A stretch of 64,000 bases of DNA, taken from positions 62,001 to 126,000 of the forward strand of contig JACAEL010000014.1 in NCBI GenBank assembly GCA_013388835.1. Direction: 5' to 3'. This DNA is from Candidatus Thorarchaeota archaeon (GTDB lineage Archaea; Asgardarchaeota; Thorarchaeia; Thorarchaeales; Thorarchaeaceae). The position numbers and the translations under genes were made by a program. How positions within the stretch are numbered: position 1 is the stretch's first letter; each line of letters starts with the position of its first letter. Positions 1-64,000 of this stretch are shown here, in pieces. Under the pieces are notes generated by a model. The model saw only the letters and a program-made list of their open reading frames with translations. It was not told the DNA's origin and made no database searches.

Positions 1-1
1 C

Positions 2-766
2 GAGTATACGTACCGCTTTCCCATCATGGAGTTGCTGCTTGCGCTAATCCTACTTATGACCTTCCTTACATCATTTGTTCCTGCTACTTCATCCATCAAT
101 ATCGGACGTTCACCAAGCTGGAACGGAACGCTGCCGGCACAGCAGTACTCCGACATCTTCAACAACACCCTTCGTTGGTCGACAATCTCCTGCTTCGCTG
201 GACTCATGCATCCCCTGGCATTCATCGTGCCGATACTCACTTCGATATCTGTAGCTGGCTGCATTGAGGATGGCACTCTGAAGACACTCTTGTCATATCC
301 AACGAAAAGAGAATGGCTTTTGGAGTCCAAAGTCCTGCTGATTACCGTGGTGACTGCACTCACCTCGATTCTAGGCATCACATTCGCCGTAGTCTTTCTG
401 CTACCTTCAGGCCTAGCACTGGGCGACTTGTCCCTTCTGATGAGCGCGACTGTGGTACACATCATCTTGTTGGTTGCATTTGGAACTCTGGTTTCAGTGG
501 TTTTCAAGCGTGTGTCGGTGGCGGCTCTGGGAGGAGTTGCTTTCTGGTACGTCCTCCAGTACCTATTCTCGATGGGACTCAAAGATATCAGAGCGCTATC
601 AGTCTTCCTCCCGCTTCCTGCCGCTATCCTCGCAATTGGGGGACAAGACGGCACAAGCTCGGCACTTCTCGCAACGGAGATTCCCATCTATCTTGTGCTT
701 TCAGTTGGAGTCGCAGCCGCATTGTTCGCTATATGCTTCATGTTGTTCAGGAGACTAGAGGTGTGA
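2..766 (+). CDS. ABC-2 type transporter permease subunit (5' end outside window)
   Basis: Integral membrane permease of an ABC-2 type transporter, whose substrate cannot be read from sequence. The reading frame is open from base 2 (EYTYRFPIMELLLA...), so the true start probably lies upstream and the ATG at 26 is likely internal. About six hydrophobic segments are visible, with a large polar loop after the first and the soluble segment CIEDGTLKTLLSYPTKREWLLESK, the amphipathic stretch usual in ABC-2 permeases (DGTxxxLLSYPxxR). The ATPase should be encoded upstream. The next gene starts 4 nt after the stop and is probably co-transcribed. Confidence 0.75.
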   Translation, partial: EYTYRFPIMELLLALILLMTFLTSFVPATSSINIGRSPSWNGTLPAQQYSDIFNNTLRWSTISCFAGLMHPLAFIVPILTSISVAGCIEDGTLKTLLSYPTKREWLLESKVLLITVVTALTSILGITFAVVFLLPSGLALGDLSLLMSATVVHIILLVAFGTLVSVVFKRVSVAALGGVAFWYVLQYLFSMGLKDIRALSVFLPLPAAILAIGGQDGTSSALLATEIPIYLVLSVGVAAALFAICFMLFRRLEV

Positions 767-770
767 TAGG

Positions 771-1301
771 TTGCGAACTGTCAGACTGTTTCTTGTGGTT
801 TCCCTCGTCATGCTGCTGGGGTCTACTATTAGCTACGTACCTGTCAGCCAGCAGCTCCAGATTTCGAATCAATCGTACGGTGCTCTGTCTTTCAAGGCGA
901 TATCATATACTGAGATTCACGCACGAGTCATAGACCCTGAAGTTGTGACACTCAGCGTATTCGTCCTGACCGAAGAGGATTATCTGACGAGCATCAGGGA
1001 AGGCAGTCTTGTCAATACGACACCCTTGGCAAATGCAGCTGGAGCTTCCGAGATTTCACTGCTTCTTCACTTCCCAGTACCCGACATCTACGGCGTACTT
1101 GTGGAAACAAACGAGAGTCGTACGGTCAGCGTATACGTCACTGTGTCTTCAATACCGCCACAGTTGGCCCCACTAGTGACTGGACTAATACTCCTGACCT
1201 TCACGGTTCTCTTTGTGTTCATCCAGAAGCATACCAGGCAGACCGTGCCCTTGAAACCTGCGCCTCCCATGCCTCTCAATCCCCAAAAACACAACGATTA
1301 G
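771..1301 (+). CDS. Predicted membrane-anchored accessory protein next to ABC-2 permease
   Basis: I do not recognise the family. The 176-aa product begins at a TTG 4 nt after the permease stop. It has an N-terminal hydrophobic signal/anchor (residues ~4-22), a beta-rich region of about 110 residues predicted to lie outside the membrane, one strong transmembrane helix near residues 130-152, and a short Pro-rich cytoplasmic tail (KPAPPMPLNPQKHND). Position and topology suggest an accessory subunit of the same ABC system; that is inference only. Ends in TAG, one of several ordinary uses of TAG as stop in this window. Confidence 0.6.
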   Translation: MRTVRLFLVVSLVMLLGSTISYVPVSQQLQISNQSYGALSFKAISYTEIHARVIDPEVVTLSVFVLTEEDYLTSIREGSLVNTTPLANAAGASEISLLLHFPVPDIYGVLVETNESRTVSVYVTVSSIPPQLAPLVTGLILLTFTVLFVFIQKHTRQTVPLKPAPPMPLNPQKHND

Positions 1302-1414
1302 GCTCTTGTTTCTGCGCGATCCTACTGCAAGACTGAGTTTCCTTGACTTGAGTCCCCGAATTGATGTCAGTGTGGTATGGCCAATGCGTCAGATTGGAAA
1401 ACGGAGTGAGAAGG

Positions 1415-2170
1415 ATGAGGCTGTACCGGACCCGCTACTACAACGGTCCGTCGGTCTTCTCGACGAGGAAGACGATTCTGAAGCTTGAGGTGGACATCTC
1501 AGACAGGGACTGACTGACTGAAACCGGCCTCAAGAGGCTGCTCGATGCGCTTCAAGATGTTCCGAGTCTAGAGGAGTATGCCAGTGCGCGTTTCATGGGC
1601 TCTCACGAGTCCTAGAGATACCTGCCACTCCTCCCATTGGCTCTTGAGCGGAGGTCGGGCTCTGAAACCCTCACGGTCGTGAAAGACATCGGCATAGTCG
1701 ACGGCTGCTACGAGTTCACAGTCGAGTTCGAGTATGAGCAGGTCGGAGACAAAGCCGCGGCATTGGCAATCGATGTCATCTACGATGCAGTGGTTGGACT
1801 AGAAAGTTCGCCGTACCTCTACTACCATACGCACAGGGACAACCCCGAGTGGGTATCTGGGAAGATGATGCTGAAGCATACTGTGATTGCAGGCACATTC
1901 GTCCAGCTGCCTAGCTCCTTTGACAATGAGAGCATCCCGTGGCTAGTGGGCACCATAATCCCCAAGTGGTTTACGCGGCTGGACGAGATCCGCCACGACG
2001 TATCGACTGCGACTGTCACATCCCGGGAGGTGAAGATTGGAAACAAGTATAGTGAGATAATCCGCAGCCGGGAGTGGGCGGTCGTGCGTATGCAGCTACT
2101 GAGTCAGGCCTATAGTGATGCACTGTTCGGTCTTCGTCGCGTGGTCCCAGCCTCTTTGAAGAAGTCCTGA
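1415..2170 (+). pseudogene. Decayed cyanophycin-synthetase/Mur-ligase-like N-terminal domain
   Basis: One continuous frame begins at ATG 1415 after a GGAGTGAGAAGG ribosome-binding site and runs to 2170, interrupted by TGA at 1511-1513 and a TAG about 90 nt later. The conceptual product resembles the N-terminal domain of cyanophycin synthetases and related archaeal Mur-ligase proteins: MRLYRTRYYNGPSVFS, a basic strand, then LLDALQDVPSLEEY, a damaged ALE-RRSG segment where the family has HVxEHVALELQ-xxG, and YEFTVEFEYEQVGDKAA near the domain end. The ATP-grasp and Mur-ligase domains are absent. The last ~110 residues match nothing I recognise. Two stops in one otherwise coherent frame argue for a relic rather than sequencing error. 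Confidence 0.6.
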
Positions 2171-2199
2171 TGCGGAGACGGAGATCTTGAGGTCGGCTC

Positions 2200-2305
2200 G
2201 ACACTTCATGAGACCTCGAGGAGTGACCCCAGTGCCGTTTCTGGGAGTGACAAGACTCCTGTGTCTGACTTTGTCCGGCCAAAGATGAACGGTTGGTGTT
2301 TGCAT
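2200..2305 (+). repeat. Dispersed ~110-bp repeat, copy A
   Basis: This stretch is roughly 75% identical by eye to 9745-9860 on the same strand. Shared blocks include GAGACCTC, CAGTGACCC, GCCGT, ACTCCTGTGTC, TGTCCG and GAACGGT, in the same order with one or two small indels. It lies between two decayed genes here and between etfA and a dolichol-kinase-like gene in the other copy. No intact ORF is shared between copies, so it may be a mobile-element relic, a paralogous gene fragment or a non-coding element. Confidence 0.5.
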
Positions 2306-2487
2306 TCGGGCTCGGCTTCTACTTCATGAGTCTGAATGCAAAGGCCAACCTCAGGTTCATCTTGATAGCGATATTCGAGAAGACGTGGGTGTTCATCATC
2401 GGCCTCTCTTACTTCATCGGTCAGGCCTCTGCTCTGCTCCTAGTAGTTGTGACAGGCGACCTCATCTTCGGGCTGCTGTTCCTTTGA
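2284..2487 (+). pseudogene. C-terminal remnant of a small multi-pass membrane protein
   Basis: The frame reads DERLVFAFGLGFYF, a polar turn, then two further hydrophobic segments ending GDLIFGLLFL. This resembles the last half of ~130-residue bacterial/archaeal membrane proteins with a conserved GDLIFAxLF ending. The N-terminal half is missing: the frame is closed by TGA just upstream, inside the dispersed repeat. After the TGA at 2485 the same frame continues DLLLVRKMPYS to a later stop, suggesting the original C-terminus was also cut. Treated as a relic; a TTG-initiated 64-aa protein from 2293 is the alternative. Confidence 0.45.
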
Positions 2488-2547
2488 GATCTGCTGTTAG
2501 TCCGCAAGATGCCCTATTCCTGTTAAGTGACAGCGTAGACCTTGATG

Positions 2548-3399
2548 CTAGAGCCTCGTGGCGAGCACTCCTTTGACAGAGCTGACCCTCTGAGTGTTAG
2601 TGAAGCCCACCTCTCTCAGTCTTACCATGACTCCCTTCTGCATGTCCCTGCCTCTGTACCGAGAGCCCGGTGAACCCACGTAATGGAAGAGGGTACCGCC
2701 CGGTCTCAAGACCCTGCGCAGCTGGGAGTAGAACTCTATCGAGTACAACTCGGAGTCTGCTGTGAACCTCGGTGGATCGTGAAGTACTGTATCGAACGTT
2801 TCCTTAGGCAGCTCTTTGACTACCTCTACAGCGTCGCCCTTCACGATGCTGACGCGAGGATTGCTGAAGAGCCTCTCAGACCACGGATTGATTCTCGCAA
2901 GGTTCAGGACCTCTTGCTGCCTCTCAATCGTCACGATGCTCTTCACACCCCTGTCCAGACATGCTATCGTCGAGTAGCCCAGTCCGGTGCATATCTCAAG
3001 GACGACAAGTCCAGCTCGCACACAGGCCTCGGCTTTGAGTGCCGCGTCGGTCAACGGGTCCGTGTCCTTCATGGGATGCATGAGCACACCATCAATTAGC
3101 AGTGCAGGTGCCTTGCCCTTGCCAGTCGGTATCAGCTTGTAGAAGTGGTCCCCCCTTATGGCCGCCTTGAACGTACCTGACCCGTCCCAGAAGAAGATGT
3201 TCCCGGGGTCGTCGGCCATCTTCCTGAGGGACTCGACATCCCATGGAAGGTTGTCCAGGCTGACTCTGCTCTCGGTGACGCCGAGGTCTAGAGATAGGAC
3301 TGTGTCCTTCTCTCCTCTGAGGGCAGCATCCAGCGCCTCTCTTGCGGTCTCAGAGTCGATGACGAGCATACCTGTCTGCAGCTCGTTGTCCGTACTCAC
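2548..3399 (-). CDS. Predicted archaeal SAM-dependent methyltransferase (COG2521-like)
   Basis: Class I Rossmann methyltransferase of the archaeal COG2521 type, related in fold to spermidine synthase; substrate unknown. The C-terminal half carries SAM motif I (LEICTGLGYST), an acidic ribose-binding position (VTIERQQEV), GDAVEVVKELP and motif IV DTVLHDPPRF, followed by an RRVLRPGGTLFHY strand. The N-terminal ~110 residues form the family-specific domain. The frame is open to a GTG at 3432, but the GTG at 3399 has an AGAGGAAG ribosome-binding site about 9 nt upstream and is preferred. It lies just downstream of msrA on the same strand, so co-transcription is likely. Confidence 0.75.
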   Translation of the reverse strand: MSTDNELQTGMLVIDSETAREALDAALRGEKDTVLSLDLGVTESRVSLDNLPWDVESLRKMADDPGNIFFWDGSGTFKAAIRGDHFYKLIPTGKGKAPALLIDGVLMHPMKDTDPLTDAALKAEACVRAGLVVLEICTGLGYSTIACLDRGVKSIVTIERQQEVLNLARINPWSERLFSNPRVSIVKGDAVEVVKELPKETFDTVLHDPPRFTADSELYSIEFYSQLRRVLRPGGTLFHYVGSPGSRYRGRDMQKGVMVRLREVGFTNTQRVSSVKGVLATRL

Positions 3400-3435
3400 T
3401 TGTGAGTCTTCCTCTTGGGCTCTGCAGGACACGGG

Positions 3436-3966
3436 CTAGGGGGCGAGCTTGAGCTTGAAGACCTTCTCGAACTTGTCCACCTTGGGCTTCACCACCAGTC
3501 GGCAGTACGACTGGTTTGGGTTTCTTCGGAAGTAGTTCTGGTGGTACTCCTCTGCCTTGAAGAACTCCACGAATGGCACTATCTCCGTCACAATGGGGCT
3601 CTTCCACTTGCCGCTCCTGGCAAGTTGTTCCTTCATCTCTTCCGCCTGCTGTCTCTGTTCATCACTGTGGTAGAAGATGACCGACCTGTACTGGGTCCCA
3701 ACGTCATTCCCTTGACGGTTCAGTGTCGTGGGGTCATGCGCCTCAAAGAACACCTCGAGGACTTCCCGGTAGGATATCTGTGCCGGGTCGAATTCTATCT
3801 GGCAGACTTCAGCATGGCCAGTCCTGCCAGTGCAGACCTGTTCGTAAGTAGGGTCTCTGACATGCCCTCCTGAGTATCCGGAGACAACTGAGGTCACGCC
3901 TCTGAGTCGCTGAAAGATGGCCTCGATGCACCAGAAGCATCCGCCTCCAAGTGTAGCCTTCTCCAT
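3436..3966 (-). CDS. msrA: Peptide methionine sulfoxide reductase MsrA
   Basis: Reduces methionine-S-sulfoxide in proteins and free methionine in the cytoplasm. The N-terminal [13 protein letters not shown] contains the catalytic GCFWC motif (Cys10, with Cys13), followed by [18 protein letters not shown] and [12 protein letters not shown], all MsrA signatures; EEYHQNYF is also typical. Length 176 aa fits the family. The ATG at 3966 is chosen because it places the GGCFWC motif at the usual distance from the start; the frame is open about 13 codons further. MsrB is encoded separately at 37.9 kb. Confidence 0.93.
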
Positions 3967-3988
3967 ATGATGCCATAACGATACAATG

Positions 3989-4255
3989 CTAATCAAGAAG
4001 CTCATAGAGGAACGGGAGGTCTTGCATCAGTTCGGTGAAAGGCAAGGCCTTGTCGATGAGCTGACATGGGACATACCGCAAAGCGTTCTGTGGGATGCCA
4101 TCTATGAATCTGCAGAGCCCGTTGATTTCGTCTGTGGACACTTCAGCGCCTTGCGTCGGAGCGAGAAACACGGCGTATGCGAATGGTCATGGATGGCGAG
4201 AGAGAGGATGGCATTGATGATGAGGTCAATCCAGCGGACGACCTCTAGTGGACTG
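3989..4255 (-). pseudogene. Possible frameshifted ORF upstream of msrA
   Basis: On the minus strand one frame reads RFSPLEVVRWIDLIINAILSL and, after an apparent +/-1 shift near 4165-4175, another reads VFLAPTQGAEVSTDEINGLCRFIDGIP and on to FLYELLD with TAG at 3989. Joined, they give a plausible globular protein of about 85 residues, but neither half has a convincing start. No family recognised. It ends 22 nt before msrA on the same strand. It could equally be a short GTG-started gene of 60 codons (3989-4171). Confidence 0.3.
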
Positions 4256-4298
4256 AATCGCCATCATCTCAATCCATAGAGCATGGATAGCCCTCTGT

Positions 4299-4709
4299 CT
4301 ACTTAAGCGGGACGTATGCTGAGCTCTTTGTCGCACCAATCCCCGGTGACCCATGAGAAACCTTGTGAGTTGTGATGCTGAACGATCCCAGGCACTCGCC
4401 AATCATCTGAGGCTGGATCTTGACTTTGACGAACTCCTTGCCGTTGTGTACAGCGATGGTGAGGTCGACCATTTCCGGGAGGATGACCATGTCGCGGCAG
4501 TGGGTCTTGACGATGACCTCTTTGCCCTTCCTCTGGGCCTTTCTGGCTTCGCGGAGTGCCATGAGGAGTTTCTTCTGACGTTGGGGGAGACCTCTCTTTA
4601 GTGTCCTTCTTCTGTGAGAGGGCAAAATCTGAATGAGCTCATCCATGTTCATCTTGGCTAGCTCTTCGAGCTCGTATCCGCGGTACTTGATGACACCCTT
4701 CTGCGACAT
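4299..4709 (-). CDS. rps19: Small ribosomal subunit protein uS19
   Basis: Ribosomal protein uS19 of the 30S head, binding 16S rRNA near the A site. The 136-aa product has the archaeal/eukaryotic N-terminal extension (YRGYELEELAKMNMDELI, RRRTLKRG) and the uS19 core VIVKTHCRDMVILPEM, GKEFVKVKIQPQMIG, and the C-terminal HGxPGIGATKSS. The ATG at 4709 is preceded by CCGGTGAT and gives the family's normal N-terminus; the open frame extends 24 codons upstream without family similarity. Stop is TAG. In most archaea this gene sits between L2 and L22 in the S10 cluster; here no other ribosomal gene adjoins it. Confidence 0.93.
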   Translation of the reverse strand: MSQKGVIKYRGYELEELAKMNMDELIQILPSHRRRTLKRGLPQRQKKLLMALREARKAQRKGKEVIVKTHCRDMVILPEMVDLTIAVHNGKEFVKVKIQPQMIGECLGSFSITTHKVSHGSPGIGATKSSAYVPLK

Positions 4710-4865
4710 TGAATCACCGGAGAACGGCACAAGGCATGGTCTGTGACCTGCCAGAATTGGCTGAGTTCTCTCTGGTATCAATTTAAGTCTATCTTTATGC
4801 TCAGTCCGTCACGACATACTTCTTGTCTCAACGAGAGCCGCAGAGGTGCTCGCTGGTGCGTGGTG

Positions 4866-5441
4866 TCATGCGTCCGGGGGTGGACCCGATCCCGGCTGTC
4901 TAAGTTGAGTCCCCTTCTCCTCCAGTCTGCCGGCCTTCCTCATCGCGTCCGGTACCCAGACGAGAGCAGATTCAAGACCGGGGTCCCGTGCCAATGCCTT
5001 CCTTGCCAAGTCAAGGGCCTTCTCCCACCTTCCGAGTTCGTAATTCACCTCTGCCATGTGGAGCAGTACTAGCGGGGACTTCTCCTCCAGTTTCAAAGCA
5101 CTCTCAAATGATGCAAGGGCCTCCTCGAGCTTGCCGGTCTTTCTGAGGCAGACTCCTCGGTTGAAGTGTGGTATTGCGCTTTTGGGAGCAATCCTTGATG
5201 CCTGTTCCAGCAATGCCAGGGCCTCCTGTGTCTGAGAGGAATCAAAGGCTGGCTCTGCCTGCACTTCCATCAGGGCCACTGCCAGTGTGACCATTGCGTC
5301 GCCATTCTGGGGGTTCTTTGTAAGTATACTCCTAAGAATGGGAATTGAATCGGCTGCCTTTCCGGCCGTCAGTAGTCTGGCAGCCTGTTCATATTCGTTC
5401 TCCTTGGTCTTGGGTTTGAAGAGTGGCATACTGAGGCTCAT
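4866..5441 (-). CDS. TPR-repeat protein
   Basis: 191-aa soluble protein made mostly of tetratricopeptide repeats, a protein-protein interaction scaffold. Repeats can be seen at ~19-52 (EQAARLLTAGKAADSIPIL), ~53-85, ~86-119 (AIPHFNRGVCLRKTGKLEEA) and ~120-153 (VLLHMAEVNYELGRWEKA), with the typical G-A-F/Y-A-P pattern. The C-terminal tail is Pro/Gly-rich and probably disordered. The partner is unknown. It is transcribed divergently from the phosphohexomutase, with about 60 nt between the starts; an alternative start is the second Met, four codons in. Confidence 0.8.
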   Translation of the reverse strand: MSLSMPLFKPKTKENEYEQAARLLTAGKAADSIPILRSILTKNPQNGDAMVTLAVALMEVQAEPAFDSSQTQEALALLEQASRIAPKSAIPHFNRGVCLRKTGKLEEALASFESALKLEEKSPLVLLHMAEVNYELGRWEKALDLARKALARDPGLESALVWVPDAMRKAGRLEEKGTQLRQPGSGPPPDA

Positions 5442-5500
5442 GGCGCAGCACAGTGACTATGCTCTTAAGCACATAGCTTTGACATGCGATTGGTGATATC

Positions 5501-6856
5501 TTGACCCATCTCTTCGGTACAAATGGAGTACGTGGGGTCATCAACTCCGAGCTCACTGTCGACATGGTCCTAGACATAGCCCGTGCAGTCGGAACGGTCT
5601 TGGGACCTGCGCCGATTGCAGTGTCTAGAGACTCGCGGATGGGCGGGGACATGTATCTGTCGGCGGTCGTGTCCGGTCTGCTGTCCACCGGTTGCAGTGT
5701 TGTCGACATTGGGCCTGCCCCAACTCCGACTCTTCAGTATGCCATACCGCGCATTCGATGTGCCGGCGGAGTGATGGTCACCGCATCTCACAATCCGCCG
5801 AGGTTCAGTGGGGTGAAGGTGATCGGTGCTGATGGCATTGAGGTCAGTCGTGAAGTGGAGGCCCGCATCGAGAGCGTTTATTTCGCGAAGTCCTTCAGGA
5901 ACGTGAGCTGGACAGAGATACGAGGAGTCACCCGTGACGATTCACCCATTCGCAGTTACATCGATGCAATCAAGTCGAAGGTGAACTCTGAGGCCATACG
6001 AAAGCGGTCGCTGAAGGTAGTCGTGGATGGGGCCAACAGCGTCGGCTCACTTGTGACTCCACTTCTTCTTCGGGAGCTTGGCTGTCATGTGGTGAGCATA
6101 AACGCTCAGATGGATGGGCACTTTCCGGGTCGAGAACCAGAACCACTGCCCGAGAACATCACTTTCCTCAGTCAGGCTGTCAAGTCCCTCGGCGCAGACC
6201 TTGGAATCGCACATGACGGGGACGCTGACCGTGCCACATTCGTGGACGAGAGAGGACAGGTCCTATGGGGCGACCAGTCCTTTGCCATAGTCGCCTCTCG
6301 TGTGTTGAGGCGGATGAAGGACTCGGTGCTTGTCACGCCGGTGAGTAGCGGGCGGCTGATTGAGGACGTTGCCAGAGACGCGGGGGCACGAGTGGAATGG
6401 ACACGCGTGGGGAGCGTAGTGGTGTCTCACAGGCTGGTCGAGATTGGTGCACAACTGGGTGGCGAGGAGAATGGGGGTGTGTTCTATCCGCTCCATCAAC
6501 CAGTCCGAGACGGAGCGATGACTGCAGCTCTGATAGTCGAGATCATGTCGACCGAGGAGAAGTCACTCTCGCGACTGGTCGCTGAGTTGCCGGTCTACTA
6601 CAACAAGAAGTCAAAGGTCCCGGTTCCACCTGAGAAGGAGGAGTCGGTTCTGCCATCACTCTTGCAAATGACAGATGGTATGCAGAGAGTCACACTTGAT
6701 GGAGTAAAAGTGATCTACGACGAAGGGTGGGTCCTCATGCGTCCCTCAGGAACTGAGCCGCTGTGGAGGTGTTTCGCGGAAGGAAGGAGTCTCGAGTCCG
6801 CAACACACCTCTGCAAGCTGGGCGAAGACATGATTCGGAGCGCAGCTGGCTTGTGA
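5501..6856 (+). CDS. glmM: Phosphoglucosamine mutase / phosphohexomutase
   Basis: Alpha-D-phosphohexomutase that moves phosphate between C1 and C6 of hexose phosphates; the archaeal GlmM/phosphomannomutase group feeds UDP-GlcNAc or GDP-mannose synthesis. Four family motifs are intact: phosphoserine loop TASHNPP (Ser96), metal-binding DGDADR (Asp239/241/243), sugar-binding GEENGG (321-326) and phosphate-binding RPSGTEP (414-420). N-terminal FGTNGVRG is GlmM-like. The 451-aa length is normal. Translation starts at TTG 5501 after GGTGAT. Substrate preference between GlcN and Man/Glc cannot be fixed from motifs alone. It converges on the DPM2-like gene, with a terminator hairpin between. Confidence 0.9.
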   Translation: MTHLFGTNGVRGVINSELTVDMVLDIARAVGTVLGPAPIAVSRDSRMGGDMYLSAVVSGLLSTGCSVVDIGPAPTPTLQYAIPRIRCAGGVMVTASHNPPRFSGVKVIGADGIEVSREVEARIESVYFAKSFRNVSWTEIRGVTRDDSPIRSYIDAIKSKVNSEAIRKRSLKVVVDGANSVGSLVTPLLLRELGCHVVSINAQMDGHFPGREPEPLPENITFLSQAVKSLGADLGIAHDGDADRATFVDERGQVLWGDQSFAIVASRVLRRMKDSVLVTPVSSGRLIEDVARDAGARVEWTRVGSVVVSHRLVEIGAQLGGEENGGVFYPLHQPVRDGAMTAALIVEIMSTEEKSLSRLVAELPVYYNKKSKVPVPPEKEESVLPSLLQMTDGMQRVTLDGVKVIYDEGWVLMRPSGTEPLWRCFAEGRSLESATHLCKLGEDMIRSAAGL

Positions 6857-6895
6857 AACCAGCGAGCGTCACCATCGTAGATAGAACTCACGAGA

Positions 6896-6921
6896 TGAGG
6901 AAGACCGGGTGGCCTTCCTCA
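6896..6921. terminator. Hairpin between convergent glmM and DPM2-like genes
   Basis: TGAGGAAG (6896-6903) pairs perfectly with CTTCCTCA (6914-6921) across a 10-nt loop. It lies in the 90-nt gap between two convergent genes, where a bidirectional terminator would be expected. There is no long U-tract, so the role is inferred from position and pairing. Confidence 0.5.
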
Positions 6922-6946
6922 CTCAGATTGTGATCCCGAGAATGAC

Positions 6947-7297
6947 CTACTGGGTCTTCTCTTCCTTCTTCTCTTCCTTCTTCTCTCCCGACACGGACTC
7001 CTCATCGAAGTCGAAGTCCTCGAGAGGCTCAGGGGCGGGTGTGGTGAGCATGGTCCAGCCAATCCACATTGCAATCACACATATCAGGACTGCAGCCAGC
7101 CAGACCGGAAGGATGATCAGAAACATCGGGTCTGGAGCGAGAATCTGGTCAAGGATCGTTCCTGCACCGAAGGTAGTATGGACCCAGTCTCCGAGGCTTG
7201 GAATCAACTTCAGAAGGACAAGTCCCCATGTATAGTACACCATGACTAGTAGCGCCAGGATAAGCATCAATGCGCCTGCAATCTTCTCTTTGCCCAT
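6947..7297 (-). CDS. DPM2-like two-helix membrane protein
   Basis: 116-aa protein with two transmembrane helices (~7-32 and ~58-82) and an acidic/lysine-rich cytosolic tail ending KKEEKKEEKTQ. Helix 1, KIAGALMLILALLVMVYYTW followed by LVLLKLIP, resembles the first helix of eukaryotic DPM2 ([20 protein letters not shown] then VILLPFID), including the YYT-x-W/G turn and the aliphatic-Pro/Ile end. Spacing to helix 2 is also similar. DPM2 is the regulatory/stabilising subunit of dolichol-phosphate-mannose synthase and also associates with GPI-GlcNAc transferase. The assignment is by eye, with no database search. Nearby GlmM and polyprenol-phosphate genes are consistent with glycosylation. A TATA-like box lies about 55 nt upstream. 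Confidence 0.5.
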   Translation of the reverse strand: MGKEKIAGALMLILALLVMVYYTWGLVLLKLIPSLGDWVHTTFGAGTILDQILAPDPMFLIILPVWLAAVLICVIAMWIGWTMLTTPAPEPLEDFDFDEESVSGEKKEEKKEEKTQ

Positions 7298-7351
7298 TTA
7301 TCCGTCTCCTGAGTGGGAGTTATGGAACTGATTCCATGACGGCTTCGTCTA

Positions 7352-7377
7352 TCATAAAAGGATTACGCAGCTGCGTA
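7352..7377 (-). promoter_or_regulatory. TATA-like box with adjacent 14-bp palindrome
   Basis: Read on the minus strand, CCTTTTATGATAG (around 7352-7360) is a TATA-like element about 25-30 nt before the expected transcription start of the DPM2-like gene. Just upstream lies the perfect palindrome TACGCAGCTGCGTA (7364-7377), in the position of an archaeal BRE or activator/operator site. It could also serve the divergent etfBA genes. Confidence 0.4.
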
Positions 7378-7499
7378 TATTCCGTCGGCGCAGGTGACAA
7401 CGTACGTCTGGTGCAAGCCCAGATGAGCCGTCCGGACTTCGGTTCGAGTCGTAGTCGTCGTTCGTGTGCTCCGTGTTCCTTGCTTGTCCTCGTGCGCAT

Positions 7500-7508
7500 T
7501 GCTTATAA
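7500..7508 (+). promoter_or_regulatory. TATA box upstream of etfBA
   Basis: The element TGCTTATAATG lies about 25 nt before the expected transcription start and 35-60 nt before the etfB start codon, matching the archaeal TATA consensus. It predicts a short 5' leader. Confidence 0.45.
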
Positions 7509-7568
7509 TGGGCGCAGTTCAGTCTGCGGGCCACAGCAAAGATGGGAACTCACTCTGAGGTGCGTGCG

Positions 7569-8363
7569 ATGAAGATTATCGTTCCAGTCAAACAGGTGCC
7601 AGAGGTGTCAGAGGTGAAAGTCAACCCTGACACAGGCACTCTCATACGAGATGGTGTACCGAGCATTCTCAATCCGTTCGACGAGATAGCTGTTGAAGAG
7701 GCTGTCAGAATCAAGGAACGACTTGCTGATGACACCGAAATCACAGTGATAACGATGGGGCCACCGCAAGCGAAGGACGCCCTTTACAAGGCACTCGCCA
7801 TGGGTGCTGACAAGGCAGTCCTTCTCACTGACCGTTCATTTGCGGGTGCTGATACCTGGGCGACTGCTTTCACACTTTCTGAACAGATCAAGAAGATGGA
7901 GTACGACCTTGTCATCTGTGGCAAGCAGGCCATCGATGGCGATACTGCCCAAGTCGGTCCTGAGCTCGCGGAGCTGCTAGGCATACCCCAGATATGCTAT
8001 GTCCGCCATCTTGAGTTTGATGAGGACCGCAAACATGTGATTTGTCACAGGGCGACTGATGAAGGTTATGAGGTTGTGAAGGCCAAGTTGCCAGCCCTAA
8101 TCACTGCTAACAAGGGCCTCAATGAACCCCGGCTACCGAACATCATGGGCATAATGAAGGCAAAGAAGAAGCCACTTGAAGAGGTTGGTGCTGCCAAACT
8201 TGGTGTGCCAGAGGACCGAATCGGGCTAAAGGGGTCTCCAACCACTGTCAGGAGAGTGTTTCCACCGCAGAAGCGGAAGGGTGGTATCAAACTCGAAGGT
8301 GTCACAGCAAAAGAAGCTGTTCAGAAGCTGGTCGAGTTTCTAGCAGAGAAGGGGGCGATATGA
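7569..8363 (+). CDS. etfB: Electron transfer flavoprotein beta subunit
   Basis: EtfB forms the AMP/FAD-binding half of electron transfer flavoprotein, which takes electrons from acyl-CoA dehydrogenases and similar flavoenzymes. The 264-aa product begins MKIIVPVKQVPEVSEVKVNP and carries NPFDEIAVEEAVRIKE, VITMGPPQAKDALYKALAMGADKAVLLTD, the CGKQAIDGDTAQVGPELAELL signature split here into shorter parts, and the IMGIMKAKKKP segment. The ATG at 7569 with GAGGTG upstream gives the standard N-terminus; an in-frame ATG at 7542 would add nine residues. etfA starts 3 nt after its stop. Confidence 0.93.
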   Translation: MKIIVPVKQVPEVSEVKVNPDTGTLIRDGVPSILNPFDEIAVEEAVRIKERLADDTEITVITMGPPQAKDALYKALAMGADKAVLLTDRSFAGADTWATAFTLSEQIKKMEYDLVICGKQAIDGDTAQVGPELAELLGIPQICYVRHLEFDEDRKHVICHRATDEGYEVVKAKLPALITANKGLNEPRLPNIMGIMKAKKKPLEEVGAAKLGVPEDRIGLKGSPTTVRRVFPPQKRKGGIKLEGVTAKEAVQKLVEFLAEKGAI

Positions 8364-8366
8364 GAG

Positions 8367-9566
8367 ATGGGTCTGATATACAAGAGAGAGACCTGCACTG
8401 GTTGCATGTTGTGCATAAAGGTCTGCAATTTCGGTGCAATTGAGAAGGATGGTGACAAGGTCAAGTTTGACTTTGACAAGTGCGTACTCTGCGGCTCCTG
8501 CGAGGAGGTCTGCCCCGTCGATGCGATTGAGATTGAACGGCAGGTCATATGTGCAGAAGCACTGGCAGAGTACAAGGACGTCTGGGTCATCTGTGAGGCA
8601 GTTGGGACTCGCCTGAGGAACGTATCGTATGAGCTGGTGACCAAGGCAAGGGAGCTTGCGGACAAGCTGGGAGAGAAAGTGGTCGCAGTCCTTATGGGAA
8701 ATGGTATTGCGCACTTTGCTGACTCATTGATACATCAGGGCGCAGACCGGGTGATTGTGGTCGATAACCCCACACTTGCTGACTACACTACTGATGCGTA
8801 CACCATCACTGTGGGTTCGCTCATCGCCTCGAGAAAGCCCGCAGTAGTCCTCTTCGGAGCAACAAACAACGGCCGTGATCTCGCACCCAGAGTGGCAGCC
8901 CGGTTCAAGCTCGGCCTCACTGCTGATTGCACAGGTCTTGACATCGATGAGAAACGCCAGCTGGTGCAGACACGTCCCGCGTTCGGAGGCAACATTATGG
9001 CGGAGATTCTGTGCCCCTACACTCGTCCACAGATGGCGACAGTGCGGCCTAATGTGTTCAAGCCGAGTGCTCCGGATGAATCCCGGAAGGGCGAGGTAGA
9101 AACTGTGCAGGTCAAGATAAGTCCAGTCCAAGTTCGCACCAAAGTACTGGAGAAGGTCTCTGAGGTGTCTGAGGGAGTCAAGTCTGTAGAAGAGGCAGAG
9201 GTCGTCGTCTGCAGTGGCCGCGGTATCAAGGACCCCTCAAACCTCGACTTGCCGCGACAGCTCGCAGCACTCCTCGACGCTGCAATCGGAGGCTCTCGAC
9301 CCGTTGTGGATGCAGGCTGGCTTCCACCCAGTCAACAGGTCGGTCAGTCCGGTCGTACTATCTGCCCGAAACTCTACTTCGCGCTTGGAATATCCGGGCA
9401 GATTCAGCATCTCGCTGGAATGAGTAGCAGTGAGGTCGTGGTTGCCATCAACAAGGACCCTGAGGCTCCTATTTTCGGCATAGCTGACTTCGGGATTGTT
9501 GGAGACATATTTGAGGTAGTGCCTGCGCTAATTGAGGAGCTGAAGCGGTTCAAATCTGAGCGTTGA
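8367..9566 (+). CDS. etfA: Electron transfer flavoprotein alpha subunit with N-terminal 2[4Fe-4S] ferredoxin domain
   Basis: EtfA binds the electron-transferring FAD. The first ~60 residues are a bacterial-type ferredoxin domain with two complete cluster motifs (Cys10, 13, 16, 20 and Cys39, 42, 45, 49). Residues ~70-250 form the ETF N-terminal domain (VLFGATNNGRDLAPRVAARF, TADCTGLDID, PAFGGNIMA) and the C-terminal FAD domain shows GRGIKDPSNLDLPRQLA, SRPVVDAGW, GQSGRTICPKLYFALGISGQIQHLAGM and AINKDPEAPIFGIADFGIVGD-like signature pieces. Ferredoxin-fused EtfA occurs in anaerobes, where it can link ETF to ferredoxin or to an FeS membrane oxidoreductase; whether this one bifurcates is not decided by sequence. 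Confidence 0.93.
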   Translation: MGLIYKRETCTGCMLCIKVCNFGAIEKDGDKVKFDFDKCVLCGSCEEVCPVDAIEIERQVICAEALAEYKDVWVICEAVGTRLRNVSYELVTKARELADKLGEKVVAVLMGNGIAHFADSLIHQGADRVIVVDNPTLADYTTDAYTITVGSLIASRKPAVVLFGATNNGRDLAPRVAARFKLGLTADCTGLDIDEKRQLVQTRPAFGGNIMAEILCPYTRPQMATVRPNVFKPSAPDESRKGEVETVQVKISPVQVRTKVLEKVSEVSEGVKSVEEAEVVVCSGRGIKDPSNLDLPRQLAALLDAAIGGSRPVVDAGWLPPSQQVGQSGRTICPKLYFALGISGQIQHLAGMSSSEVVVAINKDPEAPIFGIADFGIVGDIFEVVPALIEELKRFKSER

Positions 9567-9612
9567 TACAGACATGTATGTTGCGCTGCCCTGAATCGTG
9601 CTACGCCTTGAA

Positions 9613-9636
9613 GTGAGCACTTGAAATAGTGCTCAC
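9613..9636 (+). terminator. Perfect hairpin after etfA
   Basis: GTGAGCACT (9613-9621) and AGTGCTCAC (9628-9636) form a perfect 9-bp stem with a 6-nt loop TGAAAT, 46 nt after the etfA stop. No U-tract follows, so it could stabilise or process the transcript rather than terminate it. Confidence 0.45.
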
Positions 9637-9744
9637 TGACACGGGCTGGGTTTGCAGCAGCTGCCCAGAAGCTGGACCATCTTGGACAACACTGCTTGGT
9701 GCCCATATACCTCAGTGCGTGAACAGAGAGACAGAGGTCGACTG

Positions 9745-9860
9745 GACACATCGTGAGACCTCAAGCAGTGACCCTACCCAGCGCCGTCTCCTGGGGGCGA
9801 TAACACTCCTGTGTCCAGCTCTGTCCGACTAGGAACGAACGGTCGGCGCTTGTCGATGCG
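9745..9860 (+). repeat. Dispersed ~110-bp repeat, copy B
   Basis: Diverged second copy of the element at 2200-2305, in the same orientation. The shared order of blocks is GTGAGACCTC, CAGTGACCC, GCCGTCTC, ACTCCTGTGTC, CTGTCCG, GAACGGTCGG. Copies part company right after GAACGGT(T/C)GG(T/C)G(T/C)TTG. The 370-nt gap between etfA and the next gene otherwise contains only the hairpin at 9613 and no convincing ORF. Confidence 0.5.
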
Positions 9861-9936
9861 AGTATTCTGCCTCTCAATCATGCTTGTAGATTCCTTTACT
9901 ACTCGTGTGTGATTCAAACTCAAGGAGGAATTGTGA

Positions 9937-10734
9937 TTGGTATTCAGTCCACTCGGTCCGGGAATGGAACTCGTCTGGGACATAGTCGCAATGGTCATCT
10001 CGATACTGGCCGTAATGCTGGTTGTCCTGATTAACGGAGCGATCCAGAAGGGCGGCAAGCTGTCTTCAGACGTGACGCGGAAGATTGTCCATATCTTCGC
10101 AGGACCAGTCTTCTTGGTCACTTGGCCACTCTATACAGGGGGACTCCTGAGCAGAGTCATCGCGGCTGTGGTGCCCATCCTCTTTGTCCTGCTCTTCGTG
10201 GGCATTGGGACTGGAAAGGTGAAGAACGAGGCCTTTGTCGCGTCCATGTCTAGGTCGGGGAAACCGGAAGAGCTGCTTAAGGGAACGCTCTACTATGCCA
10301 TATGGATTGTTATCATCACGCTGCTATGGTTCTACGTCCCGCCCGCAGGTCTGGCCAGTGCCAGTCCTCTTGCACTGATTATCATCGGGTGCGTTGCTGG
10401 TGGCGATGGCATGGCCGACATAGTCGGGCGGAAGTACGGAGGCGAACGGAAATTCGGTATTGGTGGAGCACAGAAGACAGTCGCTGGCTCCTTTGGGATG
10501 TTGATTGGCTCCCTTGTGTTCTGTAGTGCACTCGTCCTGATATTCTCGCTTGAAGCCGGCTTCAGCTTGATTGCCATGTTTCCAGTCATCCTCATCATAA
10601 GCATAGTGGCTACTCTGGTCGAAGCGCTCAGTCCTAGCAGTCTGGACAACTGGACAGTACCAATCTCGGTGGTCATCGTAGCGGCTGTGCTCAGCTCTGT
10701 AACGATGTGGTCATTCCCGCTTCTCACGCTGTGA
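9937..10734 (+). CDS. Dolichol/phytol kinase-like CTP-dependent polyprenol kinase
   Basis: 265-aa multi-pass membrane protein (about seven helices) of the SEC59/VTE5 family (COG0170), which phosphorylates polyprenols such as dolichol or phytol using CTP. Signatures: VTRKIVHIFAGP after helix 1, GGDGMADIVGRKYGG, the KFG-x-GG-x-QKTVAGS-x-GM-x-GS loop and EALSPSSLDNWTVP in the C-terminal region. Start TTG 9937 is placed by a strong AAGGAGGA eight nt upstream. The isopentenyl phosphate kinase gene follows by 3 nt, so the pair is very likely an operon for isoprenoid phosphate supply. Which alcohol it uses is inference. Confidence 0.82.
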   Translation: MVFSPLGPGMELVWDIVAMVISILAVMLVVLINGAIQKGGKLSSDVTRKIVHIFAGPVFLVTWPLYTGGLLSRVIAAVVPILFVLLFVGIGTGKVKNEAFVASMSRSGKPEELLKGTLYYAIWIVIITLLWFYVPPAGLASASPLALIIIGCVAGGDGMADIVGRKYGGERKFGIGGAQKTVAGSFGMLIGSLVFCSALVLIFSLEAGFSLIAMFPVILIISIVATLVEALSPSSLDNWTVPISVVIVAAVLSSVTMWSFPLLTL

Positions 10735-10737
10735 TAG

Positions 10738-11559
10738 GTGGTGCAGGTCTTGACTGGAGATGTGACAGTTCTGAAACTGGGTGGCTCGCTCCTCACTGAC
10801 AAGTCGAAGCCCTACACGGCCAGAGAGGATGTGATTAGGCGGGTCGCCCATGACATCAGGGACTGTCTGGACTCCGGGCTGCTCCAGTCCCTTGTGCTGC
10901 TTCATGGAGTCGGGTCGTTTGGGCACCCGCCGGTGCTCGAGCATGGACTGCACAAGGGCTTCAGAGACAAGTCGCAGCTGATGCCTCTCACCCGGACACA
11001 ACAGAAGGTGAACGAGTACAGGCTCATGCTGGTGAAACACATGCATGAGGCAGGGCTCCCTGTGAACCTGATGCATCCATCCTCGATGATTGTTTCCGAG
11101 GGGATGCGGATATCCAGTTGGTGTCTTGACCCACTCAAGGGGTATCTTGACCTTGGAACGATACCGTTCTTGGGCGGGGACGTTATATTCGACCGCAAGA
11201 TGGGGTTCAGTGTCGGCAGCGCTGACCAGATGGCTGTACTATTGACACGTGAGCTATCAGCCAAGCGGCTGCTCTTTGCCACCGATGTTGCTGGCGTCTT
11301 TGACAGGAGCCCGAAGGCGGCGGGGGCGAGGTTTATGCCCGAGATTCACCTGAAAGACCTTGACCGGCTCTTCGCGGAGATGGGCGCAACAGGGGCAGTG
11401 GATGCAACTGGCGCAATGAAGGGGAAGCTCTCATCGCTCCTGCCAATCGCAGACATGATTGAGAAGGGACTTGAGGTTTCGATTCTCTCATTGATGCGAG
11501 AGGGGAGTCTGCGGAGTCACCTGACTGGGAGTCTGGACTGCACACGGATTCGTGCTTGA
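10738..11559 (+). CDS. ipk: Isopentenyl phosphate kinase
   Basis: Amino-acid-kinase-fold enzyme that converts isopentenyl phosphate plus ATP to isopentenyl diphosphate, the last step of the archaeal mevalonate route. Visible motifs: VLKLGGSLLTDKSKP (N-terminal Gly-rich loop with the catalytic Lys13), LLHGVGSFGHPPV containing the IPK-diagnostic histidine (His56), the FLGGDVIFD strand, VGSADQMAVLL and the ATP-binding ATDVAGVFD segment. 273 aa is normal. Start GTG 10738, with GTG 10741 and TTG 10750 as alternatives. Co-transcribed with the polyprenol kinase. Confidence 0.92.
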   Translation: MVQVLTGDVTVLKLGGSLLTDKSKPYTAREDVIRRVAHDIRDCLDSGLLQSLVLLHGVGSFGHPPVLEHGLHKGFRDKSQLMPLTRTQQKVNEYRLMLVKHMHEAGLPVNLMHPSSMIVSEGMRISSWCLDPLKGYLDLGTIPFLGGDVIFDRKMGFSVGSADQMAVLLTRELSAKRLLFATDVAGVFDRSPKAAGARFMPEIHLKDLDRLFAEMGATGAVDATGAMKGKLSSLLPIADMIEKGLEVSILSLMREGSLRSHLTGSLDCTRIRA

Positions 11560-11699
11560 GGTGTCAGTGGCACAACTGTAGCTCACACGGCATCCCAGGG
11601 AGCTGAGCACTTGCGAAACTGGAAGGTGGTCCTGCTGGTCCGTCTGCCGGTGTACTTATCACCGGGGGCCACTCTAAGTGTATGGAGCAAGTGGCTTAG

Positions 11700-12617
11700 A
11701 TGACATCTGCAATCTTGAAGCGGCCTTCCAGATCAAGGCCGTCGACCTTCTCTGTAGTGGCAAGAGACCCCACGACTCACGATTTGGGCGTGATTGTGCA
11801 GAGCAAGTTCCCTGCCGTGGGCTCACTTGTGCCATTTGCGGCTGCAGAGGTCGGCGCCATAGCCACTCAGGCATGGGCCAACGTCTCGTTTGGTCCTAGA
11901 GGGCTGGAGTTGCTCTCGCGTGGCATGACTGCCACCGAAGTCCTCAAGTCCCTATTGAAGGACGACACAAAGGCTGAACACAGACAGGTTGGAATTGTAG
12001 ACTCGTACGGAAGGGCGGCGGTGCACACTGGAAGCGAGTGTATGCAGTGGGCAGGACACGTAATTGGCGATGGTTTCTCCTGTCAGGGAAATATCCTTGC
12101 AGGAGAGTCTGTCGTCTCTTCAATGGCACATGCCTACGAGAGCACTGAGGGCGACCTGATTGACCGGCTGTTCGCAGCACTGAAGGCAGGCCAAGCCGAG
12201 GGCGGAGACCGAAGGGGGATGCAGTCCGCAGCACTCCTAGTCGTCAGGAAGAACGGTGGTTATGAAGGTGGAACAGACCGCTACGTTGATGTGCGCGTGG
12301 ACGATCACCGTTCCCCAATCGAAGAGCTTGAGCGTGTCTTCAGAATCTATGACATGACGCTGCTGAGCCGTGAGCCAACCAGTGCGTTGCTGGAGATTCG
12401 GGATGATGTCGCTCTGAGGATACAGGAGGCATTGGTGCGCTTGGGATACCTAGACCGTGTAGAGAGGTTTGGGTTCTCCTCACATGCGCAGAGTGCTCTT
12501 CAAGCCTATCTGAACTACAGCAACTTCGAGAACAAGGCGCGTGATGACGGAAGGATTTGGAAGAGCGTCTACAATTACCTGCTGGAGGACGCTGCGAAGG
12601 CTTCTGCTGAGAAGTAG
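11700..12617 (+). CDS. DUF1028 Ntn-hydrolase-like protein with C-terminal helical domain
   Basis: Residues ~15-225 match DUF1028 (COG3342), proteins with an Ntn-hydrolase-like fold and unknown substrate: TFSVVARDP, LGVIVQSKFPAVGSLVPFA, GAIATQAWAN, GNILAGESVV, AGQAEGGDRRGMQSAALLV and YVDVRVDDHRSPIEEL. The C-terminal ~75 residues resemble the putative peptidoglycan-binding/helical tail found in some members. In homologs the chain often starts at M-TFS; here a basic 15-residue leader precedes Thr16, so cleavage to expose Thr or Ser as nucleophile is possible but unproven. A TATA-like GTACTTATCAC is about 45 nt upstream. Confidence 0.8.
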   Translation: MTSAILKRPSRSRPSTFSVVARDPTTHDLGVIVQSKFPAVGSLVPFAAAEVGAIATQAWANVSFGPRGLELLSRGMTATEVLKSLLKDDTKAEHRQVGIVDSYGRAAVHTGSECMQWAGHVIGDGFSCQGNILAGESVVSSMAHAYESTEGDLIDRLFAALKAGQAEGGDRRGMQSAALLVVRKNGGYEGGTDRYVDVRVDDHRSPIEELERVFRIYDMTLLSREPTSALLEIRDDVALRIQEALVRLGYLDRVERFGFSSHAQSALQAYLNYSNFENKARDDGRIWKSVYNYLLEDAAKASAEK

Positions 12618-12704
12618 GATGCGCTCTCGTAGTTGAGACTCCAGTCTGAGCTTCAGTGTGAGGCTTCGCCATGCAACTAGCTTCTCTACTGTATTGTAAC
12701 CGAA

Positions 12705-12745
12705 AGTTTATTAACAACTGTAATAATGTACAGTATTGAAGTACA
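12705..12745 (+). promoter_or_regulatory. TATA-like box and TGTAC-N9-GTACA operator
   Basis: The A/T-rich AGTTTATTAA (12705-12714) looks like a TATA box. It is followed by the inverted repeat TGTAC (12727-12731) and GTACA (12741-12745) with nine bases between, at the expected transcription start. The next gene is a winged-helix regulator, so autoregulation through this site is a reasonable inference. Confidence 0.45.
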
Positions 12746-12754
12746 CTGACCGTG

Positions 12755-12861
12755 ACAACCAAGAACACGAACTGGACTCCGCGTGACTCACACGCCTAGA
12801 GACTCGTGCTTCGATTCCCATGGGCTGCCAACTCGCGGTCCATGAGTACCGTCTTGGTTGT
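12755..12861 (+). ncRNA. Structured 5' leader of the HTH-regulator gene
   Basis: ACAACCAAGA (12755-12764) is perfectly complementary to TCTTGGTTGT (12852-12861), closing a 107-nt region just before the start codon at 12881. Inside, GCGTG-ACTCA-CACGC forms a small hairpin. The layout suggests a folded leader with the ribosome-binding region GGAAGGGGTGA just outside the closing stem. It is not a tRNA: no proper T-arm or acceptor stem could be built. No known riboswitch class recognised. Confidence 0.35.
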
Positions 12862-12880
12862 TCGGAAGGGGTGACAAAGA

Positions 12881-13645
12881 ATGGGTGAATTCCGGGATGA
12901 GATTCGAAGGGAACTCGATGAGATTCGCGAGTTGAAGCAGCGACTGAAGGAAGAGCTAGACTCTCTAAGGAGAGAGAGGGATGAATTCCGTCGGCACAGG
13001 CCGCGAGAACGACCCCCTCATCGTGAACCGCCTCCACCTAGAGCTGCAGTAATCGACCTGAGTGGGATAACTGAAGGTCTGGATGAGATGATGGCTGGAA
13101 TCGGCGAGCAAATACGAATGAGCGTGGAAGGCCTAGACAGATGCGGAAGACGCATTCATGGCCCATTCATTCGATTCTCCAGAGACTCAAGGGAGAGGCG
13201 TAGGGCTATTGAGCAGATCTCTCCTGAGAGAGTTGCCAGAGTGATATCTCCTCTGGGAAGTGAGGAGCGACTCAGGATCCTCGAGTCTCTGAAGGACGGA
13301 GGCAAGACTTTCAATGAACTTGAGGAACAGACTGGTCGGACCGGAAGCTCTCTCACGCACCATCTCAATCCGTTGCTTGAGGCAGGTTATGTCATCAAGG
13401 GCGAAGTCCGTGGTACATACTACCTCTCTGTCGAGGGAAGACTTGCATACAGGCTTGCACAGTGGCTGACCAGCAAGGTGGAGAGAGAGCGGAGGTCAAA
13501 TGGTAACCACGACGAGACTGAGCACGCTGAAGCACCCTCTGATCCAGAGGAGTTTGACTCGGGGACTGAAACAGAATCGAGAGATACTGAGGTCGTTGAA
13601 GAACCGGAGCATACTGAGCACGAAGACGAATGGGGTGGCAACTGA
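12881..13645 (+). CDS. Coiled-coil ArsR-type winged-helix regulator
   Basis: 254-aa predicted transcription factor. Residues 1-45 are a highly charged coiled coil (RRELDEIRELKQRLKEELD), then a Pro-rich linker, a segment ~55-110, and an ArsR-like winged helix at ~118-200: ISPLGSEERLRILESLKDGG, TFNELEEQTGRTGSSLTHHL as recognition region, and GYVIKGEVRGTYYLS as the wing. The last 55 residues are acidic and probably disordered. No metal-binding cysteines are seen. It overlaps the next gene by 1 nt (TGATG), so the two are translated together. The upstream palindrome and folded leader suggest tight control. Confidence 0.8.
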   Translation: MGEFRDEIRRELDEIRELKQRLKEELDSLRRERDEFRRHRPRERPPHREPPPPRAAVIDLSGITEGLDEMMAGIGEQIRMSVEGLDRCGRRIHGPFIRFSRDSRERRRAIEQISPERVARVISPLGSEERLRILESLKDGGKTFNELEEQTGRTGSSLTHHLNPLLEAGYVIKGEVRGTYYLSVEGRLAYRLAQWLTSKVERERRSNGNHDETEHAEAPSDPEEFDSGTETESRDTEVVEEPEHTEHEDEWGGN

Positions 13646-14400
13646 TGAGAGACCTCACTGTGAGCAATGAACTACGTGTGTTGACCGAGGACTGTCAGCT
13701 CATCTCGGCCAAGACCGCGATAGTGGAGTCAAGGGCCGGTTGCATCTGGGCCCCGTTGATGCGTAGTGACACCAGAGTAGGTGTCGTCTTCATGGGGCCG
13801 TCCCGAATTGCAGTGGACGCTATCACTGAGACTGAGATGGGTGCTATAGGCCGGTCGATCACCGACTCCTTGACGGGCGTCTCTGTATTGATAGGTGCGG
13901 TTTCTGTGGAACAGAAGTCGCGGGACGCACAAGAGGACGATTTCCCGGCTGCCGGCTGCAAAGGTGTCGGTGAGTTCCTTCAGATGGCACAGGAAAGACT
14001 CAGAGAACTGCGTCTGGAGAAGTCAGACATGGACTCGGGCTCGATGGCTCTGTTTGCCAAGGGAAGCGACGAAGAGGACATCCTTCTTCGAGTCAAGGAC
14101 GATAGTATCGTGTTCATGCATGGTAGACGAATACACGTCCTAAGCAAGCAATCGTCTGTCTCTGTCGGAGAGGAAGGTGTGGCAGTGAGAGGCAGACGCG
14201 GCAAGACTATCGTGATTGGCCGCCACGACCTCTGGGGACTTGATGGTCTCAGCGACCTGCCAGACATGATTGAAAGACAGGTCCGAAGAGCGATTCGCGT
14301 ACTTGACACAGGATCGAGTCCTCCTCATCGTCTGCATGGACGTTTCTGCCATGATGTGGATGATGGCGCGTTAGATGAGGCAGATGACTGGGACTCCTAG
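13645..14400 (+). CDS. Conserved-context unknown protein coupled to the HTH regulator
   Basis: No family recognised. 251-aa soluble protein from the ATG that overlaps the regulator's TGA; the open frame reaches back to 13630 but the coupled ATG is preferred. The N-terminal ~85 residues look like an alpha/beta domain with alternating strands (GCIWAPLMRSDTRVGVVFMGP, ISVLIGAVSV-like repeats). Around residues 115-130 is a charged helix (AQERLRELRLEKSD), then a beta-rich domain with VRGRRGKTIVIGRHDLWGLDGL, and an acidic tail DDVDDGALDEADDWDS-like. Tight coupling suggests it is a partner or ligand-sensing subunit of the regulator. Confidence 0.6.
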   Translation: MRDLTVSNELRVLTEDCQLISAKTAIVESRAGCIWAPLMRSDTRVGVVFMGPSRIAVDAITETEMGAIGRSITDSLTGVSVLIGAVSVEQKSRDAQEDDFPAAGCKGVGEFLQMAQERLRELRLEKSDMDSGSMALFAKGSDEEDILLRVKDDSIVFMHGRRIHVLSKQSSVSVGEEGVAVRGRRGKTIVIGRHDLWGLDGLSDLPDMIERQVRRAIRVLDTGSSPPHRLHGRFCHDVDDGALDEADDWDS

Positions 14401-14413
14401 TCCAGCATTTCTC

Positions 14414-16264
14414 CTACGTGCGTGATGAGGGCGCTTCCTGCGCCTCCTTTCCCGCTGACATTGCCTCTGTAGAGTGTGACTGGATCTGTAGTTCATATAG
14501 TGCGTAGTACTTGCCTCTCCGTTTCATCAGCTCCGAGTGGGTTCCACTTTCAACAATCCGTCCTTGGTCCATCACGATGATTCGGTCGGCCTGCACAATT
14601 GTTGACAGGCGGTGTGCAATCACGACCGAGGTCCTGTCCTTCAGCAGTTCTCTCAGTCCTCTCTGAATTGCGTACTCTGTGTAGATGTCCACCGAGCTGG
14701 TCGCCTCATCAAGCACCAGAATGCGTGGATTTGCAATCACCGTGCGAGCGAAGCTGACCAGCTGCCGCTCGCCCTCTGAGAGGTTGCCTCCGCGCTCGCC
14801 GACTTCTGTTTCAATCCCATTCTGCAATCCATCGAAGACTCGTCGTGCACCAATGGCATCTATGGCGGCCAGCACCTCTGCATCAGAGGCATCAGGCCTG
14901 CCATACTTGATGTTGTCGCGCACCGTCCCCATGAAGAGAAATGAGTCTTGCAGGACAAGACCGATAGCCGCGTGTAACGAGTCCTGACTTACCTTTCTGA
15001 TGTCCACTCCGTCAATCTCTATCGACCCCGAGTTGACTTCGTACAGGCGCGTCAGCAGGTTCACAACAGTCGACTTGCCTGCACCGGTCTCTCCTACTAT
15101 CGCCACGGTCTCACCCGGCTGAATCTCTAGGTTGAAGTCACGCAGTACTGGTATTCCTTCCACATAGCTGAAGTTGACCTGACTGAACCTGATGTGACCT
15201 CTGACTTCGCGAAGTGCTTGCGCATCTGGTGCATCCTTCACACTCGGCTCAGTGTCTATGATTCCGAAGACTCTCTCAGCGCCTGCAAACGCGCTCTGGA
15301 CCATGGCGTAGAAGTTGGCGATAGTGAGAATCGGTCTGAAGAACTGCTCATTGAATGAGATGAAGAGGACAACTGTCCCCAGAGTCATGGTGCCCTCCAT
15401 CAACCGAAGACCTCCAAACCAGAGTATCAGGAATACACCCACTGCGCTGATGAATCTTATGGACGGGAAGAATGTCGCCTGTGAGCGTCCAGCGTCCACG
15501 TTTGCATCATAGTCCGCCCGAATCAGAGAATCGAAGTGCTCAACATTGACCCTCTCGCGCGCAAAGCTCTTCGTGACCTTAGCTCCTGCAATGCTCTCTG
15601 CCAGGTCCGAGGTGACGCTTGAGATTGTCTTCCTAGTACTTCGGAACGCCTCCTTCAGTACCCTCCTGAAATAGAGTGTCACCAATAGTAGAACCGGCAC
15701 TATGGAAACGGAGACGAATGCCAGTTGCGTGTCAACGGTGAACACCACGGCGCCTATTGCAAAGACGACAAACACCTGTGCGAAGGTACCGATAAGACCC
15801 CCAGCCAGCAGTTCGCTCATTCTGTCAATGTCATTCGTGAGTCTTGACACCACTCGTCCTGAAGCAGACTTGTCGTAGAAGTCCTGTGATAGTTTCTGAA
15901 GGTGAGAGTAGAGCTGCTGTCGCACATCGTATACAGCACTCTGGCCAATCTGAGACGACAGGTACTCGGTCCCATAAGTGCAAAGCCATGCGAACAGTTG
16001 CAGGACTACATAGAGCGTTGCAGTGAGTAGGAGTCCACTGAGGTCTCCGCTGCCAAAGTCCACATCTATGGCCCTCCGTAGTACGAATGGAATCATGACG
16101 TTCAGGGCTATGCTTACTGCGACCAGAACAGCCACCACGGCGAACTGCCCTCGATATCGAAGAAGATACTTGGTCATTCGTACCATCAGTTGGCTGTCTG
16201 TGTACAAGTATGCCCGTGCATCTGGGTCGTCCTGGAGATTGAGCGCGCCTGACACTCTATCCAC
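14414..16264 (-). CDS. ABC exporter half-transporter with canonical Walker B (subunit 2)
   Basis: 616-aa type IV ABC exporter half: six-helix transmembrane domain (~35-325) fused to an ATPase domain. Walker A GETGAGKS (391-398), Q-loop LVLQDSFLF, signature LSEGERQ (a variant of LSGGQ), Walker B ILVLDEATSSVD with catalytic Glu520, and H-loop IAHRLST. It overlaps the upstream half-transporter gene by 8 nt, so the two should form a heterodimer like TM287/288 or BmrCD: this subunit carries the good Glu but a non-canonical signature, the partner the reverse. Likely exports lipid, peptide or drug; substrate unknown. Confidence 0.88.
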   Translation of the reverse strand: MDRVSGALNLQDDPDARAYLYTDSQLMVRMTKYLLRYRGQFAVVAVLVAVSIALNVMIPFVLRRAIDVDFGSGDLSGLLLTATLYVVLQLFAWLCTYGTEYLSSQIGQSAVYDVRQQLYSHLQKLSQDFYDKSASGRVVSRLTNDIDRMSELLAGGLIGTFAQVFVVFAIGAVVFTVDTQLAFVSVSIVPVLLLVTLYFRRVLKEAFRSTRKTISSVTSDLAESIAGAKVTKSFARERVNVEHFDSLIRADYDANVDAGRSQATFFPSIRFISAVGVFLILWFGGLRLMEGTMTLGTVVLFISFNEQFFRPILTIANFYAMVQSAFAGAERVFGIIDTEPSVKDAPDAQALREVRGHIRFSQVNFSYVEGIPVLRDFNLEIQPGETVAIVGETGAGKSTVVNLLTRLYEVNSGSIEIDGVDIRKVSQDSLHAAIGLVLQDSFLFMGTVRDNIKYGRPDASDAEVLAAIDAIGARRVFDGLQNGIETEVGERGGNLSEGERQLVSFARTVIANPRILVLDEATSSVDIYTEYAIQRGLRELLKDRTSVVIAHRLSTIVQADRIIVMDQGRIVESGTHSELMKRRGKYYALYELQIQSHSTEAMSAGKEAQEAPSSRT

Positions 16265-18179
16265 CTCTCACCTCTGCGGTGCTGCTCTGTTGTCTCTCCG
16301 TGGCGGTTGCCGCCTCCATCTGTGTAAGGGTCTCGTGGATGGAGAAGTAGAGCCCCCTGCGCGACATCAGTTCGTCATGAGACCCCTGTTCTATGATCCT
16401 CCCCCTCTCCATCATGATGATGAGGTCAGCGTTGCGTATGGTACTGAGTCTGTGGCTGATGACGAATGTGGTCCTTCCCCTCATCAGGTTTTCAAGAGCC
16501 TTCTGAATCACCAACTCGGTCTTAGCATCAACCGAGCTTGTCGAGTCATCGAGTACTAGGATTGGCGTGTTCGCAATCAGGGCACGTGCAATGGCCACTC
16601 TCTGCTTCTGACCTCCGCTGAGGGTCAGGCCTCTCTCTCCGACGACTGTGTCGTATCCTTCCGGGAGTCCTTCAATGAAGTCATGTATCATTGCTGCTCT
16701 GGCTGCGTCTTGAATCTCCTTCATTGATGCATCAGGCCTAGCGAAGGCGATGTTCTCTTTGATGCTCGTTGAGAACAAGAATGGCGACTGATGAACCATC
16801 CCCACACTCCTCCTGAGGTCATCAAGGCGATAGTTCCGCACGTCCACTCCATCAACTAGGACTTGTCCTGGCATCAGTACTTCACAGATTGTCCCCTCGA
16901 TCTCCACGGTCCCATCGCGTGCCGGATAGTACTTCCCTTCAATGCATACACGAGCCTCTTCATCTACCCGATATATCCGCCCCTTGTATTCTACGGTGGG
17001 TCGTGAGTCCACATCATAGAATCGGGGTATCAAGTTCACGAGGCTCGTCTTTCCTGACCCAGTGCCACCGATGAGCGCCACGACCTGTCCTGCTCGGACC
17101 TTGAGCGATATGTCCCTCAGGACCAACCTGTCTGCCCCCTTGTGTGAGAAGGACACATTCCTGAATTCCACGTCCCCCCTGACACCTGAGAATGGGACTG
17201 GATGGTCGGGGTCTCGTAGCTCATCCTCTTGGTCCAGGATGTAGAACGTCCTCTCTGCGGCCGCAGAAGCTCGTTGATACATACCCATCCCCCAACTGAG
17301 GAACCTTGCGGGCAGAAGGAGGGTCGCTACCAATGTCACAAATGCGACGAAGCTGCCATACGACAGGTCTCCCGTTGAGAACCAGTAGCCACCTGCGTAC
17401 AGTAGGAATCCCGTGGCCAGACCGAACATGGTTGGCAGGAGTGGCTCGTATAGCGCCAGCAGCCTGAAGGCACGGACAGAGACATCACGAAAGGTACGGT
17501 TTGCAACCTCGACCCTAGCTCTCTCTCTGTCGGTTGCAGCAAACGACTTCACAATCTTCATGCCCACAATGTTCTCTGCAAGGATTGAGCTCAGCTTGCC
17601 GTATTCCTCCCTCGACTCGTGGAACACTGGTCTCACCCTCCTGGCGAATGTGACGACAAAACCGCCGACTGCTGGAATCATGACTAGCATGTAGAGCGTG
17701 AGGGTTGGGGTGATTGACCACATCACAAGGTACGTACCAATCAGTGTGGCCACTCCAATGAAGAGAACACGATAACCCCAGAACAGGAACTCGCGCATTG
17801 TCGTCACATCGGTGGTCACACGAGCCAAGAGCTGACCCGTTTCATTCTGGTCGTAGAATGCAAGGTCCTTCTCCATGAGTGACCTGTAGAGCTCACTCCG
17901 AAGGTCATAGACTGCCTTCTGTGCAGATATCGCGGCTCCATATCTCCCCATGATGTCGAACAGAGCGTACAGACCAGCTAGCAGAATGTAGACCAGCGCA
18001 TAGGGCAGGAGGTCTTGGTACCTAGCTGAGGGGATCACTACGTCTATTATCTCGCGAATCACAAGTGGTGTCAGGACACTGAAGGCGGTCCCTATTCCTG
18101 CTAGAGCGAGGTATCCGAAGAACAGCCTCCTGTGTCGGAGAGGATACCGTGTGAGCCGAGTGATGTACCCCATCTTCAT
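16257..18179 (-). CDS. ABC exporter half-transporter with degenerate Walker B and ~45-residue NBD insertion (subunit 1)
   Basis: 640-aa partner of the downstream ABC half. Six-helix TMD (~15-305), then Walker A GGTGSGKT (371-378), signature LSGGQKQR (520-527), Walker B ILVLDDSTSSVD in which the catalytic Glu is replaced by Asp545, and H-loop ISHRLST. This is the pattern of a heterodimer with one degenerate ATP site. Between the FYDVDS strand (~390) and the usual ILVDGVDVR strand (~440) lies an extra ~45-residue beta-rich segment (EYKGRIYRVDEEARVCIEGK, YYPARDGTVEIEGTICEVL) not present in ordinary exporters. It may form a small beta domain at the NBD surface. Confidence 0.88.
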   Translation of the reverse strand: MKMGYITRLTRYPLRHRRLFFGYLALAGIGTAFSVLTPLVIREIIDVVIPSARYQDLLPYALVYILLAGLYALFDIMGRYGAAISAQKAVYDLRSELYRSLMEKDLAFYDQNETGQLLARVTTDVTTMREFLFWGYRVLFIGVATLIGTYLVMWSITPTLTLYMLVMIPAVGGFVVTFARRVRPVFHESREEYGKLSSILAENIVGMKIVKSFAATDRERARVEVANRTFRDVSVRAFRLLALYEPLLPTMFGLATGFLLYAGGYWFSTGDLSYGSFVAFVTLVATLLLPARFLSWGMGMYQRASAAAERTFYILDQEDELRDPDHPVPFSGVRGDVEFRNVSFSHKGADRLVLRDISLKVRAGQVVALIGGTGSGKTSLVNLIPRFYDVDSRPTVEYKGRIYRVDEEARVCIEGKYYPARDGTVEIEGTICEVLMPGQVLVDGVDVRNYRLDDLRRSVGMVHQSPFLFSTSIKENIAFARPDASMKEIQDAARAAMIHDFIEGLPEGYDTVVGERGLTLSGGQKQRVAIARALIANTPILVLDDSTSSVDAKTELVIQKALENLMRGRTTFVISHRLSTIRNADLIIMMERGRIIEQGSHDELMSRRGLYFSIHETLTQMEAATATERQQSSTAEVRGG

Positions 18180-18245
18180 TTGCCCAACGAGTCTGGAGGC
18201 TGCCCCATCAAAAGAGTTGCGATGTGTGAGTATGCCTGTGGTGGT

Positions 18246-18662
18246 CTACCTGTCACATGCTTGTGCGAGTCTTCGACCGAGCTCCCTGCAGCTGGCGAGC
18301 GCTTCTTCGTTAGGATAGTCCTTGCATCGGAGGGGCGCCGCAATCATTACTGCTCCCCGTTCCACAAGAATCTTGGCAATCTCCTCGGGTGCCTCGCCAC
18401 TCCATCCGTATGACCCGAAACTTGCAGAAGGCATACCATTCATACCCGAGATCTCCGAGAGGATCTGTCGGACTCTTGGTAGTGGCCGCTTCATTCTTGT
18501 TGAGCTTCCAATGGCAAGAGCACAGAATCCCTCTAGACCCGTGTAGTCCCTTGCCTCAATTGCACTGCATTCGACGCCGGACGCCACAACACCTTCACAG
18601 ATGGCATGGGCCATCGCCTTGGTGCGGCCCAGGGTGCTCTCGTATACCACAAGTACCTTCAT
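18246..18662 (-). CDS. Flavodoxin-domain protein
   Basis: 138-aa FMN-binding flavodoxin-like protein. The N-terminal MKVLVVYESTLGRTKAMAHAI holds the phosphate-binding T/S-x-T/G-x-T loop, ALAIGSSTRMKRPLPRV the 50s/60s loop, and SFGSYGWSGEAPEEI the typical GSYGWSGEA isoalloxazine loop seen in flavodiiron-type flavodoxins. It probably carries electrons at low potential. About 65 nt separates its stop-proximal region from the ABC exporter start on the same strand. Confidence 0.85.
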   Translation of the reverse strand: MKVLVVYESTLGRTKAMAHAICEGVVASGVECSAIEARDYTGLEGFCALAIGSSTRMKRPLPRVRQILSEISGMNGMPSASFGSYGWSGEAPEEIAKILVERGAVMIAAPLRCKDYPNEEALASCRELGRRLAQACDR

Positions 18663-18773
18663 GGTAAGTCAACTCCACCAGAAAGAATTAGGAGAAAAGG
18701 CTTCTGAAGTGGTTTGCTGATTCCCATAACAACACACTCGAATATGACTTTGCAACAGCCGAGATGAACCGAC

Positions 18774-19457
18774 TTGTCCGACCAGTACGTTCTGCAGAAG
18801 GCTCAGCAGGTATGCAGATTGCTGATCAGCATCTACGGCTCGGCTGTGTCAGAGCGCAAGCTGCCTCCTGTTGATGAACTTGTGTTGACCATTCTTAGCC
18901 AGAACACTGCTGATGTCAACGCGGAACGGGCCTTTGCGGCACTGAAGGCCAAGTATGATGACTGGGAGTCCGTCCTGCACGCCCCGGCTGACGAACTCGG
19001 ACGGGTCATAAGGCCCTCCGGTTTCTTCAGACTGAAAGCACAACGTATACAGGCCACGCTGGCGGAGATTCAGACCCGTACGGGGCAGATCAGTCTGTCC
19101 TTGCTTGCAGACATGCCAACAGATGAAGCGAAGCACTGGCTGATGTCACTTCCTGGTGTCGGTCCCAAGACCGCATCGATTGTCCTGCTGTTCTCTTTTG
19201 GCAGACCCACATTGCCCGTTGATACGCATGTCTGGAGAGTGACGCGACGCTTGGGACTAGTGCCCTCCAAGGCCAGTAGAGAGAGTGCTCAAACGGTGCT
19301 AGAGCGTCTCCTGCCTGCCATATGCATTCCCTCAGCCAATCGCAACTTGATTCGTCTTGGCCGGGAGATATGCAAGGCGCGACGGCCTCGCTGTGACAGG
19401 TGCTTTCTGAGAGACCTGTGCGATTACTACGCCCTGAGTCCCCTGATGAACTCATGA
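18774..19457 (+). CDS. nth: Endonuclease III / HhH-GPD DNA glycosylase
   Basis: Base-excision-repair glycosylase/AP lyase that removes oxidised pyrimidines. The 227-aa product has the helix-hairpin-helix LPGVGPKTASIVLLF with catalytic Lys132, the GPD-loop LPVDTHVWRV with catalytic Asp150, and a C-terminal [4Fe-4S] site (Cys200, 207, 210, 216). SQNTADVNAERAF is the usual N-terminal signature. Translation begins at TTG 18774. It is oriented away from the flavodoxin gene. Confidence 0.9.
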   Translation: MSDQYVLQKAQQVCRLLISIYGSAVSERKLPPVDELVLTILSQNTADVNAERAFAALKAKYDDWESVLHAPADELGRVIRPSGFFRLKAQRIQATLAEIQTRTGQISLSLLADMPTDEAKHWLMSLPGVGPKTASIVLLFSFGRPTLPVDTHVWRVTRRLGLVPSKASRESAQTVLERLLPAICIPSANRNLIRLGREICKARRPRCDRCFLRDLCDYYALSPLMNS

Positions 19458-19578
19458 ACTGGCCATATTCAGCCTATCTTGTCGTTTCCCGGTATTTCTT
19501 AAGGTCTACGAGTGAGTGGAGCCGATTGCTACGATGCGGGTTCGTATTCTGTCATGGCATCTTTAGTGGTCACGCTGC

Positions 19579-20025
19579 TCACGTTCCCATAAGTCGAGTC
19601 AACTTCAGCACGAACATGGCCGCTCCGAACAGGAATGTGACAGTCCATGTCGTGAGCACTATGATCATTATCGGACGTGCTCTCCTCAACAGACGCAGGG
19701 GCAGGTCGGGTCTTATCAAGAAGGCAACGACAAGTATCAGCGCCATGCCAATTGTCAGTATGCCCAGAGTGTCGTGGACTATGACATACCAGTAGGTCTG
19801 GGGATTGGCCATCACGAGAGGCAGTGCGCTCAGAGCCTGTGGTATCATCCATAGCGACACGCCGAGAAGATGAATCAGTATTATGGAGTAGACTGCTCTG
19901 TGATGAAGTCTGAAGTCCAGTCTTCTGGCTCCATACCACCATCCGATGGCAACGACAATCATCATCACGCACTCGAGTACAAGGACTGGCGCTGCTATCT
20001 GTAACCAGTTTTGTAGTTGCTGCAT
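19579..20025 (-). CDS. Four-helix membrane protein with conserved-looking histidines
   Basis: 148-aa integral membrane protein with four helices (~10-30, ~40-65, ~75-98, ~110-135). The ATG at 20025 is chosen because AGGAGGAGT lies 8-9 nt upstream; the frame extends 30 codons further without support. Histidines sit at helix ends (RRLDFRLHHRAVYS, LIHLLG, IVHDTLG), a layout reminiscent of DUF420 or small cytochrome-like quinone proteins. Heme binding is only a possibility. The gene follows the V4R-like gene by 13 nt. Confidence 0.65.
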   Translation of the reverse strand: MQQLQNWLQIAAPVLVLECVMMIVVAIGWWYGARRLDFRLHHRAVYSIILIHLLGVSLWMIPQALSALPLVMANPQTYWYVIVHDTLGILTIGMALILVVAFLIRPDLPLRLLRRARPIMIIVLTTWTVTFLFGAAMFVLKLTRLMGT

Positions 20026-20038
20026 GGTGTGACTCCTC

Positions 20039-20773
20039 CTATTTCGTGCGAATCTTGCTGACACTCCCGCTGGTTGTGAAGAGGCTGGACTCAAGAACGG
20101 CTTCTTTTCCCTCATGTGCTGCCACTATTGCCGAGGCTATCATTGCCCACGGGCAGAACCGGACGTCCAGATTGCGATAAGCCTCGGAGTCATGAATTCG
20201 TGCAAAAGCACACTTGTTGGCTGCCACTGCAATTGCACCATCTTCTAGACTGACTCGGGCGAACTTGACAAACCCCTGTTCTCTTATGTATCTCGCATAC
20301 GTATCTAGTTTGGTAATGATGTCAGTACGCGGGTCCAGCAGACTAGATGGCAGATAGGCTGAAAGAATGTCCGCTATCCGGATCAGCACATAGTTCTTTA
20401 TTGCAGCCTCGCCGAGAATCTTAATGAAGACGCTCTCGAAACCAAATATCGCTGCTCGGAGCTTCCAGATGTCCTCAAGCGTGAGTCCCTTTGCAGACCC
20501 TGCCGCCCTAGCCTCCGCCACAACCTGCCTGAACTTCGTCAAGAATGCCTTTAGCTCTGCTGCCAATCCGTCTAAGTCAGTGCGTTCACTGAATGCCTCT
20601 GGCAGGAACTCTCTGACGTAGTGAACCATGCGTGGGAGTACATGGTCATCAAGGACGTTTGGTCCTATGAGTTCAACTCCTACTGCCTCATACGCATCCA
20701 GAATTCCTGCATACAGAAACACTGCGTCAAGTGCCGCGGTGTCTTCGGGTCTGATTCTCTTGACCCTTTTCAA
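20039..20773 (-). CDS. Possible V4R/Bet3-like domain protein
   Basis: 244-aa soluble protein, not firmly recognised. The N-terminal ~110 residues are helical. The C-terminal region from about residue 115 has the order seen in V4R/TRAPP-Bet3 domains: helix with a hydrophobic face (IFGFESVFIKILGEAAIKNY), two strands (FARVSLEDGAIAVAANKCAF), a linker, then FCPWAMIASAIVAAHEG and a last strand pair (EAVLESSLF, GSVSKIR). Three cysteines are present but no clear metal site. It is followed by the four-helix membrane protein and preceded by the longin gene on the same strand, with 35 nt between. Assignment is tentative. Confidence 0.4.
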   Translation of the reverse strand: MKRVKRIRPEDTAALDAVFLYAGILDAYEAVGVELIGPNVLDDHVLPRMVHYVREFLPEAFSERTDLDGLAAELKAFLTKFRQVVAEARAAGSAKGLTLEDIWKLRAAIFGFESVFIKILGEAAIKNYVLIRIADILSAYLPSSLLDPRTDIITKLDTYARYIREQGFVKFARVSLEDGAIAVAANKCAFARIHDSEAYRNLDVRFCPWAMIASAIVAAHEGKEAVLESSLFTTSGSVSKIRTK

Positions 20774-20808
20774 ATCTCTAGCCTCGTTGTGGTAATTGGT
20801 GTTGTCCG

Positions 20809-21852
20809 TTAAGTTGTTTGCCCACCGATGCCGCCAACTTCAACAGTCACTCCGCTGTCCCCAGTTCTCTCCATGACCAGTCTCCCGCGCGCATCTTTAC
20901 CGAAGATGAGTTCGAATCTCTGGAATCTTCTGCGTGTGATGAGTCGGACCAACGAGTCAAGGTTATTGACGAGAGTTGAGAGGAACACACCAGCAACAGG
21001 AGGCATGCGTGCTCCGGACTCGTGAAGCAACACACCATCTTGACTCAGGAGCGACCTGTTGGCGAACTGCCCAGTCCATATGTGCTGCTCTTGTGCTGAG
21101 GCTGGATCCATGTGACACATTGAGCCTGCAATCTGCATCACAGTACTCTCCGGCGTCTGAATGGTTCCACTAGCCACACTCAGCAAGTTGCCGCTCCAGC
21201 ATACCGCTATCGCGTATCCCGAGGCAGTAAGCAGGAACTGCCTGTATTCTTGCGCGGATAACACCCGTGACAGTGTCGTCACAAGCGTGTCATGCAGCAG
21301 AAGAATCTCCCTGACCTGTTCTTCCCTGTAGAGCGGCTTCGGACGAGCGAATGCCGCCACGGCTTTCCTCTGAGCCAGGTCCACGACAAATGCCAGCGGT
21401 ATGTCGTTTCTGTCCTCAAGAAGGTGTTGCATATATGCCTCGATTTCCTGTTCACCGAAAAGCTGAACCACTATCGCATCGATTGCCCGGCTTATCTTGT
21501 GTTTCTCTTCTTGTGGGAGTTGGACTCCATCTATCTCAGGCATCTCTACTCTCCTCATGAGGTCCCGCACTCTCATCATTGTCTCCTGAGCAACTTGGCG
21601 TGGTGCTCTGCTGTCAAAGACACCGACCAGTACTCTCTGAGTGTTGTCTATGCCTGCGAAGAGGAAGACCTCCGCCTCGGTGGTGAATGACTCAAGAACC
21701 TTGGACCGCGCGTGTTGGCTGAAGTCCCTGATAGCTGAAAGCAGCCCTGAAGAGAGAATGACCTGATCGCTATCGCCCTCGGCTTCAGAATCCATCTTCG
21801 AGTAGTGGTACAGTAATAATCCCTCTTCTATCAGGAAGACTTCTTTGAGCAC
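20809..21852 (-). CDS. Longin-domain protein (Asgard type)
   Basis: 347-aa soluble protein. Residues 1-~105 have the longin pattern common in Asgard archaea: MLKEVFLIEEGLLLYHYSK strand pair, VILSSGLLSAIRDFSQHA helix, VLESFTTEAEVFLFAGID strands, VLVGVFDSRAPRQVAQETMM and a final helix. In eukaryotes longin domains occur in SNAREs, TRAPP and GTPase regulators and bind small GTPases. The remainder contains a helical middle and a second alpha/beta part (FVVDLAQRKAVAAFARPKP, GYAIAVCWSGNLLSVASG) that may be another longin/roadblock-like domain. Neighbouring V4R-like gene suggests a joint complex. Confidence 0.65.
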   Translation of the reverse strand: MLKEVFLIEEGLLLYHYSKMDSEAEGDSDQVILSSGLLSAIRDFSQHARSKVLESFTTEAEVFLFAGIDNTQRVLVGVFDSRAPRQVAQETMMRVRDLMRRVEMPEIDGVQLPQEEKHKISRAIDAIVVQLFGEQEIEAYMQHLLEDRNDIPLAFVVDLAQRKAVAAFARPKPLYREEQVREILLLHDTLVTTLSRVLSAQEYRQFLLTASGYAIAVCWSGNLLSVASGTIQTPESTVMQIAGSMCHMDPASAQEQHIWTGQFANRSLLSQDGVLLHESGARMPPVAGVFLSTLVNNLDSLVRLITRRRFQRFELIFGKDARGRLVMERTGDSGVTVEVGGIGGQTT

Positions 21853-21909
21853 TCAGATTACCACACTGACCGTTCTGATTTGTGTTATGTGATTAGTCAT
21901 GAACTCAGC

Positions 21910-21935
21910 GCACCAATGAATCATTGTGTTGGTGC
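21910..21935 (+). promoter_or_regulatory. Nested palindrome upstream of membrane-HTH operon
   Basis: GCACCAA (21910-21916) pairs with TTGGTGC (21929-21935), and inside lies the palindrome CAATGAATCATTG (21914-21926). A TATA-like AGATAAAAGG follows at about 21959. The site is placed for control of the small ORF and membrane-anchored HTH gene downstream. Confidence 0.4.
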
Positions 21936-21983
21936 ATCGTGTTCCTCATCACACCACAAGATAAAAGGCTGCCCTGCAGAGGG

Positions 21984-22193
21984 ATGAAGTTCATAGAAAC
22001 AGGAATGCCCACGATGAAACCGCGCATACTCGTCGACATGCCAAGAGCCACCAGAAACCGATGTCTAGGCAAGACCATTACCACTGCAGATATCGGCTGC
22101 TCCAACCTGTTTCTTGGACCTGACAATGGAATGGTTTCTCTCGAAACGGTCAGTGCACATCTGGCAACTGTATCAAGGCCAATTGAGGGATGA
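21984..22193 (+). CDS. Small protein overlapping the membrane-HTH gene
   Basis: A 69-aa ORF from ATG 21984 (GAGGG just upstream), with a stop that overlaps the next start as ATGA. The product is basic, with few acidic residues (MKFIETGMPTMKPRILVDMP, two cysteines), and matches no family. Support is only the start signal, the TATA-like box 20 nt upstream and the ATGA junction; it may be a short regulatory leader peptide. Confidence 0.4.
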   Translation: MKFIETGMPTMKPRILVDMPRATRNRCLGKTITTADIGCSNLFLGPDNGMVSLETVSAHLATVSRPIEG

Positions 22194-22699
22194 CTTGGCA
22201 AATGACTGACCGCGTGAACCGATGGATTAGTTCTATAGATGTAGTGCTTGTTGTCATAGCGGTCGCTGTATTCGCAGCCTCTCTCTTGGTATGGTTGATT
22301 GCACTTCCTGTGCCTCGTGAAACGGTATTCCTCGCCACTACAATCGCGCTCGTCATATCACTGATGCTTGTTGTGAATGTGTCCGTGCTTGTGATATTCC
22401 GGCTCCAACGGCGGGTCTCGGACTTGGAGGACTCCTTACGTGCTGGGGGTACTGACAAGAAGCCCGTCGCTGAGAACCCTGTGATAGTCGTGACGTTGAG
22501 CAACACAGAGCGTCGTGTGATCAACAGCTTGGAAGAGTGCGGAGGACGGATGACACAAGACGAGCTACGCATGGCCACAGGACTCAGCAAGTCAACGCTG
22601 AGTGTGGCAATTAGCTCGTTGGAGCGCAAGTCACTGGTTGATCGTGAGACTCATGGACGCACCAAGCTAGTGATACTGGTTCACTCTGTCACCAAGTAG
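22190..22699 (+). CDS. Membrane-anchored winged-helix regulator
   Basis: 169-aa protein with two N-terminal transmembrane helices (~17-40 and ~46-68), a short coiled segment (RLQRRVSDLEDSLRAGG), and a MarR/TrmB-like winged helix at ~98-165: LSNTERRVINSLEECGGRMTQDE, then LRMATGLSKSTLSVAISSLE as recognition region and a wing ending TKLVILVHSV. Such membrane-tethered regulators are common in archaea; the signal sensed is unknown. ATG 22190 overlaps the preceding ORF; ATG 22202 is an alternative. The surface protein gene follows. Confidence 0.75.
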   Translation: MTWQMTDRVNRWISSIDVVLVVIAVAVFAASLLVWLIALPVPRETVFLATTIALVISLMLVVNVSVLVIFRLQRRVSDLEDSLRAGGTDKKPVAENPVIVVTLSNTERRVINSLEECGGRMTQDELRMATGLSKSTLSVAISSLERKSLVDRETHGRTKLVILVHSVTK

Positions 22700-22861
22700 A
22701 TGGGCCTCAGTAGTACTCTTCGAACGATTCTGGGCTCCCTTATCACTCGGAGTGACGGACAAGGAGAAATGAACCTGAATTGCGGTGTGTATCTGAACTG
22801 TTCATGGAGAATCTCTATCTATCCTCTGGTCTATTGCTATGACTGTCATCAACAGCAATCT

Positions 22862-24658
22862 ATGAGGTGGTTGAAGACGAGACCGCGATTAACAAATCAC
22901 ATCGTTGGAGTCGCCTTGGCGGCAAGTCTTGTGATGCTGGGCTTAATCCCGTCTGCCGTCACTGCGCAGACGACGGTCCACACCCCGCTCCAGGTGGCAG
23001 AGCCGCTTGAAGAGATATACCCTGGCGTCTACCTCTACTGGGAGTGGTGGAACGAGACAAGCGAAGACTATGACTACTATATGCCATCTAACACAACCGG
23101 TGAGTACTCCATACTGGTTCAGGACATATACAACAACACCTACTATATCCACGAGCACTTCTACAGCTACTATGAGAGTGAGTGGTCCTTCAAGAACCTC
23201 CTCGTGATCATTCTGGTCGACCCAGATGCCTCCTATGTGAACTGGCTGAGTGGTCAACCAGAAGGCTGGGACATCTGGATGATCTACTGGATGCCCAACG
23301 CGGATGCTCTCACGGGGGACGAGGTCTTTGTATACTCGGGCTTCTACTACAGCTACTACTACAGCTATGCGGACTTCAGGAGCAACTACACATGGTGTGA
23401 CGAGGTTGGCAATCCTGTAGACCCGGACACCGTGATTCCTCTTTTGAGCGAGGAGTACTGGTGGGCCCAGTACTACGTGAATGACTACAATTATACTGGC
23501 GAATGGACCTACTACTCATATGGCTATGACGTCAATGAGATGGCAGTCCAGAACAACACCGTACACTGGATGAACCACTACTTCTCCGGACTGAGCTGTT
23601 TCAACGACACCAACGGAAACGGCATCATGGACACCTACTACGACCTAGTGGAGTATGACTGGAATCAGGATGGCATCATTGACTGGACCTACTATGAAGT
23701 CAATCGAACTCTCTCTGAGAAGGTCTATGACTTCTACTCTGACACTGCTCAGCTTGGCGAAGTGAGGGAGCCCTTCGTCAACGAGAATGGCCAGATAGAA
23801 TGGAGCGCCGAGGTCGTGGACATCGAGGGTTACTTCACCGATGGGTATCCTGTTATATACTACTACGACGGAACGGATGCCTCCTTTGGAGTCTTGGAAG
23901 CGATTCCCGACCCAGTAGTCATCCCGGTCAACCTGGAGAGGATGGAGATGGTCTACCGGTTCGAGGTCACTGACGTTGCAGCGGTGCTCAAGATTGACCA
24001 GCACATTGGCGAGTTCACTGACCCCACAACAGGTGAGGTCCACCCCGCAGTTCTTGGACTTGGCATGACACTCAACTACTGGAGTTCTTTCTCAAGCCAT
24101 GAGATCTCACCATTCACTCCAGAGCCAACGTACACCACCTACCCGGAGGATGGTGTGACTGCTCCCGGCGATTCGACCTATACCACCCCATCGGGTGATG
24201 TATTAGTGCCCATTGGCAGAACGGACGACTTCGTCAGTCTGCCGCAGGGCAGTCTATTGTTCAACGAGGATGACGATAGCCTCGTCAGGATCGATTTCGG
24301 GGGTGAGTACCTCTGGGGAAAGGACTCTGCGGTATACGATGTTGGTACAATCACCCTCCCCGAATACGGTGTATACGGAATGGGAACTGATGGTGTGCCA
24401 TCCGCATCAGATGTGTCCGGGGCTTCTGAAGACATCTGGCAGTATGGCTACTTCTACTACAGCTCCTGCTATGCCCACTGGGATGGCTACTCGGTGACTC
24501 ATGACCCCGTCTTCTCAGTCTATCCTGCGAAGGCGCCTGGTTCCATGAGCAGTCTCATCACCGGTATACTCACTGCCTCTATCGTCATTGGCGTAGTCGG
24601 TGCGATTGCATTCGTGGCAGTGTGCATTCGTACGAACAGCACTCGACGTGAGTTCTAA
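22862..24658 (+). CDS. Tyrosine-rich secreted surface protein with EF-hand-like calcium loops
   Basis: 598-aa exported protein: signal peptide after a basic start (MRWLKTRPRLTNHIVGVALA...SAVTAQT), a long extracellular region extremely rich in Tyr, Trp, Asp and Asn, and one C-terminal transmembrane helix (~570-592) with a short basic tail. Two adjacent DxNxxG-type loops, NDTNGNGIMDTYYD and DWNQDGIIDWTYYE, look like dockerin/EF-hand calcium sites. Many N-x-S/T sequons suggest N-glycosylation. No enzyme domain seen. Upstream in-frame ATG 22769 has a better ribosome-binding site (AAGGAGA) but would bury the signal peptide. A hairpin terminator overlaps its stop. Confidence 0.7.
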   Translation: MRWLKTRPRLTNHIVGVALAASLVMLGLIPSAVTAQTTVHTPLQVAEPLEEIYPGVYLYWEWWNETSEDYDYYMPSNTTGEYSILVQDIYNNTYYIHEHFYSYYESEWSFKNLLVIILVDPDASYVNWLSGQPEGWDIWMIYWMPNADALTGDEVFVYSGFYYSYYYSYADFRSNYTWCDEVGNPVDPDTVIPLLSEEYWWAQYYVNDYNYTGEWTYYSYGYDVNEMAVQNNTVHWMNHYFSGLSCFNDTNGNGIMDTYYDLVEYDWNQDGIIDWTYYEVNRTLSEKVYDFYSDTAQLGEVREPFVNENGQIEWSAEVVDIEGYFTDGYPVIYYYDGTDASFGVLEAIPDPVVIPVNLERMEMVYRFEVTDVAAVLKIDQHIGEFTDPTTGEVHPAVLGLGMTLNYWSSFSSHEISPFTPEPTYTTYPEDGVTAPGDSTYTTPSGDVLVPIGRTDDFVSLPQGSLLFNEDDDSLVRIDFGGEYLWGKDSAVYDVGTITLPEYGVYGMGTDGVPSASDVSGASEDIWQYGYFYYSSCYAHWDGYSVTHDPVFSVYPAKAPGSMSSLITGILTASIVIGVVGAIAFVAVCIRTNSTRREF

Positions 24659-25476
24659 GAGGACCTTGCTGGGTCCTCTTCCTTTTCTTCTGCCTCATCC
24701 GAGATGCACCATTCCGCATACTCTTTGGCCAACACTATGTTCTCTCTGTTACGATGGGACACCTCCACAGTGATGGCACCCGAGTATCCTACGCTGCGGA
24801 GGTCTCGCACGACTGCTCTCAAGTCAACTCTTCCGGTGCCCGGAAGAAGGTATTTCCTCTTGCCATCACTATCCAAGAGACTGCCATCACTATCTCTGAA
24901 GTGGATGTTGTGAATGCTCTCTCCAAACATATCCCAGAGCCTCAGTATGTCCAGGCCGAGGATATGCATGAACTCTATGTCCACAGTAACTCCAAGGTCC
25001 CGTCCTTCATAGTATCGAATCTGGTCGGAGATGAAGTCCTGTGGACTGTGAAGGTATGGGACAATCTCAAAGGTCAGTCTGCAACCGGCCTCTTCACTCC
25101 CTCGGAGTAGTCCCTCCATCATCCCTCGCCATTCATCTCCAGCAATCTGCTCCTCGTTCGGTGGATGAAGCACCGCCACCTCTATTCCCACGTCCGCGAC
25201 AAACCGGAAGACCGCCTCCATGGTCCTGTTAAAGCGTTCCTCTTCGTAGGTGAATAGGAACTTTGGCAGATGAATCGAATAGGGCCTCAGATGGTAGTCC
25301 TCAACTGCAACCTTCATGGTGTCTGAGACCCATCGCGGATGGTCTCCGTGGTAGAGTTCCACAACGGAATACCCGGCATCATGAACTCTTGTCAGCGTGC
25401 GAATCTGGTCCGTGAGAAACAGCTCTGCACTTGCTGTGCTCCTGAGCCCACCAAGTGTTGAACATGACAGAAACAT
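24655..25476 (-). CDS. Sugar phosphate isomerase/epimerase-like TIM barrel
   Basis: 273-aa protein of the xylose-isomerase-like/AP endonuclease family 2 fold, probably metal dependent. Candidate ligand strands: VVELYHGDHP, YSIHLPKF, VAVLHPPNEEQ, LTFEIVPYLHSPQDF, VTVDIEFMHILGLD, IHNIHFRDSDG and GAITVEVSHRN, matching the usual E/H/D/E positions. Substrate unknown. The C-terminal EEAEEKEEDPARSS tail is encoded by bases that also form the opposing gene's terminator. The start lies within 100 nt of the divergent secreted protein gene. Confidence 0.8.
   Translation of the reverse strand: MFLSCSTLGGLRSTASAELFLTDQIRTLTRVHDAGYSVVELYHGDHPRWVSDTMKVAVEDYHLRPYSIHLPKFLFTYEEERFNRTMEAVFRFVADVGIEVAVLHPPNEEQIAGDEWRGMMEGLLRGSEEAGCRLTFEIVPYLHSPQDFISDQIRYYEGRDLGVTVDIEFMHILGLDILRLWDMFGESIHNIHFRDSDGSLLDSDGKRKYLLPGTGRVDLRAVVRDLRSVGYSGAITVEVSHRNRENIVLAKEYAEWCISDEAEEKEEDPARSS
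24657..24680 (+). terminator. Hairpin terminator of the surface-protein gene
   Basis: AAGAGGACC (24657-24665) and GGTCCTCTT (24672-24680) form a perfect 9-bp stem with a 6-nt loop, followed by CCTTTTCTTCTG. The hairpin begins inside the stop codon of the plus-strand gene and lies within the last codons of the convergent TIM-barrel gene. Confidence 0.65.
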
Positions 25477-25570
25477 ATTCCCGACAGGCTGTTTGACAGT
25501 TACACCGTTATTAATCCACAGAAAGATACATGAGGGAGTTGTTCAAGCCGCTTGGTCAGGTGAAGATGCC

Positions 25571-26590
25571 GTGCCACACGCTAGATTACTCGCTATGATC
25601 GCCTGTCTTGCCTTGTTCTTGTCAGTCGAATCAAGCATGACGCCGGCTGTAAACGCCAATCCTCGCCATAGCCTCTCTCAGTGGGAGGGTGGTCTCATCA
25701 TAGACCACAACTGCATCAGCCTCTCATCGATACCGTCAACATGGATTGACGCCGCGCAGGCTGACGTCCGATTCCATTATGCGCACACTTCTCACGGCAG
25801 CCAGATTGTCATAGGCCTTGAGATGATTGAGGACGCGAACTCTGCCTATAGCGTCAACATCGGATACTGTTCATTGCCGACCGAATCCGGTGCACTCTGC
25901 ATCTATGATGGGAATGGCGTTGAGGACTATATCACACCTGACCTCTACTGGGAGAGTGCAGAAGGCCTTCAGCTGACTCAAGACACACTTGACAACAATC
26001 CAACTCTGACGGTCTCTATGTGGTCATGGTGCACTCAGCTCAACTACTACGACCAAGGGCAGGTACAGGACTATCTGGACGCAATTGCCGGACTTGAAGC
26101 GGCCAACCCAGATGTGACCTTCGTCTATATGACCTGTAACGCGCAGGCAGACAGTAGCGAGGGGTATAACCGTCATGTGAACAATGAGATAATCCGACAG
26201 TACTGCCGCAATAATGACAAGGTGCTCTTCGACTTTGCGGACCTTGACTGCTGGCACAATGGTGTGCACAGCACCTACTCCTACTTCAATGGTACCGCGA
26301 CCATCACAGTCCCTGTAGAGCATCCTGACTTCCATGGTGACGAGGCGGGTCACACAACCTACACCAGCTGCGAACAGAAGGGGAAGGCCTTCTGGTGGAT
26401 GGTCGCCATGCTCGCGGGTTGGAATGCTCCACCTCCACCGACTAGTACCACATCCGGAACTACCACTTCGGGAACGACTACCAGCTCGGGATTCCAGCAG
26501 TCCGACAACATGGTCCTGACCTTCAGCCTTGCCGTGATTGGCGTGTTGGTCGTCGCCTGTGTGGTCTCAAACCGACGCTATGGTCGTTAG
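25571..26590 (+). CDS. Secreted/cell-surface protein of the IDH-HTSHGSQ family
   Basis: About 339 aa from GTG 25571 (ATG 25595 is an alternative): signal peptide (LLAMIACLALFLSVESS), globular domain, Thr/Ser/Gly-rich linker (STTSGTTTSGTTTSS) and C-terminal transmembrane anchor with short basic tail. The domain begins LIIDHNCISLSSIPSTWIDAAQ and has FHYAHTSHGSQIVIGLEM, motifs I associate with an uncharacterised secreted family sometimes likened to SGNH hydrolases; VFVYMTCNAQAD-like and DFADLDCWHNG segments follow. Conserved His, Ser and Cys residues suggest an enzyme, but the function is unknown. Confidence 0.65.
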   Translation: MPHARLLAMIACLALFLSVESSMTPAVNANPRHSLSQWEGGLIIDHNCISLSSIPSTWIDAAQADVRFHYAHTSHGSQIVIGLEMIEDANSAYSVNIGYCSLPTESGALCIYDGNGVEDYITPDLYWESAEGLQLTQDTLDNNPTLTVSMWSWCTQLNYYDQGQVQDYLDAIAGLEAANPDVTFVYMTCNAQADSSEGYNRHVNNEIIRQYCRNNDKVLFDFADLDCWHNGVHSTYSYFNGTATITVPVEHPDFHGDEAGHTTYTSCEQKGKAFWWMVAMLAGWNAPPPPTSTTSGTTTSGTTTSSGFQQSDNMVLTFSLAVIGVLVVACVVSNRRYGR

Positions 26591-26775
26591 AGCGGCTGGT
26601 CGGAGAGAGAGCCGCCTGTCAGAGAAGAATGACTGGTATGCTGTTGAATCAGTCCCCATTGTTCTTCTGGGTGTGCTGCAGTATCTGCTATCGAATCGCC
26701 ACCAGTAGGTCCGGGACTTGCACAGAGGCCATAAGCGGACTACGAGTTAGTTCGGTCCAAGGGAGATGTAGTACC

Positions 26776-27522
26776 GTGTCCTTTGAAGATGACCGTTGGC
26801 GTGATAGTCATGAAGATGACGAAGATGCTGATGATGACGACTATGACGACGATGATGACAAATATGTGCCTTGGTCCCTCCTCATCCCCATTGGGGTACT
26901 AATGAGTGTGATGCTCGGAACGGGCGTTCCGTGGCTTCTCATACCTGTATTCGTCCTTACCTCGGTACTGATCTTTAGCCTCAGCGCAGAGCGGAAGATG
27001 TCGAGCATCGCCGGCAGGGGCCATGCTGGTCCTGTCGGTAATGACGCATACAAGCCCATCTATGACCAGAAGCGGCAGAAGGAAGAAGGCGTTTCGTGCG
27101 GGATACTTATTCCAATCGGGATTATGAGTTGGCTCTTCCTTGTCAGTGGTTTTTCTTGGCCATTCCTCATATCCCTGTTTGTACTGGTCTTGGTCTTCCT
27201 TCAAGGCCTCGTAGTTTCAATAAGAGGTCGCGGCGAGGTCGTAGAGAGACTGAAGACAGTCCGCGGGGCACGTGTCGATGAGATTGCAGACTCGATTGGA
27301 ATCACACCAGACCGCGCCCGACAGCACATAGTACACGAGAAGCGGCGCGGTGCTGCCGATGTCTGGTTCGATCCGGTCACTGGTGAAAGCGTCCCGGGCA
27401 AGTCCCCCATTGCTGAGCGTGCATCATCCGACAGCAGGACGGGCTGCATCTACTGCGGCTTCGCCCTTAGGTCTGAGGACCGCTTCTGCCCATACTGCGG
27501 CGCGCCCATTAAGATATCCTGA
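26776..27522 (+). CDS. Membrane protein with Asp-rich N-terminus, HTH-like segment and zinc ribbon
   Basis: 248 aa from GTG 26776, which has GGGAGA upstream; the frame is open further but without support. Order: an Asp-rich segment (DDRWRDSHEDDEDADDDDYD), two transmembrane helices (~32-70), a loop, two more helices (~112-150), a helix-turn-helix-like region (VDEIADSIGITPDRARQHIV) and a C-terminal zinc ribbon with CIYCG and CPYCG. The HTH and ribbon are predicted cytoplasmic. It may be a membrane-bound nucleic-acid-binding or signalling protein. The Asp run could be a chaperone- or cation-binding patch. Confidence 0.7.
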   Translation: MSFEDDRWRDSHEDDEDADDDDYDDDDDKYVPWSLLIPIGVLMSVMLGTGVPWLLIPVFVLTSVLIFSLSAERKMSSIAGRGHAGPVGNDAYKPIYDQKRQKEEGVSCGILIPIGIMSWLFLVSGFSWPFLISLFVLVLVFLQGLVVSIRGRGEVVERLKTVRGARVDEIADSIGITPDRARQHIVHEKRRGAADVWFDPVTGESVPGKSPIAERASSDSRTGCIYCGFALRSEDRFCPYCGAPIKIS

Positions 27523-27559
27523 CCACAGAAGGAAAGTCTTATTATCTATTGTTAACACC

Positions 27560-28390
27560 ATGCGGCTCATGACAAATCTGAGTCCAAAGACATTGCAGTT
27601 CCTTAATGTGATTGCAGTGCTCTCCACAATCATTGGTAACGCACTGGCAAACATACTGCCCTTCAATGGAGTATACACAGGTACGGTGGCTGACGCCTAC
27701 CCCAGCCTGTTTACTCCTCCGGGCTACGTGTTCGCCATCTGGGGCGTAATCTACACTCTACTCTTCATTTTCATGGTCTACCAAGTCAGGAGTAGCCAGC
27801 AGGGCGCTGATTACATACGCCAGATTGGAGTACTCTTCCTTATTGGAGCGGTGTTCAACAACGTGTGGCTTGTGATGTTCCACTACTCATATCCGGCACC
27901 AAGTCCCTTGTTTCCATTGACAACAGTGCCCATAGCACTCCTGCTTGTGACGCTGCTGCTGACCTACCTCCGGCTCGGCATAGGCAAGAAGGCAGTACCA
28001 CTGAGCGAGCGGCTCGCTGTCCATTTGCCAGTAGGCGTGTACCTCGGCTGGATCTCGCTGGCGACGATTGCCAATATCGCGTCAACGCTAAATGCACTTG
28101 TGGTTGGTATACCCACTGAGACTCAGGAGCTGGCAACTGTGTCTGTGATTCTTGTTGCTTTACTGCTGACACTATTGATAACGCACAGGCGACATGAGTT
28201 CGCCTTTGGTCTAGTGGTAATCTGGGCCTCGGTAGGCATTGCAGTAAAGCAGGCTGCCCATTTCATCATCCTGTTCACTGCACTTGGGACTGCTGTGTCT
28301 ATTGCGGTGGCCTTGATAGTGGTCCCAGTACTGCCCGCTCTTAGAAAGCACTTTGTAGGCTTCTATCTGCTGCGCAACACTGAAGCATAG
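27560..28390 (+). CDS. TspO/MBR-related tryptophan-rich sensory protein
   Basis: 276-aa membrane protein with about eight helices. The N-terminal part has the TspO-like pattern: FNGVYTGTVADAYPSLFTPPGYVFAIWGVIYTLLF and GAVFNNVWLVMFHY (shown here in short pieces: TPPGYVFAIWGVIY). This is the long archaeal/bacterial variant (COG3476-like), related to tetrapyrrole-binding TspO; ligand unknown. Start ATG 27560 (or 27569) with TATA-like CTTATTATCT 20-25 nt upstream suggests a nearly leaderless message. A strong terminator follows. Confidence 0.75.
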   Translation: MRLMTNLSPKTLQFLNVIAVLSTIIGNALANILPFNGVYTGTVADAYPSLFTPPGYVFAIWGVIYTLLFIFMVYQVRSSQQGADYIRQIGVLFLIGAVFNNVWLVMFHYSYPAPSPLFPLTTVPIALLLVTLLLTYLRLGIGKKAVPLSERLAVHLPVGVYLGWISLATIANIASTLNALVVGIPTETQELATVSVILVALLLTLLITHRRHEFAFGLVVIWASVGIAVKQAAHFIILFTALGTAVSIAVALIVVPVLPALRKHFVGFYLLRNTEA

Positions 28391-28394
28391 AATG

Positions 28395-28445
28395 AATGGA
28401 CGGAGGGAGGCATCCCTCCTTCCATTTCACTGTCTTTTCTTGTTC
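28395..28445 (+). terminator. Intrinsic-type terminator after TspO-like gene
   Basis: AATGGA-C-GGAGGGA pairs with TCCCTCC-T-TCCATT (28395-28426), a 13-bp stem with one mismatch and a GGCA loop, followed by the T-rich CACTGTCTTTTCTTGTTC. It begins 4 nt after the stop codon. Confidence 0.7.
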
Positions 28446-28515
28446 TTCGAGGCCAACACACGATGTATGGCCGACACGTCAGTCAAGTCGTGTCAGGTGG
28501 TCTGATGCCAGTCAG

Positions 28516-28986
28516 TCAGTCCGACTCGTCGGGGCGGACTACAGTCAGGGACCATGTTCTTGATTGTCCTCCACCTCTGACCTCGGCTACTCTTGCGGCC
28601 ATTCCGCCGACTATTGCGCTCAGAAGCCAGACTTGGTGGACCAGCGCGGAAGTAGCTAAGTCGAGTAATGAGTTGCAGTTGATCGAAGACAAGTATATCG
28701 CGACTACTATGTCCATCATCACCGATAACGTCAGGAAGACAATTCCGACCAGCATTCCCTTGACCACCGCGCATACTCCGAAGCGAAGACTACAACCGCC
28801 GCCTACCAGCTTTCCATATGTTAGAGGCACCACTAGGAGCGGGATGCCCACGAAGTGGACAAGACCACAACATGATGGCACGACTGTAATCTCCAAGACT
28901 CTTCCAGAAACGCGCAGCGCAAAGTAGATTGTCGCCCAGTATGGAGGGATCCACGCCCAAGTCCTCAAGGCTTCACCAAGACTCAA
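28516..28986 (-). CDS. Predicted four-helix membrane protein
   Basis: 156-aa hydrophobic product from TTG 28986, with helices near ~15-35, ~38-58, ~70-95 and ~108-130 and several Cys/Gly residues (VVPSCCGLVHFVG, LVGGGCSLRFGVC). No family recognised. The overlapping plus-strand frame is Pro/Thr-rich and looks like its antisense shadow, so the minus strand is preferred. The start is weak: only GAGAG precedes it. Confidence 0.45.
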   Translation of the reverse strand: MSLGEALRTWAWIPPYWATIYFALRVSGRVLEITVVPSCCGLVHFVGIPLLVVPLTYGKLVGGGCSLRFGVCAVVKGMLVGIVFLTLSVMMDIVVAIYLSSINCNSLLDLATSALVHQVWLLSAIVGGMAARVAEVRGGGQSRTWSLTVVRPDESD

Positions 28987-29104
28987 TGTTCACTCTCTCG
29001 ACATCAACTGGCACCACGAGCCTTGATTACCTTTCAGATATGGCTCCAGAACACTCGATGTGTCTAGACACCATTGCAGACTGGACGATGCACTGCGCGG
29101 TCTC

Positions 29105-31273
29105 TCAAGTGTCAAGTCCCAGTGAACTGGGCTGGTCTCGTCCACCTTCAGCTCGACCCAGTCTGCGAATCAAGAAGATGATGGTGAGCATCACGCCCAT
29201 TCCCGCGAAGTATGACAGGCTCTCGACGACCGGGTCAATCTCAATGCCAAACGCCCGGATGGCATTGAATACAAAGCCGACGACTTCACCTATTGCAAGG
29301 ACAGAGATGAAGATCTCCACGAACTCCATGGCATGAGTCCGTCTGCTGTCAAGCATGGCGTCCCATCTCTCCTTCTCCTTTGTACGGCGCTCGACCACGC
29401 TTGCAGCGATATCTGAGAAGAGGGTCTCATGGTGTGATAGGATTCCCAGTCTCCTCTCAAGGTAGTTTACAAGCCTGTCTACGTTCAGGTCGTCCATGAT
29501 TGCGCGCAGTAGCTCAGCATGGTCTCTGTAGTTGGATGTCAGTGTACCACGAATAAGCTCAATGTTCATGTGTGCCAGTGTTTCAAAGTGGATGACCGGC
29601 AAAAGGCTTCTTCGCGTCTCGGTGATTCTCCTCTCAGCAATATCAAGGTCCAGTGTGTCGAGTTCTTTGGCAAGGTCTGATGTGTCGTCGATGAACGATG
29701 TGAGTATGTCGCCTGCAACTTGGATGAGCGTGGAAATGAGACACCTGAGGCGGACGCCGGTCTCGAGAGACTCTTGGTACTGGATGACAATCCACCTCGG
29801 ATCATCCGGAAAGGCCATCACTCCATGATTCTCTGTTGTCACAAGAAGGTCCGTGACATGCGAGCGGATTGGAGCGAGGTTTCGGGGCACAGCAGGTTCG
29901 CGCAGGACCCAGTCATCAAGTGCTGCTCTGGCCTCCATCTGTCCCACATAGAGACCCACATAGTCAGGAAACAACTGCGCCTCGCTCAGACTGAGCTGAC
30001 GCTCTTCCTTACCTCCTCTTGACCAGAGTCCTCGCCGCACCAGCACGTAGGCATTCCAGTTGAGGTGCGACATGAAGCGGATGGTCCCCTCGGGCTCCAT
30101 GTTATGAAACGTCTCGCCTAGAGTCGTCACCAGATTCTCTGCCAATGTGTGTAGATAGCAATATGACCTGCTCTCCCACTCGATTTGATACTCGGCGGAG
30201 TGTGGACCACTGAACGACAGGTACACTCTCAGGTCCGAGACCGTGAGTTCCTCCTCGTCAGTTGTGAGGCACACGGTTCCTATGCCATACCTGTAGAGGC
30301 GCACGGTAAGCCCCAACTCAATCTCATTCCCCCGAAAGACGAGCTTGACCGGCCGCAGTGAGATTACCAAGTTCTTCATCCCGTCTGCTCCAAGGACTGT
30401 TTCAAAGAGGTCTGAGACCGTGTCCTCGTCAATCGTCTCCACCGTAATGCCTTTTGCTGCCAGCGCAGACGTGAATTCACTGCTGTCTTCAAGAAGCGCA
30501 TCGCATATCCTGTTGAGGCTCTCTCTGTCAATCCAAAAGCTGTACAGCCATCTGAGCTCGTTCCCCTTGAGTATGAGGTACTCAGGATGATCCTTCGCAA
30601 GCCGGATATGGTACTTCATGAACTCGTAGTATGATGCGAGTTCAGTATAGGCGTCCTCGTCGTCTTCGTTCTCCAGAAACGCCATTGCCTCCAGTATGGT
30701 CTTCTCTGACTCCTTGCAGATGCTGAGGAACTCCTCGGTTCGGAAGGCGCTCATCGCTCGAGCGTACGCGGCAACGCCTGCTCCATATTGCCCCCAGCTC
30801 TTGAGATGTCCTGCAATCCAGCCAACAAAGGACTCCTCGTCACCTCCCAATCCCTCGATATGTCCTAGTCCCTCATAGGCATGTGCCTGAAGTCTCGTCG
30901 CAATCTCCGTCATGGACTTGGAGTCGTTGGATATCAGTGCATTCTCAAGGTCTATTGCTGCAACCAGCACTCCGTTCAATGCTCTCATCGAGTTCAGAGC
31001 CCTGAGCTCCAGTTCTGGACAGATGCTCATGTTCTGTTCAATGAGTATGTCCGCCTGTCTCAGCATGCTCCGTGCCGCGGCATAATCGTATGACGACTCC
31101 CATCTCGAGTATCCCTCAAGGTGCATACGAAGCGCCTCGAGAATTACTCTCAGGGTCTCATCCAGACACCTGCCCATCTCTCTCTTGGCCAAGATTGAGG
31201 CGTCCTCGTACTTGCAGTCGTCATAGAGGTTGAGTATGGGCCGAATCACGCTCAAGAAGTTACTGAAGGGCAT
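29105..31273 (-). CDS. Large helical membrane-anchored protein with RMD1/DUF155-like C-terminus
   Basis: 722 aa from ATG 31273, 5 nt after the GNAT stop. The N-terminal ~240 residues are alpha-helical and TPR-like in feel; the middle (~270-480) mixes strands and helices. The C-terminal part, LVNYLERRLGILSHHETLFSDIAASV then ERRTKEKERWDAMLDSRRTHAMEFVEIFISVLAIGEVV (shown here in pieces), followed by a second helix FAGMGVMLTIIFLIRR, resembles the coiled coil plus transmembrane end of RMD1/DUF155 and CorA-like proteins. This similarity is by eye. Function unknown; likely in a GNAT-containing operon. Confidence 0.55.
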   Translation of the reverse strand: MPFSNFLSVIRPILNLYDDCKYEDASILAKREMGRCLDETLRVILEALRMHLEGYSRWESSYDYAAARSMLRQADILIEQNMSICPELELRALNSMRALNGVLVAAIDLENALISNDSKSMTEIATRLQAHAYEGLGHIEGLGGDEESFVGWIAGHLKSWGQYGAGVAAYARAMSAFRTEEFLSICKESEKTILEAMAFLENEDDEDAYTELASYYEFMKYHIRLAKDHPEYLILKGNELRWLYSFWIDRESLNRICDALLEDSSEFTSALAAKGITVETIDEDTVSDLFETVLGADGMKNLVISLRPVKLVFRGNEIELGLTVRLYRYGIGTVCLTTDEEELTVSDLRVYLSFSGPHSAEYQIEWESRSYCYLHTLAENLVTTLGETFHNMEPEGTIRFMSHLNWNAYVLVRRGLWSRGGKEERQLSLSEAQLFPDYVGLYVGQMEARAALDDWVLREPAVPRNLAPIRSHVTDLLVTTENHGVMAFPDDPRWIVIQYQESLETGVRLRCLISTLIQVAGDILTSFIDDTSDLAKELDTLDLDIAERRITETRRSLLPVIHFETLAHMNIELIRGTLTSNYRDHAELLRAIMDDLNVDRLVNYLERRLGILSHHETLFSDIAASVVERRTKEKERWDAMLDSRRTHAMEFVEIFISVLAIGEVVGFVFNAIRAFGIEIDPVVESLSYFAGMGVMLTIIFLIRRLGRAEGGRDQPSSLGLDT

Positions 31274-31278
31274 CTCTG

Positions 31279-32154
31279 CTACTTCACGCTCCCGCACCCC
31301 TGCGATGTTCGCGCTCGCTTCATCATCAGGTACTCGGAGTCCACACGCCTGAAGCCTCTGTGATAGAGATAGTCGAGTACTCCTTGGTGATTGTCCTGGA
31401 CCCAGAACTCCATGTTCTCTGTCTTGATTTGGTCAGCAAACGCATCTAGGACCAGTTCTTCCCGCCCGCTGAGGATGTGAAACTGAATCTCGGTCGTTGT
31501 CTCATCACTGCTGAGAATGAAGGATGCGAAGCCAATCACTTCCTGATTCTCGCCCACCACCATGATGCTCTCATCACGAATGGCCTTCGACCACATCTCA
31601 ATGCTGCGATGGTTCCAGTAAGCATCTGGTTGGAGGCGCGCAAGACCATCTATCTGGGCACGATTTGCAGGCCGTATGTCGACCACACGTCTCTCGTGCG
31701 GTTTCCAACTCCTCCCCCTGAGGTTAATGACAAGCGAGCGGACTCCATAGCCCAGTTCCTCGTAGAGCTTTGCGGCCCTAGTATTGTGTGTCTTTACACC
31801 TAGTGCGAGGTGCGTGATTCTTGGCGTGTCTTTCAGAAGCAGTCGCTCTGACTCCGCGACAAGTCTTCTTCCTATGCCTCTAGACCTGAGCTCGGGCACG
31901 ACAGCCAGCTCCCAGATCAGTCCCCAGTTGAGCGATTGATTGACGACATTGATTACCACCGCAACTATCTCTTGTTTTATGACCATGACACGCCAGAGCC
32001 TCTCCATGTTGCCACTTGCAATTGCCTCTTCCCACCATTTCGAGAATCTATCGTGAGAGACCTCGTCGACGCCGGGCAGACCCGTACAGTATACTTGGAA
32101 GAACTCGTCTCGCTCACTGGCCTCTGGAGGCCTGACTACCAGCTGATCGACCAT
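31279..32154 (-). CDS. GNAT acetyltransferase, probably tandem-domain
   Basis: 291-aa N-acetyltransferase. The N-terminal GNAT domain has the acetyl-CoA site ELAVVPELRSRGIGRRLVAESE and the usual ending NTRAAKLYEELGYGV. The second half (~160-290) has GNAT-like strands (IMVVGENQEVIGFASFIL, EFWVQDNHQGVLDYLYHRGF) without the R/Q-x-x-G-x-G/A loop, so it is probably an inactive or substrate-binding domain. Substrate unknown. A promoter flanked by an inverted repeat lies just upstream. Confidence 0.85.
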   Translation of the reverse strand: MVDQLVVRPPEASERDEFFQVYCTGLPGVDEVSHDRFSKWWEEAIASGNMERLWRVMVIKQEIVAVVINVVNQSLNWGLIWELAVVPELRSRGIGRRLVAESERLLLKDTPRITHLALGVKTHNTRAAKLYEELGYGVRSLVINLRGRSWKPHERRVVDIRPANRAQIDGLARLQPDAYWNHRSIEMWSKAIRDESIMVVGENQEVIGFASFILSSDETTTEIQFHILSGREELVLDAFADQIKTENMEFWVQDNHQGVLDYLYHRGFRRVDSEYLMMKRARTSQGCGSVK

Positions 32155-32175
32155 CTAAAACGTCCTCAGGGCCTC

Positions 32176-32213
32176 ACTCCGGAGGACCACATAATAACGA
32201 TTGCCTCCGGAGT
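32176..32213 (-). promoter_or_regulatory. TATA-like box flanked by a perfect 10-bp inverted repeat
   Basis: ACTCCGGAGG (32176-32185) and CCTCCGGAGT (32204-32213) are perfect inverted copies 18 nt apart. Between them, on the minus strand, lies GTTATTATG, a TATA-like element about 38 nt before the GNAT start. This could be an operator around the promoter, or a terminator hairpin for the upstream aldo-keto reductase gene; no U-tract supports the latter strongly. Confidence 0.5.
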
Positions 32214-32244
32214 CCTACATGTCGAGGCGGCCGGTCGTATGACA

Positions 32245-33246
32245 CTATGCTCCCATTCTGTCCTCGTAAAACACGTTGGGCTCGTACGTCGCAGGCCACT
32301 GAGGCGCGTTTCCAAGGATTGACTCTATCTGGTCAAGCACGTCCGGGCTCAGTCTGACATCCGATGCGGCGGCATTCTCGGCGACATGTTCAGGCCTAGT
32401 CGCTCCTACTATGGCTGCCGATATCTCGGGCCTTCTCAGTATCCACGCGAGTGCGAGTTGTCCAGTAGTGATGTCAAGTGTCGAGGCCAGTTCGCCCAGT
32501 CTCTTCAGCTTCTCTATCATCTCGGGTGTGAGCTGCCTCTTGATAGACTCTGACCGGCTGCCCCTGCTCTCTTCCGGTATTCCCTGATTGTACTTCCCTG
32601 TGAGAAGTCCCTGAGCAAGCGGACTCCATACAGTGAAGCCCATTCCGAGTCGAGAGGCGACGGGAATGATCTCCAGTTCAATGTACCGGCCAAGCATGTT
32701 GTACATTGGTTGCTCGACTATCGGTCTGTGTGCTCCCACTTCGCGTGCAACCGCACTCACTCTCTCCAGCTGAGCTGCAGTCCAAGTTGACGTTCCCCAG
32801 TGCAGGACTCGTCCCTCGTGTATCAAGTCGTCGATTGCCAGCACTGTCTCCTCAAGTGGGGTGGTATGGTCAAACCTGTGCATGAAGTAGATGTCGAGGT
32901 AGTCCAGCCCGAGCCTTTCGAGGCTTCCATCAATCGCGCGCATGATGTTCTTTCTGCTGAGTCCCCAATGATTGATGTCATCAGTCATCGGCCAGAACAG
33001 CTTGCTTGAAACCACAATTCTGCTCCGGTCAATGCTCTCCTCGCGTAAGAACTGCCCTATTACTTCCTCTGCTCTTCCCTTGGCATAGATCTCCGCAGTG
33101 TCAATGAAGTTTATGCCATGCTCGATGGCTGCGGACATACATTCCTTTGCTCTTCCGTCCTCTACTGTCCCACCGTATGTCAGCCATGAGCCAAGAGCTA
33201 TCTCGCTTATCTTCAGTCCACTTCTTCCTACTCTTCTGTATTTCAT
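32245..33246 (-). CDS. Aldo/keto reductase (Kv-beta/YghZ-like group)
   Basis: NADPH-dependent oxidoreductase with a TIM-barrel fold, 333 aa. Visible: LKISEIALGSWLTYGG, INFIDTAEIYAKGRAEEVIG with catalytic Asp and Tyr, IVVSSKLFW with Lys, DIYFMHRFD with His, and the cofactor segment EISAAIVGATRPEHVAENA. The ATG at 33246 follows GGTGG by 5-7 nt and gives the standard MKYRRVGRSG start; the frame reaches 33261. Substrate unknown. Confidence 0.92.
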   Translation of the reverse strand: MKYRRVGRSGLKISEIALGSWLTYGGTVEDGRAKECMSAAIEHGINFIDTAEIYAKGRAEEVIGQFLREESIDRSRIVVSSKLFWPMTDDINHWGLSRKNIMRAIDGSLERLGLDYLDIYFMHRFDHTTPLEETVLAIDDLIHEGRVLHWGTSTWTAAQLERVSAVAREVGAHRPIVEQPMYNMLGRYIELEIIPVASRLGMGFTVWSPLAQGLLTGKYNQGIPEESRGSRSESIKRQLTPEMIEKLKRLGELASTLDITTGQLALAWILRRPEISAAIVGATRPEHVAENAAASDVRLSPDVLDQIESILGNAPQWPATYEPNVFYEDRMGA

Positions 33247-33274
33247 TTGTCCACCGTTCAATACTCATGTCTTA

Positions 33275-33286
33275 ACTATATATAAG
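33275..33286 (-). promoter_or_regulatory. TATA box of the aldo/keto reductase gene
   Basis: On the minus strand, CTTATATATAGT lies about 30-40 nt before the start codon, a near-perfect archaeal TATA element giving a short leader that includes the GGTGG ribosome-binding site. The 33287-33577 gap shows nothing further convincing. Confidence 0.6.
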
Positions 33287-33577
33287 TGCTGGTCGAGTAC
33301 ACTGCTGATTCAACACTACGGTGACTGCTTCACAAGGCATTCCTTCTCTCAATTCGAGCAGTACCGATAGTACGGCCATGGACTTGAAATCGGACCATCC
33401 TGAGCGAGGTAACCTTCAGGCTGTGCCATCTGCAAAGTGGACTTCAATGCTGTAAGTAGTTGATTCCACTCATCTTACACTGACCTCATCCCTGCATGAT
33501 GACCGACCGCTAGGTTGTTCTCTCTTTTGTTCTCTCTTCGTATCGTGTTGCAAACTGACCAAAGGAGATAGCACAGT

Positions 33578-34015
33578 ATGCCTGACACAGTGTCCAAGAT
33601 AACTGCAAGACTGTTTCGGCTTGGCTTCAATGTGGAGCACATGACCACAGGGACTGGTCACGACTAGGACCGCCCTCCCTGTGTTCTGTTTGAGAGAGGG
33701 GCCTACCCGGGTGAGGAGGCGCATCTCTTCACAATTGCCGACATGACCGGCTGGCTACCGACATATGGCCGCCACAGATTCGATATCACTCTGATAGCCT
33801 TGGATAAGGACAGACTGCTGGATTCATGGGCCAGTCTTGTCAATGGCGCTCAGTGGCTGGCAACAGCGCTGCGCGACTACTATACACTTGTTAGGGATAA
33901 GGCAGCAGACCATCCCTACTGGCAACAGAGGGCCGCGTTCTCTTCATTGGCAAACTCCGCCGCCAGCTGTGGCGACCGTGAAGGGATGGACTCAGCTGAG
34001 TACCAGCCATCCTGA
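33578..34015 (+). pseudogene. Unknown ORF interrupted by one in-frame TAG
   Basis: A 145-codon frame starts at ATG 33578 after AAAGGAGATAG and ends at TGA 34015, broken only by TAG at 33665-33667. The product reads MPDTVSKITARLFRLGFNVE, then GHD-stop-DRPPCVLFERG, EEAHLFTIADMTGWL and a helical C-terminus, a coherent alpha/beta protein with no family recognised. TAG is used as a normal stop elsewhere in the window (uS19, for example), so a recent nonsense mutation is more likely than pyrrolysine insertion. Confidence 0.5.
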
Positions 34016-34062
34016 GACAGGTACTTGGTTCAGGTGTTGTTGTTCTCAACACGTTCTACCGT

Positions 34063-36360
34063 CTAGGGCTCCTCTTGTTTCTCCACTGTTCCATCCTCGA
34101 CTTCAGTGCTACCACTGCTGCTCTGTGACACCACTGGCAATGACAGTGTCAATTCGATTGTGTTGTCCTTCTCCCCTCTCAGAAGACCGACTGTCGTGGT
34201 CCCATGGAAGAGATGAGTCAGCTGTCTTGCAACAAAGAACTCTGGGCTCTGAGTGTGCCCCCCCTCTAGATAACGTCTAAGTAGATCTCTCTGGCGAACC
34301 GCATTCCCGCTGACAACGCGAATCTGAATTCTCAAATCCACCATCTGTTTCTCGTCAATCTTGGAGCGGTCAGTTCGTACAGACGCCCGAGTGTCCTTTC
34401 CGAACACTCTCACTATCCCCTTCAGCATATTGAGGACTAGATACGAGAGCAGTTCATTTGCTAGAACAAGACAGCTCTCTCTCTCGGTCTTGATATCAAT
34501 CTCCAGCTGTGCATCCGGAGCGACCTGTTTCAGCATGGCTCTTGCCTCTGTGAGACTGTCTGCAAGGTCCACACTGTCGAGCTGGTCCAGTCCGAATGCA
34601 TCTACTCCCTGCATCCCAACAAGCAGCCGTGCAACGTCATGTGCTCGCGAGATGCTTGTCAGAGCTGAAGCTATGCCGTTCAGTCTGGACTCATCAGTGT
34701 TGGTGTCTATGCTCAGAGTGTGCAAGACTTCCACCGCTGTCCTGTGGTGTCGCATGATCTCTCCCCGTGTCAGTTCGGAATAGAGTTCCGCACGGCTCTT
34801 CAGCTCCTGTGTCTCTCTTGAACTGCCCAGGTACAACCACGTCAATACGATTGGAGTTGCCGTTGCGACAGTGGCGAGAAGTCCTTCTGCTGCCCACCAT
34901 CCCGAAGTCCAGTCTGAGAAGTTGGCCCTCAGTAGCAGCGACACCAACCATAGTGACTGGGAGCTTACTGCCAGCCCCTCAACTGTGATCTTGCCACCTG
35001 ACTCCGCAGCCATCAGCATTAGGAAGCCTGCAAGAGAAAAGCCCCCAATGCTGCTCATGATTGTCAGCAGTACTCCTCCCAGGGGACTTGTGTGGAATCC
35101 CGGCATGGCTGCGAACAGTTGGCGCTGAATCAGTTCGCCCGCTATTAGCATCAGTACTACCGCCACGAAGCCTGGCCTGAAGTATCTATAGACCGTTGCC
35201 AGCCTTTCGTCTGTCAGGGGTCTCAGAATCCTGCGTATGGCGAACACAAGCGATGCGTTTGCCACAATGCCTCCAATCAGATATGGTACAACTGACTCGG
35301 TCACTCCATCAGGAAGAGGCAGAAACCTCAGGACCACAATGCTGAACTCAATCACCCCCCATGACAGGATCATGAACAGCACTGGAGCGCGATACCAAGC
35401 CACTACGCTCTTAGACCTTGAATACAAGACGGTCCCAACAGCGATACAACTCAGACCTGCGCCTAAGTGGATGAGTATGGTTGCAGCAGGGCTGTAGTAG
35501 CTCTCCAGAGCAAAGAACTCCTCAACCAGATGAGCGCTGATGAATGCAACGGGCGTGAACAAGACAAACATCATGACGGAGATGTAGGCTATGCGTTCAT
35601 TCACGCCAACGTATCTGAGGAACCGGTTTCCAGAGGCGATTCCCATGTACGCAAGCGCCGCACCCTCAGACCCCACTACCAGAACCCACAGTTCAGAGTG
35701 TGAGTTGTCTACTAGCAAGGAGGATATCAGAGAGACTACCATGAACGCAGATGCAAGCGCCATCCGGACATTGTAGTCTTCTCTCGGACCACCCCCTGAC
35801 AGGAACACTCCCACAGTTGCCAGTGATAACACGATTCCTGCTAGACCAGCAATCAACACGGCCGAAGTGATGAGCGCTTCAACTGGCATGAGAACTGCAG
35901 TCAGCATACTTCCACACCAGATGAGTAGCATTGCGAGAACGATACTGTTTTGCATAGGCTGCCGCGTCCTGAGTGATACCTCCGTGGAGACGTTCGCCCC
36001 AGTCTTGGCAGCAGCGAACAGAGTCAGGCTCATGAGTGTCAGCTGTGTCAGCACGGGTAGCTTGCCCTTTTCATTGGCGTACAGTACTGGTCCAGTTCCA
36101 GTGATGCTGAGGACTGCAAGGGATAGATGGACGAGTGCTGCAAAGACCGTGCAAGCGAACAGGAACCGGTACGACGCTGAGGCGCTTGTTCTGGCTTCGC
36201 CCACGGTGCAGGCTGCAGCAACAATCGCCATGACACAGAGTGCGGAGCTTATCGCCTGCGAAGACCCGTATGTTCCAGTGGGTGGACTGCTTGCGTATAG
36301 CAGATAGACTGCGAGTGAAACCAATGCCGTACCGATAGCGGTTCTTACCAGCGCCTGCAT
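34063..36360 (-). CDS. Multi-pass membrane protein with degenerate histidine-kinase-like C-terminus
   Basis: About 765 aa. The first ~520 residues contain roughly 14 hydrophobic helices arranged like a seven-helix sensor repeated. After a short linker, residues ~535-750 resemble a histidine kinase core: a dimerisation-type helix (LTRGEIMRHHRTAVEVLHTL, with His in an HHRT context), a long helical region, an N-box-like NELLSYLVLNMLKGIVRVFG, and FFVARQLTHLFHGTTTVGLL near the end. The DxGxG boxes are not evident, so ATP binding may be lost. ATG 36360 is chosen with GAGG 9 nt upstream. Confidence 0.6.
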   Translation of the reverse strand: MQALVRTAIGTALVSLAVYLLYASSPPTGTYGSSQAISSALCVMAIVAAACTVGEARTSASASYRFLFACTVFAALVHLSLAVLSITGTGPVLYANEKGKLPVLTQLTLMSLTLFAAAKTGANVSTEVSLRTRQPMQNSIVLAMLLIWCGSMLTAVLMPVEALITSAVLIAGLAGIVLSLATVGVFLSGGGPREDYNVRMALASAFMVVSLISSLLVDNSHSELWVLVVGSEGAALAYMGIASGNRFLRYVGVNERIAYISVMMFVLFTPVAFISAHLVEEFFALESYYSPAATILIHLGAGLSCIAVGTVLYSRSKSVVAWYRAPVLFMILSWGVIEFSIVVLRFLPLPDGVTESVVPYLIGGIVANASLVFAIRRILRPLTDERLATVYRYFRPGFVAVVLMLIAGELIQRQLFAAMPGFHTSPLGGVLLTIMSSIGGFSLAGFLMLMAAESGGKITVEGLAVSSQSLWLVSLLLRANFSDWTSGWWAAEGLLATVATATPIVLTWLYLGSSRETQELKSRAELYSELTRGEIMRHHRTAVEVLHTLSIDTNTDESRLNGIASALTSISRAHDVARLLVGMQGVDAFGLDQLDSVDLADSLTEARAMLKQVAPDAQLEIDIKTERESCLVLANELLSYLVLNMLKGIVRVFGKDTRASVRTDRSKIDEKQMVDLRIQIRVVSGNAVRQRDLLRRYLEGGHTQSPEFFVARQLTHLFHGTTTVGLLRGEKDNTIELTLSLPVVSQSSSGSTEVEDGTVEKQEEP

Positions 36361-36659
36361 ACTGCAACACATCCTCGTCCTTCGCAATTACCACACAGAC
36401 TTCTGAGAAAAAGGTTGTTCGTACGACATTCCACTTGACCAATCTATCACGCTGGTCAGTCCTTGGTGATGCGTGGTCTCGACAGTACTGGTCTCCCGCC
36501 CGATGTGTGTGCAGAGTTCTGTCTTCGACGCGAGGACACTCCCGCCAGAACACCATTCGGATGAGTCCTGATGCCCGTTTGCTTATGTACGTTGTTCCCG
36601 CATGTGAGCTGCCCATCTGACTTCAGAGGAACCACAAATGATAGAGGAAGAAAGAGAAG

Positions 36660-36682
36660 GGAAAGGGGTTGCACCCCTTTCC
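36660..36682 (-). terminator. Terminator of the eight-helix membrane protein gene
   Basis: GGAAAGGGGT and ACCCCTTTCC form a perfect 10-bp stem with a 3-nt TGC loop. On the minus strand it lies 10 nt after the stop at 36693 and is followed by TTCTCTTTCTTCC, a pyrimidine-rich tail, giving a strong terminator. Confidence 0.75.
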
Positions 36683-36692
36683 GGTAGAAGAC

Positions 36693-37535
36693 TTACTGCT
36701 TCTCTACAATCTTATTCATGCCATAGATGTAGAGGACGAGCAACAGGAACGCAACCAGACTCCCAGCAGTCAGAGCGCCCACATCGGCGAAGAATCCTAT
36801 CGAGGTCGCATACGTTGCGGATTGCCATGGTGGTATCCCTGTGGTCGAGCCTGGGTGGACCATAACGTTGAAGGTGATTCCTAGCAGGAATACTATCACC
36901 ATCAAGATGTAGAATACCTTAGATAGCTTGCCGAAGAGTTCGCCCGCCTTGCCGCTCATCATCGTCTTGAGGATGTTCAATGCACCGTAGACTAGGAGTA
37001 TGAAGCCGAATACAACCATCAGGCCTCCTCCAATATAGATGAACTGCGGCATCACATGGTTGTAACTGATGGTTCCGATGAAGTCGTCCAAGACCCAGTT
37101 GGCATAGAATGCTGTTGCAAGAATAATGAACAGTCCCTTGAGGATGTGCATCAGGCTCTTGATCATGTCCTTCTGCGCTTCCTTCTTCTTCATCAGGAAT
37201 GGAGTGATGAAGAACAGGACACCAACTATGAGTGTCATGAGGGCGGACATCATTGCATTAGACAAGGGCGATGTTGTCAGCATCCATACCACTGAGTTGA
37301 GGATAATTGCAAGTCCCAAGCAGTACCATGCCGTGTCCTCTTCGCCAATGCCGTAGAATAGCGGGAACAGAACACCTAGGACCAGTGTGAAGTAGTATAT
37401 CCATAGGTGAAGTGCACCCCAATCGTCCACCAAGGGAGACATATATGTGTAGGGCATGTAGATGAGGAAGAACAGCACCAACGCCATCGCTGAGAGGTAC
37501 AGGATGAGCGTCTTGAAGTTCATTTCACTACTCAT
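36693..37535 (-). CDS. Predicted eight-helix membrane protein
   Basis: 280-aa highly hydrophobic protein with about eight helices; charged loops KKKEAQKDMIKSL and SGKAGELFGKLSK face the cytoplasm. No family recognised and no catalytic pattern evident. A single gene flanked by a terminator at its 3' end and a 316-nt gap at its 5' end, so it is probably monocistronic. ATG 37535, with an alternative Met five codons in. Confidence 0.6.
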   Translation of the reverse strand: MSSEMNFKTLILYLSAMALVLFFLIYMPYTYMSPLVDDWGALHLWIYYFTLVLGVLFPLFYGIGEEDTAWYCLGLAIILNSVVWMLTTSPLSNAMMSALMTLIVGVLFFITPFLMKKKEAQKDMIKSLMHILKGLFIILATAFYANWVLDDFIGTISYNHVMPQFIYIGGGLMVVFGFILLVYGALNILKTMMSGKAGELFGKLSKVFYILMVIVFLLGITFNVMVHPGSTTGIPPWQSATYATSIGFFADVGALTAGSLVAFLLLVLYIYGMNKIVEKQ

Positions 37536-37851
37536 ATCTTACTCCTCTATGGGCCTTGCGGCCTTAGTTTGAGTGCTACTACGGTTGCTGAACCAAGATA
37601 AATGACTTCTGGATTCTTGCAAATGTTATTCGACGAAACACGAAGACCGTCTACTGGTTCTAAGAATGTGTGTACAATCCAAATCTAGACACAACAATTG
37701 TGAAGGCGAGTATGATCACTCCACTCACACAATAGCCTCGCGGTGCTGCTCATGACGGTGGATTGATCTGGCAGTGCAGGAATATGCGTTGCGAGATGAC
37801 TGCAACGGAATGCCTGCGGAATGAATTCTGCGACCATCGGCACCGTGAACT
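37536..37851. other. Gene-free stretch between membrane protein and msrB
   Basis: No convincing ORF on either strand. The A/T-rich part nearest 37536 presumably holds the promoter of the minus-strand membrane protein gene. CACAA-CAA-TTGTG near 37690 is a small inverted repeat of uncertain meaning. Confidence 0.4.
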
Positions 37852-38280
37852 TCACACGTCCTGTCCCTCAGGTTGCCCTCTGTCTCTTGTCTGGTCCCTG
37901 AACTGCAGGGCCACCGAGTTGATGCAATATCTGAGTCCTGTAGGCCCCGGTCCATCGTCAAAGAGATGTCCCAGGTGTCCTCCACATCTCCTACAGAGCA
38001 CCTCGATGCGTTTCATTCCATGACTATTGTCGACTCTTGTGATAATACTGTCCTCGGAGATCTTATCCCAGAAACTCGGCCAACCGGACCCAGAATAGAA
38101 CTTGGTTTCAGACCGGAAGAGCTCATTTCCGCATCCTGCGCACACATAGACGCCATTGCCTTTGTGATGGACGTACTCGCCTGTAAAAGGTCGTTCGGTT
38201 GCCTTCTGTCGGAGTACTCGATACTGATCAGCTGTCAGAACAAGCTTCCATTCTTCCTCCGACCTTTCTATTGTATCCAT
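37852..38280 (-). CDS. msrB: Peptide methionine-R-sulfoxide reductase MsrB
   Basis: Reduces methionine-R-sulfoxide. Two CxxC zinc motifs (VCAGCGNELF and LCRRCGGHLGHLF), the SGSGWPSFWD signature, and the catalytic Cys in LRYCINSVALQF identify the family. 142 aa from ATG 38280 is the normal length; the frame extends 17 codons upstream. It complements msrA at 3.4 kb, giving both stereospecific repair activities. Confidence 0.93.
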   Translation of the reverse strand: MDTIERSEEEWKLVLTADQYRVLRQKATERPFTGEYVHHKGNGVYVCAGCGNELFRSETKFYSGSGWPSFWDKISEDSIITRVDNSHGMKRIEVLCRRCGGHLGHLFDDGPGPTGLRYCINSVALQFRDQTRDRGQPEGQDV

Positions 38281-38610
38281 TACTAAAACAGCACCTCGTG
38301 CAGAACTTGACTGATTCACCATAGTAAACACCCCTCAAGACCTTAGTGGTATGGCTGTGTGTCCAGAGGAGGCTGCTTACGAGTGATTTCCAACAGCTCA
38401 TTTCCAATTGAACAGCGTCTGACGCAGAAGTGTTGTCACACTTCGTTAGCAGCATTGGGGCCCGTTGTGGATGTCCGTTGAAGTGTCGGAGTACTTCGGT
38501 TGCATTGTTTCCGCGTCCACACATACAGATCCTCTACTGACTGCGTCTGTGGACTTGCTGATGCCGAGAGTAGCGTTACTCTTTTGAATGACTCTCCAGT
38601 CCCCCAAGAC

Positions 38611-39075
38611 ATGGCAGGCATACCGATACAGGAGTTTTGGCCAGAATCCGCAACCTTCTGCTGGGGCTGCGGAAAGAACAACCGTCATGGTCTGCAGCTC
38701 AAGAGCTACTGGGACGCGGACGAGACAGTTGCCACATGGCATCCTCAGGACTATCACCTCGCTTTCCCTGGTGTCCTGAATGGCGGCATAATAGCCACAC
38801 TCATAGACTGTCACGGGACTGGCACAGCCAACGCGGCAGCACATAGGGAGGCTGGTGGCCATCCGAGTCAATTGATCCACGTCACGTCGTCCCTCTCTGT
38901 GAAGTATCTCCGCCCCACACCGATGGACGCTCCAGTCACTCTGAGAGCACGAATCCGAGAGAAGGACGGAAGGCGCACTGTGGTTGACTGTGAGCTCTAT
39001 TCCGGTAGTCTTCTATGCGCTGTAGGCGAGGTCAGGACTGTCTGCGTCGATGCAGAGAAGTTCTTGGGCTCCTGA
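38611..39075 (+). CDS. PaaI-like hotdog-fold thioesterase
   Basis: 154-aa acyl-CoA thioesterase-like protein. FCWGCGKNNRHGLQLKSYW at the N-terminus and HLAFPGVLNGGIIATLIDCHGTG followed by SVKYLRPTPMDAPVTLRARI are typical of the hotdog family; the GVLNGG-IATLID helix carries the usual catalytic acidic residue. ATG 38611 is chosen; TTG 38584 is in frame. Acyl substrate unknown, but it could act on the same acyl-CoA pool as the acyl-CoA dehydrogenase at 55 kb. Confidence 0.85.
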   Translation: MAGIPIQEFWPESATFCWGCGKNNRHGLQLKSYWDADETVATWHPQDYHLAFPGVLNGGIIATLIDCHGTGTANAAAHREAGGHPSQLIHVTSSLSVKYLRPTPMDAPVTLRARIREKDGRRTVVDCELYSGSLLCAVGEVRTVCVDAEKFLGS

Positions 39076-39263
39076 CGCGGTGGCCCTATGCTCTCATTGC
39101 CGAATACACGTGACACCCGTTTCATCTCGTTCCGAAGGCAGCGCCTTTCCTGTAGTGAACTACCATCTGCAGACCATGTTGGTGTGCGAAGGCGACTCCT
39201 TTCGTCTGGCTTGTACCAGCGACGTCAAGCGTCCACTCTATTGTCTTGGTGCTTTCGTCGTGT

Positions 39264-42164
39264 TCAATCGGTGTCGCTCTGTTCTACGCCAGTCCCTCCT
39301 CTGTGATGACCAAAGACCTTGTATGCGGGGACTAGCAGACCAAGTGATGTCAGAGCCGCAATTGCAAGCCACTCCATGGCACTCAGCGCAACCGTTCCAA
39401 GTGCGAACTGCAGGGGTGGAAAGACGACGACTGAAACTGACAGAGACAGCGAGAACAGGACTGCTGCAATCAGGTGCTTGGAGCCTCGAATGTGCGTCTT
39501 CCAGACCGGATTGTATTCGTCCCGGCAATTCCAGATGAATGCCAGCTGGTATATCACTAGGGCTATGAAGGCGTTTGTTCTTGCTCTCTCCACCACAGGC
39601 TGTGATGCCGCAAGGCTCCAGTCCATGGCAGGTCCAGTGATTCCGGGCACATAGCCTACCTGTGACCAGATGCTTCCGAGGAAGATGGCGGCCGTAATGA
39701 GTGCACCAAGGAATCCTCCAAGTGCAATCAGTTTCACCATTCCCGCGTCGAGTATGCGCTGCCCGGGTCTTCTCGGCGGCCTGTCCATAATCCCTCTCTC
39801 CGGTGGGTCAACACCGAGGGCGAGGGCCGGCAGGCCGTCGGTGACGAGATTGATCCAGAGTATCTGTACGGGCAGAAGCGGTATTGGAAGTCCTAGGATT
39901 ATCATTGCGAACACGAAGACTACCTCGCCAGTGTTGGTCGAGAGTAGGAAACGCACGAACTTCCGAATATTGGCATACACTTCACGACCGGTTTCTATCG
40001 CTGCGACAATGGTGGCGAAGTTGTCATCAAGGAGTACCAGGTCCGACGACTCCTTCGTGACATCAGCCCCTCTGATTCCCATCGCGACGCCCACATCTGC
40101 GCTCTTGATGGCTGGAGCGTCGTTGACACCATCGCCCGTCATGGCCACCACATGGCCTCGGGCCTTCAGAGCCCCTACAATCCTCAGCTTGTGCTCCGGA
40201 GCCACTCTTGCAAACACGCTAGTGCTATGGACCGCCTCCTTCAGAGCCTCATCAGTCATTGACTGGATTCGTGAGCCTCCTATGACTGAGGCATTGTCAT
40301 CGGCAAGACCAACCCGTCCGGCTATGGCTTGGGCTGTGAGTTCATGGTCCCCCGTTATCATGATCGGTCTGATGCCTGCTCGGCGACACTTCCTTACCGC
40401 TTCGTAGACCTCGTCGCGTGGGGGATCCATCATTCCGACCAGTCCAACGAAGACCAGTTCTCGTTCGACTTCCTCTGGCGACATGGAAGAGGAGTAATCA
40501 TCCAGTCTCCTGTATGCAAATCCTAACACGCGCATGGCACAGGCTGCCATGCCGTTACTGACAGCCATGAGCCTCTCCTTGTCGGCCGCATTCATGGGCC
40601 GTTCGATGCCTGCTTCGAGAATCCGGTCTGAGTATGGAATCAGAGCTTCAGGGGCTCCCTTTGTCAGTGCGAGCATGACCCCTGTATTCGTTCTGACTAT
40701 GCTGGTCATTCTCTTCCGTTCAGAAGTGAATTCAATCTCGGTGACCTGTTCGTGCTTTCCAATCGCTGATGCGCGAGCAAGTCCACCCTTTTCTGCAAGC
40801 ACAAGGAGTGCTCCTTCTGTCGGGTCTCCAACCAACTTCCAAGCACCCTGCACCGAGCTGTCAGGCTCTAGGACTGCATTGTTGCAGAGCTGACATATCT
40901 CGAAAAGTCTGGCGAGATGCGGGTCCTCACTGGGTGAGCTGACCCTCTCTCCACTCGTGATTGCTTCACACTCGTGCTGTTCCTGTGTGAGGTAGAACGC
41001 GCCTGCGTTGTTGTAGCCACTTCCAGTCACGGCATACATGGTCCTGTTCACATAGACCTGCCGCACGGTCATCTCGTTCTTTGTGATTGTCCCTGTCTTG
41101 TCCGAGCAGATGATGGTGACTGAGCCCAGTGTTTCGACAGATGGGAGTCTTCTGACAACTGCATTCTTCTTCACCATCCGCTGCACTCCTATGGCCAGAG
41201 TGACAGTCACCACAGCCGGCAGACCTTCTGGGACCGCAGCAACTGCTAGTGCGACAGCCACAAACAGTGACTCGGTCCAGTCCTGATATACAATGATGAA
41301 CACTTCCGTGAAGAAGATGAGGACGCTCAAGCAGACTACGAGGATTCCCAGCCTCCTGCCCAAGTCCGCCAAGTCGTGCTGCAGAGGTGTCATCTCTTTC
41401 TTGGTCTCTTGCACGAGGGTGGCTATCCTGCCGAACTCGGTACTCATACCTGTGGTTGTCACAAGTGCGGTCCCTTTTCCAGAGGTGACAATGGTGCTCT
41501 GAAAGACCATGTTCACCATGTCTCCCAGTGGTGGTCGCTCGGTCGGGATGGGTTCGGTCGACTTACCGACCGGGACGGACTCGCCAGTGAATGCAGACTC
41601 GTCCACTGATAGGCCCACTGCCGATATGAGTCGTGCATCCGCGGGAATCCTGTCACCAGACTCGAACGCCACCAAGTCTCCCGGGACTATATCGGCAGAG
41701 TCCACCTCCTGCCACCGGCCGTTTCTCCTCACGCGTGCTCTGGGTGCTGCAAGCTCTTTGAGGCTCTCTAGGGCCTTCTCTGACTTGTACTCTTGGACGA
41801 ATCCGAATACGGCGTTGAGCATCAGGATTGCAAGGATCACAATTGCGTCTATTGGCGCCTCTTCTTCGTGCGAGCCGTGTATAGAGAAGATGACTAGGGA
41901 GACCGCCACAGCGATGAGCAGGATCACCACCATCGGGTTTGTGAATTGCTCGAGGAACATTCGCAGCGGTCCTCTTCGTTTTGCCTCCTCAATTCGATTT
42001 GGTCCAAATTGAGAGAGCCGCTCTCGAGCCTCATCGTCCGTCAGGCCGTCCTCTGTAGTTCCAAGCCTCCTGAACAGCTCGTCCTGTGTATATGAGTGCC
42101 AACTCTCTGACGACAACGCGACCAAGCTCGCGCTTCCAGTCAATGCCCTATTGAACCTATTCAA
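39264..42164 (-). CDS. SERCA/PMCA-type calcium-transporting P-type ATPase
   Basis: 966-aa P-type (P2A) ATPase. Actuator TGES (193-196), phosphorylation site [12 protein letters not shown] (Asp355), nucleotide-binding KGAPE, and [22 protein letters not shown] hinge are intact. Calcium-site residues are present: VPEGLP in M4 (311-316), STNTGEVVF in M5 and [16 protein letters not shown] in M6, the site II pattern of SERCA. N-terminal cation-ATPase domain ([15 protein letters not shown]...[11 protein letters not shown]) and ten helices are seen. It likely exports Ca2+ from the cytoplasm. A CaCA-family antiporter gene lies divergently next door, supporting calcium homeostasis. Confidence 0.93.
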
Positions 42165-42471
42165 ATGGCCCTGTCTTGCCGTTCTCTGGATGTCTGTGAC
42201 GTCAGCCCGAAGAGGTCCTAACTGACTGATGTCTATGACGACTCGAGTCTGAGGGAGTGTTTCTCGGGAAACCCCTATCAGGTGGTCTTGGTATTAAGAA
42301 GGTCGAGGTCACCATATTGGTCCGTCTGACCAAGGTACAGTCAAGACCATCGATGGATTGGTATAGATGGAGCCCCTCAGAAACAGGTCGAAGGCCGCCA
42401 TAGTACCTCGCATGTATACTCACTGCCAGCATGTTTAAAGCGGACGAGCAGAGCTAGGGCTGGATTACGCA

Positions 42472-43440
42472 TTGACTGGCCTTCTCCTGTCTATTGTGGT
42501 CTTCATCGCGTCCTACGTAGCGATATGCATTCTAGCCGATGCAGTAATCAACTCGCTGATAGAGTCAAGCAGGACATTCAGTGTGTCACCAGTGGTACTT
42601 GGTCTTCTAGTGCTAGGAGTTGACATCGAAGAGTCCATGGTGTCGCTTGTTGCAGTGGTGGCTGGGCTCCCATATCTATCACTTGGCAACCTGATTGGCA
42701 ACACCGTAATTGCACTGGGGATTGCCATCGGGCTGCCTGCTTTGTTCATGACTGTCCGCACAGAGCCGATGCCTTCATTCTATCCCATGGTGTTCTCCGT
42801 ATGCGGCGCGTTAGTGGTCATCTCCATGGTGTTTCCCAGTGTACTCTGGCTTCTCGGAATGACGTGCTTGGCAGTGTTTCTCGTCTACCTGATACAGACG
42901 AGGCGTCTTCAGAGTATGTACAAAGAGGCCATCGTCACGACGGCTTCGAATGATGTGCCATCTCTTACAGCCAGACCAAGACTCCGCGCCCGTAGTATTA
43001 TACGTCTGCTAGTGGGACTTGTTCTACTGCTTGTCAGTGCAGATATACTCGTCACTAGTGCCGGATGGATCATAGTGGAGACCGGTCTCAGTGAGAGTTA
43101 TCTGGGGCTTGTCGTCACAGCCTTTGCTACCAACGCGGAAGAGATGTGGCTCACAGTCAGTTCAGTACGCAGGGGGCATACTGAGCTGGGAATGAGCGCT
43201 CAGGTGGGCAAGATACTTTGGAACCTAGCGCTGGTATATGGTGTCTGCAGTGTTATTGCCGGTAGTGTCGCCTTCAATGCCATGATGACCACTGCAGCCC
43301 TTGTCCTGGCGATAGCGATGGCAGTGACCACGATGGTCCTCTCGAGAGGTGTCGTGAGTAAGAAGACTGGTTTCGTCCTTGTGCTACTCATGCTCGTCTT
43401 TGTGTCTGTCAGTTCTCTACTGGCAGTGGCTTCTCCTTAA
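42472..43440 (+). CDS. CaCA-family cation exchanger (Na+/Ca2+ exchanger-like)
   Basis: 322-aa membrane protein with about ten helices and two alpha-repeats. Alpha-1 is VLGVDIEESMVSLVAVVAG with LGNLIGNTVIALG; alpha-2 is VVTAFATNAEEMWLTVSSV with MSAQVGKILWNLALV. The acidic pair in each repeat (EE in place of the commoner PE/TS-E) fits a divalent cation exchanger. Starts at TTG 42472 with a weak TATA-like TGTTTAAAG 35-40 nt upstream. Together with the divergent Ca2+ ATPase it suggests a calcium-export locus. Confidence 0.75.
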   Translation: MTGLLLSIVVFIASYVAICILADAVINSLIESSRTFSVSPVVLGLLVLGVDIEESMVSLVAVVAGLPYLSLGNLIGNTVIALGIAIGLPALFMTVRTEPMPSFYPMVFSVCGALVVISMVFPSVLWLLGMTCLAVFLVYLIQTRRLQSMYKEAIVTTASNDVPSLTARPRLRARSIIRLLVGLVLLLVSADILVTSAGWIIVETGLSESYLGLVVTAFATNAEEMWLTVSSVRRGHTELGMSAQVGKILWNLALVYGVCSVIAGSVAFNAMMTTAALVLAIAMAVTTMVLSRGVVSKKTGFVLVLLMLVFVSVSSLLAVASP

Positions 43441-43742
43441 TGGTCTGCATATTGCTTGTGCAGAGCACAGGCGGTCTCACAGCTTCATCAGTCTACTGTC
43501 GCAAGTGTACTCGCCCACTACGAATCATGTGCCGCAACACCAGTGGGATATGCTCAGCTGAAGATGCGCTGGATTCGACTGTCAGTTCGGTAGTTGCAAC
43601 CAGCTGGAGAATCTCGGGACTCTCACAGTTCACCAAAGGAGTGAGGAGTCGGGAATCTCAGACTGAGCCTCACGAACCGCTTGCAGATGTGCTTAAGTTC
43701 TCGCAGTGTTTCGTTCGCCCGACGCTGAGCGATGCACCATGA
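43440..43742 (+). CDS. Small Cys-containing ORF coupled at both ends
   Basis: 100-codon frame whose ATG overlaps the exchanger's TAA (TAATG) and whose TGA overlaps the MBL gene's ATG (ATGA). The product has SVYCRKCTRPLRIMCRN then GICS, a possible metal-binding cluster, and no family similarity. The double overlap is what a real operon gene would show, but amino-acid composition is unusual and a TATA-like box for the MBL gene lies inside, so it may be chance. Confidence 0.35.
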   Translation: MVCILLVQSTGGLTASSVYCRKCTRPLRIMCRNTSGICSAEDALDSTVSSVVATSWRISGLSQFTKGVRSRESQTEPHEPLADVLKFSQCFVRPTLSDAP

Positions 43743-44635
43743 CGCTATCCATTCAAGAGCTTAGAGTCATCATTCTCGTGGACAACAGTGTTCAATTCCG
43801 CGGTCTACTCGGAGAGGCTGGTTTCTCAGCCCTTGTCACTGTCACTTATGCCGACCGCTCCAGATTCCGACTCTTGTTCGATACTGGAGGTCCTACACTA
43901 GCTCTTCAGCACAACCTTGCGGAACTCGATGAGGACCTAAGAACTGTGGATGCAATTGTGTTGAGTCACGGGCACTGGGATCATGTTGGTGGACTGATTC
44001 ACGTCTTGGGCATGTCAGGAATGAAGCCGCCTGTTGTCTGCCACCCAGATGCCTTACTGCCAAAAGTGCATGTCGACGATGACGGTGAGCGAACTGATGT
44101 TGGTTCTCAGGGCTACTTTACGAGGCGTGAGCTCGAGTCCATGGCCCACGTAGTGACTACTACTCGGCAGTATCAAGTAAGTGACGGGATTATGACAACA
44201 GGCGAAGTGCCTCGAGAGAACGAGTTTGAGACCATTGAAGGGCGGCTCACAAGGATTGTGAAGGTGTCCGCTGATGGTGAGAGACCCGACACACTTGCCG
44301 ACGACCTCTCTGTCTATTTTGCCATGGGCGATGGTCGTATGGTAGTGTTGACCGGTTGCTGTCACGCAGGCATTGTCAACACATTGAACCATCTCGAGAG
44401 AGTGTCGAGGTCATCCGAGTTCAGTGCAGTCGTTGGCGGACTTCACCTGCATGATGCTTCCAAGCTGCGTCTGGAGAGGACTGTGGATTACTTGCGGACA
44501 TGCCATCTGTCAGTCCTTGCACCATGTCACTGCACTGGGTTTAGAGGCAGAGCGGTACTGATGGGCTCGCTTGGGGACTGTTTCAGAGATGTGGGCACAG
44601 GCTCTGTCATAGAATTCGTATCAGAGGCGGTCTGA
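43739..44635 (+). CDS. MBL-fold hydrolase, COG1237 type
   Basis: 298-aa metallo-beta-lactamase-fold protein similar to the family that includes archaeal 7,8-dihydropterin-6-methyl-4-(beta-D-ribofuranosyl)aminobenzene-5'-phosphate synthase. LLFDTGGPT, the metal motif VLSHGHWDHVGGL, LTGCCHAGIVNTL, VVGGLHLHDAS and the C-terminal LAPCHCTGFRG are all typical. ATG 43739 gives the standard N-terminus. TATA-like GCTTAAGTT (43691-43699) suggests its own promoter. A role in methanopterin synthesis is possible but not certain for this branch. Confidence 0.82.
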   Translation: MTLSIQELRVIILVDNSVQFRGLLGEAGFSALVTVTYADRSRFRLLFDTGGPTLALQHNLAELDEDLRTVDAIVLSHGHWDHVGGLIHVLGMSGMKPPVVCHPDALLPKVHVDDDGERTDVGSQGYFTRRELESMAHVVTTTRQYQVSDGIMTTGEVPRENEFETIEGRLTRIVKVSADGERPDTLADDLSVYFAMGDGRMVVLTGCCHAGIVNTLNHLERVSRSSEFSAVVGGLHLHDASKLRLERTVDYLRTCHLSVLAPCHCTGFRGRAVLMGSLGDCFRDVGTGSVIEFVSEAV

Positions 44636-44740
44636 GAATGCAAAGGCCGCACTGCAATCAAAAGCTGACTGATTCTCAGTCGCGTTGTTCATGAATGGGG
44701 ACTCGGCCACAACAGTCTGCCGGCCGAGCTCGGCAGCCGA

Positions 44741-44962
44741 CTACTTGATTATGCCTACCAACAGGAGTATTATGCCCAGGCCTGTCAAGGCCAGCATTAC
44801 CTCCGTGAATCTGTAGTTCCCAAGCATAACCGCGTAGATGTTCTGGTCGAAATACGCAACCACAGATGATAGGTCGACATATGCAGTTATGTATGCTGAC
44901 CAGATTGGCAGGAGTGCGAGTATGATTAGGATGAGACCGAGTAGGGCGATTGCTTTTCCCAT
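44741..44962 (-). CDS. Two-helix small membrane protein
   Basis: 73-aa protein with helices at ~4-30 and ~50-71 (MLALTGLGIILLLVGIIK), linked by a polar loop YVDLSSVVAYFDQNIYAV. The first helix and loop probably form a hairpin across the membrane. No family recognised. ATG at 44962; GATGGTGA lies just upstream on the minus strand. Confidence 0.6.
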   Translation of the reverse strand: MGKAIALLGLILIILALLPIWSAYITAYVDLSSVVAYFDQNIYAVMLGNYRFTEVMLALTGLGIILLLVGIIK

Positions 44963-45203
44963 TGAGTTTTCACCATCAGTAAGGAATGCAACGGGCTATT
45001 TCACCTATTCGGAAGTGTCAGAGTGTCTTCAGAGGTGCGACCACCTATCCTTGGACGATAGACGCTGAACGGAACAAGCAGTCTCGCTGAAGACGTCGAA
45101 GTGCAAAGCCTGCAGCCTCTTCATCAGGTCAGAACACATGCCGGTCCAGCGTCGGCAGATAGCTTAACAGGAGTGGCATTCATCGCATACAGAGGCTGAA
45201 AGC

Positions 45204-46418
45204 ATGACCGATTATGATGTTCTGATTGTTGGTGGCGGACCAGCTGGTTCGACAGCGGCCAGGAGGACTGCAACAGCCGGTCTGAGAGTGCTTCTTCTTG
45301 ATAAGGCGGTCTTCCCAAGGTCCAAGCCCTGTGCAGGTGCCATACGTGGTCGTGTCCGGGATCTGCTCGACTTCGAGATTGGTGACACGGTGCACAGGAA
45401 GATAAGTGGCCTCTCGGTGACTTCCCCTCAGGGGCTCCGGATTGACTGTGTCCCTGAGGACCGTTCCAAACCGGGATACACGGTAATGCGCGAGGAGTTC
45501 GATACGCTACTCCTCAAGAAGGCCGAGGAGAGTGGGGCCGAGGTGAGGCAAGGGACTGCCGCCCTCGACATTGCGGAGACGGCTCAGGAGGTAACAGTGG
45601 TCACCGAGGCTGGGGAGACCATCACTGCTTCCTTCGTTGTCGGTGCAGATGGTATCAACAGTACTGTCGCAAGGCAGCTGGGCTTCTACTCAGGATGGCC
45701 CGGTGAGAGTGCCTGTGTAGCCATCGAGATGGAAGTGGAGGTCGGTGCTGAGAAGGTCCGTAGTATATGTGGTGAGCCGGGTGGTTATGACGCGGACCTC
45801 ATCTTCCTGTCTTTTGGTGCTGTGCCTTATGGTTACACATGGTGTTTTCCCAAACGTACTGCGCTAAGCATGGGAATCTGCTGTCGACAGGACAAGGCGA
45901 GGAGTGTTCGCTCAGTCTACGACAGGTGGTTCTCCAAGTTCTGTGAAGCGCACGAGATAGAGCCGGTCATACTCAGCGAGTCCTCAGCCAGATTCCCCCT
46001 GCGCCCGAGCAGTACCATCGTCAAGGGAAGAGCTCTGCTTGTCGGAGACGCTGCAGGCTTCGTTGACGCATTCACAGGGGAGGGAATCCCGTATGCCATT
46101 GAGTCGGGCATCGCGGCAGCGGCTGCACTGAACAGGGCAAGTGGAAGCCGCAACCCCCACATTCTTCACGAATACGAAGCGCTCTGCAAACAGACTATCC
46201 TGAAGGACTTGGCAGTATCAAGATCACTTGCAGACATGTTCTACAAGAGTGCCCGCAATATGGACGTACTCTGCAGGTTCTTCCATGAGGACCAGTATGC
46301 AAGGTATCTTCTTGCGGCCTCCATAGGAGGTCTGCTACCGATGAGCACCGTCAAACGCAAAATGACTCTAAGGTTGCTGAGGACGAGACCTAGGGATGTT
46401 CTCTCACTCACGCGATAG
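45204..46418 (+). CDS. Geranylgeranyl-reductase-family flavoprotein
   Basis: 404-aa FAD-dependent reductase. N-terminal dinucleotide fold VLIVGGGPAGSTAARR, PRSKPCAGAI loop, the FAD motif VVGADGINSTVARQL, and GYTWCFPKRTALSMGI plus ALLVGDAAGFVDAFTGEGIPYAI are diagnostic of geranylgeranyl reductases. In archaea these saturate the isoprenoid chains of membrane lipids, and some act on dolichol. ATG 45204. It belongs with isopentenyl phosphate kinase and polyprenol kinase in the isoprenoid theme, although it stands alone here. Confidence 0.9.
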   Translation: MTDYDVLIVGGGPAGSTAARRTATAGLRVLLLDKAVFPRSKPCAGAIRGRVRDLLDFEIGDTVHRKISGLSVTSPQGLRIDCVPEDRSKPGYTVMREEFDTLLLKKAEESGAEVRQGTAALDIAETAQEVTVVTEAGETITASFVVGADGINSTVARQLGFYSGWPGESACVAIEMEVEVGAEKVRSICGEPGGYDADLIFLSFGAVPYGYTWCFPKRTALSMGICCRQDKARSVRSVYDRWFSKFCEAHEIEPVILSESSARFPLRPSSTIVKGRALLVGDAAGFVDAFTGEGIPYAIESGIAAAAALNRASGSRNPHILHEYEALCKQTILKDLAVSRSLADMFYKSARNMDVLCRFFHEDQYARYLLAASIGGLLPMSTVKRKMTLRLLRTRPRDVLSLTR

Positions 46419-46601
46419 TGCGCTCTGGTGGTTCTCTCGGCAGGTGGGCTGGGAATGGGGTACGGAAGCAGTTACCCGGACAGTTTCCCGCGAGGAACAG
46501 GACTTCTGTGTACAACTCTGCCAGCCTGCCTGACAGTGGACGGCAGCAGAGGTACCAAGTCATCAGTGTAGCTCGACCTGACTCTCCGATAGAATGATGC
46601 T

Positions 46602-47786
46602 CTACGTGTCGGTGGTTACCGGGCCGTTTGACGAACCGCCTCGTTCCAGTTCGCTGATACGCCTTATTATTGTCTTACTCACCTTGTCAATCCCTTTGCG
46701 TATCTCTTGAATCTGGTCGCTTCTCCTTGTCAGCTCCTCGCTTCTACGCTTGTCAATCCGAAGATACTCGTCATAGGCCTCTGCCCACTCCTGCCGAGTG
46801 GTAGTCAGCTGTGCCTTGAGGTGGTCATACATGATTTGCTTGACATACACGGTGTTTCTGAGAGTGAGGAGTCTGGTGTCCAGTTCAGAGAGTGCCTTTG
46901 CCATCTCCTCTTCCTTGTTCTGGAGCTCGGCACGAAGAGCGGACAGTTCCTTCATCGCCGCTGCGACACGTTCCTCTTGCAGAAGTGGCGAGTCGGATGG
47001 CAGGGCTGTGATTGGGTCTATGACAGGGGTTGCCGATGGCACTGTGTCTCCGACTTCGCTTGTGCTCACGGTTCTTCCCTTGCTGGACGTAGTCGAGACC
47101 GGTGCGAAAGGTGATCTGACCTCTTCGACTGCAGGGGTCGCTTCCTTCTGTTCCGTCAGATTCTCCGACGAGCTGGCAGTGGCCAATGTGGGTTGCTCTG
47201 CCGCACGCGCGGCGACGGAAGCTGCGGACTTCTTATCCATGATTTCGGTCATCATTCGAGTCAGCGCCATGAATGCATCATCAATATTCTGTCCTGTCAC
47301 TGCAGACGTCTCGATGAAGAACACGGGCGTGTTCATTCTCTCGCTGAACAGTTCTGCAAAGGACCGGCCTTCTTCTGTCGAAACGGTGTCCTGAGCGCGA
47401 TGCGACTCCCGAAGGTCGACCTTGTTGCCAGCGATTATCAGCGGAGGCAGCTTGCCCATGTATCCGTGGGCCTCCACAAGCCACTTGGACGCATTCTCAA
47501 ACGATGTCCGGTCGACCACTGAGTAGATGAGGATGATTCCGCTACAGCCCAAGTAATACCTCCTGCGAAGACCTTCGAAGGCAGGCTGACCTGCAATGTC
47601 CCAGATTACCAGATTCGTAGTTTCCCCATCGAGCGTCACCGTCTTTTGAGCGAAGTCCACGCCTAGTGTGGGGATGTAGCTGGTCTTGAAGCCCTCTCTC
47701 AGGTACTGGCGGCGGACGCTTGTCTTGCCCACATAGCCGTCTCCTATGAGACATATCTTGAACTGCCTGCGTGGATACCGCATCAT
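46602..47786 (-). CDS. Ras/Rab-like small GTPase fused to linker and coiled coil
   Basis: 394 aa from ATG 47786, chosen for GGAGAG 9 nt upstream. Numbering from the upstream Met at 47804: G1 GDGYVGKTS (21-29), switch I Thr46 in YIPTLGVDF, G3 WDIAGQ (68-73, with Gln for hydrolysis), G4 NKVD (127-130), G5 ETSA (165-168). The G domain ends near 190. A Ser/Thr/Pro-rich linker (~195-275) leads to a long coiled coil (~275-385: MKELSALRAELQNKEEEMAK). No C-terminal prenylation cysteine is present. Such fusions are typical of Asgard archaea. It may act in membrane remodelling or signalling; longin proteins are candidate partners. Confidence 0.9.
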   Translation of the reverse strand: MMRYPRRQFKICLIGDGYVGKTSVRRQYLREGFKTSYIPTLGVDFAQKTVTLDGETTNLVIWDIAGQPAFEGLRRRYYLGCSGIILIYSVVDRTSFENASKWLVEAHGYMGKLPPLIIAGNKVDLRESHRAQDTVSTEEGRSFAELFSERMNTPVFFIETSAVTGQNIDDAFMALTRMMTEIMDKKSAASVAARAAEQPTLATASSSENLTEQKEATPAVEEVRSPFAPVSTTSSKGRTVSTSEVGDTVPSATPVIDPITALPSDSPLLQEERVAAAMKELSALRAELQNKEEEMAKALSELDTRLLTLRNTVYVKQIMYDHLKAQLTTTRQEWAEAYDEYLRIDKRRSEELTRRSDQIQEIRKGIDKVSKTIIRRISELERGGSSNGPVTTDT

Positions 47787-47899
47787 TGTGCCGAGTCTCT
47801 CCATCCCGGGTATCTACTAACCCCGTGTCCTCCTTTGCTTATTTTGCTTACTAATGCTATCTGAAAGGAGTTGATTGAATGACACGTCTTCTCGCGCAC

Positions 47900-47907
47900 C
47901 TATATAT
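47900..47907 (+). promoter_or_regulatory. TATA box of the YwbE-like gene
   Basis: CCTATATATCC lies 27-34 nt upstream of ATG 47934, an ideal archaeal TATA element for a nearly leaderless mRNA. The divergent GTPase gene has the tandem TTTGCTTATTTTGCTTA on its side. Confidence 0.6.
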
Positions 47908-47933
47908 CCGTTCAGCTGCATCTGAGATGTAAG

Positions 47934-48182
47934 ATGAGCACAGGAAGCAGTGGCAGCGCAGGAACGCATCGGAAGAACATCCGTCCCGGCGTGGTAGTAG
48001 ATGTCGTGCTGAAGATGGACCAGCGTACAGGCAAACTCACACGTGGTGTGGTGAAAGAGATTCTCACGAATTCCGAGATCCACCCACGTGGTATCAAGGT
48101 GCGGCTGCGAGACGGACGAGTGGGCCGCGTGCAGGCAATCATCGGAAGGCCAGTCGAAGAGGACAGACAGTCGTCCAATTGA
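47934..48182 (+). CDS. YwbE-family protein (DUF2196, KOW-like)
   Basis: 82-aa basic protein typical of YwbE/DUF2196: RKNIRPGVVVDVVLKMDQRTGKLTRG, GVVKEILTNS and HPRGIKVRLRDGRVGRVQ match the family almost throughout. These are small beta-barrel proteins of unknown role, with a KOW-like RNA-binding look. The Pelota-like gene begins 25 nt after its stop, and both could act on ribosomes. Confidence 0.88.
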   Translation: MSTGSSGSAGTHRKNIRPGVVVDVVLKMDQRTGKLTRGVVKEILTNSEIHPRGIKVRLRDGRVGRVQAIIGRPVEEDRQSSN

Positions 48183-48207
48183 ATGCAGTACATTTGGTGG
48201 GAGTGCG

Positions 48208-48963
48208 TTGCCCGGAAAAGCGAGTGTACGCCGCTCACGGCGAGGCTATCCAGTAGCAGTTCTGCTAGGACTGGACGATACTCATGCTGTGGTATGGATT
48301 GTCCAGAGCGAGTCAATCAGACTGCAGGGCTCCATCAGTCTGCCAACTGGCCAAGACCGCAGCGGGAGTGGCCTCATCTATGACTACTACAACACGATTA
48401 TGTCCTCGATGAGGCCCATACTTGAGAGCGGTGTGGGCAGCCTAGTGATTGCAGGTACGGGCTCTGGCGTGTCCTCAGCTGAGGCGTTCGTGGGCCATGT
48501 GCGCAAGCATCACTCCTATCTTCTGCGAACAGTTCGCATGGCCAGCATCAAGGGAGATGTGATGACTCCCAATGCGGCTAGGGCATTTGTGAAGTCCCCT
48601 GCATTCCAGAAGATGACCGCAGAGGTCGTGGACCAGGAGTCAATCCACCTGCTTCAATTGCTGGATGAGTATCTCTACGACACTTCCGGTAGTGTGTCTG
48701 TTCTCTTCTCGCTCGAGGAGATTGACAGTCTTCTCAAGGGCATCTCGAGACATGGTGCGACTGCAGTCCCATCGCCTGAATGGCTTCTATTGACCGACTC
48801 ATTCTGGAACCGACGAAAGAACGATCCTCTCTTCCAGCGAGTGATGTCCGTCGCCAAGAATGCAGGCGTGAAGACCAGAGTTCTACGGAATGACGATGCC
48901 GCCGGGGAGCGTGTCTCTCAAATCGGCGGTGTTGTCTGCTTGGCAAGGAAGCGGTCTCGCTAG
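48208..48963 (+). CDS. eRF1/Pelota-like protein lacking domain 1
   Basis: 251 aa from TTG 48208, placed by GGTGGG 6-7 nt upstream. The chain has an N-terminal strand-rich part (VAVLLGLDDTHAVVWIVQSE), a domain 2-like helix and strand (SMRPILESGVGSLVIAGTGSG), and a C-terminal part that follows Pelota/eRF1 domain 3: IDSLLKGISRHGATAV, EWLLLTDSFWNRR, LFQRVMSVAKNAGVKTRVLR and NDDAAGERVSQIGGVVCLAR, the last matching the GEQL-x-x-LGGIAAxLR signature. Domain 1 (decoding site) is missing, as in Vms1-like or bacterial eRF1-like release factors. A role in ribosome rescue or peptidyl-tRNA release is inference; no GGQ motif is seen. Confidence 0.65.
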   Translation: MPGKASVRRSRRGYPVAVLLGLDDTHAVVWIVQSESIRLQGSISLPTGQDRSGSGLIYDYYNTIMSSMRPILESGVGSLVIAGTGSGVSSAEAFVGHVRKHHSYLLRTVRMASIKGDVMTPNAARAFVKSPAFQKMTAEVVDQESIHLLQLLDEYLYDTSGSVSVLFSLEEIDSLLKGISRHGATAVPSPEWLLLTDSFWNRRKNDPLFQRVMSVAKNAGVKTRVLRNDDAAGERVSQIGGVVCLARKRSR

Positions 48964-49048
48964 TATCAACTGCTACTGACTATGCGTAGATGAGCAAGGC
49001 ATCGTCTGCACTCGAGCGTCTCCAGTATCCGGGCCTTCTGTACTCATT

Positions 49049-49888
49049 CTAGACCTTGTTCTCGCTCAGAGGAAATCTCAGATGGAAAGCTGTGCCAGCT
49101 GTGTGGTCTTCTGGAGAGTCTGGTCTGTTCTCAATCCATATCTCGCAGCCAAGCTGGTTCTGAATCGCCTTGACTAGATACAGACCGAATCTCTTGTGAC
49201 GAGGTCTCTTCTTGAGGCTGTCGAAGACACTGATCTTGTCCTCGTCCGAGATTCCCGGGCCATCATCAATCAGCACCACCTTCACAGAGTCTCCTTCAGT
49301 CTGTACAATGATGTCTACATGTACCGACTGGCATCCTTGTCTGCGATGCTTTGCCATGTTCGAAAGGATGTTGTAGAAGACCATTTCCAACAGTGGATGG
49401 CATCTCACAGTGATCCCTTTCAGGGCCTCTTCGCCGCTGACTATCAGTGTAACATCCCCGTGAGACTGTGTGGTTCGTTCCATAGCTGTGTTGAACATTT
49501 CAAACAGGTTGACAGGCTCTCGCTCCAGTTCAGCCCCCTGTATCCTTCCAAGCGTCAGGATATTGTCTACGAGGTCAATCGACTGTTGTTCGATTCGACG
49601 CATGTCCGCCAAGTCCTCAAGAAGTGAGCTCTCAAGATTGGGGTGTTTGAGTCTGATTAGTTCCAGTATCTTCAAGTTCGCATCACTATAGTTCCGGATG
49701 TCATGGCCCAAAAGGTCCAGCATGAGCTTCACCATTGACTGATTATGCGCCGCCTCACGCCACGCACGGATGACCTCAGTCTTGGGAAGCGACAACATGT
49801 CGATCAGTCTAAGGCTGAGTTCGTCTTGGTCATAGCGGTTCTGTGTTCCAAGTATGTTGGTCGCCACAAACAGCATGAACGCGTACAC
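49049..49888 (-). CDS. Histidine kinase
   Basis: 279-aa sensor kinase. H-box LGHDIRNYSDAN with the phosphorylatable His, N-box FYNILSNMAKH, G1 DDGPGISDEDK, G2 FGLYLVKAIQNQLG and the C-terminal GTAFHLRFPL strand are complete. The N-terminal ~55 residues contain one hydrophobic start (MYAFMLFVATNILG) and a helical linker; no known sensor domain. HDIRNY is the archaeal H-box type. No response regulator gene is adjacent. Confidence 0.85.
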   Translation of the reverse strand: MYAFMLFVATNILGTQNRYDQDELSLRLIDMLSLPKTEVIRAWREAAHNQSMVKLMLDLLGHDIRNYSDANLKILELIRLKHPNLESSLLEDLADMRRIEQQSIDLVDNILTLGRIQGAELEREPVNLFEMFNTAMERTTQSHGDVTLIVSGEEALKGITVRCHPLLEMVFYNILSNMAKHRRQGCQSVHVDIIVQTEGDSVKVVLIDDGPGISDEDKISVFDSLKKRPRHKRFGLYLVKAIQNQLGCEIWIENRPDSPEDHTAGTAFHLRFPLSENKV

Positions 49889-49927
49889 AGCTCCCAGGAG
49901 AAGTTTGCTAGTCAGTGAAGCGAGTCC

Positions 49928-50734
49928 TTGGACAATGGAGATGGACTGTCAGACCCGCCCGACAAAAACACATTTGAGCCCGACAAGACAATAGACTCAG
50001 TCATGACTATGACCAAGATTCGAGAGTACAAATGGGTCTTGTATGGGACTGTCAGCATACTGGTCATACTGGGAGTATCTTTGATATACAGCATTGTCGC
50101 AGACATATCCACTCAGCTCCACACACCAGTCACATTGGCAACACCAGTCGATCTTGCCATTCCTCTGATTCCACCAGCCATTATCATCTACTGGTACGTG
50201 TTCTACTCCTTCATATTCTTCAGTTACTTCTACTTCGCATTTGTGCACCGCGAATACCGGAATGCGCTTGTCTTGGCCTATGTGCTAGTCAATCTCGTTG
50301 CTTACGCCATCTATCTGGTCTTTCCGGTCCTCGGACCAGAACGCGCGGTCTCCGGTTCAGACTTCTTCTCATATCAGATTCAACTACTCTACGCAGGTGA
50401 CGTTCCGGTCAACTGCTTCCCGAGCCTTCACGGTTCAACATCATTGCTTAGTGCCTATGCTCTGTGGAGAGCAAAGAAGGAGTACGGTTACATCTCCTGG
50501 CCCATTGCGGTGGCCGTCATGGTATCCACGCTCCTTGTTCGTCAGCACTGGATAGTAGACCAGATTGCAGCAACACTAGTGACTCTTCCAATCGCCTACT
50601 TCGTCTTCACACGGTTCAAGTATACCAAAGTCCTTGAATCGAAGACTGTTGTCAAGCGATGGCAGTTGTTGGTGTCCACAATTGCTGCTGTCTTCTTCAT
50701 GGTGCTCTACATACTGGTGTTCTATGTCATGTGA
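49928..50734 (+). CDS. PAP2-superfamily membrane lipid enzyme (Aur1/inositol phosphotransferase-like)
   Basis: 268-aa integral membrane protein with six helices. The PAP2 motifs are VNCFPSLHGSTSLLSAYAL (motif 2 with the catalytic SxHG-x-T/S) and VRQHWIVDQIAATL (motif 3 His and Asp). This layout matches the PAP2_3 group that includes fungal Aur1 and archaeal/actinobacterial inositol or phosphatidic acid phosphotransferases. TTG 49928, with ATG 50003 as an alternative that skips the polar leader. Could act in archaeal phospholipid or polyprenyl-diphosphate metabolism. Confidence 0.82.
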   Translation: MDNGDGLSDPPDKNTFEPDKTIDSVMTMTKIREYKWVLYGTVSILVILGVSLIYSIVADISTQLHTPVTLATPVDLAIPLIPPAIIIYWYVFYSFIFFSYFYFAFVHREYRNALVLAYVLVNLVAYAIYLVFPVLGPERAVSGSDFFSYQIQLLYAGDVPVNCFPSLHGSTSLLSAYALWRAKKEYGYISWPIAVAVMVSTLLVRQHWIVDQIAATLVTLPIAYFVFTRFKYTKVLESKTVVKRWQLLVSTIAAVFFMVLYILVFYVM

Positions 50735-51241
50735 CACCACACTCCGAACAGATGGCGGCCCGATGTGCCGCCACTCTGCTCGGCAAGAGGGCGCATGCAA
50801 CCCCCGTCATCATTATGGAGACCACGGGAGCGACCTGCGGTGTCAGAGCTGTCCGCTCACACTGGAATACCGTGCTCATGGCGTCTGATGCGTCTGTGTT
50901 CCGGACTGTGTTTTCTAGAGTCTATGTGAGTCGTATTAGTCCGGAAGCCGGTGTATGCAATTGGGATGTGTTCGGCGGCACTGGGAAAGTGGTCGACGTT
51001 GACAACCTGTATGTGTAGGCGTCCAGAGTAGACTTGCAGTAGTCTTTCTTGTCATTGGAACTGCTTCGGCATCGCGTTCTTAGTTCTTCTATTACAGCCA
51101 TTTCTCAGTCGTGCTGGTGATGACTGACACAACTCATACCGGCGCTCGCTCTCAGCCTGAGAAGGCCTGACACAGATGTCATGTCGCGCCTTAGAGTCAC
51201 CTCATCACTGGAGAGTATAGCAGCTTCTCTCTGGTGACTGA
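50735..51241. other. Gene-poor stretch between PAP2 gene and gdhA terminator
   Basis: No convincing gene. Two overlapping plus-strand frames exist: 50752-51018 (88 codons) and a 54-codon Cys/His-rich frame at 50724-50888 (MSCDTTLRTDGGPMCRHSAR, later LRCQSCPLTLEY) that could be a small zinc protein or a relic. Neither has a ribosome-binding site. The region may hold a decayed gene. Confidence 0.3.
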
Positions 51242-51310
51242 TCATGCAACTGCTGCATGAGTGTGACGAATAAAAACAGGGACAGGACTCCACTCGTCAC
51301 GGAGTCCTGT
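51242..51310 (-). terminator. Strong intrinsic terminator of gdhA, plus second hairpin
   Basis: ACAGGACTCC (51282-51291) and GGAGTCCTGT (51301-51310) form a perfect 10-bp stem with a 9-nt loop. On the minus strand it is followed by CCCTGTTTTTATT, a U-tract, only 12 nt after the gdhA stop. A second hairpin TCATGCA/TGCATGA (51242-51260) lies beyond. This is the clearest bacterial-style terminator in the window. Confidence 0.8.
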
Positions 51311-51321
51311 ACTCGTATCTT

Positions 51322-52671
51322 CTACATCAGATACCCTTGTTCGACCATTGCATTGGCTACCTTGAGAAAACCAGCAATGTTGGCGCCGAGAACATAATTG
51401 CCCTTTGCACCAAACATCTCGGCTGTCTCGTATGCGTTCCTGTGGATTCGGGTCATGATGTCCTGCAGTTTGCTGTCGACTTCCTCCCTTGTCCAAGAAT
51501 AGCGTTCGCTGTTCTGAACCATCTCAAGTCCAGAAACCGACACGCCTCCTGCGTTCGCAGCCTTCCCAGGTCCGTAGAGTATCTTGTTCTTCAGGAATAT
51601 GTCGACGCCCTCTGGTACTGTTGGCATGTTTGCCCCCTCGCCCACCGCAATGACTCCGTTGCTCACCAGCATCTCGGCGTCTTTCGCGTCAACCTCATTC
51701 TGAGTAGCGCATGGCAGGGCAATGTCGCACTTGATGCCCCATATTGACCCACTCGTGTCGTACGTGACGCCCCCGAACTGCTCAGCATACTCCTTGATTC
51801 TGCCGCGGCGGTTGTTCTTGAGTTCCATGATCCATGCCAGCTTCTTCGCGTCTATGCCCGTCGGGTCATGGATGAACCCGTCCGAGTCACTCATGGCCAC
51901 CACCTTGGCACCGACTTGGATGCACTTTTGGACGGCATACTGGGCAACATTACCGGAACCGGAAACGACAACCGTCTTGCCCTTCATTTCCAACTGCTTC
52001 GTCTTCAGCATCTCCTGGACAAAGTAGACGCATCCATATCCAGTGGCCTCAGGTCTGATTAGTGAGCCACCCCATGTCGGACCCTTACCAGTCAATACGC
52101 AGGTTCCATGCTTGTTGGTTATCTTCCTGTACATTCCGTATAGATAGCCAATCTCGCGTCCGCCAACACCAATGTCGCCCGCCGGGACGTCAGTGAACTG
52201 GTCGATGTGTCGGTATAGTTCAAGCATGAAGTTCTCACAGAAGCTCCGGACTTCCGCATCAGTCTTGTCGTGGGGGTCGAAGTCACTGCCACCCTTAGCC
52301 CCGCCCATCGGAAGGCCTGTCAGGCTGTTCTTGAATATCTGTTCGAAACCCAAGAACTTGAGTATACCAAGGTTGACCGATGGATGGAAGCGTAGGCCAC
52401 CCTTGTATGGGCCTATCGCAGAATTGAACTGAACGCGGTATCCTCTGTTGACCCTGATTCTCCCGTCCCTGTCCAGCCATGGAACACGGAACATGATTAC
52501 CCGCTCAGGTTCGACTATGCGCTCAAGAACCGCATTCTCTTGAAATTTCGGATACTTCTTCAGAGCCGGCTCAAGGGATTCCAGAACCTCCCGCACAGCC
52601 TGATGAAACTCCGGCTGCCCCGGATTCTTCTCAATGACTCCTTCGAGTACGGTTTCTACATATCTGTCCAA
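51322..52671 (-). CDS. gdhA: Glutamate dehydrogenase (NADP-type, hexameric)
   Basis: Interconverts glutamate and 2-oxoglutarate plus ammonium. 449 aa, matching bacterial/lower eukaryote small hexameric enzymes. RVPWLDRDGRIRVNRGYRVQ, GPYKGGLRFHPSVNL, the active-site loop LPMGGAKGGSDFDP with catalytic Lys, VPAGDIGVGGREIG, and the nucleotide fold VVVSGSGNVAQYAV with Ser-Asp after beta-2 (MSDSDG), which favours NADP. KAANAGGVSVSGLEM is typical. The bacterial-type sequence plus the terminator suggests horizontal acquisition. The leader contains a small hairpin (GTGCCCG-CGGGCA at 52710-52727). Confidence 0.95.
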   Translation of the reverse strand: MDRYVETVLEGVIEKNPGQPEFHQAVREVLESLEPALKKYPKFQENAVLERIVEPERVIMFRVPWLDRDGRIRVNRGYRVQFNSAIGPYKGGLRFHPSVNLGILKFLGFEQIFKNSLTGLPMGGAKGGSDFDPHDKTDAEVRSFCENFMLELYRHIDQFTDVPAGDIGVGGREIGYLYGMYRKITNKHGTCVLTGKGPTWGGSLIRPEATGYGCVYFVQEMLKTKQLEMKGKTVVVSGSGNVAQYAVQKCIQVGAKVVAMSDSDGFIHDPTGIDAKKLAWIMELKNNRRGRIKEYAEQFGGVTYDTSGSIWGIKCDIALPCATQNEVDAKDAEMLVSNGVIAVGEGANMPTVPEGVDIFLKNKILYGPGKAANAGGVSVSGLEMVQNSERYSWTREEVDSKLQDIMTRIHRNAYETAEMFGAKGNYVLGANIAGFLKVANAMVEQGYLM

Positions 52672-52788
52672 GTCTAAAACCTCGCATGTCTACTGTTTTG
52701 GACGAGCCCTGCCCGCTGCTTCGGGCACATAAAGATTCCTCTAAACATGGACGAATCCTTCATGCGCTCATTGTAGGTTGGGATCAAC

Positions 52789-52968
52789 GTGACGCAGATT
52801 GGGTCCCTTACGTTTATCGAGCGGTTTGAGAACAAGTACCTCAGTATGCTCAGAAAGAGGGTCTTATGCCCGGGTCTCTCTGTAAGGGACCGGACACAGG
52901 CCATGGACGACTACATCAATGCGCTCATCCTCTTGGAGCGGATTGAAGACGGTGGGCTCAAGAAGTGA
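52789..52968 (+). CDS. Small helical protein (59 aa)
   Basis: GTG 52789 follows GGTTGGGATC and opens a 59-codon frame: MTQIGSLTFIERFENKYLSM, then LRKRVLCPGLSVRDRTQ and MDDYINALILLERIEDGGLKK. The amphipathic pattern and codon composition look real, and it fills an otherwise empty 530-nt gap divergent from gdhA. No family recognised; it could also be the end of a lost larger gene. The rest of the gap (52969-53165) shows nothing convincing. Confidence 0.5.
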   Translation: MTQIGSLTFIERFENKYLSMLRKRVLCPGLSVRDRTQAMDDYINALILLERIEDGGLKK

Positions 52969-53169
52969 CCATTTTATACTGTTGGTCCCGCAAGCACAGC
53001 CACAAGAGCACGCTTTGAGCGCGTGACCGTAATCGTGCGCAGGTGGGACGAAGAAGACTAAGACCACACTGTGTCCTATCAAATACATTGTCAAACAAGT
53101 CCCAGTCAGGTTCGTCTTTGGCCAAGAAGCAACTGGGCAATCAGCGCCGCCACGTATGTGAACTATGTG

Positions 53170-53189
53170 TTCACACTTATAAGAGTGAA
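53170..53189 (+). promoter_or_regulatory. Palindromic operator centred on a TATA box (VapBC-like)
   Basis: The 20-bp near-perfect palindrome TTCACACTTATAAGAGTGAA has only one mismatched pair (positions 6 and 15) and is centred on TTATAA, about 17-36 nt before the antitoxin ATG. Binding here would block TBP, the expected autoregulation of a toxin-antitoxin operon. Confidence 0.65.
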
Positions 53190-53205
53190 ATCACTAGATA
53201 CCAAC

Positions 53206-53481
53206 ATGGCAAACATAACGCTGTCGATTCCCGATGATGTGCGAGAGCGTATGAGAAAGCATCCTGAGATCAAGTGGAGTGAGATTGTACGTAGTGCAAT
53301 CCTAGACTACTTGGACAGACTGATGGGCAGCGAAACCCGCGACTCCTCCTACTATGCCGAGCTTGCCAAACGTGCAGGGGTTCCGCTCGAAGAGATATCC
53401 TTGAGCGAGGCTGAGAAACACTACAGGGAGATGAGGGACTTGGAATGGGAGCGCCACTCTTCGACACAACCGTCCTCATAG
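53206..53481 (+). CDS. VapB-like antitoxin with N-terminal DNA-binding domain
   Basis: 91-aa protein. ANITLSIPDDVRERMRKHPE with IKWSEIVRSAILDYLDRL is a ribbon-helix-helix-type DNA-binding fold. The C-terminal half (ELAKRAGVPLEEISLSEAEKH) is the toxin-binding tail. ATG 53206 is placed by the TATA-centred operator upstream, giving a nearly leaderless mRNA; the open frame upstream is not coding. It overlaps the toxin gene by 37 nt. Confidence 0.8.
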   Translation: MANITLSIPDDVRERMRKHPEIKWSEIVRSAILDYLDRLMGSETRDSSYYAELAKRAGVPLEEISLSEAEKHYREMRDLEWERHSSTQPSS

Positions 53482-53777
53482 AGCGGATACGTGCAGGAGC
53501 AACTGGATTGAGCGGATCCACAACCGTCCTCAACCTGATAGAGTTCCCAAAGGCGGCCCATCTCAAGGGCTTGGACATCATCTCCCCCGGCAAGGATGAC
53601 TATGACAAGGGATTCGAGCTATCAGTCTTGCTTCTGAAGGCAGGCACTCCCATCCCTGCTGTTGATGTTGTACTTGCCGCTGTGGCCATGAACCGTGGAC
53701 TGGTACTACACACAAGAGATCGACACTTCGATTACGTTTCCAGAGTCAACAAGGACTTCCAAGTACATATCGAGTGA
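53445..53777 (+). CDS. PIN-domain toxin (VapC-like)
   Basis: 110-aa PIN ribonuclease-like protein: APLFDTTVLIERIRAG with the first catalytic Asp, STTVLNLIEFPKA with the Glu, and PAVDVVLAAVAMNRGLVLHTRDRHFDYV with the two C-terminal acidic residues. The N-terminal strand and ending match VapC toxins, which cleave tRNA or rRNA. The 37-nt overlap with the antitoxin suggests translational coupling. Confidence 0.85.
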   Translation: MGAPLFDTTVLIERIRAGATGLSGSTTVLNLIEFPKAAHLKGLDIISPGKDDYDKGFELSVLLLKAGTPIPAVDVVLAAVAMNRGLVLHTRDRHFDYVSRVNKDFQVHIE

Positions 53778-54217
53778 TAACGGTGATGACAGTGAGCAGT
53801 GTCGGCCTTTTCTTTGATCGCAGAGCGAGGGACCCTGTCATAAGGCAGTTGGCCGATGCAAGAGCGACAAGTCCTGACTCAGCAGTGTCGATGGAGATCC
53901 TTGTCGAACGCACTTCGTTGGCTGAGCACACTATCCGACTGCTCGTGCGCGCGAAGTGGGTCTGTATCACCGAAGATGGACTCCTCTACCTCAATTCGGT
54001 CGAAGTCGGACGGAGATCATTCCATTATGGGTTGGCTCTCTTTGCCACACTGGAGTCCATTGTAGTGGTTGTTGCTCTCGCTATTGCCTTCTCGCAGAGG
54101 GTCGTTGTTCCGCTGGATCTAGTGCTCGGGGTCTTCGCGACTCTCACCGTGGTGACCGTCATCTGCACGTACTTCCAATCTTGGCCTTACTTCTATCTGC
54201 GGCAGAAACGAGTCTGA
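53774..54217 (+). CDS. Membrane-tethered winged-helix-like protein
   Basis: 147 aa. The N-terminal ~75 residues look like a winged helix (DPVIRQLADARATSPDSAVS, ERTSLAEHTIRLLVRAKWVC with a wing ITEDGLLYLNSV), followed by two transmembrane helices (~82-105, ~112-135) and a short basic end. GTG 53774 overlaps the toxin stop (GTGA); ATG 53786 is an alternative. It is the mirror topology of the 22.2 kb regulator (DNA-binding part first). It may be part of the toxin operon. Confidence 0.55.
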   Translation: MITVMTVSSVGLFFDRRARDPVIRQLADARATSPDSAVSMEILVERTSLAEHTIRLLVRAKWVCITEDGLLYLNSVEVGRRSFHYGLALFATLESIVVVVALAIAFSQRVVVPLDLVLGVFATLTVVTVICTYFQSWPYFYLRQKRV

Positions 54218-54526
54218 TTCCGGTGCATCGAGCAGCCAGAGGCTCTTGCCACTGACTCGGGTTCTCAGTGAGCCGGTCCTAGGCTCACAGGCCTGACTCA
54301 TGACCGCTCGGTCAGGCAGGGCTTCCTGAAACTAAGAACTTCTGCGAATCGACGCTCATTCTCTCTCGTATGAATGCCTAGGACCTTTGAGAGTCGAGTA
54401 GCGAGGCGCACGAGGAATGCCCAGGACTGACAGCAGTTCGTGGTCCCTGTCCAGAGAGAGCGGCACAGAACTGACCGTAGGTCATGTGGGGACAGGTGAA
54501 CAGGACGAGCAGGACGAGCATTACCC

Positions 54527-54840
54527 ATGATGAGCACGTGGGCCCTCTGCCTACGGTGTGGACAGGCAGTGGGAGCGTATATGCCTCAAATACGAAAACA
54601 GCGAGCTCCCAAGAGATGAGAGAGGGCAAGGTCTCCGTGTCTCCATCAGAGAAGATGATCTCTATTGGCACCAGAAGCGAGGACGACGCCCTCGTTGATT
54701 ATGAGTTGCGATGGCCAAGATTGGATGACTGCGCCGCAGCTGTTACACTCCCTCCGAGTGTCCTGAGTGCGGCGGAAGCCTTTACGAATACGAAGTTTCA
54801 GAAGAAGAAGGGGGTGGATAGGGACGCCAATAGCGCCCCA
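54527..54840 (+). pseudogene. Possible zinc-ribbon gene relic
   Basis: In one frame MMSTWALCLRCGQAVGAY appears after ATG 54527, and in another frame 200 nt later SECPECGGSLYEYEVSEEEGG appears, with several stops between. The two CxxC pairs would make a zinc ribbon if the frames were joined, suggesting a decayed gene. The rest of 54218-54855 shows no convincing gene. Weakly supported. Confidence 0.25.
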
Positions 54841-54855
54841 TTTCCAATTCCCGGC

Positions 54856-56097
54856 CTACATTTGCTTCTCTTGGCGGTACGGAAGGTAGTCCGGACCGTA
54901 TATTTCTCTCCCCATGACAATCTTCTGGATGTGAGCACCACCCTCGGCACCGACAGTGTATGACCTGACTCCCCGGTAGGACGCTTCAAGCGGGCACTCC
55001 TTGGTGTAACCGAACGCCCCGTGGAATGTCATGCTGCGGGTGATTATGTCAAGAGCATCGTGTGGAGTGCGGTACTTGGCAGCTGCTGTCCACTTGGCGA
55101 TGTCCAGCTTCGTGATGTCCTTTCGGCCCTCCCTGTAGTGCTGGTCCCATGCCCATGCGGCCTTGTACGTCAGCAACCGGTCCGCCTCAAGAGCCATCCA
55201 AGAGTCGACGCTCTCGAACATTATGCCTTCGAAGGCTGCGAGTGGTCTGCCGAAGGCCTTCCTCTGCTTGGTATACTCGACTCCGATATTGAAGGCTGCT
55301 TCCGCCGCGCCGAGACATGTGGCGGCAATCAAGCACCTGGCTGCGGAGAATCCCTCCATGCTATAGTAGAAGCCCTTGCCCTGTTCGCCTATGATGTAGT
55401 GGTTGGGGATCTCTACGTTCTCGATGTTGAATCCGCCAGTTGAGACACCCATCCTGCCCATGTCCTCGAAGAGCGTGGTGGTGATTCCCTTTGTAACTCC
55501 ACTGCCCGTGTTGAGCGGAAGGATGAATGCATCGAAGCTCTTGTGGTCGCCCTTCGGGTCGGACTTGGCGAGGGTGAAGTAGACGCCCCCGTATTTCTCT
55601 GACTCTCTGACGCCGCTGATGTACACCTTCTCACCGTTGACGACGAAGCCGGTCCCCTTTGGTTTGATGATTGTCTTGGTTGTATTGACAAGGTCAGAAC
55701 CACCACTGGGCTCGGTTGTGGCAATGCCGAAGAACAAATCGCCCTTTGTGACGCGTGGCAGTATCTCCTTCTTGGCCTCGGGAGTGCCGTACATGTCAAA
55801 TATGAGTGCCCATGACGCTTCAACAAGGTACATGACCGGGAGCGCGATGGACAAGTCGGCCTTTGCAAGCTCCTCTGCGGCGATACACGCCATTGTCATT
55901 GAGAGGCCAGCACCACCGTACTCCTCTGAGACCGTCGGAGCCCACAGCATCTGCTCCCCCATCTTCTTGATGAGCGATCGTGGAATCTCGTGGGTCTTCT
56001 CATCGTACTCCTTCCATGCAGGAGCGACATATCTCTGAGCGAACTCGCGCACAGACTCGCGGAACATTCGCTCCTCGTCAGACTCTTCAAAGTGCAT
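54856..56097 (-). CDS. Acyl-CoA dehydrogenase
   Basis: 413-aa FAD-dependent dehydrogenase oxidising acyl-CoA to enoyl-CoA. Visible: APTVSEEYGGAGLSMTMACI, the FAD/substrate loop FFGIATTEPSGGSDLVNT, VNGEKVYISGV, YTKQRKAFGRPLAAFEGI and the C-terminal GAFGYTKECPLEASYRGVRS with Glu in VGAEGG at the catalytic-base position. Electrons would go to EtfAB. Its stop-proximal end is close to a possible relic; a TATA-like TCTATAAGG lies about 60 nt before the start. Confidence 0.93.
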   Translation of the reverse strand: MHFEESDEERMFRESVREFAQRYVAPAWKEYDEKTHEIPRSLIKKMGEQMLWAPTVSEEYGGAGLSMTMACIAAEELAKADLSIALPVMYLVEASWALIFDMYGTPEAKKEILPRVTKGDLFFGIATTEPSGGSDLVNTTKTIIKPKGTGFVVNGEKVYISGVRESEKYGGVYFTLAKSDPKGDHKSFDAFILPLNTGSGVTKGITTTLFEDMGRMGVSTGGFNIENVEIPNHYIIGEQGKGFYYSMEGFSAARCLIAATCLGAAEAAFNIGVEYTKQRKAFGRPLAAFEGIMFESVDSWMALEADRLLTYKAAWAWDQHYREGRKDITKLDIAKWTAAAKYRTPHDALDIITRSMTFHGAFGYTKECPLEASYRGVRSYTVGAEGGAHIQKIVMGREIYGPDYLPYRQEKQM

Positions 56098-56155
56098 AGT
56101 ATACTACCTCTGTGCATGCTGTCCATGCTAGCGGGCGGGTCTGGACCGAAGGCAC

Positions 56156-56164
56156 CTTATAGAT
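56156..56164 (-). promoter_or_regulatory. TATA box of the acyl-CoA dehydrogenase gene
   Basis: Minus-strand GTATCTATAAGGTGCC fits an archaeal TATA element and predicts a leader of about 30 nt. The rest of the 470-nt gap up to 56569 contains a minus-strand open frame (Cys-rich, 146 codons) that I regard as non-coding. Confidence 0.5.
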
Positions 56165-56569
56165 ACTTCGACTGAGGCCCGAAAAGGGGCTCTTCCTTCG
56201 GCAATGTCGCCAGACACTCCGCTGTCCAGAACCCGGGAATGTGCGTGTTCTCTCTGTGTATTCACCCTCCCGGACCCTCCCACTAGCCTTCTCAGTCTGT
56301 GCATGACTCACGTCTCGGCATCTGATACGCATCGCGAACTGATCTGCTGTGTACAACTCGCTGTGCAAGAATGAGGTGACTGGTTTCACACCGCTCAGCA
56401 TGCAACTACTCTCTGTCGCACGACACACACTACTGAGTGTTTCAGTCAGGCATACGTCACACTCAGACTCGTCCGCGGGCACCTGATTCTTGTACTCTCG
56501 AAGTGTCCATCGAACACTGCGGTTCACATGATGCCTATGCTATGCGCGTCCTCTCTCGTGTCTCATGTC

Positions 56570-59500
56570 TCAGTCTTTTCTTGGACTTCTATCGACCACG
56601 AGGAGAGAGGTGTTCTTGAGAGATGAAACGGAAGTCAGTGTCCCACTGTTTGATGACCCGGGTGTAGGCAGTGTGAACGTTGTCCATACCGCACCCCCGT
56701 CGACCTCCCTCCCATGGCTGACATCGTCCGCAGAGCTTCCGTACACGTATGAGTCGATGACAGTGACTCCATCGGGCTTGATGTAGTTGACCGTGTCGCC
56801 TGCATTATTCAATCCGATGTGAGTCACACTCTGATAGAACACAATGAAACCGTGGGCAGGGATGGTGGTGCCAGTGGGAATCGTATACGGTGCTGTGCCG
56901 CCCTCTATGATGTCATCAAGTATGTACCCCGAGATGTCCACTGTTCGGTCGAGCGGATTGTAGAGTTCAATCCACTCCTCTGTGTACACGACATAGGGGT
57001 CGGGCAGGAATTCGTTGATTACAACCGAGTCCCCACTTGCCAGTGCACCCGAGTTCGGCGCACCAGGCGTAGGTGTATCGAAGGTTGTCCAAACAGCCGA
57101 GCCATCCGTCTCTCTGCCATAGCTGACGTCGTCAGTGGACCCGGTGTAGGTATAGGTGTCAACGACTATGACTCCGTCGGGTCTGATGTAGTTGACGGTG
57201 TCCCCTGCATTGTTTAGCGCGATACCCGTGACACTCTGACAGAACACGATGAAGCCATGTGCGGGGACAATGGTGCCTGCGGGAATTGTGTAGGGTGCTG
57301 TGCCGCCTGAGAGAATGTCGTCAAGTATGTACCCTGAGATGTCAACGGCAGTTCCAAGAGGGTTATGGAGCTCAATCCACTCTTCAGAGTAGATGACATT
57401 CGGGTCTGGTAGGAACTCGTTGATGAGGATGAAGTCCCCATTTCCTGAGCCCGGCCCGTTGGTTTCACCGGGCGTAGGGGTTTCAAAGGTGACCCAAATG
57501 GTTGAACCATCCCTTTCTCTGCCATAGCTGACGTCATCTGCAGAGGTTGTGTATGTGAATGAGTCAACTACCGTTGTCCTGTCAGGTCGTAGGTAGTTGA
57601 CGGTGTCCCCTGCATTGTTTAGCGCGATACCAGTGACACTCTGATAGAACACGATGAAGCCATATGCGGGTATTGTGGTACCCAGTGGGATCACATAGGG
57701 TGCCGTGCCTCCTCCGAGAATGTCATCCAACACATAGCCGGAGACATTGACTCTTGTACCCAGAGGATTGTAGAGTTCAATCCACTCCTCAGTGTAGAGG
57801 GTGTTTGGATCCGGCAGGAACTCGTTGATGAGGACCGAGTCGCCATCCGGCAACACTACGACATTTGCTGCTCCCGGAGTTGGTTTCTCGAATGTGGTCC
57901 AAGTTGGCGCGCCATCTGACTCTCTCCCATAGCTGACATCATCTGCAGACGATGAGTACGTGTATGAGTCGATGACAGTGACCCCATCAGGCTTCAGGAG
58001 GTTTACAGTGTCCCCCGCGTTGTTGAGCCCGATGCCAGTCGCGCTTTGGTACAGCACCAAGTGACCATAGGCGGAGATTACGGTCCCGGCAGGAATCGAG
58101 TATGGATTGGTTCCCCCATTCGTGATGTCGTCAAGTACATACCCGGAGAGGTCTGCGTCTAGAGCCTGAGGGTTGTAGAGTTCAATCCACTCCTCAGTGT
58201 AGAGGGTGTTTGGGTCCGGCAGGAACTCGTTGATGACCACAAGGTCTGTATCGCCGCCCTCTTTGGTGGTGGCCGTCACGACGTCCGACTTTGGCCCCTG
58301 ATTGATGCTCGTGTCCACTGCTGCGACTTCATAAGAGTAGGTCGTAAGTGGGTCTAGGCCCACATCGCTATAGTGTGTCGCGCGAACCTGTGCTATGAGT
58401 AGACCATCTCGGAAGACCCTGTAGTGGGATATGTCCGGTTCTGTGTTCTCGTGCCAAGAGATGTCAATCTGCGACATGCTGATCGCTGTAGCATTCACGC
58501 CAGTAACCTGTACAGGCGGTATGTGGTCTGGTGGGATGGTCGACTGAAGAGTCACAAAGACATCAACAGAGTAGTGGTCTGAGCCGGTGTCGGCAGTAGG
58601 TGTATCACCGCATGTGGAGTTGATGAGTCTGTCTGCAAAGAAGGAGTTTACAACGATGAAGTCAATCCGTGAGAGATATTGCGGGTCTTGATGTCCGTAG
58701 CTGTACCCCGGGTCGGTCGGATTCAGCGTTCGAAAGACATCTTTGAAGATGTGGACTGTAGACGAGTACTGACCATAGACCGGGTCTTCAGGATGTATCT
58801 TCATGGTCATTGGTCCGTATCCCAAGTCTCCAAGAGGCGCAAGGTCCCCCGTGTCGTCAGGTGAGAACGAGTTGAGGTCGCCCATGTACATGATGGGCAC
58901 ATCACCCAGACTATCCATGTAATTGATGATTCCCTCGGTCTCACGCTCTCGCCGATACTCATTGACCTCTCCGGACATCGCCTTGAGATGTGCCCCAATG
59001 ATGTGGACCTCATTGTTGTCTATCAGTACTACCGCCTCAACGAAGTCATGGGTGACCTTGTAGTTGGTACCATTGTCGAGGGGCACTAATGAAATCTGGT
59101 TGAAGGCGACAATTGGAAAACGACTAAGGACTGCCGCACCACTGGTCGAGTATATGACGTCTTGCGCACAGTATCCTTCGTAAGGTATCTCATCAACGAA
59201 GTACGTGTTGAGCTCGTTGATTACCTGATTGAGAATGTAGTCATTGTTGTCATCCCACGACCCGGTCTCGATTAGGACAAGTATGTCCGGGTTCTCTTCC
59301 TTCACCACCTGCTTCCAGTCCGGGTTTGCGCCGGAGGCCTCAATGTTGTAGCTCATGACTTTGAAAGCACCTTGGGGTGGGACACTGTTGTCGACGGTGA
59401 CAGAGATGGTCGCCCTGCCCCAATTGCCTGCGTGGTCCATTGCGCGACAAGTGATTGTGTGATTCCCATCTGCTGTCTCTGTGGTATTCCAGTCGTACGA

Positions 59501-59755
59501 GCTGGTACGTGACTTCAATACCCCGTCAACCAGAATCCTGTACCTGCTTATGCGGTTCTGGTCTACTGCCGTAAATGCAATGCGGGTCATGCCAGAGACC
59601 GTTTCTCCCTCTTGGGGACTGATGATGGTGACCACAGGCGGTCTGACGTCCCGGTGCCACCACCAACCGAATCTGCAGGCATCTGCAGCAGTGAACGTGG
59701 CACCGAGGACTAGAAATGACAACACAAGAAGCATAACGACTCTTCTTTCATCCAA
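56570..59755 (-). CDS. Secreted endonuclease/exonuclease/phosphatase with fibronectin-like and four lamin-tail domains
   Basis: 1061 aa from TTG 59755, with GAGGAGGA 8 nt upstream; this start yields a clean signal peptide (MDERRVVMLLVLSFLVLGAT). Order: Ig-like domain (VVTIISPQEGETVSG), EEP nuclease domain (FKVMSYNIEAS, ILVLIETGSWDD, MYMGDLNSFSPDD, YLSRIDFIVVN, TGSDHYSVDVFV), fibronectin type III domain (VTGVNATAISMSQIDISW), then four near-identical LTD repeats (INEFLPDP, EEWIELYNP, SGYVLDD, GLNNAGDTVN). EEP catalytic Glu, Asp and His are present. LTD domains in secreted nucleases probably anchor them. Likely an extracellular DNase for nutrition. Confidence 0.88.
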   Translation of the reverse strand: MDERRVVMLLVLSFLVLGATFTAADACRFGWWWHRDVRPPVVTIISPQEGETVSGMTRIAFTAVDQNRISRYRILVDGVLKSRTSSYDWNTTETADGNHTITCRAMDHAGNWGRATISVTVDNSVPPQGAFKVMSYNIEASGANPDWKQVVKEENPDILVLIETGSWDDNNDYILNQVINELNTYFVDEIPYEGYCAQDVIYSTSGAAVLSRFPIVAFNQISLVPLDNGTNYKVTHDFVEAVVLIDNNEVHIIGAHLKAMSGEVNEYRRERETEGIINYMDSLGDVPIMYMGDLNSFSPDDTGDLAPLGDLGYGPMTMKIHPEDPVYGQYSSTVHIFKDVFRTLNPTDPGYSYGHQDPQYLSRIDFIVVNSFFADRLINSTCGDTPTADTGSDHYSVDVFVTLQSTIPPDHIPPVQVTGVNATAISMSQIDISWHENTEPDISHYRVFRDGLLIAQVRATHYSDVGLDPLTTYSYEVAAVDTSINQGPKSDVVTATTKEGGDTDLVVINEFLPDPNTLYTEEWIELYNPQALDADLSGYVLDDITNGGTNPYSIPAGTVISAYGHLVLYQSATGIGLNNAGDTVNLLKPDGVTVIDSYTYSSSADDVSYGRESDGAPTWTTFEKPTPGAANVVVLPDGDSVLINEFLPDPNTLYTEEWIELYNPLGTRVNVSGYVLDDILGGGTAPYVIPLGTTIPAYGFIVFYQSVTGIALNNAGDTVNYLRPDRTTVVDSFTYTTSADDVSYGRERDGSTIWVTFETPTPGETNGPGSGNGDFILINEFLPDPNVIYSEEWIELHNPLGTAVDISGYILDDILSGGTAPYTIPAGTIVPAHGFIVFCQSVTGIALNNAGDTVNYIRPDGVIVVDTYTYTGSTDDVSYGRETDGSAVWTTFDTPTPGAPNSGALASGDSVVINEFLPDPYVVYTEEWIELYNPLDRTVDISGYILDDIIEGGTAPYTIPTGTTIPAHGFIVFYQSVTHIGLNNAGDTVNYIKPDGVTVIDSYVYGSSADDVSHGREVDGGAVWTTFTLPTPGSSNSGTLTSVSSLKNTSLLVVDRSPRKD
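56630..58255 (-). repeat. Four tandem ~408-bp repeats encoding lamin-tail domains
   Basis: The phrase encoding INEFLPDP recurs near 57000, 57410, 57820 and 58220, a period of about 408 bp (~136 residues). Repeats also share the NNAGDTVN and YGRE segments. The high similarity points to recent tandem duplication or gene conversion. Confidence 0.8.
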
Positions 59756-59812
59756 TTGCTGTTCCTCCTCGCGCGAACAGAACCAGCATCTCCACTTGCA
59801 GTATGGCGTTGC

Positions 59813-59827
59813 CCAGTTATAAACTGG
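59813..59827 (-). promoter_or_regulatory. Palindrome over TATA box of the secreted nuclease gene
   Basis: CCAGTT-ATA-AACTGG is a perfect 6+6 inverted repeat over the TATA-like TTTATAA, about 60-70 nt before TTG 59755. It suggests repression by a dimeric regulator, as for the toxin-antitoxin promoter at 53.2 kb. Confidence 0.5.
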
Positions 59828-59975
59828 ACGGGGCATGCACCCCACTCCTGAAACTCTGTCCTTTACCACATGTTGTCTTGAAACAGCCGTGTGCTAACAC
59901 AGGGCTGCCAGAATACAGGTCCTAGGCTGAAACCACCTCTGGCCGAAAGATGAATTACCCGGCTGTCAGTCACAT

Positions 59976-60413
59976 ATGAATGGTGATAAGTTGAAGAACT
60001 CTGTACCTGTTGTCCTATGTCTGTTGGGAGGTCTTCTCCTTCTACAGGCAAGTTGGCTAGGTGACATTGGTTTCCTCGCCGTGATAATCGCCTATGCTCA
60101 GACTGCATTCTCCGCGATTGCAGATGCCATGGGTATCCTCCTCCGGGTATTGCTGTGGATTGCAGCGCTAGGAGGTATCGCCGTGATTGTCGGTTCAATT
60201 CTAATCGCTGTGAACAGGATACGCTTTGCCAAGTTCATCATTGGACTGGGTGCAGGCATCGGGCTCATCGGTCTGATCATCATGCTGGTCACCGTGGTGG
60301 TCTCCGGCGGCATCGCTGAGCTGCTGGGGCTTGCTGTCCTAGTCTCACAGTCCATTGCTTGGATTGGAGTCATCCTCACAGTGATTGGTCGCAGGGCGAT
60401 CAAGACCGAATAG
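59976..60413 (+). CDS. Four-helix small membrane protein
   Basis: 145-aa hydrophobic protein with about four helices (~8-28, ~52-78, ~85-110, ~115-138), rich in Gly and Ile (GLGAGIGLIGLIIMLVTVVV). No family recognised. ATG 59976; weak ribosome-binding signal. It lies divergent from the secreted nuclease gene. Confidence 0.55.
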   Translation: MNGDKLKNSVPVVLCLLGGLLLLQASWLGDIGFLAVIIAYAQTAFSAIADAMGILLRVLLWIAALGGIAVIVGSILIAVNRIRFAKFIIGLGAGIGLIGLIIMLVTVVVSGGIAELLGLAVLVSQSIAWIGVILTVIGRRAIKTE

Positions 60414-60560
60414 CTGCAGACTGTCAACCTACGGACTGCATAAGTCAATAGCCATTCCGCTCTTGAATCTGATACTGGCACGCGATAGTGGCTGACGATG
60501 CGAGCTGCAGTAGTCCGGACGCCTGCCGGCTACTGTAGCGTCTGCCATCTCCAAGACCAT

Positions 60561-61607
60561 CTACCTCTCCCAGTACCTGAGGTCAACAATCGACTTGGCA
60601 TAGACGCTGGGCTTCGGTTTCAATGGGAAGATGCCTCCCGGATTCACCGGAACCCCCCTCTGGTCCTCAGCTATTATCTCAGCTCCCTGAGGTCCAAAGC
60701 CGTCTAGAATGTCTTGTCTCCTGACCATTGGGAACAGCCTCAGGAGGTCGACCCACTTCACTCGTGCTGATTCCCAGATTCTCCTGAACGAGGGGTCCCA
60801 TTTCTCAGTATTGTCGAAGAGCGGTCTTCCCGTTGCCGGGTTCACCAAGTAGAACTTCGCTGTTCCTCTGGCTGCAGTGTGGTAGTAGCCAAGCACTGGT
60901 ATGACTGATACTCTGCTGGACTTCTGCATGATTGACCTCAGCTTCTCACAAGCTCTGAGCTGATCTTGGTACAGGACCGAGCGTTCACCAGTAAGAACAA
61001 CAAACTCCAGATCACTCGTACCTTTGAGAGAGAGCTCGAAGAGGAAGTGCAATCTCAGAGTCTCTAGAGGTTCGAGGTCAACCTTTCCAGTTCCAATGTC
61101 AACACCATTCGTGTGAATGACAATCGGGAGTTGTCTCAGCGTGCTGTCGGCCTCGACGAGTCTGAAGAACTCCATTAGTTCTCCCCAGTACATGGTCGGT
61201 TCGCCGCCGAGAAAACGCATGAAGGTGCGCTGGGGAATGCACTCTCTAATGACTGCAGAGGCGTCATTGAGCATATCGAATGGGCTTCGCTCGGCAGCTG
61301 TCTCTCTTGTCTTGTCAGTCGGCGTACTGACAGTGCTGAACCGCGAGCCCAAGTTGGTCCCAACCAGCTCCCAGCGTATCTCCCAGTAGTTACCACTGTT
61401 AAGAATCAGGCGTCCAGCGTTCTCCTTTCTGAGGCGTACCAAGAGTCTTTCCTCGCACCAGTTGTGTCCAGTGCAAGCGTCCGAGCCAACAGAGAAGAAT
61501 CTTCCCGAAACCCCGGTGTGCTGTTCGCCACTTCGATTGGTCTGTCGTCCAAAGGCATGCTTCCCATCTTCAGGTCTGCTGACTCGTGATGTACCATGAA
61601 AACGCAT
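60561..61607 (-). CDS. Radical-SAM-like protein that appears to lack the cluster cysteines
   Basis: 348 aa from ATG 61607; the frame is open upstream to 61787 but that part looks non-coding. LIL-x-GNYWEIRWELVGTNL is followed by GSRFSTVSTPTDKTRE where a radical SAM enzyme has CxxxCxxC: Gly87, Ser91 and Ser94 fall exactly at positions 1, 5 and 8. Codons GGC, AGC and AGT are each one base from TGC/TGT. The radical SAM hallmark FLGGEPTMYW follows at the normal distance (134-138), and IVIHTNGVDIG fits the later SAM strand. An extra Cys pair DACTGHNWC (45, 51) lies earlier. Probably a pseudoenzyme or a recently inactivated gene. Confidence 0.6.
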   Translation of the reverse strand: MRFHGTSRVSRPEDGKHAFGRQTNRSGEQHTGVSGRFFSVGSDACTGHNWCEERLLVRLRKENAGRLILNSGNYWEIRWELVGTNLGSRFSTVSTPTDKTRETAAERSPFDMLNDASAVIRECIPQRTFMRFLGGEPTMYWGELMEFFRLVEADSTLRQLPIVIHTNGVDIGTGKVDLEPLETLRLHFLFELSLKGTSDLEFVVLTGERSVLYQDQLRACEKLRSIMQKSSRVSVIPVLGYYHTAARGTAKFYLVNPATGRPLFDNTEKWDPSFRRIWESARVKWVDLLRLFPMVRRQDILDGFGPQGAEIIAEDQRGVPVNPGGIFPLKPKPSVYAKSIVDLRYWER

Positions 61608-61820
61608 CACTGACAACAGGTGGTCAAAGGAGCTCGACTGAAGATGAATGTCAATAGTGCATGGCAGTCGTTCCGACTCTACCGGGGCGATAGGTCCATG
61701 CAACAGAGTCGCTTGTGGAGCAAGACTCATATGTGTGCTGACTGGGACACGCGGATGAGGCAGACTTGTCCGAGCACGCTCTTGCAAGTATCAGCTCTTA
61801 GCCAGTGAATAGAGAGTTGC

Positions 61821-62771
61821 GTGCAGACCGCGCAAACGGAGGTTGGTACTTTGGCCATCGAAGTCCACAATGAGGAAGCATCCACATCGGGCGCCGATAA
61901 GGCAGCGGCAGTACTAGAGGTGATTTTCGTCCGTTTCGTAATCTACGGTCTGCTTGCCCTGTGGTTGGTTCAACTCATGTGCGGGACCCCCACTCCCAAT
62001 CCATTCCCGATAGAAGCCGCATACACTGTGGGAGCCCTGTGGTTTGTGGTTCCGTTTGTACTGATATACGGACTCAGACGGAACGCTCAAGAATACGGGC
62101 TTTCTACTCAGTCCAGTAGACAGAGCATCGACCTTGCGCTCAGTGCATTTCCATACATGATACTCGCCGAGAATGCTGTGATGATGCTACTAATCACGAT
62201 AGGCTGGTCATACCTAGAGCCACAAGGTGCTCTTGTCCTGACGGCCTCCTTCACACTTGCCCTGCTGCTGATTGTTCGGATGGTCTCCCGCAAGTACTCA
62301 TCGTTTCATGACATCCAGATTCCTGACAACAAGCACAGTAGCAATGTGCTTGTCATTCTCCTACTGCTCTGCCTGCCAATCGGACTTGGAATCGTGCCAG
62401 GCAAACTATCACTGCTGCTTGTTTCTACTGTGGTGTGGCAGTTTGTCATCTCCGGGTTCGGAGAAGAGGTGTTCTTCCGTGGCTACATCCAGTCAAGACT
62501 GAATGCGGCATTCGGTCGTCCATACGAGTGGAAAGGGATCAGGTTCGGCGCCGGACTCTTCATGACGGCAGCCCTCTTTGGTATCACTCATATGCTCAAC
62601 ACAGCGAACATCTGGCTGGGCGACTTCAACTTGGCATGGTGGTGGGGAACGTTCACATTCGTGGGTGGCTTGCTGTTGGGGCTGCTGCGTGAGAAGACCG
62701 GCTCAGTGCTCGCACCTGCCACACTTCATGGTCTTGAGGCAGTGGGTGAAGGCCTTGCACTGCTCTTCTAG
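61821..62771 (+). CDS. CPBP-family intramembrane metalloprotease (Rce1/Abi-like)
   Basis: 316-aa membrane protein with about eight helices. Motif 1 GFGEEVFFRGYIQSRL (EExxxR), motif 2 AALFGITHML (FxxxH) and motif 3 LHGLEAVGEG identify the CPBP glutamic/metallo-type intramembrane protease family that includes CAAX prenyl endopeptidase Rce1. GTG 61821 is divergent from the radical-SAM-like gene. Substrate unknown. Confidence 0.87.
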   Translation: MQTAQTEVGTLAIEVHNEEASTSGADKAAAVLEVIFVRFVIYGLLALWLVQLMCGTPTPNPFPIEAAYTVGALWFVVPFVLIYGLRRNAQEYGLSTQSSRQSIDLALSAFPYMILAENAVMMLLITIGWSYLEPQGALVLTASFTLALLLIVRMVSRKYSSFHDIQIPDNKHSSNVLVILLLLCLPIGLGIVPGKLSLLLVSTVVWQFVISGFGEEVFFRGYIQSRLNAAFGRPYEWKGIRFGAGLFMTAALFGITHMLNTANIWLGDFNLAWWWGTFTFVGGLLLGLLREKTGSVLAPATLHGLEAVGEGLALLF

Positions 62772-62983
62772 ACCAATGTAGAGGTGTTACAACACGCGCT
62801 CGTTTCTCCGGTTCGTCCGTGTGTTTCCCCTGGAGTCGTCGAGGATTGGACGTATGTGCGATTCTGATCTAACGAAGACTGAGCTTGGCAGATACACGGG
62901 CCGATTGCGTTTCAGGTCTCTTGTCCAAGAGGGAACTGCAAGATGATTCTTCTGCGCGCACTTGTCCCAGCAGACAAGAATAA

Positions 62984-63676
62984 GTGAATCACTGTCTGCA
63001 GACCGGCATCCCTCTCCGGGTGATGTGGTTCAACAATCATATTGAGGTGGCAGATTCAATGAGCGGGCAGGCCGTCACAGAGGTCCAGCAGACTGGAGGC
63101 TGTCTTGTTGTGAAAACGCGAATCGAATGCATGGAGCGAGTCCTGCTGACTTGTATGACCTCTTGGGCAGTTTCGTCTCAATCGGACCAGATTCTGTACC
63201 AGCGTACTGAGCTAGGAGTCGGATCAGTAGTGGTGCGACTCATCGACGGACCTATCCCACTGGAACATGTTGCGGCCGTACGTGACTTTGCTCGAGATGT
63301 GCTTCAGAGACCGGTGAGCGTGAAGGCGAAACGATTTGACCTTCCGAAGAAGCTCCGGAGAGTGTTTCTTGCGAATCGGGAAGATGGGTGTGAGGTTTTT
63401 GCGGATGCTGACGCGGCGCGATTCTGGTCTGGAGACCCCTCATGTGTGAGGGATGTCACTGTGCGTGCTGCAGCGTCTGCGCTCAAGACTGATGAGGCGA
63501 CTGTGACTGAGAGTGCTGGTGCCGCGACAGAGGCGGCTTGGGTGGAGATATCCGCCGGTCTATCGTTGAAACAGGCTGCACAGGCATTTCAGACGAGATT
63601 GGAAACTGCTGGCATTTCAATAGAAACGCTGGAACTCAAGGTCCCTCTCAGACGGCACCCTGAACATGATGTCTAG
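62984..63676 (+). CDS. Unknown protein, 230 aa
   Basis: No family recognised. N-terminal region is strand-rich (GQAVTEVQQTGGCLVVKTRI, ELGVGSVVVRLIDGP), the middle is basic (VSVKAKRFDLPKKLRRVFLA), and the C-terminus is mixed alpha/beta (TEAAWVEISAGLSLKQAAQA, ISIETLELKVPLRR). The real start may be one of the later Met codons (for example MWFNNH or MSGQAV). Single gene with no clear operon partner. Confidence 0.55.
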   Translation: MNHCLQTGIPLRVMWFNNHIEVADSMSGQAVTEVQQTGGCLVVKTRIECMERVLLTCMTSWAVSSQSDQILYQRTELGVGSVVVRLIDGPIPLEHVAAVRDFARDVLQRPVSVKAKRFDLPKKLRRVFLANREDGCEVFADADAARFWSGDPSCVRDVTVRAAASALKTDEATVTESAGAATEAAWVEISAGLSLKQAAQAFQTRLETAGISIETLELKVPLRRHPEHDV

Positions 63677-63737
63677 GCCACCACTATGACGATTCAGACT
63701 TCTGCCGGTCCTCTGTGCCTCGGCTGAATCTCGAAAA

Positions 63738-63915
63738 GGTCTTAAGGCGACGAGGGTGAGGCGGCGATGCCAATCGAAACTACTTGTCCAAGTCTATGAG
63801 CGAGGAAGAGGCGAAGAAACCCGGAGTGTCGCGCAGACATCGTCAGATTGGCCTTCGCTTCTCGCAGGACAGACAGAGGCCCTCGCCAATTCAGTCACTG
63901 ACCTCCTCTGGATGA
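63738..63915 (+). CDS. Possible 39-aa basic protein with TATA box
   Basis: A TATA-like GTCTTAAGG at 63738-63746 is followed by ATG 63796, opening a 39-codon basic ORF (MSEEEAKKPGVSRRHRQIGL, then RFSQDRQRPSP) to TGA 63913. The charged start looks like a real N-terminus, but it may also be a truncated gene. The rest to 64000 shows nothing I can support. Confidence 0.3.
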
Positions 63916-64000
63916 GGAAGGAATGAGGGCTGCAGAGTCTGGAGAACGAAAGCCGTGAGGCTCCCGGTCGAACGAGTATTGATCTCCAGTTGGCTGTTGT

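Follow-up and report, generated by a model that had tools for sequence, protein, structure and literature searches.

A near-universal two-helix membrane protein of Asgard archaea as a probable co-orthologue of DPM2 and PIG-P

We describe a small gene in a 64,000-nucleotide stretch of archaeal DNA (the window) whose product belongs, by profile comparison, to the membrane protein family that includes eukaryotic DPM2 and PIG-P, and whose relatives are conserved in nearly all Asgard genomes. DPM2 is the regulatory subunit of dolichol-phosphate-mannose (DPM) synthase and PIG-P is a subunit of the GPI-GlcNAc transferase. In eukaryotes, N-glycosylation, O-mannosylation and GPI anchors all draw on DPM synthase, which DPM2 links to GPI synthesis. 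Taking the evidence as a whole, we consider it reasonably probable that the Asgard protein is a co-orthologue of both DPM2 and PIG-P, that it forms a hairpin with its ends in the cytoplasm, and that it is the partner of a glycosyltransferase acting on a lipid-linked sugar.

The reading frame is intact from its ATG start to its stop codon. Hydropathy analysis identified two hydrophobic segments, at about residues 1-35 and 52-88, and an AlphaFold2 model, computed with the family alignment as input, supports a two-helix hairpin with a mean pLDDT of 87.6, in which the loop between the helices is predicted to be helical and the acidic tail is uncertain. Helix 1 opens with K-E-K-x-x-G and carries the motif YYTW at residues 21-24, while helix 2 ends in W-I-G-x-T-M-x-T-T-P. 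Gly8 in helix 1 and Trp78 and Gly80 in helix 2 are invariant in all 31 aligned family members. The tail is predicted from its charge to be cytoplasmic. A phmmer search of PDB sequences with the window ORF, human DPM2 and human PIG-P returned no relative and no solved DPM2 or PIG-P chain, and a Foldseek search of the model against the PDB gave no match, which says little for a hairpin that has no solved relative. The coordinates are collected in Table 1.

Table 1. Positions in the window of the hairpin gene, its predicted parts and two nearby genes
Feature	Position	Strand	Basis
GlmM, archaeal phosphoglucosamine mutase, convergent neighbour	5501..6856	+	TIGR03990, 541 bits (cut-off 439)
DPM2/PIG-P family two-helix membrane protein, 116 aa	6947..7297	-	ORF, Pfam, family conservation, profile match
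Charged tail, residues 86-116	6950..7042	-	Sequence; pLDDT about 63-69 from residue 91
Predicted second membrane helix, residues 57-85	7043..7129	-	AlphaFold2 helix
Predicted first membrane helix, residues 2-31	7205..7294	-	AlphaFold2 helix; hhalign register
Isopentenyl phosphate kinase (isoprenoid precursor synthesis), context only	10738..11559	+	NF040647, 150 bits (cut-off 120)

Among named organisms, the closest relatives of the host are Candidatus Thorarchaeota, with contigs that are 64-70% identical, and we therefore assign it to a Thorarchaeia-type Asgard archaeon, as the original prediction had suspected in calling the host Asgard-like. A first whole-genome search of relatives found the gene in 51 of 59, in all 22 high-quality genomes and in many families of the phylum. 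A profile made from an alignment of 31 members and run against 228 Asgard genomes identified the family in 201 of them (42/45 high-quality genomes and 59/62 genera), usually as a single copy. The scope of the family search was the Asgard phylum plus control genomes, and Pfam DPM2 and PIG-P searches of the control genomes outside the phylum matched neither. Below, labels of the type f1 denote the numbered Asgard families of the genome search, f1 being that of the window, and G denotes a genome.

When the window protein was compared with 24,736 models, Pfam DPM2 (PF07297) was the top match (E = 4.5e-4, 20.9 bits, curated cut-off 27.3) and Pfam PIG-P (PF08510) was second (8e-4, 19.7 bits). A direct PF07297 search of its own genome at 1e-3 returned no match, the window protein falling just below. 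It is easy to overstate homology between membrane proteins of two helices, and PIG-P itself is a published example of false homology arising from membrane helices (PMC2912341). In view of that precedent and of a Pfam match that was no more than suggestive for the window protein, several controls were run. Orthologues in G047 and G038, which the window protein reaches directly at 1e-13, scored 42-45 bits against DPM2, comfortably above its cut-off, and the best orthologue score was 44.8 bits (1.5e-11). DPM2 was matched by 22 of the 31 family members and PIG-P by 16, compared with none of ten reversed members for either model. With human sequences whose identity was checked by their own Pfam scores alone (108 bits for DPM2, 149 for PIG-P), hhalign aligned the family to DPM2 over 74 columns (score 67.9, probability 97.8) and to PIG-P over 80 columns (score 61.3, probability 96.9). 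The 600 locally shuffled DPM2/PIG-P decoys, which preserve helix pattern and composition, scored at most 31.4, and reversed human DPM2 had a probability of 0.7. At PDB search size the family HMM gave 2.8e-10 for human PIG-P and 4.6e-9 for human DPM2, while the best of 177,635 PDB sequences reached 0.09; that match, to yeast V-ATPase subunit f, is at noise level.

These controls bear on convergence, in which the Asgard protein would be an unrelated small membrane protein that has arrived at a similar hydrophobic hairpin. Such a history would suit proteins that are short and hydrophobic, ten of which give weak matches to a phage holin model (5e-5 at best), and it would fit the published warnings about PIG-P (PMC2912341) and the fact that Pfam PIG-P also matches an apparently unrelated multi-helix protein in f2. 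It is hard to reconcile with the shuffle, reversal and PDB controls, with polar and glycine positions that are shared in the same helix order (a D/E-K/Q-x-x-G start, YT, and an M-x-x-T end), or with an independent published gene-family analysis (PMC12872463), and we regard convergence as highly improbable. The holin model also weakly matched a reversed sequence, so we rejected a holin identity as hydrophobic background. The f2 frames, of about 255-260 aa (L191/G191, L192/G182), belong to a different conserved multi-helix protein and their PIG-P matches are false weak hits. We conclude from the orthologue scores and the reversal, shuffle and PDB controls that homology of the Asgard hairpin to DPM2 is well supported, as far as sequence allows for a protein of two helices. 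The original prediction had described a two-helix protein whose first helix and YYT-W turn resemble DPM2, and had proposed homology; hydropathy and the modelled hairpin bear out the first point, the likeness exceeds chance, and the homology holds.

Its narrower claim, that the protein is specifically DPM2, did not survive comparison with PIG-P, which matches equally well. The two Pfam E-values of the window protein and the two hhalign scores are equal within error, and the family HMM favours PIG-P slightly. Human DPM2 matched the PIG-P model at 1.8e-4 and human PIG-P matched the DPM2 model at 9.3e-4, and the distance between the human proteins is about that from the window ORF to each. A tree that included the human sequences (about 100 columns, human branches of 2.6-2.9) did not settle which of the two is nearer. 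The Asgard family resembles DPM2 in being a stand-alone two-helix protein of similar size with the helix-1 YYT and matching G and AIP/LP positions, and in having orthologues that pass the PF07297 cut-off; the window protein departs from human DPM2 in having a longer loop and, beyond helix 2, a TTP-P motif and an extended acidic tail. The two-helix part also aligns with PIG-P, along with an M-x-T-x-P motif after helix 2, but where PIG-P has a C-terminal globular region the window protein has a short acidic tail. The curated PIG-P cut-off is reached nowhere in the phylum (best 38.2 bits versus 39.3).

Since PIG-P matches as well as DPM2, we regard the Asgard protein as a co-orthologue of both and not as DPM2 as such, and the simplest reading of the sequence comparisons is that it has been kept from before the DPM2/PIG-P split, an order of divergence that we infer. 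This agrees with a dating study that has DPM2 and PIGP arising by duplication before LECA, within a gene family that came from archaea (PMC12872463). It also agrees with an Asgard origin reported for GPI-GnT, a seven-subunit complex (PMC12872458). The gene described here is of the type that PMC12872463 proposes as the ancestor; unlike the present gene-level data, the main-text passages of that study name no archaeal gene, context or partner. The archaeal ancestry of DPM2/PIG-P is already in print in these two studies. Our addition is to point to the gene and describe its distribution, to show that it is equally close to DPM2 and to PIG-P, to report that DPM3 is missing, and to name a candidate for its partner.

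That candidate is a DPM1-type GT2 glycosyltransferase of 244 aa, encoded at 6819-7550 of another contig of the same genome, contig 23 of G000, which matches the catalytic part of the P. furiosus DPM synthase at 5.7e-41 and ends before any membrane helix, as human DPM1 does. An enzyme of this layout would need a membrane partner, and we infer that it is the best candidate in this organism. DPM1-like genes were detected at 1e-20 in 62 of 228 genomes, versus 201 for the hairpin, and three fairly complete Thorarchaeia genomes that carry the hairpin (G012, G020, G009) gave no DPM1-like match even at 1e-3. The hairpin is therefore present where a DPM1-like enzyme was not detected, and its partner may differ between lineages. 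DPM3 (PF08285) was not found in the 228 Asgard genomes at Pfam sensitivity, in a search whose controls included no genome known to hold it; the sole match, in G146, was a 420-aa frame of an unrelated kind. The original prediction had proposed an archaeal ancestor for the DPM complex. The archaeal descent of DPM2/PIG-P stands, as already published (PMC12872463; PMC12872458), whereas a whole archaeal DPM complex is not supported, DPM3 being absent from the phylum at this sensitivity.

The same evidence bears on whether the protein is DPM2 proper, that is, a regulatory subunit devoted to an archaeal dolichol-phosphate-mannose synthase and paired with a DPM1. We think this rather unlikely. DPM2 is the top Pfam model and a helix-less DPM1-type GT2 is at hand in the genome, but the equal match to PIG-P, the lack of DPM3 and the hairpins in genomes without a detected DPM1-like enzyme speak against a dedicated subunit, and the adjoining GlmM points to UDP-GlcNAc, not GDP-mannose.

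The placement near GlmM was correctly anticipated by the original prediction, the mutase gene adjoining the hairpin gene. As for the polyprenol-phosphate genes that it placed nearby, the isopentenyl phosphate kinase gene lies 3.4 kb away, and a 265-aa membrane protein encoded at 9937-10731 (+) matched no Pfam or NCBIfam family. By eye, a motif in the latter, which directly precedes the kinase, resembles dolichol or phytol kinases. A GlmM-type mutase lies beside the hairpin gene in f1, f3 and f10; the order in f3, on one strand, is GlmM-type mutase, SIS-domain protein and hairpin, and f10 has a phosphohexomutase gene ahead of the hairpin gene, again on one strand. A sugar nucleotidyltransferase is found nearby in f9 (with a UDP-GlcNAc 2-epimerase as well in one genome) and in f6, together with a DegT aminotransferase, and a GFO/IDH/MocA oxidoreductase lies nearby in f16. 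Read from the neighbour lists, sugar activation is the recurring theme, and ribosomal genes recur too. The neighbours differ from one Asgard family to another, and some of them, the ribosomal genes for instance, are probably incidental. In f18 (L059, L062, L066, L070) the hairpin gene is short, has a loop as long as that of the eukaryotic proteins, and is flanked by two small conserved genes that by eye resemble NAC alpha and V/A-ATPase subunit F.

A neighbourhood of this kind could indicate a PIG-P-like role, in which the hairpin would be the membrane component of a transferase that uses UDP-GlcNAc and acts on a lipid, an evolutionary precursor of the GPI-GlcNAc transferase. The GlmM-type neighbours in three families, the similarity to PIG-P with its slightly better family HMM score, and the published Asgard origin of GPI-GnT (PMC12872458) are all consistent with such a role. 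PIG-C (PF06432), however, was over its cut-off in none of the 228 Asgard genomes at Pfam sensitivity, again with no control genome known to hold it; the PIG-A domain was found in just 8 of 228 genomes, over its cut-off in 3 and in none of the contigs of this genome; and no member passes the PIG-P cut-off. We consider a PIG-P-like role quite unlikely.

Under the co-orthologue reading, a single ancestral gene, later duplicated, would have given rise to both DPM2 and PIG-P, and the Asgard ORF would descend from the same gene. The product of the Asgard ORF would be a membrane hairpin, predicted to have its two ends in the cytoplasm, and would most likely bind, position or activate a glycosyltransferase on the cytoplasmic side that itself has few membrane helices or none. 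This enzyme would make a polyprenyl-phosphate-linked or other lipid-linked sugar. By analogy with DPM2, the hairpin might keep the glycosyltransferase at its lipid and boost its activity or stability. Phe21 and Tyr23 in helix 1 of DPM2 are required for DPM1 binding (Maeda 1998, as cited in PMC10154465). The hhalign alignment places Met19 and Tyr21 of the window protein at these positions, so that Tyr21 could correspond to the DPM1-binding Tyr23; the matching residue is Tyr in 13 of 31 members and the next Tyr is commoner (21/31). DPM synthase is not the only target of DPM2 and of its yeast counterpart, which also act on GPI-GnT (PMC7728079), and a hairpin that serves more than one transferase would therefore be normal for the DPM2/PIG-P family. 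In the type III DPM synthase of P. furiosus, the first helix of each membrane hairpin is reported to resemble human DPM2 (PMC5526996). Like the Asgard hairpin, the membrane domains of that enzyme are helix hairpins, and they serve a DPM synthase; there they are fused to the enzyme, whereas in Asgards the hairpin is a separate gene.

A bolder version, which we hold to be very doubtful, is that the protein is a living pre-duplication DPM2/PIG-P that acts as a general membrane adaptor for several lipid-sugar transferases, that in f15 it had already split into DPM2-leaning and PIG-P-leaning copies, and that the divergence of the eukaryotic pair may thus have started before eukaryotes. For the co-orthologue reading that we prefer, a near-universal and mostly single-copy Asgard gene offers a concrete protein with which the job of the ancestral hairpin can be tested. 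The same gene lets one ask whether separate membrane subunits of lipid-sugar synthases existed before the endoplasmic reticulum.

Additional copies of the hairpin were observed in a few genomes. A second, divergent copy with the tail motif Y-E-x-A-Y-E is present in f15 (L184/G087, L187/G094, L188/G091), where in three genomes it adjoins, or is one gene away from, a PlsC-type acyltransferase (PF01553). Most of these second copies score higher against PIG-P than against DPM2, and the main copy mostly leans to DPM2. On contig 301 of G091 (L171) a third copy carries a fused helix-hairpin-helix domain (HHH_5, 9e-14). Finally, a 184-aa frame on contig 3 of G042, at about 595-1002 (L063, L183), contains two tandem DPM2-like hairpins, an arrangement reminiscent of the doubled hairpins in the Pyrococcus DPM synthase.

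Follow-up and report, generated by a model that had tools for sequence, protein, structure and literature searches.

A Radical SAM Protein without the Three Cluster Cysteines in a Thorarchaeota Archaeon: A Candidate Pseudoenzyme

The window analyzed here, a stretch of 64,000 nucleotides from a Candidatus Thorarchaeota archaeon, carries on its minus strand a gene that appears to encode a protein of the radical SAM (rSAM) fold devoid of the three cysteine ligands of the [4Fe-4S] cluster. Its most likely extent is 60561–61442 (293 amino acid residues; TTG start, stop at 60561–60563), as judged from codon usage, an SD-like site, and the match to PF04055. We consider this to be a maintained gene, the product of which works as a pseudoenzyme, and place the probability of this reading at approximately 0.6. 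The cluster is what defines the rSAM enzymes; were a member to be maintained after losing the three ligands, with its SAM-binding motifs kept, it would show what other uses the barrel has. Annotation pipelines will take the protein for an active rSAM enzyme. It is one sequence for which no ortholog was found, and provides a lead rather than an established system.

Reading Frame and Domain Match

Translation reveals an open reading frame (ORF) of 348 codons (60561–61607, minus strand) with no internal stops, which occurs only once in the genome; the residue numbers used below are those of the 348-residue form. A Pfam search gave a match to Radical_SAM (PF04055) of 31.6 bits against a cut-off of 29.5, restricted to profile positions 35–152 and therefore starting after the cluster loop, while no NCBIfam model came near its own cut-off. 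The product is, on the strength of its sequence, a divergent rSAM protein. Its translation and alignment with homologs indicate that GGEPT, the SAM contact motif (residues 134–138; 61194–61208), TNG (residues 166–168; 61104–61112), and SLKG (residues 193–196; 61020–61031), the counterpart of the family S-x-K-G, are all retained on the minus strand. Modeling with AlphaFold2 resulted in pLDDT values of 32 and 37 (inputs: the single sequence and a six-row alignment).

Start Codon and N-Terminus

In the rSAM frame the codon usage is non-coding-like from 61787 to approximately 61460 and coding-like from about 61455. The top-scoring start by this measure is the TTG at 61442, which, on inspection of the start candidates near the N-terminus, is the only one with an SD-like site (GAGG, 61451–61454, minus strand); such sites are not universal in the window, and GAGG is support for this start rather than proof. 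The N-terminal extension (residues 1–55; 61443–61607, minus strand) combines non-coding-like codon usage with no homology to the relatives. Because codon usage and the sole SD-like site favor TTG 61442, residues 1–55, Cys45 and Cys51 included, are probably not translated in the rSAM frame. The suggestion in the earlier note that these two cysteines supply a substitute metal site has been set aside since they probably precede the start codon; were they translated, they would lie upstream of the first barrel strand.

A second ORF, of 63 codons in the +1 frame (61409–61597, minus strand), overlaps the region in which the rSAM-like gene probably starts, and its first 30 codons are coding-like. The score of the stretch 61597–61515 was reached by none of the false-frame windows of real genes and by 3% of intergenic windows. 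It may serve as a leader ORF, represent a shifted N-terminus, or have arisen by chance. The peptide bears a visual likeness to "DPIELAEAT," but as a family N-terminus it failed the HMM test. A shifted or damaged N-terminus of the rSAM-like gene keeps some small likelihood.

The Cluster Loop

Cysteine is absent from residues 52–121, and consequently from the cluster loop. In place of CxxxCxxC the protein has T84-N-L-G-S88-R-F-S91 (61335–61358, minus strand): in four alignments and one HMM, covering several subfamilies, the stretch G-T84-N-L-G-S88-R-F90-S91 aligns on G-C-N-L-x-C-x-(F/Y)-C. With the cysteine columns masked, the HMM scored 79 bits instead of 65, in the same register and with a high posterior; the masked and unmasked HMMs follow slightly different column rules, so that the gain of 14 bits is indicative rather than exact. 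The earlier note had set Gly87, Ser91, and Ser94 on the three cysteines, a register three residues too far downstream, which the HMMs rule out both with the cysteine columns and with them masked. It had also looked to an alignment moving the loop elsewhere as a challenge to the loss; the register does shift by three residues, and the loop is cysteine-free in either position. Its description of an rSAM protein without cluster cysteines is borne out by the above-cut-off PF04055 match, the cysteine-free loop, and GGEPT.

That each of the three codons lies one base from a cysteine codon is correct for AGC (S91), but ACC (T84) requires at least two changes and TCG (S88) two. The total of at least five base changes at three codons points to an old loss rather than a recent point event.

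Homologs and the Rarity of the Loss

Whole-genome searches, with E-values calculated per genome, covered the phylum (228 genomes), a set of "relatives" (393 genomes), and five further archaeal groupings; approximately 800 archaeal genomes beyond the phylum were covered. The homologs found are distant (25–41% identity) and partial, aligning mostly over residues 80–244; there was no close homolog in the 228 phylum genomes or the approximately 800 others. Neither the window protein nor alignments that include it retrieved a homolog in scans of genome contigs, viral contigs, and plasmids; these scans employ short exact peptide patterns and, by our estimate, would overlook many relatives with less than about 60% identity, and the last genome-contig scan, run with a single pattern, is weak as a negative. 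Scan alignments A2–A4 consisted of P0001 plus artificial filler rows that steer the choice of pattern and are not real homologs. A viral-contig scan with the relatives' alignment A7 recovered five distant rSAM proteins, which were used solely in structure prediction.

The cysteine triad is kept in all 58 non-redundant homologs. Twelve columns of their alignment are at least 98% conserved, and the window protein has retained nine of the nine that are not cysteine and lost exactly the three that are. The other PF04055 proteins of the genome also possess the triad (26/26), with canonical or longer first spacing. The comparison with closest homologs proposed in the earlier note thus yielded 58 sequences with CxxxCxxC, none of them close, and no sequence sharing the loss. 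A number of further conserved positions have also changed: His165 replaces a 97%-conserved Glu beside TNG, and Glu143 replaces a conserved His.

Maintenance or Decay

Codon usage across the 293-codon frame scores 0.24 per codon, which is typical for the genes of the window. In neutral simulations from a cysteine-bearing ancestor the median number of changes needed to lose all three cysteines was 593, and only 0.05% of 4000 runs combined this loss with an open frame and nine of nine invariant positions (P about 5e-4). The simulation was run with a rate that is the same throughout and with transitions making up half of the changes; its neglect of indels renders it lenient. The open frame, the typical codon usage, and the simulation indirectly favor constraint over decay; that constraint may have acted mostly before the cysteines were lost, the tests reading alike for constraint before and after.

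The strongest alternative, which we nevertheless regard as unlikely, is an rSAM gene that was inactivated recently or is decaying, its use and its cysteines lost and its N-terminus possibly damaged, the rest not yet broken up. The N-terminus may originally have been encoded by the coding-like +1-frame stretch, which is now out of frame; neither a clear start signal nor a TATA-like box was found upstream of ATG 61607, and no ortholog shows conservation of the cysteine-less state. Against this stand the unbroken frame with its typical codon usage, the restriction of the loss to cysteine among near-invariant columns, the simulated P value, and the lack of homology between the +1-frame peptide and the family N-terminus.

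More improbable is a re-purposed barrel, in which other residues, for example His165 or acidic residues, provide a different chemistry or metal site. The replacements at positions 165 and 143 indicate that the pocket has changed, but the 293-residue form has only two cysteines (C122 and C222) and no apparent cysteine pair or histidine cluster, the models provide no usable structure, and there are no homologs in which new residues could be seen to be conserved.

An artefact of sequencing or assembly, or paired frameshifts across the loop masking a CxxxCxxC, might be suspected from the dip in codon usage over 61380–61320 and from an assembly in 125 contigs, but is very improbable given that at least five substitutions would be required, that real genes dip as low in 8.7% of their true-frame windows, that the HMM alignment in the called frame crosses the loop without a break or gap, and that hidden compensating frameshifts are ruled out, since neither other frame offers a cysteine triad (one has no cysteine, the other a single cysteine and a stop).

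A maintained pseudoenzyme remains our preferred explanation. The selected pseudoenzyme of the earlier note is the better reading of the unbroken frame, the codon usage, and the cysteine-only loss, though short of a demonstration, no close homolog having emerged from the genomes searched. Counted against it are the want of an ortholog, by which selection on the cysteine-less state is seen only indirectly, a very long branch of 3.1 changes per site (its placement uncertain), the E165H and H143E replacements, the uncertain N-terminus, and the low-pLDDT models.

Possible Role of the Protein

In the established rSAM mechanism the cluster ligands are needed for radical chemistry. A protein that has lost the three cysteines holding the SAM-binding [4Fe-4S] cluster should not be able to form the 5′-deoxyadenosyl radical, from which we surmise a pseudoenzyme role. 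The barrel has probably kept the ability to bind a ligand, which may be SAM, contacted through GGEPT, or the ancestral substrate. The protein would be a partner for binding, presentation, or regulation and not a catalyst. That its own partner might be one of the active rSAM proteins in the cell is a guess. Somewhat doubtful, in our estimation, is the broader proposal of a lineage of rSAM pseudoenzymes, new and conserved, in which the SAM-binding barrel is kept and the three ligands are swapped, serving as an archaeal SAM or substrate sensor or partner, with orthologs in genomes beyond those searched.

Comparison with Known Families

As a kind, rSAM pseudoenzymes are already recognized: the curated name of NCBIfam TIGR04347 (pseudo_SAM_Halo) denotes an rSAM-derived, non-radical pseudo-SAM/SPASM protein. 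The likeness is known by name only; TIGR04347 gave no match to the window protein up to an E-value of 10, and the latter, with its two cysteines, lacks a cysteine-rich SPASM-like C-terminus. Nothing usable on rSAM pseudoenzymes was found among the open-access papers searched.

Three subfamilies among the distant homologs align with the window protein. The L035-type (L035, L037, L041, L046, and L075–L077), which includes the best single match, shares the core and the following V-x-P-V-L-G-x-x-H, whereas all of its members have CN[LF]xCxxC and more cysteines upstream, and overall identity is only approximately 26%. Just upstream of its CxxxCxxC this subfamily has a conserved C-x(8-9)-C-x3-C, which may constitute an auxiliary Fe-S or zinc site.

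The L003/L036-type (GC[NC]LxCxFCW ... ETNG ... VSLKG) matches the window protein by HMM across the whole core, but all its members possess the cysteine triad and a YRFR...YGG...TADC N-terminus, both of which are absent from the window protein. The only models to which this type bears similarity, and a weak one, are those of MoaA. A homolog of this type from the same genome, L020 (G000:C38:19488-20021), has CNFRCVFC, and GAEPT in place of GGEPT; it may be an active counterpart of the window protein.

L042 and L043 match the window protein over a C-terminal stretch (FVHPRTRESMF-W-x-x-x-F / LVNPATGRPLF-W-x-x-x-F), whereas their CNxRCPFC and cysteine-rich C-terminus, a possible auxiliary cluster, have no equivalent in it.

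Genomic Neighborhood

The divergent neighbor (61821–62771, plus strand) encodes an Rce1-like (CPBP) intramembrane protease (PF02517, 58.9 bits). Its EExxxR motif is kept (GEEVFFRG), and the enzyme looks catalytically intact from its sequence. On the other side lies a convergent gene for a small membrane protein (59976–60413). With a divergent protease gene and a convergent membrane protein gene as its neighbors, the rSAM-like gene stands alone, outside any operon. The pairing of a pseudoenzyme with an intramembrane protease, as envisaged in the earlier note, is accurate in that the PF02517 gene adjoins, but this gene is on the divergent strand and not co-operonic, and no functional link was found. 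Farther along the minus strand (56570–59869) is a gene for a protein of 1099 amino acid residues, which combines an endonuclease/exonuclease/phosphatase domain, a bacterial Ig domain, and four lamin tail domains with near-identical spacing.
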